Assembly: GCF_040183065.1 (NCBI RefSeq)
Contig: NC_091131.1
Span: 8,380,001-8,444,000 of the forward strand
Length of the DNA stretch: 64,000 nt
Direction of reading: 5' to 3'
Source of the DNA: Periplaneta americana
Lineage: Eukaryota > Arthropoda > Insecta > Blattodea > Blattidae
Shown here: piece after piece, positions 1 to 64,000 of the stretch
How the letters are laid out: the number at the start of each line of letters is the position of its first letter
Numbering within the stretch: the stretch's first letter is position 1
The notes under the pieces: generated by a model
The model's database searches: none
What the model was told of the DNA's origin: nothing
What the model saw: only the letters and a program-made list of their open reading frames with translations
Translations under genes and position numbers: made by a program

Positions 1-876
1 GTGTTCCTTAAAAACGTTTTTATGCGTTTCAAGCAAGAAAAACATCTTTCTGGCTCAGCAGTGGTCATTGGTGTTGTAACTAAAATATTTAACAACTTCG
101 TTACTTCACAGAATGGATCCCGTGAATTGTTAGAGACTATGTTTTGTAACAATTGAACAGCCATTTATATTTCGGAAGTCGGATCTTCCGTATAGAACTC
201 CAAGTTGTGTCTTTAACATTCTTTTGTTCAGCACAGTATAGCTGTTGACAGCAACTTCAAGTTCGCGTTCAGGAAAATTATGCAAAAAATTGTCAAACAA
301 TTCGCTGTTTAACAATTTTGTTGCGTCTAGGTAGCTTAAAAACTGGAAACGATGAGTAGTTTCCTGAACTATACGGTTACATATCTCCTTGGCATCAATT
401 TTCTGGGATTCAATTTTCCGTCGCTTGCTGATTGATTCAGGAGGAACCTCAAAAAACTGGTAGATGGCAGCAGCAGTCGAACATTTGAATTACCAAATAC
501 ATTGTAAATAGTTCCGAGTTCCTCCAGAAACAAGCATTCTTTCCTTACGCTTTACTTTTGCAATCTCCAAGCTGTGTTGTGCTGAAGCTGACTACAGCAC
601 TTCCCCGCGTAAAAATAGCCAATCAGGGCAGTGATTTCAGCTTCGCACATGCGCATTAACTGTCTACATTCTCATGTAAGTTTTGAGTAGCACAACGAAC
701 CCCTGAGGCACCAAAGAGCGAAGAGCGAAGACTTAACACTTTATAACGCGTCATGAACATAACCACGGAAAATTGTCAAATGGTAGATCGAATACTATGG
801 TACTGCAAACACTTTATTTGAACAAAAATTATCATTGTGCTGTAGCACTGTAGCACATAAGGACGGGCCGCCCCTG
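1..876 (-). mobile_element. hAT-type DNA transposon relic, runs off the left edge
   Basis: On the minus strand, positions 1-545 encode a decayed hAT transposase C-terminus of the ZMYM1/TTF type. The end includes a TTPMTTAEPERCFSCLKRIK dimerisation-type motif near positions 20-80, and an LKTQLGVLYGR segment lies near 200. A frame change near position 125 separates the two blocks. Position 876 ends in a GC-rich terminus which, read inward on the minus strand, starts CAGGGGCGGCCCGTCC, typical of hAT ends. Only about 330 bases separate this terminus from the C-terminal coding remnant, so most of the transposase was deleted. The other terminus lies outside the window. Confidence 0.65.
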
Positions 877-1559
877 CATGGAGCAATGGATTTAAATCAG
901 AAAGGGAAAGGCGTCATCCTCTATAAGGAGTTCACTCCCGCCAATAAATGGATCCGACAACCTGATCGCCTCACTAGCAGTGAATAGAGACTAGCTCTTA
1001 AAATGACAGCTAATGTTTGTCCGCTGCGTGCTATACCAGGAAGGTTCCGAGACGGAAACCACTGTCGTCGTTGCGTCAGTGAGATTGAAACTCTTGGCCA
1101 CGTTTTGGGTGCCTGTCCTTTCAGCGAGACACTGCGGAACTCTAGACATCACAGAATCAGGTCCATGATTGCCGAAGCCTTGAGGAAGAATGGTCTCACT
1201 GTGCACGAAGAAGTCCATGGCATCTCTCAAGAGGGATCCTGTCGGCGAATTGACATGCTTGCCATTCCACCAGGCTCTACATCCGCCTACATTATCGATC
1301 CGACAGTCAGGTTCGAGGCACAGGAACAACAGCCCGCTGACGTCCAAGCAGAAAAATGCAGAATTTATGAGCCCACAGTTCAATTCTATTTGGAGAAATA
1401 TCACCTCACCTCCACTGAAGTAGTTTGGCTAATGGTTGGCGCTAGGGGCACAATACCTCGCCTCTTTGTCAGTTTCTGCAAGAAGTTCCAGCTGAACAAC
1501 GACTTCATTCGTGATGTTTCCCTTGCCGCTATCAGAGGATCACTTGCCATTTTAAAATA
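877..1559 (+). pseudogene. R2-like LINE ORF C-terminus (zinc knuckle plus restriction-like endonuclease), 5' part
   Basis: The frame is open from 877 (HGAMDLNQKGKGV...) except for one TAG at 985-987. It encodes a CCHC knuckle (CRRC then GHVLGAC, around 1057-1113) followed by a restriction-like endonuclease core with RRIDML (about 1240-1257) and YIIDPTVRFE (about 1288-1317). This order is the C-terminal signature of R2-clade LINEs. The reading frame is split at 1559 by a mariner insertion. Joining across the insertion (1559 to 2884) continues YYLYFVS and then a stop at 2909-2911. The reverse transcriptase domain is absent, replaced upstream by a hAT end. Dead copy. Confidence 0.75.
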
Positions 1560-2881
1560 CAGTGTGTCCACCATGAACCTGACACATTTCATTTGGCTGC
1601 CAAAAATCAATGAATGGAAATAAGTTGGTAACATGCATTGCAATATGTAGAGAAACTGTGGTAATTTAGTTGGCTATTTTTAAAAACCCGCGCGAGAGGT
1701 TGTACGTGGCGCTGCGGTAGCTTAAGTCAAAATGGCGACAGCGCAAGAGCGAGCACAAGCGATCTGGTGGTATGCTGAAACAAATTCGGTGATTCAAGTG
1801 CAACGCAACTTTCGGCGCGTGTTCCAGAAGGACCCACCATCACGGAACACCATTAAGACATGGAAACAGCAACGGGAAGTGTGGTGAAATTGCATGGTGG
1901 CGGTAATCTGCGCGTATCAGAGGAGCGTGTAGCAGCAGGGAGACAGGCGTATGAACGAAGTCCACGCAAGTCAGTTCGACAAGCGGGACGAGAACTGCAG
2001 ATACCGAAGTCCACGGTACATAAGATACTGCATCGCTCTCTTGGGTTTCATGCATACAAATTGCAGTTGGTTCATGAACTGAAACCAGATGACGGTAATA
2101 AGAGACAGGCATTTGCTATCGACATGTTACAACACATTGATGAAGACCCAACATTTTTAACTCGCATTGCTTTTTCTGATGAGGCCACTTTTCATTTATC
2201 GGGCAAAGTCAACACACACAATGTGCGTATTTGGGGGTCAGAAAACCCACGCTGCATTGTGGAACACATTCGTGACAGCCCGAAATTAAATGTGTGGTGC
2301 GGATTGATTCACAATTTGATCATCGGCCCCTTTTTCTTTGCAGAACAAACAGTTACGCGCAATACCTACCTCGACATGTTGGATCAATTTGTTGTGCCTC
2401 AGTTAATGCATTTGCAGCCGAACGTCATCTTTCAACAGGACGGCGCCCCACCACATTGGAGCCTGATCGTTCGAGAATTTCTCGACACACAATTTCCCGA
2501 TCGCTGGATCGGACGTGATGGACCGACAAGATGGCCACCTCGATCACCGGATATTATTCCTCTAGACTTTTTCTTGTGGGGATATGTCAAGAACAAAGTG
2601 TATACAGGCCACAAAATTCGTGATCTTCAACAGCTACGCGGCCGCATGAGAGATGCCGTCAATTCCGTTACGCCCGAGATGCTTCAGAAGACCTGGCAGG
2701 AAATTGAATTCAGGCTAGATGTTCTTCGTGCAACGAGAGGATCTCATGTTGAGGTGTATTGATTTTTTTAATAAAACTTGGTGAGTTACTCTTGATATTG
2801 CATGCATTCTTTTCTTTTTACCCCAAGCAGTATGAATTATACAGCAATTTCAAATGTGTCAGGTTCATGGTGGACACCCTG
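1560..2881 (+). mobile_element. mariner-like DNA transposon with TIRs and TA target duplication
   Basis: The ends are inverted repeats of about 27 bp: left starts CAGTGTGTCCACCATGAACC, right ends GGTTCATGGTGGACACCCTG. Both are flanked by TA (1558-1559 and 2882-2883). Element length is 1,322 bp, normal for mariner. It carries a transposase (1732-2762) and an AATAAA signal at 2770-2775. It is inserted in the last codons of an R2-like LINE ORF. Confidence 0.92.
1732..2762 (+). pseudogene. mariner-family transposase, one frameshift
   Basis: The likely original start is ATG at 1732 (MATAQERAQAIWWY...). This 51-codon frame encodes the N-terminal helix-turn-helix of the DUF4817-like type and hits TGA at 1885-1887. 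The remaining 300 codons are open in another frame from 1860 to the stop at 2760-2762. A single net frameshift near 1870-1885 therefore breaks the gene. The catalytic triad is visible: FSDEATF, FQQDGAPPHW and SPDIIPLDFFLWG. By my count 41 residues separate the second and third Asp, suggesting a DD41D-type family rather than classical DD34D. A second HTH (VRQAGRELQIPKSTVHKIL) lies near 1976-2032. All three acidic residues are kept, so the break may be recent. Confidence 0.85.
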
Positions 2882-2911
2882 TACTATCTGTACTTTGTTT
2901 CCTGAAAAGGG

Positions 2912-3124
2912 AGAATTTTGCTCGAATATCTAATCTGTTTGTTTACTATGTTTTAGGCCTGTTATATGCATGCTATTATCTTTCCTGTACTTAATTTTCC
3001 CTTTTGTTCGTTCCCCTCCTTTCTCTTTTGTGGTCTGTTTTCGTTTTCACTCAATATGTTTATTATGATTTGTCCAATGAGGCAGTCCCGTCATTGGGAA
3101 AGCTGAAAGAGTGTCTTTCAATGT
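2912..3124. other. probable LINE 3' UTR or unassigned
   Basis: Non-coding AT-rich sequence downstream of the R2-like stop. It may be the 3' UTR of that LINE, but no recognisable 3' terminus is visible. Confidence 0.3.
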
Positions 3125-3311
3125 ATTTCTTGGACAGTATGTTGGGGATGGGCCAAAGAAGAAGTGTACCGGCGCAAATCTCAAGCTCTTGATGAGCTTG
3201 AAGATAAGATCCGTGAAGTCTTGGCTGCTACTCCCGCCGAGTACCTAAGAAAATGTACCTGTCCGTTTGAGGAAATGTCTTCAACATGTTGGAGCACGTA
3301 TTGAGTTGTGA
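3125..3311 (+). pseudogene. mariner-type transposase C-terminal relic
   Basis: From 3143 the frame reads WGWAKEEVYRRK, then ALDELEDKIREVL and TPAEYLRK. After a frameshift near 3256 it continues VRLRKCLQHVGARIEL to a stop at 3309-3311. This matches the usual end of mariner-like transposases (LWG...VY, helical ELxxxIR segment, GxHIE-like ending). No TIRs or TA boundaries were found. The family is different from the 1560-2881 element. Confidence 0.5.
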
Positions 3312-3680
3312 CATTCGCAAATGCAATGTCAATGTGTGAGCAAAACTGGGGGTTTCTATAGTGTAAACCAGCGGTGACCAAACTGGGTATCGTGATTACA
3401 TCGTGTAATCAAAGACATTCATACTGGTAAGAGGAGTTTCCTATATATTGCTCTCTGTCTCGCTCACATACTGAAGGTAAGCAGTGTCGGTACCATGTCG
3501 CTCTACAAACTCTCTGTCTCTACGAGCAGGAACAGAAGATTTCGTACAGAATGGGAAGAGGAATTTATTCGCTGTTCTGTCAGAAAAAATGTAATATGTT
3601 GCTTTGCTCAACGGTTCAATTAGTAGTAGTATATAGAAGCGACATTATAGGGCATTACTCTGAATACACAGGCATAACAG

Positions 3681-3681
<1 letters not shown>
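3312..3681. other. unassigned
   Basis: No credible gene, terminal repeat or RNA signature seen here. Confidence 0.4.

Positions 3682-3716
<35 letters not shown>
3682..3716. repeat. (ATT)n microsatellite
   Basis: About 11 perfect ATT units. Confidence 0.95.
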
Positions 3717-3718
<2 letters not shown>

Positions 3719-3870
3719 CAGCAAGTATTATCATAATTCTTATATACGTGCCTCAATATATAGGCCAACATCTTCCCTTGAATGATAAAGTAATTGCTAC
3801 GCCTTATCTCCATTTTAATTTCTTTTTTAATCTTTTAATGACAATTATCAGGTATTTACTAGTTATTGAT

Positions 3871-3917
<47 letters not shown>
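3871..3917. repeat. (AAT)n microsatellite at a LINE 3' end
   Basis: About 15 AAT units directly abutting the 3' terminus of the minus-strand LINE at about 3926, so probably grown from its tail. Confidence 0.9.
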
Positions 3918-3920
<3 letters not shown>

Positions 3921-3925
3921 AATAA

Positions 3926-5091
3926 TTATTTATTTAGAATATTAATTTATTTATTTAGAATATTAATGTGCGAAACAACAGCACAAGGCCAATTACAATT
4001 TAGCACAGGTACAAACGAAACAAAACAACAAATGATGATGAGAATGAAGGATAGAAAATGGCAATGAGATGAAAATACAATCAATATAATAGTATACATT
4101 ACTCAATTGACCAAAATGCAACAAAATAAATAGCACAAATAATATTATTAAAATTAGTTCAGTGAGATAGTTAAAATGATGGCAATTAAATAAAATGTAT
4201 TATAAATGAATTAATGAAACCATATAAATGAAGACAGGAATCATATAATTAATATTGTAAGTTATGCAAATGACGAGAATAGTATGATACATATCTAACA
4301 ATGGCATAAATAATAAAACTGACATAAAACTCGAAAAGTATATACTACACATTAAATGGATCCAAGTTCAATCCATGCAAATTAGCATATTTAATACATC
4401 TGCAGACCGGAGACAGAGATTTAGAATTCCTATTATAAAACAATTTATGAAATCTTAAACCCTTAGCAGGAATACGAAGACTGATATTGCTTATGAAAGA
4501 TTCACAATCAATATCACCCTTAATGACTTTACAAAAAAATAAATAATCAAGATCCTGACGTCTGGTGAACAAACTACCGCAATTGAAATATTCGCAATTA
4601 GTCTCATAGTTATAATCGAAATTTGGTAAAAATCTATAAGAACACAGGGAAATAAATTTTCTTTGAATATTCTCCAATTTAGCCGAGTCAGTGGAAGTAA
4701 TGGAGTTCCATACAACAGATGCATATTCAAGCTTGGATCTAACCAATGTATAGTATAAAATTAATAAACACATAGGAGTAGAAAAAGAATAAGTTATTGA
4801 CCTAATTAGACCAAGCATTCTTAATGAATGGGTATAAATATATTGCACATGATCATGAAAATATAATTTTGAATCAAGTAGAACACCAAGATCTCTAATA
4901 CAATCTCTCTTAGTAATTACGACATTACTAAGAGAATAATTAAATTTTTGGGAAATAGTTTTCCGTGAGAAGGAAATAACAAAAGTTTTGGATTGATTAA
5001 TTTTCATTCCATTTTCAACAGACCATTGTAAAATTGAATTAATGTCATTTTGAAGAATTTGACAATCAGCCGAACTATTAATTTTAATAGC
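3926..5091 (-). mobile_element. 5'-truncated non-LTR retrotransposon (jockey/CR1-like)
   Basis: The minus-strand element begins abruptly at about 5091, contains an RT C-terminal ORF (5090-4345) and a roughly 400-bp 3' UTR. It ends at about 3926 with a TTTAGAATATTAATG-type terminus repeated as short fragments at 5205-5272 and 43005-43160. In all three places the end is bordered by (AAT)n. Truncation plus a simple tail is typical of LINE integration. Confidence 0.75.
4345..5090 (-). pseudogene. LINE reverse transcriptase, C-terminal part
   Basis: The frame continues upstream of the ATG at 5007: INSSADCQILQNDIN then LQWSVENGMKINQSK, the usual region after the RT palm of jockey/CR1-type LINEs. 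It is followed by IRDLGVLLDSKLYFHDHV and LEYASVVWNS, and the ORF ends NLDPFNV at 4345. The conserved F/YADD catalytic box lies 5' of the truncation and is missing. The 249 or so remaining codons are open, so it is dead through truncation rather than through stops. Confidence 0.75.
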
Positions 5092-5271
5092 AGTAATAAT
5101 AATAATAATAGTAATAATAATAATAATAATAACAAAACGGATAGCTTTATCAGTAGCAGCAGTAATAGTAATAATAATAGTAATAATAATAATAATAATA
5201 ATTTATTTTATTTTATTTATTTATTTAGAATATTAACGTGCAAAACCAACAGCACAAGGCCAATTACAGTA

Positions 5272-5322
<51 letters not shown>

Positions 5323-5383
5323 ACGGATAGCTTTATCAGTAGCAGCAGTAATAATAATAATAGTAATAATAATAATAATAATA

Positions 5384-5421
<38 letters not shown>

Positions 5422-5446
5422 ACGGATAGCTTTATCAGTAGCAGCA

Positions 5447-5500
<54 letters not shown>

Positions 5501-5502
5501 TA
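5092..5502. repeat. compound (AAT)n array with three copies of a 34-bp interspersed motif
   Basis: The motif AACAAAACGGATAGCTTTAT plus CAGTAGCAGCAG occurs at about 5131, 5317 and 5416. The copies are separated by AAT/AGT tracts and by a 68-bp LINE 3' fragment (5205-5272). Long Asn-, Ile- or Leu-rich frames here are repeat artefacts. Confidence 0.85.
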
Positions 5503-5552
5503 GAGAAACTGATTGAATATTACGTGCTAGTGTAGTAATGAATTGAGCTATT

Positions 5553-5965
5553 AAACTCCAAGAACTGAAATCAGCCTTAAATCATCGTCATGAAGAGAAA
5601 GATGACATAAATAAATGTAATGAAGCCAGCTATCTAGTGGCGAACGAAATAGCTCGTTCTCTTAAGCCTTCCAAAGAAGGAGAGTTTTATAAAAGCGTAA
5701 AGATCAAGCTGGCTGAAATAATTTGTCCAATGAAAGTTAATTAATTTTGAAAAACTGCGCATATCTCGACTAAATATCCAGAAGAGAATTCACAAAGTTT
5801 CTGATTGTGTTCATGAGGTATATTTTTAAAAAGCAAGAAATTTTGTATATGTTTTTATTGGTTTTTGATGACAGTAATGCCATTACCGATACAGCAAAGC
5901 TTGCGATTTTTATTCGCGGGGTTGATGAAGAACTCAATGTTAGTGCACGAACCACCTCTGGTTGT
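5553..5965 (+). pseudogene. hAT transposase relic (GTF2IRD2/ZBED5-like group)
   Basis: From 5553 the frame gives LKSALNHRHEEKDDINKCNE, then SYLVANEIARSLKPSKEGEF and KIKLAEIICP, stopping near 5743. After indels, 5853-5965 reads FDDSNAITDTAKLAIFIRG then VDEELNV. These blocks and their order match the middle of hAT transposases of the GTF2IRD2/ZBED5 group (IAK-KPF-EGEF, then DESTDV-DTAQL). Frameshifts and the missing ends make it a relic. No TIRs were identified. Confidence 0.65.
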
Positions 5966-6532
5966 AGTTTTCATGCCAAGTACCTCTCCCCCGTCTCCTT
6001 ACTTCTTAGACTCTCTCTCGAGTGTAATCACTGCCGTTCGAGTTTTGGTCACCGCTGGTGTAAACCTTTTGAGAAATAGGTGTTTAGAAATAGAGTGACT
6101 GCTCACCCACCCTATAGTACTCGATACTCTCGAGATAACAAAGCATTTTACTTCATCTCCGCTCTGTACAGCTGCTGCCATTCTTGTAAATGATAACAGT
6201 TATTTCTCCTGCTAAAGATTCCTGAGTCGAAATGCTTTTACGGTGGGCCCCTCCTAGGTGAGATTTGTATTCCGAACGAGCGTTCAAACAGGAAAGTTAT
6301 TAAAACATTAAACCAAAACGGAGAGACATTCCTTCCCGTGTTACCGTCTATACATAATAGACATTGACCTTGCCTCCGCCTGGATTTCCTGAACGCTCCG
6401 GTCAACACGTGTATTCCTCTGAGTAAACACTCGAGAGTGGGTGTGTGCAGGTTTGAACAAGAGACCAAGGGATAGACAGACCAACTGCTTACCGCGACTA
6501 CAAGGTGATCCAGCCTTTGTGTTTCTATCACA
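5966..6532. other. unassigned
   Basis: No coding or terminal-repeat signal I can support. Confidence 0.4.
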
Positions 6533-6616
6533 TACAGTCGAACTTCGATATCTGGAAGTGCTTCCGGAAACTGGTAATGCTTCAAGATATAGAAAATATG
6601 AAAAAAAAAAAAAAAA
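6533..6616 (+). mobile_element. possible pogo/Tigger-type terminus fragment
   Basis: After a TA, the sequence CAGTCGAACTTCGATATCT resembles TIRs of insect pogo/Tigger elements. It ends in a 16-nt poly-A at 6600-6616. No partner terminus was found. Confidence 0.35.
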
Positions 6617-6842
6617 TTTTACAATACAATAAATTATTATTGATGACAAGTATTACCGCTTAACTTCCAACAAACAGAAGTCGGAATTGTCCACAGACTA
6701 TTTTTCTTTGCTTTTCAGGACGACGAATGTAGCAATTCATATCAGAGTTTGAGACGAATAATGTTAAAGACATGCCATTTGTCTTCGCAGTGGTGCTCAT
6801 TTCCAGGACTTAAGAGGTCGCTCAAGTCTAAATTGTTAGCTA

Positions 6843-7108
6843 ATTTTATTTTTTATTTTATTGGGTTATTTTACGATGCTGTATCAATATCTTGGATATT
6901 TAGCGTCTGAATGAAATTAAGGTGATAATGCCGGTGAAATGAGTCCGGGGTCCAGCACCGAAAGTTACCTAGCATTTGCTCGTATTGGGTTGAGGGAAAA
7001 CCCCGGAAAAGACCTCAACCAGGTAACTTGCCCCGACCGGGGTTCGAACCCGGGCCACCTGGTTTCGCGGCCAGACGCGCTGACCGTTACTCCACAGGTG
7101 TGGACTTG
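6843..7108 (-). mobile_element. tRNA-derived SINE
   Basis: Read on the minus strand, it opens with a tRNA-like head having an A-box-like TGGAGTAACGG and a perfect B box GGTTCGAACCC. The body carries CAAGTTACCTGGTTGAGG, and the element ends in a T/A-rich tail at 6843. A close second copy lies at 57604-57866 in the same orientation. Confidence 0.85.
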
Positions 7109-7431
7109 TTGGCTAACCATCTTTATAGACATAAGGGATATTTTAATATGGACTGGTAATACCCGTTATTATTTTGACTAGGCTTCGTATTCCAGCTACC
7201 TACAGACTGAAGTTAAAGACACATTGAGTATACAGTACGCCCAGCACAGGTAATGCAACGGATAAGGATGTAAATAAAAAAGTCGTCGCTACGTATTCGT
7301 GGAGTACAGTCAGCTCCCGACATCCTAGAGCTATGGGCCTACTATAGTCGCGACGCTGTTATTCCCGGCGTGACTCCTCCTCTTTGCTTACGTCTTAGGA
7401 AGTGAAGGCTCTATAAAGTCTAGGTAGGTAG
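7109..7431. other. unassigned
   Basis: Nothing recognised. It may belong to a larger repeat that includes the foldback at 7432-7630. Confidence 0.3.
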
Positions 7432-7630
7432 TATCGTTCGCCATTTTTGTTCTTTCGTTGCCGAGCTACCATACGAGGAATCTATTTGCCACACCGTTAA
7501 ACATTATCATGTCGTAGCTCCTATGATAATAAATCAAACGCTCTGTAATTCAGCAAATAATTGAGCGGCAAATAACGTCCTCGTGTGCTTTCTGCGAACG
7601 CCAACGAAAGAGCCAAAATGGCGGGCGATA
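7432..7630. mobile_element. foldback MITE
   Basis: Arms of about 65 bp face each other: TATCGTTCGCCATTTTTGTT at the left and AAAATGGCGGGCGATA at the right. Inner arm parts also pair (CTATTTGCC with GGCAAATA). No coding capacity. Confidence 0.65.
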
Positions 7631-8605
7631 ATATTATTTATCGAGCCTTAGGAAATGCATAATGTCGTCATCAGCGAATCACCAAGACGCACACGTTTAA
7701 ATGTAGCCGACCTACAACGTGATTGGCTGCCGGAAATTAGAGCGACGGGACTTTAGTAAACACAAGCTTGAGCCGTGATGTTCATTTTCGTCGTGATCTT
7801 TGCAGTGAATAATAACGTGCATTCGTGGAACTTGAACATATGCGGATATAACTTGAAATGATTTTATATTGCAAGAAATTCTTTCAATAGCGTTATTGGT
7901 GCATGATGTAGTACAAGATATTCCTATTGTCTGATATTTTTTTCGTATTTAATTAGAATGTTGCACGTCGCTCATCACTGAAAACCCACTAATTTTCTAC
8001 GTATTTTTCCAGAAATTCCTTAGAATGTAGATTACTTAATTTATTAATTGAGATACTGGCACTGACCAGCATGGTAGGCTACACAAATCCATGCTAAACG
8101 TCGAATTAATATCTTCATAATTTTCAGGTTTTGATGGTACTGGTTCTTTTGTATTACGTTCAACACACTTCCTGTGCCTTTTGCAGTGATTTTCAGTGCA
8201 TTTTTTTGTCACTTTTACGTTTATTTTACACAATTTATTTATTTATATGTAGACTAATGTTGCTGAAAATAGGCCTATTAGTTCAACAATATCCTCAACT
8301 ATGTCCTGCAATATTACACGCTTGAGCGTCTTACCCTAGGCATTTTACTTCTGGAATGAACCTTCAATCAGCCACAAAGATGTAGTTATTTAAATAATAC
8401 AAGTAAGAGAAGTGATCGATAAGACTACTCACTATGACTGCGTCCCGATTTTGACTTTCTAGAGGAAGAGGGCAGAGGATGAGTAACTATTTTGTATACG
8501 AACGTACTTGTACCTGCCCTGTGACGTCACATATACTTCGAATCAGGTTTATAGGTAGCTGGAATACGGAATCTAATTATGACGTTGCTATACATTGTTT
8601 GAGTG
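7631..8605. other. unassigned intergenic
   Basis: AT-rich, no supported gene. Short open frames here lack any recognisable domain. Confidence 0.4.
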
Positions 8606-8826
8606 TCAAAAGCATGATCCATCCATCCATCCACCATCCTCCATCCTCCATCCATCCATCCATCCATTTAAGTGTGCTTAAATGCGACAGGCTCATGTCA
8701 GTAGATTTACTGGCATGTAAAAGAACTCCTGGGGACAAAATTCCGGCACATCCGGCGACGCTGATATAACCTTTGCAGTTGCGAGCGTCGTTAAATAAAC
8801 CATAACATTTCCATCCATCCATCAAT
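8606..8826. repeat. (ATCC)n split by a SINE 3' fragment
   Basis: ATCC/ATCCACC units at 8606-8672 and 8808-8826 flank about 130 bp ending GCGAGCGTCGTTAAATAAA, a tail shared by insect SINE families. The fragment seems to have inserted into the microsatellite. Confidence 0.6.
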
Positions 8827-9082
8827 CGACGTGTTTTGCTGATGTAAAACTGTAGCTGTAGTAAATAACGGTAAATTGGAAAATTTTGTTTTTCAAACTT
8901 TTTGTACACATCATCAGTGTCAATTGCTTCCCAATAATTATTTGCAATATACATCAATACAATTAAAATATTTGTAAAAAATTGTTCTTCTTTATAGCAT
9001 AACGAATTTTGTTCAAACTTACAGTTTAAATTCCATAAGTACCGTCTTTTCTAAATAACTTATTCACCACACCTAACTTCAA

Positions 9083-9515
9083 AAATGAATGAATGAATGA
9101 GTGAATAAGTGAATAAGTAAGTAAATAAATAAATAAGTAAATAAGTAAATAAATAAATAAATAAATAAACAAACAGATAAATAGATAGATAAATAGATAA
9201 ATAGAAAGATAAATAGACAGATAAATAAATAGATAAATAAATAAATAGATAGATAAATAAATAGACAATTAAATAGACAAATAAATAAATAAATAGAAAA
9301 ATAAATAAATATATAAATAAATCAATAGAAAAATAAATAGATAAATAAATCAATAGAAAAATAAATAAATAGATAAATAAAAATGGATAAATAAATAGAT
9401 AAATAAATAAATAGATGAATAAGTAAATAGATAAATAATTATATAAATGAATAGATAAATAGATAAATATATAAAGAAATATATAAATAAATAGATATAT
9501 AAATAGATAAATAGG

Positions 9516-9550
<35 letters not shown>

Positions 9551-9552
9551 AA
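9083..9552. repeat. (AAAT/AGAT)n tetranucleotide array
   Basis: About 470 bp of interspersed AAAT, AGAT and AAGT units. The long frames rich in Ile/Tyr/Leu on the minus strand are artefacts. Confidence 0.95.
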
Positions 9553-10088
9553 GAAGCAGTAAACAAAATAACAAAGTAAGGTCACCCTCATCACCATCAC
9601 TTTCTATTATTGTTATTGACGGTACCTAATTGGTCGCCACGGCGCGGGATAGGAGACGCACTGCTCTAATGACGGGACCGCTGAATTTGAAGCCAAGGAT
9701 TCTCTTCTCTCTTACGAAACCTCTGCCGGATCCAATGGAAAGCACAGTAATTATTCCAACACCGAATTGCACGCTTTCATTTACCGAATTAGTCAAGAAA
9801 TGTACGTTGAATAGCGGGCTAACGAGGGATGAAGGCCTGGCATTCACTGAAGACACGCTAGCTTCAAATATTTTCTCTTCTCATACGCACTTCTAATGGT
9901 TGCACGCACATCTGAGTATCACAAACGCCTTGAATATTTAAGGCGCCTCTCACACTAAAAAGGGAGTCAGAAGGAAACCCCTTCTGAAATTACGGATACG
10001 AGTGAATAATATAAAAATAATGATCTGCAACTGCTACGATACAAACTGTGAGACAAAAAGTTTGTAATGTAGCATAAAAGCTCCGTCA
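9553..10088. other. unassigned
   Basis: An 88-codon plus-strand frame at 9630-9896 has no domain I recognise. I do not call it a gene. Confidence 0.35.
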
Positions 10089-10090
10089 TA

Positions 10091-11428
10091 CAGGGACATC
10101 ATTTTATTTTTACTAACATTTCTAATATTAACCTGGCTATACCTTTGAATTAACGGTTGAGGAACCGGAAACACTGTTTGCTACCCCCTTCCACTATTGG
10201 CAAGCGCTAGAGGCACGGACTGTCTCTACCGCTTGCTCCCAAGGGCTGTGGGTTCGAGTCCCGCCTCGGGCATGGGTGTTGTGTTTGTATTAGTTTAAGT
10301 AAAAGGAAACAAATGAAAAGAAAACAGGAAAACAAAGATAACTTCGGTAAACGGCCTCTGGCCTGTAAACTTAACAAAAAGAAAAAAAAAATTGGAGTTC
10401 GATGATACTGGCGTAAAATACAAACAAATCACTTTACTAGGTATAGGAAGGAAGAAAGGTAGTTAATCCATTTACGTAAAGTAGGAAATATCGCGATTTT
10501 GAGTTTGATAATTTTCATTAGGTTTTTCTTTAATCAAAATACAGTACTGCATTAACAATGAGTGTTTTTACTCACGAACTGAGCTATCCATTCGGACGTA
10601 TTCATTATGCAGTGTATATTATACTGTCTACAGCACATTAACGTACAATATGGAAAATGAAGTTAAATTGAAAAATAATCATAATATGGATATTTAAACA
10701 CATTTTTGAAAATGGTGGCCGTTCATTTCGATACAGCTTCAGTTCTTTTGTGCATATTATCGCACTATAGACTACTGTACCTAATCCCAAATAGCAGTTT
10801 CGTCCTTCGTACTAGTAACTCATGTTGAAATATTCCTGTACCTACTCTATAAAAGAGTACCTTACGTACTGTAAATTAAATCTTTACTTCTGCCCGATCA
10901 GAAAAGATACAATTACTCAGACATGCTATCTACTGTCCAAGTGGTTTTGTCGTAGAAAGGAGGGAAATCACGTGACAGTTAATACTTAACGAGACCCTTT
11001 TCTTTAAGTTATTTTAAACATTTGTATAATATTACGTAGACGTCCAATTCCTAACAGGAATTAATGTTTTCAGAAAAGAGCTAAGACAGTCCAGCCACTA
11101 GACTTTACAGAGGGGCGAGCAGAAGCGGGTGAGGGAAGCCGGGATGCGACGTAGGCAAACGGACTACAGTACCTGTGCGAAAATATGATTCAATATTGAA
11201 AGTTCTTTCGTCACTGGAAAACACGAACATATTTCTGGAACGTATTATACTCACTAACTCAGTACTGTTTGTGTTTATTATGACCGTAAGGCGACTTTGA
11301 CTGTATGCCCTTGGTTCTGTGTTGAGAACGGTTGGAAGTTTACTAGTAGAGGGGATGGAAGTGAAGTACATGAAAAAACTCAGGTAGGCTACAATAAAAA
11401 TTGAAGTAAAAATAAAATGATGTCCCTG
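10091..11428 (+). mobile_element. non-coding TA-flanked DNA transposon, copy A
   Basis: Left end CAGGGACATCATTTTATTTT and right end AAAATAAAATGATGTCCCTG are inverted repeats of about 24 bp, each bordered by TA (10089-10090, 11429-11430). The body is shared with copy B at 23026-24954. After removing a SINE at 10201-10389 the element is about 1.15 kb. No transposase is visible, so it is non-autonomous. Confidence 0.85.
10201..10389 (+). mobile_element. tRNA-derived SINE inside copy A
   Basis: Tail of a tRNA-like head with B-box GGTTCGAGTCCCGCC at about 10251, then CTCGGGCATGGGTGTTGTG, and an A-rich 3' end. It is flanked by ATTGG (10196-10200, 10390-10394). It is absent from copy B at the same site, which confirms both boundaries. 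Confidence 0.8.
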
Positions 11429-11430
11429 TA

Positions 11431-11717
11431 CAAAGTCATTAAAATATATAGCTGCCACAAGTACGGCATTTGCATCCTGGGGAAACGACACTGCACTGGC
11501 CCGTGGTCGAATTAAGCGTTCTTTCTTACTCTACCCATCTTGACATTGAAATCTGCAATCTTAGGATCATCCAAGGACATGAAGTAGATGAAACAGAGTA
11601 ATGTGATGGTAAGACGTGGTGCGGCATCTTGTCTTTGTAAAAGTAACTTCAAGAAGAAAATCTCTTCGTACCACAGTAAGATGCCACACCTAAGTAACTT
11701 TAAAACATGTATGCAGC
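11431..11717. other. unassigned
   Basis: Short stretch with no supported feature. Confidence 0.35.
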
Positions 11718-12458
11718 CCATCAGTTATTCATAGATTTCAAAAAAGCATACGACTCGGTTAAGAGAAAAGTTTTATATAATATTCTTATTGAATTTGGTA
11801 TTCCAAAGAAACTAGTTCGATTAATTGAACTGTGATCCAGTGAAACGTACAACAGGGTCCGTATAGGCCAGCTTCTGTCTAACCCTTTTCCAATTCACTG
11901 CTGGCTAAAGCAAGGAGATGCACTATCATCTTTACTTTCTAATTTTTCTCTAGAATATGCTATTAGGGAAGTTCAGAATAACAGAGGGGGTTTGGAATTG
12001 AACGGGTTACATCAGCTTCTTATCTATGCGGATGACATGAATATGTTAGGAGAACATCCACAAACTATTAGGGAAAACACGGAAATTTTACTTGAAGCAA
12101 GAAAATCTCGAAAAGATAAAGTATATGATTATGTCTCTTGACCAGAACATTGTACGAAATAGAAATATAAAAATTGGAAATTTATCCTTTAAAGAGGTGG
12201 AAAATTTGAAATATCTTATAGCAAATGTAACAAATATAAATGACACTAGGGAGGAAATTAAACGCAGAATAAATATGGGAAATGCCTGTTATTATTCGAT
12301 TGAGAAGCTTTTGTTATCCAGTCCGTGTTAAGGATGTTTGAGAATAAGGTGCTTAGGAAAATATTTGGGGCTAAGAGGGATGAAGTTACAGGAGAATGGA
12401 GAAAATTGCACAACACAGAACTGCACGCATTGTATTCTTCACCTGACATAATTAGGCC
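11718..12458 (+). pseudogene. RTE-like LINE reverse transcriptase relic
   Basis: Parallel to the 53-kb copy from [18 protein letters not shown] through [13 protein letters not shown] (YADD catalytic box at about 12028) to SSPDIIR. It has an in-frame TGA near 11831, a Gly-to-Trp change in the H-C-G-LKQGD box, a frameshift near 12100 and a deletion near 12325 that joins LLLSS to the [11 protein letters not shown] block. No 3' tail. Confidence 0.8.
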
Positions 12459-12901
12459 TCCCCAAATGTATTTTCCCTCCGGCCTCCCAACTAACACTCT
12501 ATATGCATTTCTAGATTCGCCCATACGTGCTACATGCCCTGCCCAACTCAAACGTCAGGATTTAATGTTCCTAATTATGTCAGGTGAAGAATACAATGCG
12601 TGCAGTTCTGCGTTGTGTAACTTTCTCCATTGTCCTGTAACTTCATCCCTCTTAGCCCCAAATATTTTCCTAAACATATTATTCTCAAACACCCTTAATC
12701 TCTGTTCCTCTCTCGAAGCGAGAGTTCGTTTCACAACCATTCAGAACAACCGGTAATATAACTGTTTTATAAATTCTAACTTTGAGATTTTTTGACAGCA
12801 GACTGGATGATAAGAGCTTCTCAACCGAATAATAGCAGGCATTTCCCATATTTATTCCGCGTTTAATTTCCTCCCGAGTTTCATTTATGTTTGCTATGCC
12901 A
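12459..12901 (-). pseudogene. RTE-like LINE fragment in opposite orientation
   Basis: Minus-strand match to [20 protein letters not shown] through [20 protein letters not shown], with frameshifts. It meets the plus-strand fragment tail to tail at about 12458, without the (GTAA)n tail either copy should carry. Confidence 0.75.
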
Positions 12902-13479
12902 CTTCTATTCATAAAATCTGTAAAAAAAAATGCAGTTTCATAAAGTATCCGCAGTGCAAATTTTATCAGAAAATAAAATACATCTATTATTGACGTTCAC
13001 AAAAAAGTGATAAAATATTCATAAAACCGTCTGTGTTGGTTTTGAGATACGTAAGCTTAATGTGTTAGGAGACAAAGTTTACTTATGCGTCTGCGCAGTA
13101 CTAACTAATGACGGAATTTATCCATTTTATCACAAGAATACAAAGATTTCGTTCACGGAGTATGCCAAAAGAAGACAATCCAGTCTTTAGAGCCGTGTCA
13201 GTGGAGGCAGTGGGAAAACATCCTAATATTTACATTTTTCATTTAAAGCAATGTAACAAAATATTACTCTTGCCATAAACGAAAAGGTTGCAAGAGAACT
13301 TAATGTTGTTTACACATATAATATAAATTTTTGTATTTTGAAAACACCTGACTATCATTAATGTAAAATATGATTTGCCTACTAATATTTGTATCTCCTT
13401 TCTGTCTTATGAATTTTTACTATTTGTGTGTAATTACTGGGCTTAATATTGTTAATTACCGTATACTACATATAATTTA
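12902..13479. other. unassigned AT-rich sequence
   Basis: No gene or terminal repeats seen. Confidence 0.4.
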
Positions 13480-13668
13480 CTTTTTAGTGTATCTCATATT
13501 CTTAGATTAAACGTGTTACTTGACTCTTTATATGCATGCCATTTTTGTCCAGTAAAATCATTTTATTGTAAATATTTTAGTTTATTACATTACATCTTAT
13601 ATTGTTTGTAGTAGTTAGTTATAAGTGGAAGAGAAGGCCTGAAGGGCTTAACTTTACCAGACGAATGA
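13480..13668 (+). mobile_element. CR1/jockey-like LINE 3' UTR end
   Basis: Contains GGAAGAGAAGGCCTGAAGGG near 13627, the diagnostic 3' hairpin found at five other LINE ends in this window. Immediately followed by a tetranucleotide array. Confidence 0.55.
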
Positions 13669-14302
<634 letters not shown>

Positions 14303-14806
14303 AAACAAACAAAAAAATACATGAACTAAATAGTAGCTACTTAAAATAAAACAAATTTTTACTAAACTTTGGAATGGAACTAAATAGGGTCCGTCCGTTT
14401 GAGGGATGAATTGTGGCAACGTGTTAAACAGGAGAAGTCTAATATCATTGTGGTATTTTGTGAACAGTTTTTGAGGAAAGTAACATTTTAAGCTGAATTT
14501 TGGAATGCGTATTCCAGGAAAACGGAGACGTTAGAGTGGTGATGTTGGATTTTGTAAGCAGTTACTGTACCTACAAATCTAGACTTATTGGATTTTTACG
14601 TAACATTGACGGTTTGGTAGTAATTTAATTCTAGATCGGAAACAAAGTGTGTGACAGTAAAACGTGGCAACCGTGTATTCAGTGACGTATGAAGCAAGAT
14701 TAGAATGCGAAGGAGGAAATGCACAGGCAATAGCGATCGTCTGTGATGTAGTTTAAAAGATGTGTAAGAATTTTTAAGAAAATTCTCTTAGATAATATGA
14801 GAGCAA
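14303..14806. other. unassigned
   Basis: No supported feature. Confidence 0.4.
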
Positions 14807-14907
14807 CAGTGTTGCCAACAGTTGTCCGTATAATCCCGCTAGATGACTTTCGAAAACCCGCGATTTTGTAACAAATATCTCTAGATTTTAATGTATACTT
14901 ATTGTTC

Positions 14908-14908
<1 letters not shown>

Positions 14909-14979
<71 letters not shown>
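14909..14979. repeat. (AAT)n microsatellite
   Basis: About 23 perfect AAT units. Confidence 0.95.
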
Positions 14980-15111
14980 GGTCAAGATAGAGCATCCACC
15001 CTCCAATGTAACGAATATTGCATACTATTATCATTGCCAATGTGGCGCTATAAAGCAATTTTGAACACTTTTATCACAGACGCAACATATTTAGATTCTT
15101 ATTGCACTATA

Positions 15112-15993
15112 CAGGGTGTTTAAAATACGGGGCATAATTTCAGGTATGTATTTCCTACATGTAAACAATAAAAATAGTTCATTACAACATGTGTCCGGAA
15201 ATGCTTCATTTCCGAGTTATGGCCTTCACAACATTGAAATTCACCGGAACGTTTTTCTTTCCGCAGGTCGTTGCCGTCAAAGGAGACATTAAGAGGGCAC
15301 TCTGACAGTTCATTCCGAGGCGAAGGTTACATTCAATGTTGTGTAGGTGTTAGACTGTGCGACATGTATTCAAATCAAGAGCTGGCAGAGATACACTTCA
15401 TGTACGGTAAGGCGGACGGCAATGCTGCGCTGGCTCGTCGTTTGTACCGGGAGAGGTACCCACAGCGACAATGTCCAGATCGGAAGACATTTGTACGTCT
15501 CCATTACCGTCTGTGCGAATATGGAAAATTTAACTCTCCTGGTTTGGGAAGGGGATGACCAAGATCTACAACTCCAGAAGTACAGGAGGAGATTCTGGAG
15601 GCTGTGAACATGACTCCTTCTATCAGCACACGAAGGGTAGCGTTGCAAGTCAGTGTTCCTCATACGACTGTCTGGAGACTGTTGAAAGAGTATCAATTGT
15701 ATCCTTATCATATCTGAGGACATACGCAATACTCCTGGAGTTTGGGATCGTGTTCGCAGGTCAATGAGACATCGATGTGAGGTCTGTATTCAAGCAGGAG
15801 GTGGACATTTTGAACATCTTCTGTAATGACAACGACCTGCGGAAAGAAAAACGTTCCGGTGAATTTCAATGTTGTGAAGGCCATAACTCGGAAATGAAGC
15901 ATTTCCGGACACATGTTGTAATGAACTATTTTGATTGTCTACATGTGGGAAATACATTCCTGAAATTATGCCCTGTATTTTTGAAACACTCTG
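15112..15993 (+). mobile_element. internally deleted mariner element with long TIRs
   Basis: TA (15110-15111, 15994-15995) flanks 882 bp whose ends are inverted for about 170 bp (15112-15280 against 15822-15993) with few mismatches. The middle holds the first and last parts of a transposase, so this is a deletion derivative. Confidence 0.88.
15364..15834 (+). pseudogene. mariner transposase remnant: N-terminal HTH fused to C-terminal end
   Basis: Starts MYSNQELAEIHFMYGKADGN, a DUF4817-like N-terminal HTH. A stop at 15556-15558 is followed by a second helix-turn-helix (EEILEAVNMTPSISTRRVAL, then VPHTTVWRLLKEY). From about 15720 the sequence jumps to the C-terminus (NTPGVWDRV, SMRHRCEVCIQAGGGHFEHL). 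The DDE core is entirely missing. Confidence 0.75.
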
Positions 15994-15998
15994 TATAT

Positions 15999-16292
15999 AT
16001 GTTACCGTTAAAACACAAAATCCGACAAAACCAGTTTCAACTAGTAAAAACTAGTTTGAAAATATAGATAGAAAGCGAATTTTCGTAAGATCTAGAATCA
16101 ATGACAGGTTAGGTTTGGTGTGTATAGGTTTTTTTTTAGGCTTTTACCAAACAAAACCCTAAACAAACCAAACTTAACCTGATATTGATTCTAGATCATA
16201 AGCAAACTCACTTTCTATCTATCTTTATTTGCTTAAACTAGATTTTACTAGTTGAAACTGATTTTGAAGGATTTCGGTTTTAACGGTAACAT
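15999..16292. mobile_element. near-perfect palindromic MITE
   Basis: ATGTTACCGTTAAAAC at the left and GTTTTAACGGTAACAT at the right. The arms pair over most of the 294 bp, including AACTAGTAAAAACTAG and GATTCTAGATC segments. It begins only a few bases after the mariner derivative ends. Confidence 0.75.
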
Positions 16293-16522
16293 TATGGAAT
16301 TATCACTACATTAACACACCCATTATTTCACAAAACACACACTGAACGAATTAAATGGAATTATGAAAGCCGCTTATAATGCTAATATGAATTTAATTTC
16401 AGAAACTTTAAAGATTAAAAACCGCTAGTATTCCCGCTAAGCGGGATAATATAATTTTATCCGCGAGATGGTTATCCAAAAAAGATAGATTTAGCGGGAA
16501 AACCGCTGAATTGGCAACACTC

Positions 16523-17164
16523 CAGAGGTGTGTTTATGCCATTATGATTCATAAAATTCTTAGAAAGAAGTCTCAATAGTGTGAGATAAGACTGTGGAAC
16601 TAGTTACAATAGACAAACGGAGTTTCTTCAACGTGAGAGATGCCTTAGTGAAGCGAGAAGATATTAATTGGTTCTTCCTTGAGCATGTCCTATATAAACA
16701 CGGGATGTGGAGCATCCATACAGCCTGTGTTCGTCCTCGACACGCAATGGCGAGTCACAAATTACGTAGGTATGATTTTACAGTTGTGGGAGAGCCCCGA
16801 TAAGAGATTGGTTGCCATGAAACAGATAAGACGTGTGTCGCGATCCGATAACTGCTCCATAGTCATTATCGATCACGATAAGGTGGTGCCGATAAGCGTT
16901 TGAGCCCAGTTGCACAAGAATTCTACGTCGTGTTAGTTCTTCTGCAATGCTAACAAAATCACGAAAACTCGTGTCCCTGCCACCTGTTACAATTAGCTTC
17001 GGAACCGGAAACTGAACTCTGGATACAATCGGTGTCTAATAAATACTGCAACAATTTCAAACATTACCTTTCTGATGGCTCAGTCTAGGGCCCGGACTTA
17101 TAATTCCGCTAACGTTGGTTCGACCTTCGGCGTGCGCTTGAATGATATTTTTATGGTGAGTAGC
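16523..17164. other. unassigned
   Basis: A 69-codon frame at 16594-16803 has no recognisable motif. No repeats identified. Confidence 0.35.
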
Positions 17165-18364
17165 ATATGATTATGTCTCGTGATGGGAATACTGTACAAA
17201 ATGGAAATATAAAAATTGGAAATTTATCTTTTGAAGAGGTGGAGAAATTCAAATACCTGGGAGCAACAGTAACAAATATAAATAATACTTACTTACTTAC
17301 AAATGGCTTTTAAGGAACCCGAAGGTTCATTGCCGCCCTCACATAAGCCCGCCATCGGTCCCTATCCTGTGCAAGATTAAGCCAGTTTCTATCATCATAC
17401 CCCACCTCCCTCAAATCCATTTTAATATTATCCTCCCATCTACGTCTCGGCCTCCCTAAAGGTCTTTTTCCCTCCGGTCTCCCAACTAACACTCTATATG
17501 CATTTCTGGATTCGCCCATACGTGCTACATGCCCTGCCCATCTCAAACGTCTGGATTTCAAGTTCCTAATTATGTCAGGTGAAGAATACAATGCGTGCAG
17601 TTCTGTGTTGTGTAACTTTCTCCATTCTCCTGTAACTTCATCCCGCTTAGCCCCAAATATTTTCCTAAGCACCTTATTCTCAAACACCCTTAACCTATGT
17701 TCCTCTCTCAGAATGAGAGTCCAAGTTTCACAGCCATATAGAAGAACCGGTATTAATAAATAATACTCGGGAGGAAATTAAACACAGAATAAATATAGGA
17801 AATGCCTGTTATTATTCGGTTGAGAAGATTCTATCATCCAGTCTGCTGTCAAAAAATCTGAAAGTTAGAATTTATAAAACAGTTATATTACCGGTTGTTC
17901 TTTATGGTTGTGAAACTTGGACTCTCACTTTGAGAGAAGAACATAGGTTAAGGGTGTTTGAGAATAAGGTGCTTAGGAAAATATTTGGGGCTAAGAGGGA
18001 TGAAGTTAAAGGAGAATGGAGAAAGTTACACAACGTAGAACTGCATGCATTGTATTCTTCACCTGACATAATTAGGAACATTAAATCCAGACGTTTGAGA
18101 TGGGCTGGGCATGTAGCACGTATGGGCGAATCCAGAAATGCATATAGAGTGTTAGTTGGGAGGCCGGAGGGAAAAAGACCTTTAGGGAGACGGAGACGTA
18201 GATGGGAAAATGATTTTAAAATGGATTTGAGGGAGGTGGGATATGATGGTAGAGACTGGATTAATCTTGCTCAGGATAGGGACCAATGGCGGGCTTATGT
18301 GAGGGCGGCAATGAACCTCCGGGTTCCTTAAAAGTAAGTAGTAAGTAAGTAAGTAAGTAAGTAG
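17165..18364 (+). pseudogene. RTE-like LINE copy, 5'-truncated, interrupted by another copy of itself
   Basis: It begins at the YMIMSRDG codons (17166) and ends NLRVP at 18331 followed by a (GTAA)n tail to about 18364. The frame is open if 17290-17767 is removed (the inserted element plus one copy of a 12-bp duplication). The C-terminal block includes [36 protein letters not shown] and [18 protein letters not shown]. The polymerase core lies 5' of the truncation. Confidence 0.85.
17290..17755 (-). mobile_element. RTE-like LINE 3' fragment nested in another RTE copy
   Basis: A minus-strand copy with its (TTAC)n tail at 17290 and truncated 5' end at about 17755. It is bounded by a 12-bp target duplication ATAAATAATACT at 17278-17289 and 17756-17767. 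Its 125-codon frame (17687-17310) is intact. Confidence 0.9.
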
Positions 18365-18560
18365 CTCAGACGATAGCGAGCTGGACTTGTGTTTCGAGGC
18401 TGATCTAGGGCGTGGGTTGGAATCTGCTTGGATTGATTACTGGGAAGGTTTTATCGGAGGGAATTCCTAACCAGCTCCAAGGAGAATGTCACGCAATTTA
18501 TGTGGCGAATCTTCCAATTCTGTTGGGGAAAATACATCAATTAACAGTGACGCCACATTG
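18361..18560 (+). mobile_element. diverged tRNA-derived SINE
   Basis: Starts GTAGCTCAGACGATAGCGAG (A-box-like), with a decayed B box GGGTTGGAATC at about 18413. The body GATTGATTACTGGGAAGGTT and GGCGAATCTTCC match a family ending in the TTATTTAACGACGCT-type tail. Confidence 0.6.
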
Positions 18561-18764
18561 TCTCTCAGTCGATATTTCATAGTTTAATAACCGTAAAAGA
18601 AGGACGTTCTCGGCCAGATATCCCCCGTTTCCCTCAAAATTATAAATTTCAACCCCTACAAAAATGTCATTCCTCTAGACCTAACACACTCCATTTCAAC
18701 TTATGAGTCTTGTAATTATTTCGTATTACTGAATGTAAAATGAAGTATGTTTACAGTTTCTCTT

Positions 18765-18985
18765 TAGTTGGTCGCTTAACGACGCTGTATCAACTACTAT
18801 GTTATTTAGCGTGAACAGCGATAGGAAGCCGAAGATTCTCCAGACACTACCTGACTTTTGCCTTACGTTGCGGAAAACCTCGGAAGAACCAGGTAATCAG
18901 CACACATGGGAATCGAATCCATATCCGAGCGTAGCAAGCGCGGTACCGCCGGTGGCACACGAGCTTGAGTGAAATCGTCGCATGG
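18765..18985 (-). mobile_element. diverged SINE, minus strand
   Basis: Begins with the GGTCGCTTAACGACGCTGTA tail sequence and ends in a tRNA-like head with a decayed B box (GGAATCGAATCC on the plus strand at about 18909). Confidence 0.55.
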
Positions 18986-19007
18986 AACTGACGATCTACT
19001 GTATATA

Positions 19008-19723
19008 CAGGGTGTTTCCGAGGTGATGTTACAAACTTTCAGGGATGATGGCGAAGGGCACATGTATCAATTTGAGATAGGAACCATGGTCCGGAAATGA
19101 CCGAGTCGAAAGTTATAAGCAAAAATAGTTGTGTGGAAATGGAATTGTAATTTCGCACCATGTGCCCTCCTTCCCTTCACTTTTGGAACAGTCATGGAAA
19201 GATGGTATGGGCCGGATGTCTCCTACGTGGGTACTTGTCCCGATACAATTTGTGAGCTTGTCTACTGTTCCCATTGTCTCATCCGTATTCGAAAATCAGG
19301 TATGCATATTCCGCTCTCGTGTACTCCTCCATTTCACTAGGACTGATCGACTGGACACTGCAACTTGTACACATACACTGCTGTCTACAGACGTGCATAT
19401 CAGGACCGACCATGTCCGTTACACATTACGCTATCTGCTTTAGTGTAGTTCCCTGTCCCCATCCCTCAGACAGCGCACTGAATGGAATACTGTAAATAGA
19501 CAACGTAAACAACGTCGGATGACTACAGTATGTGTAAGATGTACAGATAAATACAGACAAATAAGGTGTACAGAGGAATAAAATTATTTCATTTCCACAC
19601 AACTATTTTTGCTTGTAACTTTCGACTCGGTCATTTCCGGACCAGGGTTCTTATCTCAAATTGAAACATGTGCCCTTCGGCATCATCCCTGAAAGTTTGT
19701 AACACCACCTCCGAAACACCCTG
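19008..19723. mobile_element. TA-flanked DNA transposon with about 120-bp TIRs, non-coding
   Basis: Left CAGGGTGTTTCCGAGGTGAT and right complement ATCACCTCGG-like end (...CCGAAACACCCTG) pair over 19008-19136 and 19597-19723. The flanks are TA at 19006-19007 and 19724-19725. No transposase recognised in the middle, so probably a mariner-like deletion derivative. Confidence 0.85.
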
Positions 19724-19986
19724 TATTTTGTGACGTGCTGGCGAGTCTGAGACGCCCAATTGCAATCTCCGCTGACTATGGGATAGTCCAAGCGCTCAAT
19801 TAATTCTCAGCCGGTGGTAAAGACGAATTTCTTTGAAGATTTAGGACAATTTGGTACTGATAGGCTTTCTCAGATGCCAATCAATCTCCAATCAAAAGAA
19901 AAGCGAGCGGCATAGGCGGAGTTATGGAGGGGTAAGGGGGAGGAGCACTGCCCCCCCCAAACTTGTCTGAACTCTTTTTATTTTAT

Positions 19987-20374
19987 ATATATATATATAT
20001 ATATAATTATAATGTACCGAAGTACATATGATATTTCCATGCAGATATTCTGCATTATCATACGATGAAAGAGTAATGGAACGGAGAAAAATTCTCTCCG
20101 GCGCAGGGATCCCGACCAACTAGTCACTCATTACGAGTGCACCTCAGCACATATGTGGACTTCGGTCCTAGGTTCATAGATATCTATGACGTAGTGCAGA
20201 GGGCGGCCACTAGAGGGAACCCAAGAGTTGGAACTTAAAATTGAGACGATTCTTCCGACTCCGGGGTGGAATCCGGTGTGGCTTAGTGGATAAAGCGTCA
20301 GCACGTAGAGCTGAAAACCCGGGTTCAAATCCCGGCGCCGGAGAGAATTTTTCTCCGTTCCATTACTCATTCAT
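19987..20374 (-). mobile_element. tRNA-bearing inverted-repeat retroposon, partial copy
   Basis: Same family as 58753-59251, in reverse orientation. An (AT)n tail at 19987 leads to GTACCGAAGTACATATGATA, then the arm ending in GAGTAATGGAACGGAGAAAA, the central module and a tRNA-like module at 20272-20342. The left-arm tRNA copy is deleted. It is flanked by CTTTTTATTTTAT at 19974-19986 and 20375-20387. Confidence 0.75.
20272..20342 (+). tRNA. tRNA-like module (not called a functional tRNA gene)
   Basis: 71 nt folding as a full cloverleaf. The acceptor TCCGGTG/CGCCGGA has 7 pairs, the D stem GCTT/AAGC, the anticodon stem TCAGC/GCTGA with loop ACGTAGA, and the T stem CCGGG/CCCGG with loop TTCAAAT. 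A box TGGCTTAGTGG and B box GGTTCAAATCC fit the consensus exactly, and TTTTT lies at 20348-20352. The apparent anticodon GTA is preceded by C instead of the near-universal U33, and the module is repeated inside mobile elements, so it is tRNA-derived. Confidence 0.6.
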
Positions 20375-20389
20375 CTTTTTATTTTATTA

Positions 20390-20737
20390 TAGTAATAATC
20401 CGTGGCGCTACAGCCCGTGAAGGGTCTAGACCGACCAGCCGGCTGCTGGCCTCAAGCCCACATGTCGAAGCAGAGGTGGACGATAATCCAACCAGAATGG
20501 AGGTATCGTGTGGTTAGCATGATGATCCCCCAGCCGTTATAGCTGGCATTTGCAACCGGATTTCGCTACCTATCGTAGCTCCCCAAGTGCATGACGATGC
20601 TGGGTGGGCACCGGTCCCATACACTGGCCGAAATTTCATGAGAAAATTTCTTCCCCCATGAGGACTCGAACCAGCGCGCATTCCGTAACGCGAGTCCTAG
20701 GCAGGATGCCTTAGACCGCGACGCCATGGCGCGGGAC
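20390..20737 (-). mobile_element. full-length tRNA-derived SINE
   Basis: On the minus strand: tRNA-like head (A-box-like TGGCGTCGCGG, B box GGTTCGAGTCC), body with GAAATTTCGGCCAGTGTATG and GTGTGGTTAGCA complement, and an A-rich tail. A 13-bp duplication TTTTATTTTATTA flanks it at 20377-20389 and 20738-20750. I recall this family as widespread in insects. Confidence 0.85.
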
Positions 20738-20750
20738 TTTTATTTTATTA

Positions 20751-21240
20751 ACGTTAGAAAACATTGAATTCGAAAGATTTTTTTGCTTTTGTTTATGATT
20801 AAGTTTCTGTGCTTAAATTGACGAATTATTGTCTTCACATCATGTGTCTGAACTATAACATTTATTTTAAATTGTTGAATGTACTCGTATAAGAATTCCT
20901 ATACCTCATTTGAGGAATGGGAGTACTGTTAATGTTTCTTTTTTAACAGCCTGTACTCATGTGTTAGAAGTCTGCAGGTGTTCAGGCCGCCACTTGGAGA
21001 AATATGAATAACATACCGCATAACAATACAGAAAAAAAAAGAAAAGTGATCCCGGTATAATGTAATGTATAAACTTAAAGACGAGATTAGATAAAATAAT
21101 TTCATATGATATCTTCAGGAAAGCCTAAAATAAAAAAGTTTCTGTTAGCACTGTTACGTAATTTTATTGATGTACAGTATATGTGTTGACGAATTTTTTG
21201 ATCAAACAATCTCTTTGTAATTGTTCTTGGCTTATTAGTA
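20751..21240. other. unassigned AT-rich sequence
   Basis: No supported feature. Confidence 0.4.
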
Positions 21241-22300
21241 GTAGTATTTATTTATTTAACCTGGTAGAGATAAGGCCGTCAGGCCTTCTCTGCCCCTCTA
21301 CCAGGAGATTCCAACTACAATATGAACAATAACATTACAATTAGTATTAAATTTACAATTACAATTACAAACAACGTTACAATTAGTATTAAATTTACAA
21401 TTACAATAAAATTAAAGTACGAAAAATTACCTGAATAATTAAAGCTAGATAATTTATCATAGAGAAACAAAGAATATTTTATATTTACTGAATTACAAAT
21501 TAAATCTAGAATAACAAAATTATATATAGTGATGAAATTACTGAATATTGAAATATTTTGTGATAGATTAAAGAAACTATTTACAAGAAATCAATTACTG
21601 ACCAAGTGCCTAGTAAGTTTTCGTTTGAATTCAATTTTATTTGGACAGTCCCTGATGCTAGCAGGTAGCGAGTTCCAGAGTCTTGGCAGGGCTATTGTGA
21701 AAGAAGATTGAGTATGAGGATGTGCGATGGGATGGTATTGTTAGTATTGTTTCATGACGAGAGCGTGTGTTCAGATTGTGGTGGGAAGAAAGGTAAGTGA
21801 AGCGAGACGACAGGTACGAAGGAATAGAAGAGTTCAAGATTTCGAAGAGAAAGAGAAGTGAATGTAAATTTCTTTTCTTATCTAGTTTAAGCCAACCTAT
21901 TGCTACCAGGGATGGGGTAATATGATCATATTTAGGAACATTGCTTACAAAACGTACACACAAATTATGAGCACGTTGAAGTTTCATTTTGTTGTCGCTG
22001 GAGAGGTCAGTCAGTAAAATGTCCGCATAGTCGAAATAGGGAAATACAAGTGTCTGCACAAGGGACTTTTTTAAGCAAGAGGGAAGATGAACATTTACCC
22101 TTTTTAGCACATGGATAATAGAATATACTTTTCTGCAGGTTTCTGTGATTTGCATGTCCCAGTTGAGATTATTATCCATGTGAATGCCAAGATTTTTTAC
22201 TGAAGAACTGAAAGGGATATGCACTGTACTTACTTTAACAGGGGAAATGTCGAGGTGTTTTACAGCGTCGGTTTGCCGTTTGTGTCCTAATATAATTGCT
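21241..22300 (-). mobile_element. CR1/jockey-like LINE, 5'-truncated
   Basis: The minus-strand RT C-terminal ORF starts near 22296 (AIILGHKRQTDAVKHL...) and continues through NLGIHMDNNLNWDMQI, FPYFDYADILLTDL and WLKLDKKRNLHSLLF. A one-base loss near 21707 shifts the frame, so the IPHRTSSYSSSF-RLWNSLP end seen in the 23-kb copy is lost. The 3' end has the AAGGCCGTCAGGCCTT hairpin at about 21274 and a TTTA tail. Confidence 0.82.
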
Positions 22301-22654
22301 TATCTGACCTTGTCTACACATGTTGTCCTTAGATATGTAATATAAACTATTCTGTACGAGAGAGAAAAAGAGGAAGATTGTTTTAAGTTATGCCCTACAG
22401 TTCAAGCCCTATACAATTCGGTCCGAAACATCGTGGATATGGATGTAACACTGTAAGAAACATGCCCCCGAAAATGCCTTTATTAAATTATCATATTTCA
22501 ATATACTGTACCATGGTCAAGCTATAACGGGAGAGGAGATAAATGATGTTCCCCATAACCCCGTTATAATGGGGATTCTATGGTTTTGCTTTGCCTCCCA
22601 AGGAAACAGTTCTTCCTACGCCTATGGCGAGCTGTAAAATGTGCCTACTAATGA
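22301..22654. other. unassigned, possible pogo-like remnant
   Basis: AACGGGAGAGGAG and CCCCGTTATAATGGGG (22528-22574) recall Tigger/pogo terminal sequence but no paired TIR is evident. Confidence 0.25.
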
Positions 22655-22800
22655 TATTGTTTAGTCATCTGCCCGAAGACAGGTCTGGACCCATAAGTGA
22701 CAACAACAAGGCATCACTCATGAGACAACTAGGCCAGGAGATAATGGGATCGGTGGCCAGCAAGTTTCTTTCCCCCTTCATTGCATACACCCATGACTAG
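22655..22800 (+). repeat. SINE-like repeat fragment
   Basis: GTCATCTGCCCGAAGACAGG and GGTGGCCAGCAAGTTTCTTT with CCTTCATTGCATACACC resemble an insect SINE body I have seen elsewhere. Head and tail are not identifiable here. Confidence 0.35.
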
Positions 22801-23025
22801 TAACATATTACACTAATCAGATTTCATAATATGTATACAAACAATTGCTGTACGTCTGACACATATCGTCAAGTGAGATGTATTGCTTGATAATGCGTTA
22901 GAATTTCTAATTGACGTGTTCATATCATCTCCAGGTGAAGTATATGACATTGTCATATCTGGAGTTGATTGATAACAAAAGAAGTCAGTAATTTTAATTT
23001 TTACACGATTGTGTTTTTTGTTGTA

Positions 23026-24954
23026 CACGGACATCATTTTATTTTTACTAACATTTTTAATATTAACTTGCCTATACCTCTGGATCAACGCCGTTTGCTA
23101 CCCCCTTCCACGACTGGAGTTCGATGTTACTGGCGTAATATACAAACAAATCACTTTACTAGGTATAGGAGGGAAGAAAAGTAGTTCATCAATTTACGTA
23201 AACTAGGAAATATCGCGCTTTTGGGTTTGATTATTTTCATTAGGTTTTTGTTTAATCAAAATACAGTACAGTATTAACAATGAGTGTGTTTACTCACGAT
23301 CTGGGCTGTCCATACGGACGTATTCATTATGCAGTGCTGGAGAGGTCAGTCAGTAAAATGTCCCTATTTTGACTATGCGGACATTTTACTGACTGACCTC
23401 TCCAGCGACAACAAAATGAAACTTCAACGTGCTCATAATTTGTGTGTACGTTTTGTAAGCATGTTCGTAAATATGATCATATTACCCCATCCCTGGAAGC
23501 AATAGGTTGGCTTAAACTAGATAAGAAAAGAAATTTACATTCACTTCTCTTTCTCTTCGAAATCTTGAACTCTTCTATTCCTTCGTACCTGTCGTCTCGC
23601 TTCACTTACCTTTCTTCCCACCACAATCTGAACACACGCTCTCGCCATGAAACAATACTAACAATACCATCCCATCGCACCTCCTCATACTCATCTTCTT
23701 TCACAATAGCCCTGCCAAGACTCTGGAATTCGCTACCTGCTAGCATCAGGGACTGTCGAAATAAAATTGAATTCAAACGAAAACTTACTAGGCACTTGGT
23801 CAGTAATTGATTACTTGTAAATATTTTCTTTAATCTATCACAAAATATTTCAATATTCAGTAATTTCATCACTATACAATTTTGTTATTCTAGATTTAAT
23901 TTGTAATTCAGTAAATATAAAATATTCTTTGTTTCTCTATGATAAATTATCTAGCTTTAATTATTCAGGTAATCTTTTCGTACTTTGATTTTATTGTAAT
24001 TGTAAATTTAATACTAACTGTAATATTATTTGTAATTGTAATTGTAAATTTAATACTAATTGTAATTTTATTGTTGATATTGTTGTTGGAATCTCCTGGT
24101 AGAGGGGCAGAGAAGGCCTGACGGCCTTATCTCTACCAGGTTAAATAAATAAATACTACTAAATACTACTATTATACTGTCTACAGCACATTAGCGTACA
24201 ATATAGACAATGAAGTTAAATTGAAAAATAATCATAATATGGATATTTAAACACATTTTTGAAAATGATGGTCGTTCATTTCAATATAGGCTTCAGTTAT
24301 AATGTGCATATTATCGCACTACAGACTATTGTACCTAATCCCAATTAGCAGTTTCGTCCTTCGTACTAGAAACTGATGTTGAAATAATTCTGTACCTACT
24401 CTATAAAAAGAGTACCTTACGTACTGTTAATTCAATCTTCACTTCTGCCCGATCCGAAAAATAAAATTACTCAGACATACTATCTACTGTCCGTCCAAGT
24501 GGTTATGTCGTAGGGTCGTAGAAATGGAGGAAATCACGTGACAGTTAATTACTTAACAAGACCCTTTTATTTAAGTTATTTTAAACAGTTGTATAATATT
24601 ACTTAGACGTCCAATTCCTAACAGAAATTAATGTTCTCAGAAAAGAGCTAAGTCAGCCCAACCACTAGCTGGCGAATAAAAGCTGGTGGGGGAAACCGGG
24701 ATACGACGTAGGCAAACGGACGACAGTACCTGTGCGAAAATGATTCAATATTGCAAGCTCTTTCGTCTCCGGAAAACGCGAACATATTTTTGGAACGTAC
24801 TGTTGACTATGACTGTAAGGCTACTATGACTGTATATGCGGTCTTGGATCTGTGTGGAGGACGGTTGAACATCATTAGTAGAAGGGGTGGGAGTGAAGTA
24901 AATTCAAAAACTCAGGTACAATAAAAATTGAAGTAAAATAAAATGATGTACCTA
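23026..24954 (+). mobile_element. non-coding TA-flanked DNA transposon, copy B
   Basis: Ends CACGGACATCATTTTATTTT and AAAATAAAATGATGTACCTA are inverted, with TA at 23024-23025 and 24955-24956. The body aligns with copy A (10091-11428) except for a LINE insertion at 23336-24167. Confidence 0.85.
23336..24167 (+). mobile_element. CR1/jockey-like LINE with 5' inversion, nested in copy B
   Basis: Forward RT C-terminus from YFDYADILLTDLSSDNK (about 23366) through WLKLDKKRNLHSLLF, IPSHRTSSYSSSF and RLWNSLPASIRDC to RHLVSN at about 23810. The 3' UTR ends in the GAAGGCCTGACGGCCTTA hairpin (24112-24129) and a TAAA tail. The first 28 bp (23336-23363) are an inverted copy of 23379-23406. A frameshift near 23455 breaks the frame. 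Confidence 0.85.
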
Positions 24955-24956
24955 TA

Positions 24957-25283
24957 TTTACAACTATTTTTGTTAGGCCTTGAAAGTTAAAATTTCCACA
25001 CAGAAACTTGTTGCTAGGGAAACCATGCTTCATAACATAAAACTGTAATGAAATAGACCCATTATAATGTACTTATTGTTATTAGTAGGGAACGGAATTT
25101 GGAGCAGTAAAGGCTAGTATTGGCATCTACACAGCCATTTGTTTACAACCCTTTATACCAAGTCCTCCCCTCCATGACATACTCGCAGATCTCTGCACGT
25201 GAACAACAGGTGAACGGGACAGTTGTCGCATAAGAACGTCAACATGCAGGTTTGCAGTTCAGAGCAGTGAAGTGCAGGTACAA
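24957..25283. other. unassigned
   Basis: No gene seen. Possibly the 5' part of the hAT remnant that follows. Confidence 0.3.
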
Positions 25284-25935
25284 TGCCGAAAGAGAAACCA
25301 ACTAACAATACAAAATTGAAAAAGCTTCAGATCGAGTATCAAAATTCAGGAAACAATTCCCTAAATTGTCACTTCTCCCATGTCCAGTTCTTAAGAGATG
25401 GGGGTCTTGGTTAGAAGCTTGCAATTATTACGCACATCACCTCCAATCTGTGAAGAAAGTGGTCCAGTCTTTCGATCCCGATGATGCGGCTGCGATTCAA
25501 ATACGCCAGGAACTGCTAAATGATAGAACAATCTAAAAAGAAGTCACGGATATTAAGTCAAATTTTTTATATTTACCGGATGCCATTATTCGATTAGTAC
25601 AGTCAGGAGTAGAACTAGTTGAGCAATTAAATATTATGGGGACTATTGTAAATAAACTGAGTGCAGTAGAAGGTCAAGTAGGAAAACGTGTTGGTGAAAA
25701 AATGAACAGAGTTTTGATTAAAAATGATGGGTACAGTATTCTTAGTCGGATTTCAGATGTGAATTTAATTGACGTATCTTATTTCAAGTACTTATTGCCC
25801 AATTGTCTCTGCAGATGTAGAGCGGAGTTTTTCCATGTTAAAAAATTTCCTTCCTTGCAACAGAGCAAAGTTGTATTTTGAAAACTTTAAAATGATATTT
25901 ACAGTTTATTATAACAAGGCACAGCAGAAATAATT
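25284..25935 (+). pseudogene. hAT-family transposase relic (CGGBP1-like group)
   Basis: ATG at 25284 gives MPKEKPTNNTKLKKLQ. After a large internal deletion the sequence resumes near 25395 with RWGSWLEACNYYAHHL, VVQSFDPDDAAAIQIRQELL, then DAIIRLVQSGVELVEQL and VGKRVGEKMNRVL. Near 25806 another frame gives VSADVERSFSMLKNFL, the hAT C-terminal dimerisation block. A stop near 25536 and frameshifts near 25390 and 25810 confirm decay. The CGGBP1-like grouping is from recall. Confidence 0.65.
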
Positions 25936-27254
25936 GTTTCATCAACAAAACATAGCATTAAATGAAAAGACCATTTCGTTTGGTTCTTCATATTCAGAAG
26001 CGAGTACCATACAGAAGAAAATTGTCTATCAGCCATCAATATTTCCACGCGAGGATGCAGAGGTTGATATTTAATTATGTATATTTGTAATGTTGTTTAT
26101 TGGTGTCCTGTGCGTTGCCAAGAAAAACACATGTAGTTCAAAGTGAAATGCAGATTATCTATGTAGATCACTACATGTCATTAAACTATAACAATTGTTT
26201 ATTCTGAAATACGTTTACAGCACGTTGCGTGTAAGTTTGTATGAAGTGGACTGTACTCGTCCACGCAGCTCGCTTGACAGTCACTGAGCTACGAATATCT
26301 ATACTACGTTTCACCATTCTTTATAATACTCCAAATCCCTTTCCCTGGTTATTAGTTACCATTACAGTGCTATTTTCCGAAGACTTTGGAATAATATCGC
26401 TCTAAATTTTGAATGCAAAATATATTGTATTTGCAATTTTAAAAATATGATCGTGGAAAAAATGTGGTACAATACACGTTTGTGTCTTTCAAACTTCTCC
26501 TTGATTTTGTAAGAGGCACTTCTCAACCTTGTATCGTAATACACTTTTAAATTAAAACTCATCTTATACCTTAAACTTTACTCAATGTGGATGGTGGTAG
26601 AACTCAATGTATTGATGTTGATATAAAAATAAATGTAGGCCTAACTAGGGATAATCTTTAGAACGAAAATGTGACAACACCGCTTGACGATGCAAATACT
26701 GATGAGTGCAAAAAAAAAAATAGGCGTATCGAATAAAAAGCCTACTCTGAGGAATTAATTGAACGATTTTACTATACCAGTTGAAGGACGTCCAGATGGT
26801 GAGACCCGTCAGATTTTTGTGTTTCTCTGTAATATGTTGTAACCGCTAGGAACTGTCGAAGGCATCACTGTGGTATATCCAGGATTGAAAATCCACTCCA
26901 CTCACAGAGATCTGACTTCACTCACACCTTCTCTCGGCGGTGTTATATAAGTAATGAATCATTTATGGCGCAATAGAGAAAAACTTGCATCCAAGTCGTC
27001 CTGCTCCGTGCATACACGCAAACACACAAACTCCGGGAATAAACAACTGTAAGACGAGTTTTCCAGACACAAATTTTTCAGGTTGTTCCGCTGTAACGTC
27101 CTGTAGGAAATATTTTTAAATACTTTCATCCCCACAACTTGTGAGGATTCACACACGTGTTAAGCAGCATGGTATGAAAATAATGTTTGTAACTTTGTCT
27201 GCGTACTCTACGTACTTTATATTTAAAATATATATCCTATATTATTATATATTA
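25936..27254. other. unassigned, 1.3 kb
   Basis: No supported gene, RNA or terminal repeat. Frames at 26362-26562 and 26959-27156 show no motif. Confidence 0.4.
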
Positions 27255-27813
27255 TTTATCACGTAACACCATCCCTCGAAATGTTGTCCTGGCTCCGTCT
27301 AGAAGATCTTAGGAAAATCCACTGTCTTTCCCTTCTTTTTCACATATTGCATTTCTCCACTCCTGTCTATCTTGCGTCTCGTTTTCAAAATTTATCCAGC
27401 CATCATAACGTAGACACACGATCACAACACTCCTCAATATTATCCATTCCCTCCCACCGAACATCCTCATATTCATCTTCTTTCACTGTGGCTGTTCCTC
27501 GGCTTTGGAATTCCCTACCGAGTAATGTCAGGGACTGTCAGACATCAAACCAATTTAAGAATAGGCTAACGAAATATTTTTCTAACAATTCTTGTTAACA
27601 ATAATAGCTGTTTCAGGTTTCTCAATGTTTAATGGTTATATATATATATATATATATATCATAGAATAAATATTTAAATTATCTCATTATTTACTTTCAT
27701 GTTGTTTTATGGTCTAGATATTAATGTAATAACTATGTAAGCAATTGTATTCAATTAGAATTAGAGTCTGGCTGGGCGGAAGAGAAGGCCTACTGACCTT
27801 AGCTCTGCCATAC

Positions 27814-27860
<47 letters not shown>
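27255..27860 (+). mobile_element. CR1/jockey-like LINE 3' part, second subfamily
   Basis: The open frame 27281-27598 encodes WLRLEDLRKIHCLSLLFHIL, SHRTSSYSSSF and RLWNSLPSNVRDC, homologous to but diverged from the 21- and 23-kb copies. The 3' UTR contains (TA)n, the AGAGAAGGCCTACTGACCTT hairpin variant at about 27781 and an (AAAT)n tail. Confidence 0.8.
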
Positions 27861-27861
<1 letters not shown>

Positions 27862-27883
27862 AATAATTATTATATATATATTA

Positions 27884-28105
27884 TTTAATGTACCGAAGTA
27901 CATATGTTTCCATGCAGATATTCTGCGTCATCGTACGATGAAAGAGTAGTGGCTTAGTGGATAAAGCATCAGCACGTAGAGCTGAAAACCCAGGTTCAGA
28001 TCCCGGTGCCGGAGAGAATTTTTTTCCATTCCATTACTCTTTCATCGTATGACGTAGAATATCTGCATGGAAACATATGTACTTCGGTACATTAAATAAT
28101 AGCCT
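27884..28105 (+). mobile_element. deletion derivative of the tRNA-bearing element with paired arms
   Basis: Arms TGTACCGAAGTACATATG...GATGAAAGAGTA (27888-27948) and TACTCTTTCATCGTATGACG...CATATGTACTTCGGTACA (28037-28100) are inverted. They enclose one tRNA-like module lacking its first 6 nt (27949-28013), followed by seven T residues. Confidence 0.7.
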
Positions 28106-28432
28106 ATATATGATACGCGTAAATCACTTTGTAATGTAAGACGGCGCTTATTCCGTCGGATCCCGGCCAACCAGTCACTCATAATGAATGCACCTCTGCA
28201 CATGTGTGGACATTATCCTACGTTCATAGACATCTATGACTTAATGCAGAGGGGAGGCCACTAGAGGGAACCCAAGATGTGGAACTTCAACTGAGACGAT
28301 TCGATCCGACACCGGGATGGGAATCCGGTGTGGCTTAGTGGATAAAGCATCAGAACGTAGAGCTGAAAACACGGGTTCAAATCCCGGTGGCGGAGAGAAT
28401 TTTTCTCCGTTCCACTACTCTGTCATTATATT
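28106..28432 (+). mobile_element. second tRNA-bearing unit, contiguous
   Basis: The central module (GTAAATCACTTTGTAATG to GAGACGATTCGATCC) leads to a tRNA-like module at 28324-28394 and a shortened arm GAGAGAATTTTTCTCCGTTC. The acceptor and T-arm carry mismatches, so this module is more decayed than those at 20 and 59 kb. Confidence 0.7.
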
Positions 28433-29166
28433 TAAAAGCTTTTCCCCTTGTCAGGGGAATACACTCACATCGCGGCCAGGGGTTGCCTTTTATTACCCGA
28501 CACCAGAATTTTCTGTCACTCAGTCGGCCCTCATCAAGATTCCGCTCTTGCAATTCCTCCTCTCTAGATGATGCATGTTCTTCGCCTTTTCCTGCGTCCT
28601 TGCAGTGACTGTCACATCAGATTTGGCCATCTCTCTTCTGGCATCCTTTCAATGTAACAGTAACATTGCAAAGTTCTACCTTCCAATCTTACAGCTACCA
28701 CCGATTCCTTTTGGTTATTGTTTTCTCGTATTGCTAGTTATTATGTCATTTCGAATTGTTCTAACCTAGAAATTCGGCAACTCCGCAAACTATTCATTTC
28801 CTCCGAATATTTTGTTTTTATTATTTTTTGTTTTTCTTTCTCAGACAGTGACCATCGTCCCCTGCGTACGTTAAAATACTTCCAACGATGAACTTCAAAA
28901 TCATATTATATATATTGTATTTCCCGACTCCAAAGGACACTAATGTCTGCCGTACTCTAAGAACCCATATACGCTGTAGCCATTAGCAACTACTCCACAG
29001 TTTATCTTATCGCTGCGGATAAATCTGCAATGCTCAAGTTTCAATCCGTTGAATTTTCATCAAATTTTATCTCCATCCTGTTCTCATTTGAGTCGCCTAT
29101 AAGTGGCGTACAAATGAAAAAAAAAAAAAAGTCAGTGTTGATGTACTGCTTTTAGGATTGAAACTA
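28433..29166. other. unassigned
   Basis: No supported feature. Confidence 0.4.
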
Positions 29167-29873
29167 CAGTTGTGTATGTATGTATGTATGTATATACAGT
29201 ATGTATGTATATATATGTATATACAGTATGTATATATGTATATACAGTATGTATGTATATATATGTATGTATGTATGTATATACAGTATGTATGTATATA
29301 TGTATATACAGTATGTATGTATGTATGTATGTATATACAGTATGTATGTATGTATATATGTATATACAGTATGTATGTATATATGTATATACAGTATGTA
29401 TGTATGTATATATGTATATACAGTATGAATATATGTATATACAGTATGTATGTATATATGTATATACAGTATGTATGTATGTATATATGTATGTATGTAT
29501 GTATATACAGTATGTATGTATGTATATATGTATATACAGTATGTATGTATATATGTATATACAGTATGTATGTATATATGTATATACAGTATGTATGTAT
29601 GTATATATATGTATATACAGTATGTATATATGTATATACAGTATGTATGTATGTATATATATGTATGTATGTATATACAGTATGTATGTATATATGTATA
29701 TACAGTATGTATGTATGTATATATGTATATACAGTATGTATGTATGTATATATGTATATACAGTATGTATGTATGTATATATGTATATACAGTATGTATG
29801 TATATATGTATATACAGTATGTATGTATGTATGTATGTATGTATGTATGTATGTACGTACGTACGTACGTACG
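29167..29873. repeat. (TATG/TATA) minisatellite with TATATACAGTATG core
   Basis: About 700 bp of TATGTATGTATATATGTATA and ACAGTATG higher-order units, ending in GTAC/GTAT. Open on both strands in several frames, all artefactual. Confidence 0.95.
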
Positions 29874-30875
29874 CATGTGCTGAATGTGTATTGAATTACA
29901 TTTTATTGTACTGCATACGCAATGTTCTTCTAAAGGAAGTTCCCCGTTTGAAATGACCGCAACTGTGGCAAATTTTTAGATTCTGCATTAAAAAAAAAAC
30001 ATCAAGGAAATGGGAGTTTATTACAACAAGAAGAAAGAAGAAAAGTTAAATATTATGACCACCAGTTTCTAGAAGTTGTTCACCAACCTACAAAAAATAA
30101 TTTTACAAATCCGGGTCCATTTCTCAATCCATGTAACGTTCGAAATCTTCTCAAAGCATTGGGATATTGTCTACTGCATTCCTAATAGCACTGAACGAGG
30201 CCAATAGGAACTCGTGAAGACTAAACCGCTGTAAATCTATTGCTGTCTGTATTCTTAACCACAATGTTTTTTGTTTGTACAAGCGTGACGCAGTTACCAT
30301 AGCAACGAAATGCATAGGCCTATCGGGAGAAAAAAACCCAATCCCTCTAAAGCATAATGATGTCTATTATGGAATCAAACTGTTAATATGTACAGAAAAT
30401 ATAGCCATTTCTACGGAAACTTACTTTAGAATAACCTTATATTTTATAAATTAAAGAAAAGTGTCATGTTACAGGATCCAACTTATGAAGCCACATGAAG
30501 ATTTCACAGTCTTTCTTTGTCTTTGAACCCTAATCTTTGAATTGTGAGTCACACAGTCCTTATCTGCACATATCGCTCACGCACGTATGGATATCTGTTC
30601 CAGGTACACAACAGCTGATCCCATCTCACTACGCAATTAACTGCCAGTCCTACTTCGACAGTCCTCCGAGAGACAGGCTCGCTGTGCAATTAATTAATCA
30701 CGAACTATGCACACGACGATGCTCTTTACGTAACTGCATCCTGAAGACAAGCAGCAGGTAGGTCAGCTTGCGTATTCTGGACACGCACCCTAGGTAAATC
30801 CATCTGCATCGCGCTCTGTGGCATCACAATCTGGTTTCTGAATTTCTAAGTAGCGTACATATTATGATTACTTTG
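29874..30875. other. unassigned, 1 kb
   Basis: No gene or element supported. Confidence 0.4.
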
Positions 30876-31136
30876 TTATATGAAGAGTCCACTGCAAGAA
30901 TGATGGATGTCACTTTCTTGTCGAAAATGAACCAAGACTGTCAATGCATAGCTTAAGACATATAGAACGTACATACAGAGTTATATGACATTAACACTGA
31001 TAGTCATTGTCCAGTAATGATCGGAAAATCACAGTTAAGCTTTGAGCGCTAAGCATTTCAAACTTTCAATTGCTTCTCCTACAAAATGTATTCCAAATGA
31101 CATCCATCATTCTTGCAGTGGACTCTTCATATGTGT
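30876..31136. mobile_element. MITE with about 36-bp TIRs
   Basis: GAAGAGTCCACTGCAAGAAT at 30880 and ATTCTTGCAGTGGACTCTTC ending at about 31130 are inverted and extend to GATGGATGTCA / TGACATCCATC. About 260 bp, non-coding. Superfamily unknown. Confidence 0.75.
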
Positions 31137-31175
31137 ATCAATATTTCATTGTTACTGGGTAATTTTAGTAACGCT

Positions 31176-31176
<1 letters not shown>

Positions 31177-31214
<38 letters not shown>
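31177..31214. repeat. (ATC)n microsatellite
   Basis: About 12 ATC units. Confidence 0.95.
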
Positions 31215-31216
<2 letters not shown>

Positions 31217-31404
31217 TCCCTTTTTTGTTCACGGTGTCAGGACTTGATTCTGTTCGGTTACATACAATATTGCTTTATTCATTTTTTAAATAAGTTAAAA
31301 TGTTTATTAAAGATAGTTATGCAATATGTTACAAAATATAAATATAAAATTACTACTTGACAAAATAAATAGAATTATATATAATCGTAAAATAAGATAT
31401 TATA

Positions 31405-31590
31405 CTCCGTGCAGCCTCCTATAAAATTGAGTACCGGGTCTTTCCCGGGGGTAAAAGGCGGCCAGAGCGTGGTGCCGACCACACCACCTCATTCTAGTGC
31501 CGAGGTCATGGAAAGCATGGGGCTCTACCTCCATGCCCCCCAAGTGCCTTCATGGCATGTTACGGGGATACCTTTACCTATTTTTTTTTC
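31405..31590 (+). mobile_element. SINE-like repeat
   Basis: GTACCGGGTCTTTCCCGGGG, GGTGCCGACCACACCACC and GGCATGTTACGGGGATACCT match a GC-rich insect SINE body I recall. Ends in T/A-rich sequence. Confidence 0.5.
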
Positions 31591-31989
31591 TTTTACAATG
31601 AAAAAAAAAATTCTCTGTATATAAAAAAAACTATTCCCTGAAATTAAAAATATGAGTTTAACAATAAATTTTACAATTTGAACAATACAGTATATAATAC
31701 AAATACAAATATTTACATACGGATATATTGAATAACTGTGATTTTCTTAAATTCCTTCAGTTCAATGTAAAAAGAACAGAATTACGTCATAGGCAACCTT
31801 TTATTATTCCTATTCCTAGAACTGTTTTTTCAAGAACTCTCCATTGTTTGTTATGTGTAATACTTACAACTCTCTGTCTTTAAACTGTGATTCTCAATTG
31901 AATTTTAGTATAACAATTGAAAAATTTCATACAACTTTTAAACAGAATTGTATATCCTTAGATATTTAAATTATGAAGAAGTGTATTAT
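31591..31989. other. unassigned AT-rich
   Basis: Poly-A/T runs near 31602 and 31624. Nothing else supported. Confidence 0.35.
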
Positions 31990-32231
31990 AATGTTTTCAC
32001 TCTAGTTTTTAAATAATTTTGCATCATTATATTGACATTTGGCGCTATATTAACTGCAATACTATATTCTACCATCTATTACCATTATGTATTTTCTTTC
32101 TTTCGTTTGTGTTGTCTGTTTTGTTGTTTTTTCTCTCATTATGTATTTTGTGTATACATCTATGTAAGCCACCTGTAATTGGAAGCCTGCTTCTGTTGGT
32201 GGTGGGTTTAAAATAAAATAAAATAAAATAC
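31990..32231 (+). mobile_element. probable LINE 3' end with (AAAAT)n tail
   Basis: GGAAGCCTGCTTCTGTTGGT followed by (AAAAT)n at 32208-32231 looks like a retroposon 3' end. No coding part is attached. Confidence 0.4.
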
Positions 32232-32240
32232 TAAAAAATG

Positions 32241-32692
32241 TTACAAGAGAAAGAGTTCATCCAAAGGACTGGACTCGGGAAGAGTACCCAAAACGCTCAT
32301 TGCATTTCCGCGTTGAATTGCAATACTTAAACGTTGACATAAATAAATAGTGCAACGACGACCACCAGTGATGGAGATCAAAATTTGGCCGATTTGAGAT
32401 ACCAAAACTTTAGCGTCATGACTCAAAGGACCGAAGGTCTCCACAGCAAAGGGGACAAAGATGTAATTGTTTAATAGATGAGCATATTTACTGACTTTAT
32501 TTGTCACGGCTAATACAGCAGCAGATGCTGCGCTTCTGGAGATATTCGGCAAGTGAGATTTAGATCCAATATCTTGTTCTCGTATGTTTTCATATTTGTG
32601 TCTTTATCAATTAAAGTATTAGGAGAAATTATTGTAATACTGCAATAATTGGATGCGATATTTTCAAAAAATTCTATGTTCTCAGCATGCAT
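32241..32692 (-). pseudogene. retroelement-associated C-terminal domain relic
   Basis: The minus-strand frame 32552-32241 encodes YIFVPFAVETFGPLSHDAK, then VSQIGQILISITGGRR and LCQRLSIAIQRGNAMSVLGT. This block recurs at the end of invertebrate retroelement polyproteins in my recollection. A frameshift near 32545 joins an upstream part (KILDLNLTC...) reaching 32692. The family is not assigned. Confidence 0.45.
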
Positions 32693-32907
32693 GATACATA
32701 AACGTTTACTTTTTCCGTTATTTCGGTCATGAAAAATTGTAAATTTTAAATTTATATTCTCTTATTGTGTAGTAGACATAAAAAAATTGTATTATATATA
32801 TTTCTTAATTTAAATTCAGGAATCCGCCCCTGAGCACGAGTTCTACTCTTTCAGGAGTGAACTAAAATGTTATCTGTTTATATTATATTTTATGTTACAA
32901 AGCAAAA

Positions 32908-33885
32908 TCTATACTAATAATAAATCTGTAGCCGAAATTTTTCTGGTAATTTTCGATTTTCCAAAAATAATTGGTCCTAACATATATAATTAACCACCCT
33001 GAAACCGAAAATCGCTTTTTTGAAATTTTTGTTTGTATGTCTGTCTGTCTGTATGTTTGTTACCTTTTCACGCGATAATGGCTGAACGGATTTCGATGAA
33101 AATTGGAATATAAATTAAGTTCGTCGTAACTTAGATTATAGGCTATATGGCATTCAAAATACATTATTTAAAAGTGGGTTTATAAGGGGGCCAGAATTAA
33201 ATAAATCGAAATATCTCGCTTATTATTGATTTTTATGAAAAATGTTACATAATAAAAATTGCTTTAAAAATCATTTCCGATAAATTTTATTCCTTGAACA
33301 ATTTTGATAGGACTGATATTTAATGAGATAAATGAGTTTTAAAATTAAAATAACTGCCATCTAAGGCCGTGTAATGAATTAAAAAACAAATGACTTCGTC
33401 TATAAGGGGCCTTGGACAGCAACAATCGAAAGCTATGAAAGATAGCTTACAGATAATGTTTCTGCGTTTCTATGAAGTAATATCAGAAGCTAAATTAACC
33501 GATTTGTATAATTAATTATTAATTCGCCATTGGAAAGTGTAGTTTCTCTAGATGGACATAATGCTATAATGTTATCACAGTAACTTCTGAGTGAATCGAG
33601 GACAGGTAAGATTAAAATAGCTTCTTATGCACAGAAAACTTGATAGGCTATTCTGTATATTCGTTTCCTGTATTTCCTAAACTAATTTTTATGACCAAAT
33701 GAGTGGTCTCTGGATCAAAATGATCGCATTTTAATTTTTTAATTAAATTTAAATTAAGTAACATAATAAACGATTTATCCTTCTATCAAACACGAATGTT
33801 CCCTGGATAAAATGTCCTATTTTAATTATATAATTACTTTATATTTTTTTCTAACGTGTGCAGCGGAGCGCACGGGTACGGTTAG
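32908..33885 (+). mobile_element. non-autonomous Helitron, copy 1
   Basis: The 5' end TCTATACTAATAATAAATCT and 3' end GCGGAGCGCACGGGTACGGT ending TTAGT (variant of CTAGT) fit Helitron termini. Insertion is between A (32907) and T. No Rep/helicase coding. About 978 bp. Confidence 0.82.
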
Positions 33886-33989
33886 TAAATACATAAAATA
33901 AAAATGAATACTAATACCAAAACATAATTCTCCTACCATCAATTAAATTTCTTTCAATTTCTAAATTTGGCGTTACGTTTTTCTTAAAA

Positions 33990-34660
33990 ATTGAGCCAAG
34001 GTAATTAAACCTTCCAAAGTTTTTAATTTTTTTCTGTGTCACATATTAACTGTTCATCCACACCACCTAATGTCAAACATTCAGTTTTCTCGAAATTGAT
34101 CTGTAATCCCCACTTCCCATATTCTGCAATCAGTTTGCTTATCATGTAAGACGCATCATCTGTATTCTGTGTGATCACTGTCTGATTATCTGGCAATAAT
34201 AGATGATATAAATAATCTTGTTCAATTTGCAGTCCCACATAGCGACAATTTCTAGATCAATTTGTAAGGCATCTATAAATATATAATTTAAATAATATTG
34301 GAAATAAGCAACACCCTTGTAACAGTCCTTTAGAGGTATAAAATTCTTCTGACAAAAGGGAACCCATCTTAATTAGGCATCTATTTCGTGAGCAGCCTAT
34401 ATTGATTTTGTAATATTTGTAATTTTGACATTTACATTTGTTTGTTGTTATATTTTCCATAATAAAATTCTTGGTACACTATCATATGTCTTTAATAAAT
34501 TAATGAAAGTCAAGGGAAATATCTGTGATTTTTCACGACTTTTTTATAACAATTGTCGTAATACAAAAATATACTTTCTGTACACGACTTCCCTACAGCG
34601 AATCCCCTCTGTTCTTTTGTATCATTATATTCCTTATCCAGTTCATATTTGATAATTCTG
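33990..34660 (-). pseudogene. degenerate LINE reverse transcriptase
   Basis: Minus-strand fragments in order: GFAVGKSCTESIFC (about 34600), FINLLKTYDSVPRILLW (about 34490), KGLLQGCCLFPILFKLYI (about 34330), LLLPDNQTVITQNTDDASYM (about 34190) and KWGLQINFEKTECLTLGG (about 34110). This is the RT palm order with the FADD box changed to LPDN and several frameshifts. It belongs to a different family from the RTE and CR1-like copies. Confidence 0.65.
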
Positions 34661-34664
34661 GTAA

Positions 34665-36640
34665 ATAAATAAAAAATACAAATAAATAAATAAATATATA
34701 TATATAAATAAACAAAATAAATAACTAAATAAATGGATACATAAATAAAAAAATAACTATATAAATAAATAATTAAATCAATAAATTACTAAATAATTAA
34801 TAATTAAATCAATAAATAACTAAACAAATGAACAACTAAATCAATAAGTAACTATATACATAAATAAATAAATAACTATATAAATTGACTACATAAATAA
34901 ATAACTAAACAAATGAATAACTAAATCAATAAGTAATTAAACAAATGAATAACTAAATCAATACGCAACTAAACAAATGAATAACTAAATAAATAACTAC
35001 ATAAATGAATAACTAAATCAATAAATAAATAAACAAATGAATAACTAAATCAATAAATAACTACATAAATGAATAACTAAATCAATAAATAACTATATAA
35101 ATAACGAAATCAATAAATAACTACATAAATGAATAACTAAATCAATAAATAACTATATAAATAACTAAATCAATAAATAACTACATACATGAATAACTAA
35201 ATCAATAAATAACTATATAAATAACTAAATCAATAAATAACTACATATATGAATAACTAAATCAATAAATAACTATATAAATAACTAAATCAATAAATAA
35301 CTACATAAATGAATAACTAAATCAATAAATAACTATATAAATAACTAAATCAATAAATAACTACATAAATGAATAACTAAATCAATAAATAACTATATAA
35401 ATAACTAAATCAATAAATAACTATATAAATAACTAAATCAATAAATAACTAAACAAATGAATAACTAAATCAATAAATAACTAAACAAATAAATAACTAA
35501 ATCAATGAATAACTATATAAATAACTAAAATAATAAATAACTAAACAAATGAATAACTAAATCAATAAATAACTAAACAAATGAATAACTAAATCAATAA
35601 ATAACTAAACAAATAAATAACTAAATCAATAAATAACTATATAAATAACTAAATCAATAAATAACTAAACAAATGAATAACTAAATCAATAAATAACTAT
35701 ATAAATGAATATCTAAATCAATAAATAACTATATAAATGAATATCTAAATCAATAAATAACTATATAAATAAATAAATCAATAAATAACTATATAAATGA
35801 GTAACTAAATCAATAAATAACTAAACAAATGAATAACTAAATCAATAAATAACTATATAAATAACTAAATCAATAAATAACTAAACAAATGAATAACTAA
35901 ATCAATAAATAACTATATAAATGAATATCTAAATCTATAAATAACTATATAAATGAATATCTAAATCAATAAATAACTATATAAATGAATATCTAAATCA
36001 ATAAATAACTATATAAATGAATATCTAAATCAATAAATAACTATATAAATAACTAAATCAATAAATAACTATATAAATGAATAACTAAATCAATAAATAA
36101 CTATATAAATGAGTAACTAAATCAATAAATAACTATATAAATAACTAAATCAATAAATAACTAAACAAATGAATAACTCAATCAATAAATAACTAAACAA
36201 ATGAATAACTCAATCAATAAATAACTAAACAAATGAATAACTAAATCAATTAACAACTAAATAAATGAATAACTAACTAAATAGATAACTATATAAATGA
36301 ATAACTAAATCAATAAATACTTATATAAATGAATAACTGACTCAATACCTATATAAATGAATAACCGAATCAATAAATAACTAAATAACTGAACAACTAA
36401 AGAACTGAATAACAAAGTAACTTAATAAATACTGTAGATAAACAAATAAACAAACAAATAAACGAAGGAACAAATAAAAGAAGATATGAATAAACAAATA
36501 AATAAATAATTACTTAAATAATTAAATAGATAAATAAACAAATGAACAAAAAAACAGATAAATAGATATTTAAATAATTAATTAAACAAATAAACCAACA
36601 AACAAACGAACAAGTAAATAAATAAATGGTGACGAATCCA
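34665..36640. repeat. 2-kb AT-rich array with higher-order units
   Basis: AATAACTAAATCAATAAATA and ACTATATAAATGA/ACTAAACAAATGA alternate as roughly 32-36-bp higher-order units, decaying to plain AAAT-type repeats at both ends. Lies about 390 bp upstream of the LRR gene exon. Confidence 0.95.
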
Positions 36641-37024
36641 AACCGAACATCTGTTGACACGGGAGACGTTCGTGATTTTCTTCGCATCCACAACCTAACT
36701 AGTTTCTTAAAATGTTTGTGCTAACTTCTGGAAATGACTTAAAGACAATGCGCAAACTCTTAAAAGGAAACCGTCCACCAGGTGCTGAAAAACAGTCCAA
36801 CACAGAAATTGACGAAACATAATTCCAGTGGGATTAAATTAACATTACACTCAGTCAGTTGTTTTTAAACAAACTAATTCTTGTAGTAAATCAATATTGT
36901 ATTAAACGAATGCCATTTCTTTTATAAAGAGGCTGCTTAGAAATAACGAGGATGCACAAAATTTAACTTCTCACTTTTGTAAACCCTGTATTTACTTGTA
37001 ATGTAAAAAGTTTTTTCTGCTTAC
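36641..37024. other. putative intron or upstream region of the LRR gene
   Basis: No coding signal. If the acceptor at 37025-37026 is used, this is the 3' part of an intron. Confidence 0.4.
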
Positions 37025-37026
37025 AG
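37010..37026 (+). promoter_or_regulatory. 3' splice acceptor before the LRR start codon
   Basis: A T/C-rich tract TTTTTTCTGCTTACAG ends two bases before the ATG at 37029, the expected form of an intron 3' end with a non-coding first exon upstream. Confidence 0.6.
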
Positions 37027-37028
37027 AC

Positions 37029-38471
37029 ATGACAGACTGGAAGTGCCTGCTACTTGTCACAATCCTTTCGACGCTTTGTGACGTAAGAGAACTGTGTCCC
37101 ACTAAATGCCGTTGCAATGGAAACAGTTGCAACTGTTCATGGGCGTCACTGGATGACATTCCTCTTGAAGACATCGATAGCAATAGCACCGAGTTTATAG
37201 CATCAAATAATCGTCTCACCGTCCTCAAGAACGGTTCCTTCACCGCCTTCCGCCTTCGTAAACTAAGAGTTATCAACTTGGATTACAATCATATTTCAGC
37301 AGTAGAGTCGGGCACTTTTGAGGGTCTTCACAGCTTGAAGATTTTGTCAGTGTCTCATAACGTGATAGAGGACCTTCATTATCATACATTCGCTCAGACG
37401 ACAAAGCTTCAAGAATTACGAATCAGTCACAATAACTTAGCGTCCCTACACCCTGACCTTCTGAGGCAAACTCACCTGTTGCAAGTTTTTGATGCTTCAA
37501 ATAACGCAATAAAAATTCTACCACCACTTTTATTCAAACACTGCACTCTCCTCAAAGAAGTGATTTTGAATAAGAACAAAATTAAGCACATCAGCAGCCA
37601 ACAGTTCCTTCACAATCCAACTATCAAAATCGTCAACTTGGGGAAGAACTTTATACAACAACTTCATCCAGAAACATTCAATTACATTAAGGATCTTTCT
37701 TATTTAAATTTAAGTGACAACAAAGTGCTTTATCTAGAAACAGACACATTTAAGAACAATTGTCATCTCATTAAAGTAGATCTGAGCAAGAACAGATTGC
37801 AAACACTCCCTGTGTGCGAGGAGAATTGTTTGGAAAACGTGATGTTGCTTGATATTTGTGACAATCCAATTGTGGAAGGCAAGAACGTTCAACGCGTGAA
37901 ACAATTGTGTGAAAGTAATAAAATGTTTTTAGTGGAACCGTGTGGTACAACATCGTCGGAACAAAGGAACAATAATAATAATATATTCGAAGGTCAGCAG
38001 ATGGCTCAAGAACGTGCGATACTCCATGGTAGGTTCAGAAGATCGTATACAACTGGGACAATTGGTGTGAAAATGCTGAACGAGAGTGACTCTACCAGTG
38101 TAATCCCCAGTTTCGAAAACAGCGGCAAAGATATCAATAGAAATAATTCTGTCATATCGGAAAATGAACCTGAGAATTTTACTCAAAGCTTTTTAAATTC
38201 TACTATAACAATCTCACTAGATGAGAGTGATCAAAATGTGACAGTTAAGTTCATAGATTATGATTCACCTCTTGTGTTGCGTGAATCAACAGTACGTGGC
38301 ATCTTTTTCATCTCCCTTGAGTGTACTTTAGCTGGTGCTGTCGTGTTGAAGAGATTACTATTTTCGAAAGAAAAGACAGAATCAAATGTTGTCGATACAA
38401 TTGAACTTTTGCCAGTATCGGAGCCAAAAACAGATGCAGAAAACAAAGCAACACAAACACACAGTGTGTGA
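37029..38471 (+). CDS. leucine-rich repeat protein, secreted or membrane-anchored
   Basis: 480 residues in one open exon, the only convincing host gene here. Residues 1-20 form a signal peptide (KCLLLVTILSTLC). A cysteine-rich LRR N-cap follows (CPTKCRCNGNSCNCSW, about 23-38). Nine to ten 24-residue LRRs run from about 55 to 285 (for example LRVINLDYNHISAVESGTF, LSYLNLSDNKVLYLETDTF). A C-cap with Cys at about 288 and 300 comes next. The region 310-420 is polar and rich in N-glycosylation sequons. A weak hydrophobic segment at 424-445 (GIFFISLECTLAGAVVLKRL) could be a membrane anchor, leaving a 35-residue tail. Extracellular LRR proteins of this build usually act in ligand binding or adhesion, but no orthologue is recognised. 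The start is supported by the upstream splice acceptor and the signal peptide. No clear AATAAA follows nearby. Confidence 0.85.
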   Translation: MTDWKCLLLVTILSTLCDVRELCPTKCRCNGNSCNCSWASLDDIPLEDIDSNSTEFIASNNRLTVLKNGSFTAFRLRKLRVINLDYNHISAVESGTFEGLHSLKILSVSHNVIEDLHYHTFAQTTKLQELRISHNNLASLHPDLLRQTHLLQVFDASNNAIKILPPLLFKHCTLLKEVILNKNKIKHISSQQFLHNPTIKIVNLGKNFIQQLHPETFNYIKDLSYLNLSDNKVLYLETDTFKNNCHLIKVDLSKNRLQTLPVCEENCLENVMLLDICDNPIVEGKNVQRVKQLCESNKMFLVEPCGTTSSEQRNNNNNIFEGQQMAQERAILHGRFRRSYTTGTIGVKMLNESDSTSVIPSFENSGKDINRNNSVISENEPENFTQSFLNSTITISLDESDQNVTVKFIDYDSPLVLRESTVRGIFFISLECTLAGAVVLKRLLFSKEKTESNVVDTIELLPVSEPKTDAENKATQTHSV

Positions 38472-38808
38472 ACTTAAACCTCTCATATTTGACGCATATT
38501 TATGTGAAACCTCCCATGTCTCATTTTGTGTTTTGGTGTAACAGTATAGCTGGCGCCAGCGTTTTTGGCGTGTGTCCTAGATATATAGTGCCCAGTTTGT
38601 GAGCATGATGCTAGTGCAACTGAGAATGGTGCCATTTCTTATACACATCACATCAGCCATTTGCCAAACATAGTTGTCAGACTGCGGAAAATGTAAAACA
38701 CTCGAACTTAACGTTTCCATTACTTTTTCACACGCCAAAAACGGTGACGGTAACGATTTTGAGATTTCTGTCCCGGATTGCATAAGTAACTCTCACCGTG
38801 TATATTCT
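38472..38808. other. LRR gene 3' flank
   Basis: Likely 3' UTR. A short inverted pair (CGTTTTTGGCGTGTG at about 38560, CACACGCCAAAAACG at about 38732) may mark a small MITE. Confidence 0.35.
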
Positions 38809-39010
38809 TATCGATTATTTAACGACTATGTATCAACATGCGGTGTTGTCTAGCGTCGATGGAATTGGTGACAGCGAAATGGTAGCTATTTTGATAGATA
38901 TTCCGAGAATTCGCAATGGTATCACTTGAATTCGTGTTACAGTTGTTACAATTAAGGAAAATCCGGATAAAAACGTAGTCAGTAACCATCCAAAGCAGAA
39001 TTGGAACCTA
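38809..39010 (-). mobile_element. diverged SINE, minus strand
   Basis: Starts with the family tail TTATTTAACGACTATGTATC and contains TAGCGTCGATGGAATTGGTG. The head is too decayed to show pol III boxes. Confidence 0.5.
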
Positions 39011-39175
39011 GCCTATGCCCGGGTGCACTTCATATTGGTGTGCTTATTACGACTTTAGTTTTACAAAACTTTTATTTACAAAATCCATTCATAATTCTAC
39101 ATATAGTGCTTAAAATGACCGTCATGGTGCCGCATCATAGACTGTCTTAAGAGTCCGTGTATAATATAATATCTA

Positions 39176-39764
39176 ACAAGTAAACGTTCTGATGAGGACT
39201 GATAAAAAAGTTAAATTTTTTGTTCCACCATGTTAATAATGTCAAAAGAAGTGCTTTTACAAATTTTGGCCACTCGAACGCAATTACGAGGGCCGTAAAA
39301 AAATAAGTTCGCCAGAGGCCGTTAACAGAAAAAAACACAATTTCATTGGACAAATTTATTCGAGCAGACACAGCAATTGTTGAGATATTTTTCAACATAT
39401 TTCCTATCGGAACTGAGACATTTCTCATATTTTGGGATCGACAGAGAGGAGTAGACGCTGGTTCCGGTCTCTGGCGGCTGACTTCTACGACACAAAAATT
39501 GATCCTATAGTATGACAAATATCTTAATTCCAGTGGGGGATATGTTCAAAAATAGCGCAACAATTGCTGTATCTGTTTCAATAAATATTTCCATGCAATT
39601 GTGCTTTTTTCTATAAACGGCCCCAGAGAAAATCGCTTTCTGGACGGCTTCGTAATTGCGGTCGAGTGGCCAAAGTTTGTATAAACACTTCTTTTGGCAT
39701 TATTAACATGGTGGAAGAAAAAAAATTAACTTTTTTATCTGCCCCCATCAGAACGTTTGCTTGT
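39176..39764. mobile_element. foldback element with about 260-bp arms
   Basis: ACAAGTAAACGTTCTGATG at the left and CATCAGAACGTTTGCTTGT at the right. The arms pair through CACCATGTTAATAATG, TTGGCCACTCGA and GCAATTGTTG segments almost to the centre, at roughly 80-85% by eye. No coding capacity. Confidence 0.75.
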
Positions 39765-40111
39765 AAGAGAAGAGTTTAGACCAAAGAACAACAAAATAAT
39801 ATAAGTGCAAGGCGCATATTACGGCAGGGAAGTAGAGAACTGATGCTCTCCTAGTGGTCTGGCTGTGAAAGTTAACATTTGAACATTTGAGAGCGAAATT
39901 TGTTGTTTTGTTGATCAAATTATAAAGATTGTTAAAAGTGAATGTTCTTATTTTTTGTTTATGTTATTTAATTTAGTAAGGAAAAATTTCATCAGAACAA
40001 GTATAAATAAAACATTAGTTGTGATTAAATTTTGGATTATTTTCTTAATTAAATAACAAACACACAAACGACTCATAATATGGTCATCACGTTCTCATCT
40101 CATATTATATA
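39765..40111. other. unassigned
   Basis: AT-rich, nothing supported. Confidence 0.35.
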
Positions 40112-41520
40112 CTAGCCGTACCCGTGCGCTCCGTTGCACCCGTTAGAAATAAATATAAAGTAATTACATAATTAAAATAGGACATTTGATCCAGGGAACA
40201 TTCGTGTTTGATAGAAGGATAAATCGTTTAATATGTTACTTAATTTAAATTGTATTTGAAATATTAAAATGCGGTCATTTTGATCCAGAGACCACTCATT
40301 TGGTGCAATGACAATTCCTTTAACATGTTTCTTAATTGTTATTACCAATTATTTTTGCAAAAGCGAAAATTAACAGAAAAATTTTAGCTACAGATTTATT
40401 GTTATGTTTATATTATATTATATTATATTATATTATGAAAAAGTGTGTTGATAACGGATGTACTCGAATTAGAAAGTTTTTAATTTGTTGTGGGAGCTCT
40501 TGAATCTCAGGAAGAACAACTTTTACAACAGCGCAACATAATCTGCTTGGCTCATTACCCAATTTTTTTGCATTGCATTTATTTCATATGTATTTTATGT
40601 ATTTTAACACGATTCAACTGAGCATAGTTAAAATTTGAATTATAAAATAATGGATTGCTAAGCTAACGTACTATTACTGCATACTAAATCAATACACTCT
40701 CGTTGTTCCTTAATTCTCTGAGATAAAAATGAATATGTTCATAAACATTATTATACGAAATACAGGAAATGAATATACAGAATAACCTATCAAGATTTCT
40801 GTGCATAAGAAGCTATTTTAATCTTACCTGTGCTCAATTCGCTCAAAAGTTACTGTAATAACATTATAGCATTATGTCCATCCAGAGAAACTACACTTTG
40901 CAATGATGAAATAATAATTAATTATACAAATCGGTTAATTTAGCTTCCGATATTACTTCATACAAACACAGAAACACTCTCTGTAGGCTATCTTTCATAG
41001 CTTTCGATTGTTGTGTCCAAGGCCCCTTACAGACGAAGTCATTTGTTTTTTATTTCAATACACCGCCTTAGATGGCAATTATTTTAATTTTAAAACTCAT
41101 GTATCTCATTAAATATCAGTCCTATCAAAATGTTTCAGAGAATAAAACTTATCAGAAATCATTTTTAAAGAAACTTTTGTTATGTAACATATTTCACAAA
41201 AATCAATAATAAGCGAGATATTTCGATTTATTTAATTCAGGCCCCCTTATAACCCCCCTTTTAAATAAAGTATTTTGAATGCCATATAGCCTAAAATCTA
41301 AGTTACAACGAACTTAATTTATATTCCAATTTTCATATAAATCGGTTCAGCCATTATCGCGTGAAAAGGTAACAAACATACAGACAGACATACAAAAAAA
41401 GATTTCAAAAAAGCGATTTTCGGTTTCAGGGTGGTTAATTATATATGTTAGGACCAAATATTTTTTGAAAATCGAAAATTACCAGAAAAATTTCGGCTAC
41501 AGATTTATTATTAGTGTAGA
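40112..41520 (-). mobile_element. non-autonomous Helitron, copy 2 (composite)
   Basis: The 3' terminus on the minus strand ends CGGCTAG at 40112, and the 5' terminus TCTACACTAATAATAAATCT starts at 41520. A second internal 5'-end-like segment (AATCTGTAGCTAAAATTTTT complement, about 40375-40405) and about 330 bp of unrelated sequence suggest two Helitron units or an internal acquisition. Confidence 0.78.
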
Positions 41521-41524
41521 TATG

Positions 41525-41699
41525 GGATTTTCTGATTGCATGCTGGTGGGATATATTTCGTAGGCAACGGAAAGCCACATAGGACAACAAAATATCCACC
41601 ATAGCCAATATATAATTATGGTGGCTGTTTTCTTGTTCTATGTGGCTTTTCGTTGCCTAATAAGACATTTATTCCACTGGCATCCAATCAGAAAATTCC
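41525..41699. mobile_element. foldback MITE next to the Helitron
   Basis: GGATTTTCTGATTGCATGC and GCATCCAATCAGAAAATTCC-like arms pair over about 80 bp, including AGCCACATAGGACAA / TTGTTCTATGTGGCT. It starts five bases beyond the Helitron 5' end. Confidence 0.7.
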
Positions 41700-42066
41700 A
41701 TCGAAACGTTTAGCTTTACTGTTGTCTAGGTAACAAATGGTCTGCCAGTAGTACGCCAACTATCGGAAACTATCTCACTTGTTGAGACAATGGATCCAGA
41801 CATGGCCTGCCTTAATGCATTAATTCTGTAAGTATTTACAAAGGCTTTGCTTCTATTAAATACAAGGTAATATATTTTTCTTATTGCTGAATGATGAAGT
41901 AAGATAGGCCTAGGCGTAAAAAAATAAAACTATATATATAATATATAACAAGTTATATTATACAGTGCAATAATATAATGCATTGTATAATTACATATGG
42001 AATGTTTTTAATATCTGCATATTATATACAATATGTATCGTTTTACTTCTTTGGGAGAAATATTCG
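41700..42066. other. unassigned
   Basis: No supported feature. Confidence 0.35.
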
Positions 42067-42142
42067 CTCCGGCACCGAGGATTGAACCCAGGATCTTCAA
42101 CTCTACGCACTGGATGCTCTTACCAATTCAGCTATGCCAGAG
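42067..42142 (-). tRNA. diverged tRNA-like module of the paired-tRNA family
   Basis: On the minus strand CTCTGGC/GCCGGAG form an acceptor, GGGTTCAATCC is a B-box match and TAGAGTTGAAGA follows the pattern of the 20- and 59-kb modules. The anticodon stem is decayed. GAATATTTCTCC follows as in the other copies. Confidence 0.5.
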
Positions 42143-42177
42143 TTGAGTCCACAGCACCGATTCGAATTCTCCACCTT

Positions 42178-42179
<2 letters not shown>

Positions 42180-42234
<55 letters not shown>

Positions 42235-42366
42235 CATGATAACATTTACAAATAGCTTTTCAGGAATCCGGATGTTCATTGTCGCCCTCAAATAAGCCCG
42301 CCATCGGTCCCAATATTGAGCAAGATTAATCCAGTCTCTACCATCATATCCCACCTCCCTCAAATC

Positions 42367-42437
<71 letters not shown>

Positions 42438-42606
42438 TAATAATAATAATAGTAATAATAATAATAATAATAATCATAATAATATTTACAAATAGCTTTT
42501 CAGGAATCCGGATGTTCATTGTCGCTCTCAAATAAGCCCGCCATCGGTCCCTATCTTGAGCAAGATTAATCCAGTCTCTACCATCATATCCCACCTCCCT
42601 CAAATA

Positions 42607-42670
<64 letters not shown>

Positions 42671-42792
42671 TTTACAAATAGCTTTTAAGGAATCCGGATG
42701 TTCATTGTCGCCCTCAAATAAGCCCGCCATCGGTCCCTATCTTGAGCAAGGTTAATCCAGTCTCTACCATCATATCCCACCTCCCTCAAATC

Positions 42793-42835
<43 letters not shown>

Positions 42836-42936
42836 CTTACAAATGACTTTTAAGGAATCTGGATGTTCATTGCCGCCCTCACATAAGCCCGCCATCGGTC
42901 TCTATCCTGAGCATTGTATCCCACCTCCCTCAAATC

Positions 42937-42999
<63 letters not shown>

Positions 43000-43005
43000 T
43001 TATTA
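42180..43005 (-). repeat. tandem array of RTE-tail fragments joined by (AAT)n
   Basis: Four copies of an approximately 118-bp minus-strand RTE 3' segment (42243-42366, 42482-42605, 42671-42793, 42834-42935) alternate with AAT tracts. All begin TTACAAAT and end CCTCCCTCAAAT. The fourth has an internal deletion. Confidence 0.88.
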
Positions 43006-43161
43006 TTTTATTTTATTTATTTATTTATTTAGAATATTAATGTGCGAAACAACAGCACAAGGCCAATTACAGTTTGGCACAGGTACAAAACGAAACAAAA
43101 CAACAAATGATGATGTGAATGAATGATAGAAAATGGCAGCGAGATGAAAATACAATCAATA

Positions 43162-43208
<47 letters not shown>
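43005..43208 (-). mobile_element. LINE 3'-end fragment flanked by (AAT)n
   Basis: ATTTAGAATATTAATGTGCG, CACAAGGCCAATTACAGTTT and AAACAAATGATGATG segments match the 3' UTR of the 3926-5091 LINE, then (AAT)n to 43208. Confidence 0.75.
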
Positions 43209-43209
<1 letters not shown>

Positions 43210-43457
43210 TTATAAACTTAACAAATTCCATAAATAATGAGTATCTTTTTAAAATTTTCAGATTGGTAACACTTATAACTAGTTTGTTCCCACCATTCCC
43301 ATCGGAACACAGCTAGCACACTCCGACCCAATGCGGCAAACTAAGGAACTTCTATGAAGACACATAATAAGAGTTAAACTCCTCCCGTTCAGACTCCACC
43401 CTTGCAGTTCTACTACGCTCCATGCTCTCCGCATGACGGAAGATATTATCTGGGAAC

Positions 43458-45060
43458 CAAGCCCCTACAGTCTCGGCTGCGCGAAACGAGGAAACCGGGG
43501 CAAATTGAACGCTGCGCTTGCCGCCATATTGTTGGAGAGCAGACAAATAATAGCAGTGCGTAAATCACGCAATTTAACGCTGTGATGATCTAAAATTGAC
43601 ATATTATGGCCATTTTCGACGTTGAACGTAAAATTAGGACGAAATAAACATATTCAAAGTTTCATTGATATGTGTTAGAACATTAAAGAAAAGAAAATAC
43701 GTATGCAGCAATTTATAGAAAACATACTGATACATCCATAAATAGGCCTACACAATACACATTATAGATTGTATAATTTTACGATAATCAGCAAATTGTT
43801 AGGTTTCAGAGAATCTAAAATTATATTAACATATTAACTCTTAAATCACAAGACATAAATATATGCACCTTTATTACACAAGTTCTTGTTATAATCAAAT
43901 TCCTAAGTGAAATAAATATGCGATAATCAGTATAGACTTGTTGTTAAGTTTTAGAGAATCAAAAATAAATTATATTACCGGTACTTTTAGACCACAGGAC
44001 GTAGGTAATCTGGCAAAATATAATATGCGAAGGTAGCCAAATAACATTGAATTCATTCCTAAATTAATAAAGGGAATGCTATCAATTATAAAAAGTATTG
44101 GTACCTAATACATTGCAAACAATAGGTAACGTGAAGGCCTAAAAATTAAACAATTACTTTATGCAAGATAAAAAAAACCACATACTTTTTATGTGTGGAT
44201 TTTTTACATATTGTATCTTTATTTTAAATAAATAAAATAGATATATTATCATTGCTTGCGGAGTGATGGTACATAATTTTTATGCACATATGCAATATCA
44301 ATAAGATGCCATTCCTTGCTTTTGTTAATAAAATATATCCGGCAAAATGTAAAAGAGTTATTTATAGGTGAACTCTGAATCATAAATTCATAAAGGAGGC
44401 TTAGCTATTATAGCTATTTATTTATTTATTATCTGTATATTTATTTATCCATATATGGATCTTGAATGAAAGTTTATTATCTTGCAGATAAATTCATTTA
44501 CATAATAAAAACAAAAAGTTATCTTTCCACTAACATCTGATGTGTAAGTCTAAATAATTCACTCAGTGGGATTTCTCTACAGTCTGATATACCTGTACTA
44601 ACAATTAAGTATTCTTTATTGTCGTAAACTACTGATTGATTTTTAATGATATTGATATTGTAACAACAGAGATAATATTATATCGTACCTTTTGCAAATA
44701 GCTTGGAAAATTAAACAGGGATGGTATTATCGCCGCGCTCTCATGGTTAACATTCGGCAGGTCTTTGAGCGGCCTCATGCGTTCGGCAGGTCTTTGAAAT
44801 TTAATTGTATTATTGTTTTCGATTTCTTGTGTCGCCGCTCCAATCACTCGCCTCAATTTCAATAATGCAACCAATAAGCTGCTTCAATTATTATTAAATG
44901 ACACTTACTTGTCTAATCCACATAGACGAAACCCGAGGTTGCAATGTCTTGTGCTCAGGACGAACATTAAGGTATGTGATTAAAAATTATTATTAAAGAG
45001 TTATTATTAAGAGTTAAGAAAGCCAACGTACTCGTATATGAAATAATAATAATAATAATA

Positions 45061-45096
<36 letters not shown>

Positions 45097-47351
45097 GCCA
45101 TTTAACAATATAACAAAGGCAAAATTATATTTTTAAACCACACCGCACGTTATTGTATGATGCCGACATGTTAAACATGAGTCCGCGGCGATAATATAGC
45201 CTATATTTCAAAATTATATTGCCATTACTTTCACACTGTTCACTAAAAACACCCGAGACAAAACAAAGGACAAGTATGACAATCGTGTTTACCGCTCTAT
45301 TTCTACCAGTAGCATGGCGGCGTAAACATGCGCAGACTGGTTTCAATTTTGGACAGCACACCAGCGCTCTGTGTGAGTCTAGTATACTATTATAACGTCT
45401 TTGTCATATGTTAAAACATTAGTGGAAAGATAAATTTTTGTTTTCATTATGTAAACGAATTTATCTGCAAGATTATAAACTTTCATTCAAGATCCATATA
45501 TGGATAAATAAATATACAGATAATAAATAAATAAATAAATAAGTAAATAACTATAATAGCTAAGCCTTCTTTGTGAACTTATGATTCAGAGTTCACCTAT
45601 AAATAACTCTTTTACATTTTGCCGGACATATATTTTATTAACAAAAGCAAGGAATGGCATCTTATTGATATTACATATGTGCATAAAAATTATGTACCAT
45701 CACTCCGCAAGCAATGATAATATATCTATTTTATTTATTTAAAATAAAAATACAATATGTAAAAAATCCACACATAAAAAAATGTGTTTTTTTATCTTGC
45801 ATAAAGTGATTGTTTAGTTTTTAGGTCTTCAAATTACCTATTGGTTGCAATGTGTTAGGTACCGATACTTTTTCTAATTGATAGCATTCCCTTTATTAAT
45901 TGAAGATTTTTTAAAATGATTTATTGATCGATCAGCGCATTTAGCGCTATACAGATCAATTGAAGAATGAATTCAATGTAATTTGGCTAACTTCGCACAT
46001 TATATTTTGTCAGATTACCTATGTCCTGTGGTCTAGAAGTATCGTAATATAATTTTCGATTCTTTAAAACTTAACAACAAGTCTATACTGATTATCACAT
46101 ATTTATTTCACTTAAGAATTTGATTATAATAAGAACTTGTGTAATCAAGGTGCATATATTTATGTCTTGTGATCTAAGAGTAATGTATGTTAATATAATT
46201 TTAGATTCTCTGAAACCTAACAATTTGCTGATTATCGTAAAATTATACAAGCTATAATATGTATTGTGTAGGCCTATTTATGGATGTATGAGTATGTTTT
46301 CTATAAATTGCTGCGTACGTATTTTCTTTTCTTTAATGTTCTAACGCATATCAATGAAACTTTGAATATGTTTATTTCGTCCTAATTTTACGTTAAATGT
46401 CGAAAATGGCCATAATCTGTAAATTTTAGATCATCACAGCGTTAATTTGCGTGATTTACGTATTGCTATTATGCGTCTGCTCTCCAACAATATGGCGGCA
46501 AGCGCAGCGTTCAATTTGCCCCGGTTTCCTCGTTTCGCGCAGCCGAGTCTGTAGGGGCTTGACATATGATGTGTAAGTCTAAATAATTCACTCAGTGTGA
46601 TTTCTCTACAGTCTGATAAGTATTCTTTATTGTCGTAAACTACTGATTGATTTTAATTATATTAATATTGTAACAACAGAGATAATATTATATCGTACCT
46701 TTTGCAAATGGCTTGGAAAATTAAACAGGGATGGTATTATCGCCACGCTCTCATGGTTAACATTCGGCAGGTCTTTGAGCGACCTCATGCACTAACATTC
46801 GGCAGGTCTTTCAAATTTAATTGTATTATTGTTTTCAATTTCTTCCATTATTAAATGACACCTACTTGTCTAATCCACGTGGACTAAAACCGAGGTTGCA
46901 ATGTCTTGTGCTGAGGACGAACATTAAGGTACGTGATTAAAAATTATTATTAAAGAGTTATTATTAAGAGTTAAGAAAGCCAACATAACAAACTAGTGCT
47001 TATTCTTATCGTGGAAGTAGACGTGACAACGTGACGCTTAGAGTGAAACCTACAGAGCAACAATCGGGTGGCAAAATTGTTTTAAAAGCACACCGCACGT
47101 TATTATATGATGCCGACATGTTAAGCATGAGTCCGCGGCGATAATATATCATCTTTCAAAATTCTATTGCCATTACTTTCACACTGTTCACTAAAAACAC
47201 CCGAGACAAAACAAAGGACAAGTATGACAATCGTGTTTACCGCTCTATTTCTACCAGTAGCATGGCGGCGTAAACATGCGCAGACTGGTTTCAATTTTGG
47301 ACAGCACACCAGCGCTCTGTGTGAGTCTAGTATACTATTATAACGTCTTTG
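43458..47351. mobile_element. 3.9-kb A-B-A(inverted)-B block flanked by an 8-bp repeat
   Basis: Arm A (43459-44532) is an inverted copy of A' (45420-46560). Module B (44533-45403) is repeated directly as B' (46562-47351). Landmarks: CCCCTACAGTCTCGGCTGCG against CGCAGCCGAGTCTGTAGGGG for the arms, and GGTATTATCGCC and CACCGCACGTTATT for B. CTGGGAAC lies at 43450-43457 and 47352-47359. B has (AAT)n at about 45040-45095 that B' lacks, and A' has a roughly 55-bp insert at 45903-45962. No transposase recognised. Confidence 0.75.
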
Positions 47352-47395
47352 CTGGGAACTGGTCACAAAGAGAATCACAGCTAAGCTTACCTGGA

Positions 47396-47470
47396 CATCG
47401 AGCGAACATTCGACAAAGTATGGCATGAGAGACTCCTAATTAAGTTACTGATCATGGGAGTTGGTGCGCC
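47396..47470 (+). pseudogene. LINE reverse transcriptase fragment
   Basis: LDIERTFDKVWHERLLIKLL then MGVGAP, the RT motif around the first catalytic Asp of jockey/I-type LINEs. Only about 25 codons are visible. Confidence 0.55.
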
Positions 47471-47681
47471 TATCTCCGAGGACGCACATTCAAGACCCGA
47501 GTAAGTACAAGTTTCTCCACCCCTCGAGAGATTCGAGCAGGAGTTACTCAGAGATATTTCGCGTACATTTTAAATGTTTCTCATCCCATTTTCCTTTTCA
47601 GTCATCGTCATTGAGCTCAAGGGGCTGAACTGTGGCCCGTAATACGGCATTGGGAACGGCCCATATCCAATCTACACTATA

Positions 47682-48833
47682 CATATGGGCTATTCCATAT
47701 GAAATCGATCAGTAAAAAACCTCGCATTTTTTATACTCTAATTTTTCCCTACTTATACAAGGTGCTGAGGGGAGTGCATTTTCAAAAATATACTATCGAA
47801 AGTCAAATGGTTTTCGTATTATTGAGCGACAAATTTAGCGTATTTCATAAAAACAAGCCTCTTTCAGCGCTCAGAACTCTGGAACCATTTGCTGCAGAAC
47901 ATTGAACGGGAGCTCATTTTGAAGCTGACATTTGGTAGGTTATGTTAAGAAGTAATCCTTATTTTTATTGTACACAGAGAGACAGATAATCTGATTTTAC
48001 TTGCTTTTAGGCTTTTTGGCCATTTGTAAAAATGTAAAAAAAAAAAAATATTGAGAAAAAAACTTGCATTATTAAGAGGGATTCGGCATTGTTTGTTTAG
48101 TGTCTCGGCAATAAGTTTCGAGGATATTAAATAGATTATTTTCACACGCCTAGACTGAACGGCGCAGTACCGCACGCACTGGCCGAGAGCTGAAGATAAG
48201 CGAGCGTTTGGCGTCATTTTACTCCTGTGTTTATGAAAACCTGTGATAAAGCTAGCCCAGCAATGCGCTACTAGACGAAACATGACGTGTTTGTCTCCTG
48301 GCCTTGCTTGTCTCGACTACCACCCGTCTCACAGTCAGCTGGTTAGTTCACGCGCGTACTATTTATTTTCTCTATTTCATATTTTCAATACTTTATCAAC
48401 GGTGGACCAGTAAAAAATGTGTTTATTTGTACTTTCAATGCGGAATCTAACTATATATTTTATAATTTTTTTTTTCGTGGCCAAAGGCGTCTTAATGAAG
48501 AAGAAATCTAAATTTCTCCATTTCCATAAAAAGTAAGAAAATCTGTTTACATGTCAATATAAACTTTAACTTCTCAACATCAAAATCAACCATGATTTTG
48601 GTCATTGGGTGAAAGGGTTTCGGAGCCATAACAGTTTAAAGTTGCTAATTTTATGAAAATACGATAAATTTAAATATTATTAATTTAAACACTATGAAGT
48701 TCTGATGCCTCAAACTTTGCACAAAGCATTATATCACAGTTGTCTACGGACAGAAAAAGTTTCACTGTATTTAACAATTGCAAGGTCAATTTTCTCTATA
48801 TTTCGGTCGATTTGAGATGGAATAGCCCATATG
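47682..48833. mobile_element. DNA transposon with GGGCTATTCCAT termini, non-coding
   Basis: GGGCTATTCCATATGAAATC at 47687 and TTTGAGATGGAATAGCCC ending 48829 are inverted, each bordered by ATAT. About 1.15 kb. The 68- and 112-codon frames inside have no recognised domain. Superfamily undetermined. Confidence 0.6.
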
Positions 48834-49394
48834 CCTTGTCACAAATGGAAACATTTCACTTCAAGGCATGCACCCAGCGTGTTGCGTAAGGAATGTACTG
48901 TCATTGTCAAGAGAAGAACCCTTCTTTCCAGGAATCGTTTCAACGCCGCTTTCACACGTGAGACGTGAAGAATGCCAAGGTTGAAGTCGACACGTGAGTG
49001 AAGAATGCTTGACCCTCCGGAACTGATTGAGATGTCTTCCCGTCATGTAAATCTCGTTCCAATTTGAGAAATGGTCTCCTGGAGATACTCGAGCGTGTAG
49101 GCTAACGAGGCATAGGTCTGTTGAGGATTTTCTCACATTTATGCCACAATTACATCGATATGCTTGCAACACATCCCAGAGCTATTGTTTTTCTCTCGCG
49201 ACTATCATATCTTCCTCTACCATGAAGGACGTCCCACAATAATAGTAGAGTTCACATCGCCAAACTAACAGAGACCAGTACAGTTTTATCGCTTCGCGTA
49301 GCAGACGGTCATCGGTTAATGTCAAGTAAAGGACTTTGTTGTCTCTGTAGCGTTCTTTGTTGTTGACCTAAGTAGAAGAATTTAGGCATCTTGT
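48834..49394. other. unassigned
   Basis: A 103-codon minus-strand frame (49172-48861) shows no motif. Nothing supported. Confidence 0.35.
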
Positions 49395-50985
49395 TTGAAC
49401 CTTTATTATCCATTCCTCATCACCGTACCTCTTTCTATTCATCCTCTTTCACCGTGTCAGTTTGTCGCCTATGGAACTCCTTACCTCGTCATGTCAGGGA
49501 TTGCCGAACAGTTAATCAGTTTGAATTAAAAATTTAGAATTACATACTTTTACATGGAATTGATTTATGAGCGTTAGCAGACTTTTATAGGTTACTAGCC
49601 GTACCCGTGCGCTCCGCTGCACCCGTTAGAAATAAATATAAAGTAACTACATAATTAAAATAGGACGTTTGATCCAGGGAAGATTCGTGTTTGATAGAAG
49701 GATAAATCGTTTAATATGTTACTTAATTTAAATTGCATCCAAATAATTAAAATGCGATCATTTTGGTCCAGAGACACTCATTTGGTGCAATGACAATTCC
49801 TTTAAACATGTTTCTTAATTCTGATTACATGCAACCATAGTTTAATGAAGATTGACATCATTTAGATTTAATGTGTATATTTTATTTTCCTTGTTACAGG
49901 TTTCCATTGAATTATGGTAATAACTTAATTTTAACCTTGTTTTCTACGTATTCAGTAAATGGCGCTTGACCCACTATGGTTCTGAACCCTTCAAATAACT
50001 TAAATTATATTATATAATATTATATTATATTATATCAGAAGTTACTGTAATAACTTTATAGCATTATGTCCCTCTAGAGAAACTACACTTTCCAATGGTG
50101 AAATAATAATTAATTATACAAATCGGTTAATTTAGCTTCCGATATTACTTCATACAAACACAGAAACATTCTCTGTAGGCTATCTTTCATAGCTTCCGAT
50201 TGTTGCTGTCCAAGGCCCCTTATAGACGAAGTCATTTGTTTTTTAATTCATTACACGGCCTTAGATGGCAGTTATTTTAATTTTAAAACTCATTTATCTC
50301 ATTAAATATCAGTCCTATCAAAATGTTTCAAGGAATAAAACTTATCGCAAATTACTTTTAAAGAAACTTTTGTTATGTAACATTTTTCACAAAAATCAAT
50401 AATAAGCGAGATATTTCGATTTATTTAATTCAGGCCCCCTTATAACCCCCCTTTTAAATAATGTATTTTGAATGCCATATAGCCTAAAATCTAAGTTACA
50501 ACGAACTTAATTTATATTCCAATTTTCATATAAATCGGTTCAGCCATTATCGCGTGAAAAGGTAACAAACATGCATACAGACAGACAGACAGACAGACAG
50601 ACATACAAACAAAAATTTCAAAAAAGCGATTTTCGGTTTCAGGGTGGTTAATTATATATGTTAGGACCAATTATTTTTGGAAAATCGAAAATTACCAGAA
50701 AAATTTCGGCTACAGATTTATTATTAGTATAGATTCTGTGTGTTTGTAGCCAATAAATTGTCATTTAGGTCTGTCATAAAATAGGATTAGGATATAAATT
50801 CTAATTACTTAATTATGTATCATGTTCAGTCATTATTTCATTATAATGTAAGCTCTTTAATTTGCATGATAATGATATATTTCAGTATTACTATTAGTGT
50901 TATTACTTTTGTTATTGTTTGAATGTATATTTCATTTGTGATAATGTAGAAGAGAAGGCCTTACGACCTTAAAACTCTACCAAAA
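49395..50985 (+). mobile_element. CR1/jockey-like LINE 3' end interrupted by a Helitron
   Basis: A decayed RT C-terminus (RTSFYSSSFTVSV / LWNSLP / RDC-like codons, 49420-49510) and 3' UTR stop at 49594. They resume at 50734 and end in AGAGAAGGCCTTACGACCTT (50951-50970) followed by an AAAT-type tail. The gap is exactly Helitron copy 3. Confidence 0.7.
49595..50733 (-). mobile_element. non-autonomous Helitron, copy 3
   Basis: CTAG at 49595-49598 (minus-strand 3' end with CGGAGCGCACGGGTACGG) and TCTATACTAATAATAAATCT starting at 50733. It is inserted between A (49594) and T (50734). It aligns with copies 1 and 2. Confidence 0.87.
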
Positions 50986-52330
50986 TGAATGAGTGAATGA
51001 ATAAATAAGTAAATAAATAAATAAATAAATAAATAAGTAAATAAATAAATAAGTAAATAAATAAATACATAAATAAATAAATACATAAATAAATAAATAC
51101 ATAAATAAATAAATACATAAATAAATAAATACATAAATAAATAAATAAATACATAATAAATAAATAAATACATAATAAATAAATAAATACATAATAAATA
51201 AATAAATACATAATAAATAAATAAATACATAATAAATAAATAAATACATAATAAATAAATAAATACATAAATAAATAAATACATAAATAAATAAATACAT
51301 AAATAAATAAATACATAAATAAATACATACATAAATAAATAAATACATAAATAAATAAATACATAAATAAATAAATAAATAAATACATAAATAAATAAAT
51401 ACATAAATAAATACATAAATAAATAAATAAGTACATAAATAAATAAATAAGTACATAAATAAATAAATACATAAATAAATAAACACATAAATAAATACAT
51501 AAATAAATACATAAATAAATAAATAAATACATAAATAAATAAATACATGAATAAATAAATAAATACATGAATAAATAAATAAATACATAAATAAATACAT
51601 AAATAAATAAATACAAAAATAAATAAATACATAAATAAATAAATACATAAATAAATAAATACATTCATAAATAAATACATACATAAATAAATACATACAT
51701 AAATAAATAAATAAATACATAAATAAATAACTAAATACATAAATAAATAAATACATGAATAAATAAATAAATACATAAATAAATAAATACATAAATAAAT
51801 AAATACAAAAATAAATAAATACATAAATAAATAAATAAATACATACATAAATAAATAAATACATACATAAATAAATACATATATAAATAAATAAATACAT
51901 ACATAAATAAATAAATACATAAATAAATACATAAATAAATAAATACATAAATAAATAAATACATAAATAAATACATAAATAAATAAATACATAAATAAAT
52001 AAATACATAAATAAATAAATACATAAATAAATAAATACATAAATAAATAAATAAATAAATAAATACATAAATAAATAAACAAATAAATACATAAATAAAT
52101 AAATACATAAATAAATACATAAATAAATACATACATAAATAAATAAATACAAAAATAAATAAATAAATACATAAATAAATACATACATAAATAAATACAT
52201 ACATAAATAAATACATACATAAATAAATAAATACATAAATAAATAACTAAATAAATAAATACATAAATAAATAATAAATAAATAAATGGATTAATGAGTG
52301 AATGCATGCATGAATGAATATATGAATCAA
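50986..52330. repeat. 1.3-kb (AAAT/ACAT)n array seeded at a LINE tail
   Basis: AAATAAATACATA-type units with several higher-order variants, starting right after the LINE 3' hairpin. The very long Ile/Tyr/Leu frames on the minus strand are artefacts. Confidence 0.95.
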
Positions 52331-52374
52331 TAAATATTTCCAGAATGGACCAAGATATGAATAGGTATTATTCA

Positions 52375-52760
52375 ACTCTAAATTAAGGACTGTGAGCACC
52401 ATGAACGAGAAATAATGGTAGTAGCAGTAGGAGCAATATGTAGTATTGTCAGCAATAGCAATTGCAGCATTATAATCAGTAAATGTCAGTATTAACAGAA
52501 ATGCATGTCAGTAGTAGCAGTAATAGCATTAGTAATAGAAGCAGTAGTACGTCATTAGGAATAGGCTAGTATGAATACTAATAGAACCAGTACTGTCATT
52601 GGTAGTAGTCAGTAACAGTATGAGTACTTGCAGTGCAGACAGTAAATATGACAGTAGTAATAATAGTATTTTGAGTAGCAGCAGAAATACTCTCTGGGTA
52701 GTGACAGTAGCAGAAAATGTGTCAATAGTATAGGCCTAGTAACAGTACTATAAGTGGTAA
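52375..52760. repeat. AGT/AGC-rich degenerate trinucleotide region
   Basis: Imperfect AGTAGCAGTA-like repeats without sharp periodicity. Confidence 0.6.
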
Positions 52761-52959
52761 CAAAGAGTAGCCTACCGTAAAAATGAACACCATGAAGTTG
52801 GCAGTGCTTTATTAACTAACATATTCAAATGAGTTTCATGGGTCTCTCATAAATGTCTTCCGTAGCTTTTCTTTTAACACTGTTCGATACACTGTCTCTC
52901 AATGTGTAAGTCCGCAGAGTGGTTATGATCAATTCTGCTATTTAAAATGACACTTTTTT

Positions 52960-53233
52960 GTCTATCACACACAATATTAGGGGCTGCAAGACAACAAACA
53001 CCTTTAAGAGCAGCTTAAAAGATAACCTTATTAGCATTTCACTCCAATCATACTGATTTAAACTATCACTGACTACATTGTTACTTTTTTCTTTAGACAT
53101 CATCTTGATTGTGCTGTATTTTCAAAATTGTCTCATAATAATCTCTTTCTATTATCTAATATCATTTGAAATATATTAACATTCTATGTATTTTAGCTTA
53201 ATTCTGCTACACAGTTTATTTCAGTGTTTAATT
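52960..53233 (+). pseudogene. CR1/jockey-like LINE C-terminus and 3' UTR, 5' half
   Basis: The frame near 52960-53063 reads IRGCKTTNTFKSSLKDNLIS then a stop, matching the end of CR1/jockey-type ORFs (IRDC-NxFKxxL). The UTR is cut at about 53233 by the RTE insertion and appears to resume at 55494. Confidence 0.5.
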
Positions 53234-55484
53234 AATAGTTCATAAGAGAAAGATTATCAGTAGCCAAGCGAGTAGAGCAACAAGTTAATATTACTAAATT
53301 CAATATTTTGAAATTAAAAGACGAGGAAGCTAAGCAAAATTATCAGGTCGAAATTTCGAATAGGTTTGCCACTTTAGAAAGTTCCGACGAAGTTGAGAAA
53401 GAATTAGATGTTAATAGCGTGTGGGAAAATATCAGAGATAGTATCAAAATTGCAGCTGAGCAGAGCATAGGTTATTATGAAACTAAGAAAAAGAAACCGT
53501 GGTTTGATGAAGATTGTTGCATGGTAGTAGAAAGAAGGAAACAGGCAAAATTGAAATTCTTACAGGATCCAGTTGAGGAGAATAGAGATAATTATTTCAA
53601 TGAAAGACGGGAAGCAAGTCGTACACTTAGGAATAAAAAGAGAGGTTACTTGAAGGAAAAACTGAATGAGGTAGAAACAAATAGTAAGAATAAAAACATT
53701 CGAGATTTATATAAGGGTATAAAGGAATTTAAGAACGGATATCAGTCAAGGGTAAACGTGATCAAGGATGAGAATGGTGACTTGCTTGCAGACTCTTCAT
53801 CAATCCTAAACAGATGGAAAAACTATTTTGCGCAACTACTAAATGTACATAGGCCAAATAGAAATGATCGGGACGATATTGAAATACAAACTGCTGAGCC
53901 ATTTATACCCGAACCCACACTTTCAGAAGTCGAAATTGCGATAGAAAATCTGAAAAAGTACAAGTCTCCAGGTATCGATCAAATTCCAGCAGAATTAATA
54001 CAAGAGGGTGGAAGTGCATTATATAGCGAAATTTATAAACTTGTACTTGCTATTTGGGAAAAGGAAATTGTACCAGAACAATGGAAGGAGTCCATAATTG
54101 TACCTATTTTTAAAAAGGGGGACAAAACCAACTGTGGTAACTTTCGAGGAATATCACTTTTGTTGACGTCGTACAAAATTTTGTCCAATATTCTTTTGAG
54201 GAGATTAACTCCGTACGTAGATGACATTATTGGGGATCATCAGTGCGGTTTTCGGCGTAATAGATCGACTATTGATCAGATTTTTTGTATTCGGCAGATA
54301 ATGGAGAAAAAATGGGAGTATAAGGGTACAGTACATCAGTTATTCATAGATTTCAAAAAGGCATATGACTCGGTTAAGAGGGAAGTATTATATGATATTC
54401 TTATTGAATTTGGTATTCCCAAGAAACTAGTTCGATTAATTAAAATGTGTCTCAGTGAAACATACAGCAGAGTCCGTATAGGTCAGTTTCTATCTGATCC
54501 TTTTCCAATTCACTGCGGGCTAAAGCAGGGAGATGCACTATCACCTTTACTTTTTAACTTCGCTTTAGAATATGCCATTAGGAAAGTTCAGGATAACAGG
54601 CAGGGTTTGGAATTGAACGGGCTACATCAGCTTCTTGTCTATGCAGATGACGTGAATATGTTAGGAGAAAATACACAAACGGTTAGGGAAAACACGGAAA
54701 TTTTACTTGAAGCAAGTAAAGCGATCGGTTTGGAAGTAAATCCCGAAAAGACAAAGTATATGATTATGTCTCGTGACGGGAATATTGTACGAAATGGAAA
54801 TATAAATATTGGAGATTTATCCTTCGAAGAGGTGGAAAAATTCAAATATCTTGGAGCAACAGTAACAAATGTAAATGACACTCGGGAGGAAATTAAACGC
54901 AGAATAAATATGGGAAATGCGTGTTATTATTCGGTTGAGAAGCTCTTGTCATCCAGTCTGCTGTCCAAAAATCTGAAAGTTAGAATTTATAAAACAGTTA
55001 TATTACCGGTTCTTCTATATGGCTGTGAAACTTGGACTCTCACTCTGAGAGAGGAACATAGGTTAAGGGTGTTTGAGAATAAGGTGCTTAGGAAAATATT
55101 TGGGGCTAAGCGGGATGAAGTTACAGGAGAATGGAGAAAGTTACACAACACAGAACTGCACGCATTGTATTCTTCACCTGACATAATTAGGAACTTGAAA
55201 TCCAGACGTTTGAGATGGGCAGGGCATGTAGCACGTATGGGCGAATCCAGAAATGCATATAGAGTGTTAGTTGGGAGACCGGAGGGAAAAAGACCTTTAG
55301 GAAGGCCGAGACGTAGATGGGAGGATAATATTAAAATGGATTTGAGGGCGGTGGGTTATGATGATAGAGACTGGCTTAATCTTGCACAGGATAGGGACCG
55401 ATGGCGGGCTTATGTGAGGGCGGCAATGAACCTTCGGGTTCCTTAAAAGCCATTTGTAAGTAAGTAAGTAAGTAAGTATTTTGT
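53234..55484 (+). mobile_element. RTE-like LINE, 5'-truncated, best copy in the window
   Basis: Truncated inside the endonuclease-RT linker and ending in a (GTAA)n tail at 55456-55479. TGTTTAATT occurs just outside both ends (53225-53233, 55485-55493), a plausible 9-bp target duplication. It lies inside a LINE 3' UTR. Confidence 0.8.
53239..55446 (+). CDS. RTE-like reverse transcriptase, 5'-truncated ORF
   Basis: The frame is open from 53239 ([16 protein letters not shown]...) to the stop at 55444-55446, about 735 codons with no internal stop. The start is lost by truncation. The first in-frame TTG at 53308 is not a believable natural start. The linker is rich in Lys/Glu. RT motifs follow: [59 protein letters not shown] (Asp 1), [16 protein letters not shown] and [13 protein letters not shown] (catalytic DD). 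The C-terminal domain carries [17 protein letters not shown] and [14 protein letters not shown], and ends NLRVP. Only the endonuclease is missing, so the source element may be recently active. Confidence 0.88.
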
Positions 55485-55690
55485 TGTTTAATTCGTAAAT
55501 AACTCTTGTATACATGTAATTCTCATCTAAATCAAATTGTTGAATTCTTTGTAAGTTCATGCATATGTATATACACTTTTTGCTGGTTGAGTGGAAGAGA
55601 AGGCCTTACGGCCTTAACTCTGCCAGCTAAAATAAATCATTATTATCATTATTATTATTATTATTATTATTACTATTATTATTACTATAT
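55485..55690 (+). mobile_element. LINE 3' UTR end, second half, with (ATT)n
   Basis: Ends in GGAAGAGAAGGCCTTACGGC (about 55591) then AATAAATCATTATT and (ATT)n. Probably continuous with 52960-53233 before RTE insertion. Confidence 0.6.
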
Positions 55691-55728
55691 GAACTACACT
55701 TTTTTTCTACATCGATACCACTATAATA

Positions 55729-57275
55729 CACTCAGGGACAAAAAAACCGGACACTTTAATATTTGCTGGTATTTTGCAAAACATTATCTTCTCATACAAT
55801 ATTATGGTAGCCATCTGTTGTTATGGAGACGTGTATACATTGTTGATTGTTTTTTGTTTTATAAACAAGCCATTACAACCAAATATTCCAATTTTGCTTT
55901 CGGAGTCTCAGCTATAACAATTCTGTCTCAACCATTTTGTGCTTCATTATCGTTATCATTCGTTATTTCTTTATTTTTACATTTTCTGAGTTTAAGTGGG
56001 GTTGTAACATTTGTCTTAAAACAAGATGCGACCTGAAGATGTGGCTCGAGCTGTAGCCCTTTACGATGATGGACGCAGTGTACGTTACATTGCAAATGTT
56101 ATGAATATGGCTAGAAGCACAACCCATGATGCCATAAAACGGTATAGAGAGACCCTAGAATATACCAGAAGACCAGGTTCGGGTCCTCCAAGAGCTACAA
56201 ATCCAAATGAAGACAGGTATATGGTGTTGAGAGTTCTTAGGGAGCGCAACCTGCCAGTTACTAGTGTAGCCCAGCAATTTGTTGACATGCATGGATGCCC
56301 AATTTCGGCCAAAACAGTTAGAAGGAGGTTGAAAGCAAGTGGACTGATATCAAGTAGACCTGCAACTGGTCCCAGACTTCTCAGGATGCATCGAGTTGAA
56401 CGACTGCGTTTTGCAAATGATCACAGGGATTGGAGAAATGGACAGTGGAGCTGTGTTCTGTTCACCGATGAGTCCCGTTTCAATCTGTGCTCAGCTGATG
56501 GACGTGAAAGAGTTTGGAGAAGGAGGGGAGAACGATTTTCAGTGTTGCATTTCCGAAAATGTGCCGTATGGAGGTGGTGGAGTGATGATTTGGGCAGGAG
56601 TGTGTACGGATGCTCGTACAGAGTTGGTTTTTGTTGAAAATGGAAGACTAAAGCTGATAGGTATATAAATGAATGTTTGGCTGATCATGTTGTGCCATTT
56701 GGCCAATTTGTAGGCGATAATTTTGTTTTAATGCATGATAATGCACGGCCGCATATTGCCCATGCGGTCGGAGATTATCTCCAAGAAGTGGGAATCCATG
56801 TTCTTCCATGGCCAGCAAGGAGTCCAGACATGAATCCAATTGAACACGTGTGGGACATGCTGGGACGGCGATTAGACGACCGAGACCAGAATCGTTACAA
56901 GAGTTGAGGCGAGCACTTGGCAAAGAATGGGAACTTATTCCTCAAGAAGACATTGCTAACCAAATTGAGAGCATGCCAAGACGTATGGATGTAGTTATTC
57001 AAGCCAGAGGGGGTAATACCCGTTACTAAAAAGAGTTTTTAATGTTTAAGGCACCATAAAATGAAAAAAACAGTTAGAACAAACTATGCCATAGTTATAC
57101 GCCCTTTGTAAATTTTTTGTAAATTTTCTCATCAGAGATTTTTTTTTTCAAATGTTGTCGTATAAGGTGCTAAATGAAACATTATTTTGTTTAAATGGGT
57201 TTTGTTTCATTGTGAAATAATTGGCAACAAAATACAAGCAAATATAGAAGTGTCCGGTTTTTTTGTCCCCGAGTG
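55729..57275 (+). mobile_element. Tc1-like DNA transposon
   Basis: CACTCAGGGACAAAAAAACC and GGTTTTTTTGTCCCCGAGTG are inverted, with TA at 55727-55728 and 57276-57277. 1,547 bp, usual for Tc1. Contains a broken DD34E transposase. Confidence 0.92.
56026..57029 (+). pseudogene. Tc1 transposase (DD34E), at least three frameshifts
   Basis: ATG at 56026 opens a paired HTH region (MRPEDVARAVALYDDGRSVR, then SAKTVRRRLKASGL) with a GSGPPRA hinge. The DDE core has LFTDESRFNL (about 56459), LMHDNARPHIAHAV (about 56729) and SPDMNPIEHVWD (about 56822). I count 34 residues between the second Asp and the Glu. Frameshifts lie near 56537, 56650 and 56890, and the original stop is TAA at 57027-57029 after VIQARGGNTRY. 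The catalytic residues are kept. Probably a fairly young inactive copy. Confidence 0.87.
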
Positions 57276-57334
57276 TATTTTAAAGTAATTTATTTATTTT
57301 ATGACGATCAGTTTTGTGTGTAGTATGCCCATTG

Positions 57335-57970
57335 GGGCGCAACTATGCCATGTCCATTCTGCTACCCGATTTCTTCGGGGCGCAACTAAATGCCATGTCC
57401 ATTCTGCTACCTGATTTCTTCTGGGCGAAACTATGCCATGTCCATTCTGCTACCCGATTTCTTCGGGGCGCAACTATGCCATGTCCATTCTGCTACCTGA
57501 TTTCTTCTGGGCGCAACTATGCCATGTCCATTCTGCTACCTGATTTCTTCTGGGCGCAACTATGCCATGTCCTTTCTGCTACCTGATTTCTTCTGGGCGC
57601 AACTATTTATTTTATTTTAGTATGTTATTTTACAACGCTTTATCAACAGCTTAGGTTATTTAGCGTCTGAATGAGGTGAAGGTGATAATGCCGGTGAAAT
57701 GAGTCCGGAGTCCAGCACCGAAAGTTACCCAGCATTTGCTCATATTGGGTTGAGGGAAAACCCCGGAAAAAACCTCAACCAGGTAACTTGCCCCGACCGG
57801 GAATCGAACCCGGGCCACCTGGTTTCGCGGCCAGACGCGCTAGCCGTTACTCCACAGGTGTGTACAGGGCGCAACTATGCCATGTACATTCTGCTACCTG
57901 ATTTCTTCGGGGCGCAACTATGCCATGTCTAGGCCTTCCAATTGACCGCGGGGCGCAACTATGCCATACC
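57335..57970. repeat. minisatellite of about 43-bp units, split by a SINE
   Basis: Units GGGGCGCAACTATGCCATGT / CCATTCTGCTACCYGATTTC repeat about six times at 57335-57603 and continue at 57867-57970 after the SINE. Confidence 0.9.
57604..57866 (-). mobile_element. tRNA-derived SINE inside the minisatellite
   Basis: Same family and orientation as 6843-7108. The minus-strand head has B-box-like GGTTCGATTCC and the tail is T/A-rich at 57604. Confidence 0.87.
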
Positions 57971-58738
57971 GTTAAATTGTCATAGGGTCAAAATAAGGAC
58001 AGATTTATAAAACTGAAACATTATTTTATATTTTAGAGTTAAAACAAAATTTCCACTTTTTAATGGTCCTTTCGTTATTTTAACCGATCCATAGCCTTAA
58101 TAAAGATTCGAAACTCCCTTTCCAAAACGTTGTTTCAGTGCGTTCAGTCTGAAGAACGACACGCCACACAAATTACGGTGCAGCAGACCGACTTTTGTAA
58201 TGTTTCTTTATTTTTGTCACGCTGGAGAAAGACCGACTACTTTCGTTTCATTAAGGCCAGCCACTCTTGTTTTTGTGCGAGGCGGGTACGATGGAAGCAG
58301 ATCGAGTTAGTCACTGCCTCGCAAAGGCCAAGTTGAAGGAAACAGAAGTTCAAGTCTGCAGCAAATGATCGCCTATCACGCCTCGTCGAGGTGAATGGAC
58401 ATCAACTAGAGATCGAACAACTATCGAGAGTTTGCGTGTGATTCAGGGAGAGAGGGGGTAGTAACGAATCTTGTTTAACGACGCGTACAATAGGGATATC
58501 CTGAACTAGCACCAACAGATAGCGCACGTGTACTTTGAGGGATGCGCTTTGCGTGTGCATTTGTTTTTCGGTATATAAACATTGAGGATATACGTAGTAT
58601 ATTAGTATATTAAATACTTTTAAAAACAAATAAAAATGACAAATTTTTGTTATGTTCCTATATGTAAAAACCAGGGAAAGCTTTTTGTCTTCAATCAGGT
58701 CCCGAAATATTCTGAATATATGCTTTAAACCTAAAAAA
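57971..58738. other. unassigned
   Basis: No supported gene. A 68-codon frame at 58130 lacks motifs. Confidence 0.35.
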
Positions 58739-58786
58739 ATATAAGTAATTAATGATGAAAGAGTGATGGAACGGAGAAAAATTCTC

Positions 58787-58857
58787 TCCGGCGCCGGGAT
58801 TTGAACCCGGGTTTTCAGCTCTACGTGCTGATGCTTTATCCACTAAGCCACGCCGGA
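58787..58857 (-). tRNA. tRNA-like module, left arm
   Basis: 71 nt cloverleaf with a fully paired acceptor TCCGGCG/CGCCGGA, exact A box TGGCTTAGTGG, exact B box GGTTCAAATCC and five T residues downstream on the minus strand (58777-58781). Apparently identical to the right-arm module. Confidence 0.6.
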
Positions 58858-59087
58858 TACATCAAAATATATATGATATGCGTAATAAATCACTTTGTGA
58901 TTTAAGACGGCGCCTATACCGTCGGATCCCGGCCAACCAGTCACTCATTCGAGTGCACCTCAACACATGTATGGACTTCGGTCCTGCGTTCATAGACATC
59001 TATGACGTAGTGCAGAGGGCGGCCACTAGAGGGAACCCAAGAGATGGAGCTTAATCTGAGACGATTCTAACCGGCGTCAGGGTTGTA

Positions 59088-59158
59088 TCCGGCGTGGCTT
59101 AGTGGATAAAGCATCAGCACGTAGAGCTGAAAACCCGGGTTCAAATCCCGGCGCCGGA
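59088..59158 (+). tRNA. tRNA-like module, right arm
   Basis: Mirror image of 58787-58857. Anticodon loop ACGTAGA, with C where U33 is expected. TTTTT at 59164-59168 could terminate pol III. Called tRNA-derived, not a cellular tRNA. Confidence 0.6.
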
Positions 59159-59265
59159 GAGAATTTTTCTCCGTTCCATCACTCTTTCATCATATGATGA
59201 CGCAGAATATCTGCATGGAAATATCATATGTACTTCGGTACATCAAAATATATATAAGTAATTAA

Positions 59266-60050
59266 ATTGTGCATCGAAAGTGCTAGCTATTAAATAAAAG
59301 TAACTAGGCCCTACTTCAAGTAAGGAATTTTTGACTAACTACAGTTTCATTTTGGAAGAGGAAAAAGAAAAATTAATAAAAACATATGCAATCTCGACAG
59401 CGAGCTATGTTAGCTTGGATTATATGCAGTAGTTGTAGGAGTCTCCGAAGTTTACGCCTGTAGTAAACTCTCAATAAACTGGGATGCTTATTATCCAGGA
59501 CGATCCGTAGTGAAATCCATTTCGCGAATAATGTTTTTAATGTACTGTACTCCCTAATTATTAAAACCATGTTTTAACTTCAAATTTTCAAAATCATCCT
59601 ACATAGTGTTCAAAACTGCATGTCCTTAACCTACAAAACGCACGACTAATCGTGATACTACTGCGATCATATTATATCATCCTATTAAAAATTGCATTTG
59701 ATCTTTCTGCAACTACAGAAAAAATACAAGGAATTGAATATCGATAGTCCCTTCCCAACAAAAAACCACATTAGTGGCTGCATATCCTGTTTTTAGCGTA
59801 AGGTTCTCAAATACTAATGATTAAACAGGGCAATGTTCACCTTCGACATAGTTCCAATTTTTTTATTCGTGCACCTCGTTCTCAAAGTTCTCGTTTAGGT
59901 TCATGAACATTCAATTTACTCGTATCTATATTCTGCATACTGCAGATTTTCCCACCCATCTCGGGGAATCGCTCAATATTATACAGGTTTACGTACGTTA
60001 TTATTTATTGTAAATTAAATTAAATTGTGAGGTAAGAAAATATTGAATTA
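59266..60050. other. unassigned
   Basis: No supported feature. Confidence 0.4.
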
Positions 60051-60064
60051 TATTAAATTATACT

Positions 60065-60782
60065 TACTTACTTACAAATGGCTTTTAAGGAACCCGAAGG
60101 TTCATTGCCGCCCTCACATAAGCCCGCCATCGGTCCCTATTCTGTGCAAGATTAATCCAGTCTCTATCATCACACCCCACCTCCCTCAAATCCATTTTAA
60201 TATTATCCTCCCATCTACGTCTCGGCCTCCCTAAAGGTCTTTTTCCCTCCGGTCTCCCAACTAACACTCTATATGAATTTCTGGATTCGCCCATACGTGC
60301 TACATGCCCTGCCCATCTCAAACGTCTGGATTTTAAGTTCCTAATTATGTTAGGTGAAGAATACAATACAATGCGTGCAGTTCTGTGTTGTGTAACTTTC
60401 TCCATTCTCCTGTAACTTCATCCCGCTTAGACCCAAATATTTTCCTAAGCACCTTATTCTCAAACACCCTTAACCTATGTTCCTCTCTCAAAGTGAGAGT
60501 CCAAGTTTCACAACCATAAAGAACAACCGGTAATATAACTGTTTTATAAATTCTAACTTTCAGATTTTTTGACACCATACTAGATGATAAAAGCTTCTCA
60601 ACCGAATAATAACACGCATTTCCCATATTTATTCTGCGTTTAATTTCCTCCCGAGTGTCATTTATATTTGTTACTGTTGCTCCAAGAAATTTGAATTTTT
60701 CCACCTCTTCGAAGGATAAATCTCCTATTTTTATATTTCCATTTCGTACAATATTCTGGTCACGAGACATAATCATATACTT
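60065..60782 (-). pseudogene. RTE-like LINE 3' copy with 14-bp target duplication
   Basis: The minus-strand (TTAC)n tail is at about 60065 and the 5' end at the YMIMSRDQN codons (60782). TATTAAATTATACT flanks it at 60051-60064 and 60783-60796. A small duplication (TACAATACAATG, about 60361) shifts the frame between the KFKFLGATVTN and [17 protein letters not shown] parts. Confidence 0.9.
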
Positions 60783-60796
60783 TATTAAATTATACT

Positions 60797-61502
60797 AGGT
60801 TATACAAAATAATTGTAAATATAATTTTGACACGCACAGAAAACCAACAAGCGGGAAAACGTAATCAACTGTATCACATGACATAACATAGCCCTACAAC
60901 AAGTTGCGCCGCATGGAACGCTCCTGCCATCTAGCGGTAAAACTTCGCGTAAGATATCCCTATTGTATTGGTAATTCTGCGTCAAAATTCAACAAGGCCA
61001 AAATGACCGAGAAATTCTGCCACCCAGCTCTTCGTCCGTGCCATTTCCATTCGCTTTCATCCTTCGTGGCGTTTGTTTAATGCTGAATCAGCGAGTGACG
61101 TTGACGAATAAAATGTGAAGGAGAGTAGGCTACTCGATACGATGAGGCAGCACAGCAAATCGAGGCCGTGGAAGCGTTACGTAACCCTCCCAATCATTAC
61201 CCCACAGCTTCGCGGCGCGCTGTGCCCACTTTCACCGCTCCACCATTAATATTTATCTCGTCTCTCTTCGCCCTCCATCTTCTTCCTTACATAATCACTT
61301 TCACTTTCATTTTCTACGATTTGTTCTATTTTTCTTTCCCCTCATTTGTATTTCCCTCTTTCACAGTTAACTTGTCTCGTGCGACTCTTCTCAAACATCC
61401 GCTGTGTCAAATCGATTCGACATTTTATTTTGCACTAATTAAGCAATATTGCTCGTCTTGCCTGCATATAGAACAATAGGCTATAGTTAAATACACCTAC
61501 TA
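60797..61502. other. unassigned
   Basis: A 103-codon frame (61168-61479) has no recognised domain. Nothing supported. Confidence 0.35.
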
Positions 61503-62356
61503 CCAATTGAACGGGTTACATCAGCTGCATGTCTATGCGGATGACGTGAATATGTTAGGAGAAAATCCACGAACGATTAGGGAAAACGCGGAAATTTTAC
61601 TTGAAGGAAGTAAAGAGATAGGTTTGGAAGTGAATCCCGAAAAGACAAAGTATATGATTATGTCGATTATGTCTCGTGACGAGAACATTGTACGAAATGG
61701 AAATATAAAAATTGGAAATTTATCCTTTGAAGAGGTGGAGAAGTTCAAACATCTTGGAGCAAGAGTAACAAATATAAATGACACTCGGGAGGAAATTGAA
61801 CTCAGAATAAATATGGGAAATGCGTGTTATTATTCGGTTGAGAAGCTTTTATCATCCAGTCTGCTGCCCAAAAATCTGAAAGTTAGAATTTATAAAACAG
61901 TTATATTACCTGTTCTTCTGTATGGTTGTGAAACTTGTACTCTCACTCTGAGAGAGGAACATAGGTTAAGGGTGTTTGAGAATAAGGTGCTTAGGAAAAT
62001 ATTTGGGGCTAAGCGGGATGAAGCTACAGGAGAATGGAGAAAGTTACACAACACAGAACTGCACGCATTGTATTCTTCACCTAACATAATTAGGAACTTA
62101 AAATCCAGACGTTTGAGATGGGCAGGGCATTAGCACGTATGGGCGAATCCAGAAATGCATATAGAGTGTTAGTTGGGAGACCGGAGGGAAAAAGACCTTT
62201 AGGGAGGTCGAGACGTAGATGGGAGGATAACATTAAAATGGATTTGAGGGAGGTGGGGTGTGATGATAGAGACTGGATTAATCTTGCACAGGATAGGGAC
62301 CGATGGCGGACTTATGCGAGGGCGGCAATGAACCTTCGGGTTCCTTAAAAGCCATA

Positions 62357-62388
<32 letters not shown>
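61503..62388 (+). pseudogene. RTE-like LINE copy, 5'-truncated at the YADD box
   Basis: Begins [19 protein letters not shown] and runs to NLRVP at 62348 with a (GTAA)n tail to 62388. A one-base loss near 62131 (WAGH/ARMGE) shifts the frame, and three codons are duplicated (IMS-IMS) at about 61665. No clear target duplication. Confidence 0.87.
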
Positions 62389-62437
62389 TTGCGATGCCTT
62401 TGGTAGAATCCCAAAGTTTTGTTAATCTCGCATTTAA

Positions 62438-63361
62438 GGGTCGTATTCATAAACAAGACTTTGGCTGAAGACTTCCCAAAGTCGACTTTCATAGTAAAGT
62501 TTAACTTTGTTAAAAGTCCTATTCAGAGACAATACTTCTTGATAATTTGACTTTTACTTCGGTAAGTCGAGATTTGACGATCTTTTTTGAGTGTTGGCAA
62601 TCACAATCATGGCCTTCTAAACGAATTAAATTAATGAATAGCTGAAGTAGAGTAGGCATTGCCACAATAAAAGCCACCTTTTGAGTCTCAAATCAGTGAA
62701 ACAATTGAACATCGGCAGACGTTAAGCGATTGTTGCAGCATTATATAATATTATTTCAATGTAAAATAATAAAATTGTGAAGACGTGAAATATAAGAAGA
62801 TGCCACCAATGACAGATTATGAAAGAGACATGCTACTAGAACTGGTGAAGACGTATAAAGAATACAATTAAATATACAAAATCAATAGGAAACCATTAAT
62901 CCTTATACCCATAGAGCAATATCGAAGTGGAATAAAAGTATTATTAACGGAACAGGTAATCCTTTTTTATTACTCTATTATTCATCAGTGCATGTTGAAT
63001 CGTGGATATTATTTAATACGGTCCATTTTTCAAATCTGTATCTTGATTTGAATTCATTATCCCTATAAAATTCAACAGAGTTTTGCACATGTCTAATAAT
63101 ACGCCGAGAAACACGAGGAGATCAATAATTTCCTGGAGGTTATCAATCTTCTCGGCAAATATAACAATTTCCCAAATATCAGCCATTTTTCTTATGTCCA
63201 CGAACGAAAGTCAAAGTCAAAGTCTAGATTTTTGGCGACTTTGAAGTAAAATCACGATCGAAGTTTACTTTCGTCGAAGTGTCGACTGTGAATAGGAAAA
63301 TGGCGACTTTGTACTTTCCAAAGTCAACTTTGGTCCAAAGTATCGTCTATGAATACGACCC
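62438..63361. mobile_element. PIF/Harbinger-type non-autonomous transposon
   Basis: GGGTCGTATTCATAAAC and GTCTATGAATACGACCC are inverted and flanked by TAA at 62435-62437 and 63362-63364, the trinucleotide target typical of PIF/Harbinger. Subterminal AAGTCGACTTT-like motifs repeat in both arms. Contains a Myb/SANT-like remnant. Confidence 0.78.
62800..62935 (+). pseudogene. Myb/SANT-like DNA-binding domain remnant
   Basis: MPPMTDYERDMLLELVKTYK then a stop resembles the first helix of the accessory Myb-like protein of Harbinger elements (TDxER-LLxELVxKY). Downstream codons are frameshifted. Confidence 0.5.
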
Positions 63362-63364
63362 TAA

Positions 63365-64000
63365 AGGTCCAAAAAAGAGTGCAGTTCGAAATGGGTCTTC
63401 AGTAGAAGGAAGAGTATTCATATAATTTAATGCTTGGTTTGACTTTTCGAGCGCTGGACTCGGCATGCTTTGTTCCATTTTACGCCCTATACAGGGTTTC
63501 TCAAAAATAAACCGACAAAATTTTCTGGAATATTCTTCATACATAAAAGCAAAAGATTCGAATCTTCTATCTAAAATAGTTTTTAAATATCAAATAAACA
63601 TGATTTGTGATTAGGCAGTGTGTTGATCTACATCACACGTATACTACCTGGCAATAAACTGCGGCGAAATCAGAGAACAGCTCTTCATACACTGCCTAAT
63701 ACTCCTGAGCTAGGTTGAGTTTGCATAATTTTACCTATTAAAAAGTGGAAATCATTTGAGTGAAGAAAAACAAAACTTCGGGAATGTCTTTCCTATAAAT
63801 AACACATGCCCTTTCCCTTCTTTCTAACTTTGATTACTGGGACTGCGCTTTATCAAATTCACAGAACGATAACTTGAAAAAAATGTAAAATAAGATTGTG
63901 GAAATTTAATTGGCGTTTTTATTTACTCTGTGGCTACTACCACAACACAATTAACTTGTCGGTCAATTTCTGTATATCCGATGACTATCCAAGTCCAACA
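63365..64000. other. unassigned right edge
   Basis: TA followed by CAGGGTTTCTCAAAAATAAA at 63492 could be the left TIR of a mariner-like element running out of the window, but no partner or coding is visible. Confidence 0.3.

Follow-up and report, generated by a model that had tools for sequence, protein, structure and literature searches.

A tRNA-bearing element of the American cockroach seems to follow the insertion pattern of Penelope-type retroelements

SINEs are generally held to be parasites of LINEs, and twin priming by LINE-1 shows scattered second starts together with a weak second cut motif. Work on Penelope-like elements describes another route. The Poseidon protein of Anolis cuts both target strands and extends them, with reverse transcription beginning at two neighbouring sites inside the RNA; what lies between these sites forms the genomic 'tail', and in the published assay the start sites are alike on both strands and the cut motif is ATT (PMC11167929). 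Penelope insertions contain direct pLTRs plus an inverted one and are flanked by duplications of 8-10 bp that are sometimes absent; a 31-bp tail is optional at one inverted pLTR, and pLTRs suffice for mobilisation in trans (PMC3846280). Animal retrozymes are non-coding, with head-to-tail units of a few hundred nucleotides and target duplications, and Penelope-like elements or LINEs are believed to mobilise them (PMC7229834). For nine SINE families of Blattella germanica, Sbg1-Sbg9, a start 11 nt before the A box has been reported (PMC9191728).

Here we analyse a tRNA-bearing element at positions 58753-59251 of a 64,000-nt stretch of Periplaneta americana DNA (NC_091131.1, 8,380,001 to 8,444,000; hereafter the window), together with its relatives in the genome. 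Its insertion pattern seems to be the one published for Penelope-type retroelements, and it is not a pattern expected of an ordinary tRNA-headed element.

Unit, modules and copies in the window

We searched the genome of P. americana (3.23 Gb, 91 contigs) by BLAST. The element at 58753-59251 (element A) matched at least 210 pieces, with the best 40 of 943 first-look candidates scored; a second insertion in the window (element B) matched at least 126 (best 40 of 3132 candidates scored), and module Y at least 42 (best 40 of 1061). Many tandem arrays among these matches have a period of 381 bp, the repeated unit being 381 nt, arranged head-to-tail. Numbered u1-u381 from the 5' end of the tRNA, it comprises, in order, a tRNA-Tyr-like module with A and B boxes (R, u1-72), a T5 hairpin and an AT-rich stretch with a TTCG hairpin (T, u73-164), and then modules X and Y. 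The T/X joint between laps is identical in 28 of 30 distinct contexts matching the search expression (L001-L030), a uniformity that led us to disfavour end-to-end template jumping. ARAGORN assigns the tRNA modules to tRNA-Tyr in all of 39 loci. The family is non-coding and dispersed and has target duplications, in which respects it resembles a tRNA SINE.

The features of element A and its relatives in the window are:

58739-58752, no strand: target duplication, left copy, perfect 14 bp in the sequence, ATATAAGTAATTAA
58752-58861, minus strand: tract 2 of element A, antisense from u106 back past u1 to u378, with its start near u105
58786-58857, minus strand: inverted tRNA-Tyr-like module R', A box 58840-58850, B box 58797-58807
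58858-59255, plus strand: tract 1 of element A, u152 to u168, 398 nt, slightly more than one lap
58858-58927, plus strand: end of the T module and X module
58928-59087, plus strand: Y core module
59088-59159, plus strand: tRNA-Tyr-like module R, A box 59095-59105, B box 59138-59148
59160-59251, plus strand: T module, with T5 at 59164-59168, a TTCG hairpin near its 3' end and an AT tail
59252-59265, no strand: target duplication, right copy, 14 bp in the sequence, ATATAAGTAATTAA
19995-20375, minus strand: element B, second insertion; tract 1 at 19995-20110, tract 2 at 20107-20375 (mapping)
27874-28431, minus strand: element CD; tract 1 at 27874-27947, tract 2 at 27949-28431 (mapping)
42054-42141, minus strand: distant tRNA-like relative (76% over 88 nt); a similar hairpin follows its tRNA module

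Element A holds two identical tRNA-Tyr(GTA) cloverleaves on opposite strands (ARAGORN; Rfam RF00005, 63 bits apiece), set in inverted repeat arms (58752-58861 and 59084-59193) that are 110 nt long, 100% complementary and separated by a 222-nt spacer. An initial annotation had described such identical tRNA-like modules in an inverted repeat, and this holds, the module length being 72 nt by ARAGORN and not the 71 nt given there. Its further claims of pol III boxes with a T5 tract and of a perfect 14-bp flanking duplication also agree with what we find: both modules have the A box (TRGYNNARNNG) at tRNA position 8 and the B box (RGTTCRANTCC) at position 51, and the T5 at 59164-59168 is mirrored in the opposite arm. 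The terminal 4 nt of tract 2 (TACA, 58858-58861) are common to the tract 1 side, and the final 4 nt of tract 1 (ATAT) overlap the target duplication. Plasmids, viral contigs and prokaryote contigs gave no match.

That relatives of element A occur in the window proved correct as to the family, with differences in detail. The piece placed at 19987-20374 is the insertion 19995-20375, which has its own 12-bp duplication (TTTTTATTTTAT, 19975-19986 and 20376-20387). The two pieces taken as separate relatives, 27884-28105 and 28106-28432, are parts of the single structure CD, around which no target duplication was called, and the one placed at 42067-42142 is merely a distant relative.

Tract borders, joints and target duplications

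Mapping covered 84 sequences (L001-L083 and CD, element A being L001 and element B L051), of which 10 repeat insertions were removed, leaving 74. Exactly two tracts of opposite orientation are present in 66 of the 74, in a sample that favours inverted copies, since queries A and B span the inverted joint, the best candidates alone were scored and most loci came from such queries. The two-tract design recurs in all three loci picked by the Y query, which contains no joint (L081-L083), and likewise in elements B and CD. Of the other eight insertions, seven consist of a single tract, with its end at u167-171 in six and at u108 in L039; the eighth (L005) has three blocks. Near one young insertion (L036), about 400 nt away, lies an older inverted copy of the family with 89-94% identity (L036:301-958).

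The outer ends of the tracts recur. Tract 1 ends at u161-174 in 64 of the 66 two-tract insertions, with one exception each at u123 and u183; in the copy ending at u123 (L072), an extra piece across a 250-nt gap ends at u168. Tract 2 ends at u102-114 in all 66, and in L039 the u105 start was used alone, with the duplication TTAAATAC. Read indirectly from insertion ends, these borders point to two nearby internal start sites on the RNA of the cockroach element. No mapped two-tract copy (n=66) opens with the tRNA in sense; the single tract L022 begins at u6.

The inner joints of the two tracts fall at many positions, a few of them recurrent, and are microhomologous: the overlap is 3 nt or longer in 40 of the 66, against 5.3% of random joints, with BLAST ends blurring single overlaps. 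A fixed 'B-type' inverted subfamily was considered and set aside, because the joints vary from copy to copy, even if some positions are used repeatedly. Tract length varies between 44 and 2338 nt, the longest tracts making about six laps, and 48 of the 66 two-tract insertions include a tract of more than one lap. The retroposon-like family of the initial annotation is thereby upheld in one sense and revised in another: consistent outer borders and target duplications recur among genomic copies in the BLAST survey, whereas the fixed unit with two inverted tRNA modules gives way to a variable arm joint and variable tracts, the start points alone being fixed.

Under a strict rule, target duplications were resolved in 47 of the 66 two-tract insertions, with 19 left without a call. 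Their lengths are 12 bp in 28, 13 bp in seven, 14 bp in two, 11 bp in three, 10 bp in three and 8 bp in four. A C precedes the duplication in 36 of the 47 (binomial p 9e-20 against flank composition), and a G stands 13th, counted from the start of the duplication, in 26 (p 2e-9), C and G occurring together in 19. The fuller motif is loose, with AAC in 13 of 47 and GTT in 8 of 47; the borders of element A have neither C nor G, and those of element B the G only. From this base preference, both strands appear to be cut 5' of a GTT-like motif, with the cuts staggered by 12 nt, in a roughly symmetric C-N12-G target.

Origin of the inverted layout

The inverted layout is far beyond chance and marks the insertion process, not a conserved architecture. 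On balance we lean towards a non-autonomous, tRNA-bearing retroelement whose multimeric or circular RNA of 381-nt units is primed twice, from both target strands, perhaps by a Penelope-like enzyme supplied in trans. The template RNA would be a head-to-tail multimer or a circle of the unit. The enzyme would nick both target strands with a 12-nt stagger, and reverse transcription would begin from each target 3' end at one of a pair of internal sites in the RNA, about 63 nt from each other. Joining of the resulting cDNAs would follow, their meeting point being the microhomology seen in the sequence, and the inverted repeat with its tRNA pair would be a by-product of the double priming. Less surely, the enzyme would derive from a Penelope-like element, and Pol III would start the RNA at u378, which lies 11 nt upstream of the A box. 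We infer double priming from the insertion ends; the use of two internal sites and of both target strands is what has been published for Penelope-like elements.

In EN-containing Penelope-like elements (Poseidon, rotifer Pen), too, tandem and inverted copies lie together within a target duplication, and Penelope-like elements also resemble the cockroach element in two nearby internal starts, a tail at one end, extension of both strands, AT-rich targets and microhomology joints; that their cis ends suffice for mobilisation in trans is counted here as a further likeness (PMC11167929; PMC3846280). Unlike the elements described there, the cockroach element is without an ORF and has a tRNA module with Pol III boxes, and no hammerhead was found in it; its tail is about 63 nt long, not 30-40, and its duplications are mostly 12 bp, not 8-10. 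Unlike those of Poseidon as described, its two ends always use different starts, and its motif is GTT-like, not ATT. By analogy, the element works like a Penelope-driven element, and it would belong with Penelope-like elements by likeness alone. No Penelope-like enzyme was present in the 20 of 285 flanking ORFs scanned, a 78-aa N-terminal Poseidon peptide used as query gave weak matches at chance level, and RNA similarity to PAc Poseidon was also at chance level (best E 0.29). Rfam searches of the window at the gathering threshold and of L023:850-3000 at E 5 found neither a hammerhead ribozyme nor any other ribozyme.

The nearest non-coding analogue is the animal retrozyme, which likewise consists of short non-coding units, arranged head-to-tail, with target duplications (PMC7229834). 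Unlike retrozymes, the cockroach element has a tRNA module where no type I hammerhead was found, and an inverted arm is present in most of its mapped copies; the sections of PMC7229834 used here make no mention of such an arm. The Sbg SINEs are similar in having a tRNA-like head, which includes A and B boxes, a tail that is a short tandem repeat or AT-rich, and duplications of 10-15 bp, but are presented as head-body-tail units (one of them dimeric), and the sections of PMC9191728 used here do not describe 381-nt multimers or inverted second tracts.

LINE-driven integration was the first proposal for element A; two starts, priming on both strands, the tandem plus inverted layout and the tail at one end fit Penelope-like elements better. 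The form of it that deserves most weight, though we consider it unlikely, is LINE-driven twin priming of a tRNA SINE transcribed as tandem multimers, in which the second start is a preferred annealing site. Both starts do precede an identical 7-mer in the sequence, ATATGAT. LINE-1 twin priming likewise produces two cDNAs on both target strands, joined at microhomology, with one part inverted; it yields a 5' inversion inside one duplication, as seen here, LINE reverse transcriptase fragments are common around the loci, and AT tails are usual among retroposons. Unlike the scattered second start of LINE-1, however, the one seen here is fixed in 66 of 66 insertions and the tracts are multimeric; related cut preferences occur at both borders in a 12-bp register, and in L039 the second site served by itself. 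Snap-back self-priming of the first cDNA, our initial model for element A, would place the inverted arm at just such a microhomology as TGTA/TACA (58858-58861 and 59084-59087), where snap-back would prime, but it was dropped once the second border proved fixed: it leaves the u102-114 border unexplained, and in L046 and L054 the subfamily of tract 2 differs from that of tract 1. We now regard it as very improbable. A foldback or MITE-like DNA transposon, slightly less probable again, would account for inverted ends and a fairly constant duplication length; against it, the ends differ by about 63 nt, inner joints and lap number vary, and single-tract copies exist. Least probable of all is a chance pair of ordinary SINEs in opposite orientation. 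SINEs make up 3.47% of the P. americana genome (PMC12774602), yet in 47 of the 66 two-tract insertions both arms lie within a single pair of duplications, which refutes chance pairing for those resolved copies, and both outer borders recur. The two modules are thus not independent SINE insertions, the outcome that the initial annotation had named as fatal to its reading.

The form of the template bears on both the favoured double priming and the LINE alternative, as in each the templates could be linear, transcribed by Pol III from tandem arrays that have been homogenised, and circular RNA would play no part. We give this option a little under an even chance. At 26 subfamily-diagnostic sites, CpG sites kept in, laps within one tract agree in 1303 of 1337 comparisons (L044, with 398, and L050, with 265, supplying about half of them), laps in separate tracts of one insertion in 1304 of 1389, and laps between insertions in 143709 of 234694. 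Each insertion therefore mostly repeats one monomer sequence, which would fit a circular RNA as well as transcripts of a homogenised array; for the linear option, agreement this strong requires the array to be homogenised. Variants confined to some of the laps in L039, L044, L045, L049 and L050 favour the linear option and tell against a simple circular monomer; they could, however, stem from exchange that followed insertion. Tract ends speak for it as well. At least one of them falls at u371-u10, an interval chosen post hoc, in 10 of 24 hand-picked insertions, where about 2.6 would be expected if uniform; the 24 were intended to be free of query-spanned joints, yet contain element A and L045, whose first match, L009, covered query positions 3-499. 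Exactly u378, with the Blattella-like spacing of 11 nt before the A box, is the end in six of 66 (L001, L003, L007, L008, L012, L035), several of which have the joint of element A and were favoured by query A. Against linear transcripts, T5 is intact in 182 of 195 laps, so that Pol III would need to read through every time. Subfamilies are mixed between or within tracts in L046 and L054, which indicates that more than one RNA may take part or that conversion has occurred. The circular fold of the unit RNA has a z of about -6, with covariation beyond single copies at only one pair (u338-349), and we rest no argument on it. Tiling both tracts by hand on one linear RNA left broad gaps, and we claim no pattern from it.

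A tRNA element with a Penelope insertion signature would widen the rule that SINEs parasitise LINEs. Its many natural insertions would allow start sites, cut stagger and target preference to be read. The family also shows that what looks like an inverted-repeat element with a pair of tRNAs can arise through the way copies are inserted.

Related families and neighbouring features

A second tRNA-Tyr-like family lies in the flank of L002 (L002:2158-3353), in tandem and inverted copies with a unit of about 337 nt and the parts in the same order. It has GGCGCCGGAG.GA.TTTTTCTCC and ATCCCGGCCAAC.AGTCACTCA in common with the 381-nt element; the two families share the sequence that follows the tRNA and the first part of Y, the remainder being much diverged. 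The distant relative at 42054-42141 probably belongs to yet another family, a third one. We tentatively raise the possibility, which we rate below even, of a superfamily of tRNA-promoted retrozyme analogues, to which at least two families, alike in the order of their parts, would belong. In these the tRNA would replace the ribozyme and drive, perhaps also process, the RNA; the template would be circular or multimeric, and a Penelope-like enzyme would insert it by priming at two internal sites, from each of the target strands. Such elements would form a SINE-like class driven by a Penelope element.

The RefSeq annotation of P. americana lists 4,974 tRNAs (PMC12774602), and our guess is that tRNA-Tyr-like modules of these elements may inflate such gene counts. 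Elsewhere in the window, a 735-codon ORF at 53239-55446 encodes a LINE-type reverse transcriptase domain (RVT_1, E 9.9e-39) and lacks the tail of the 381-nt family. A 489-codon ORF with leucine-rich repeats at 37002-38471, whose nearest other protein is 39% identical, is a possible host gene, and a tandem repeat of 43 bp at 57335-57606 runs for 6.3 copies with 94% matches.
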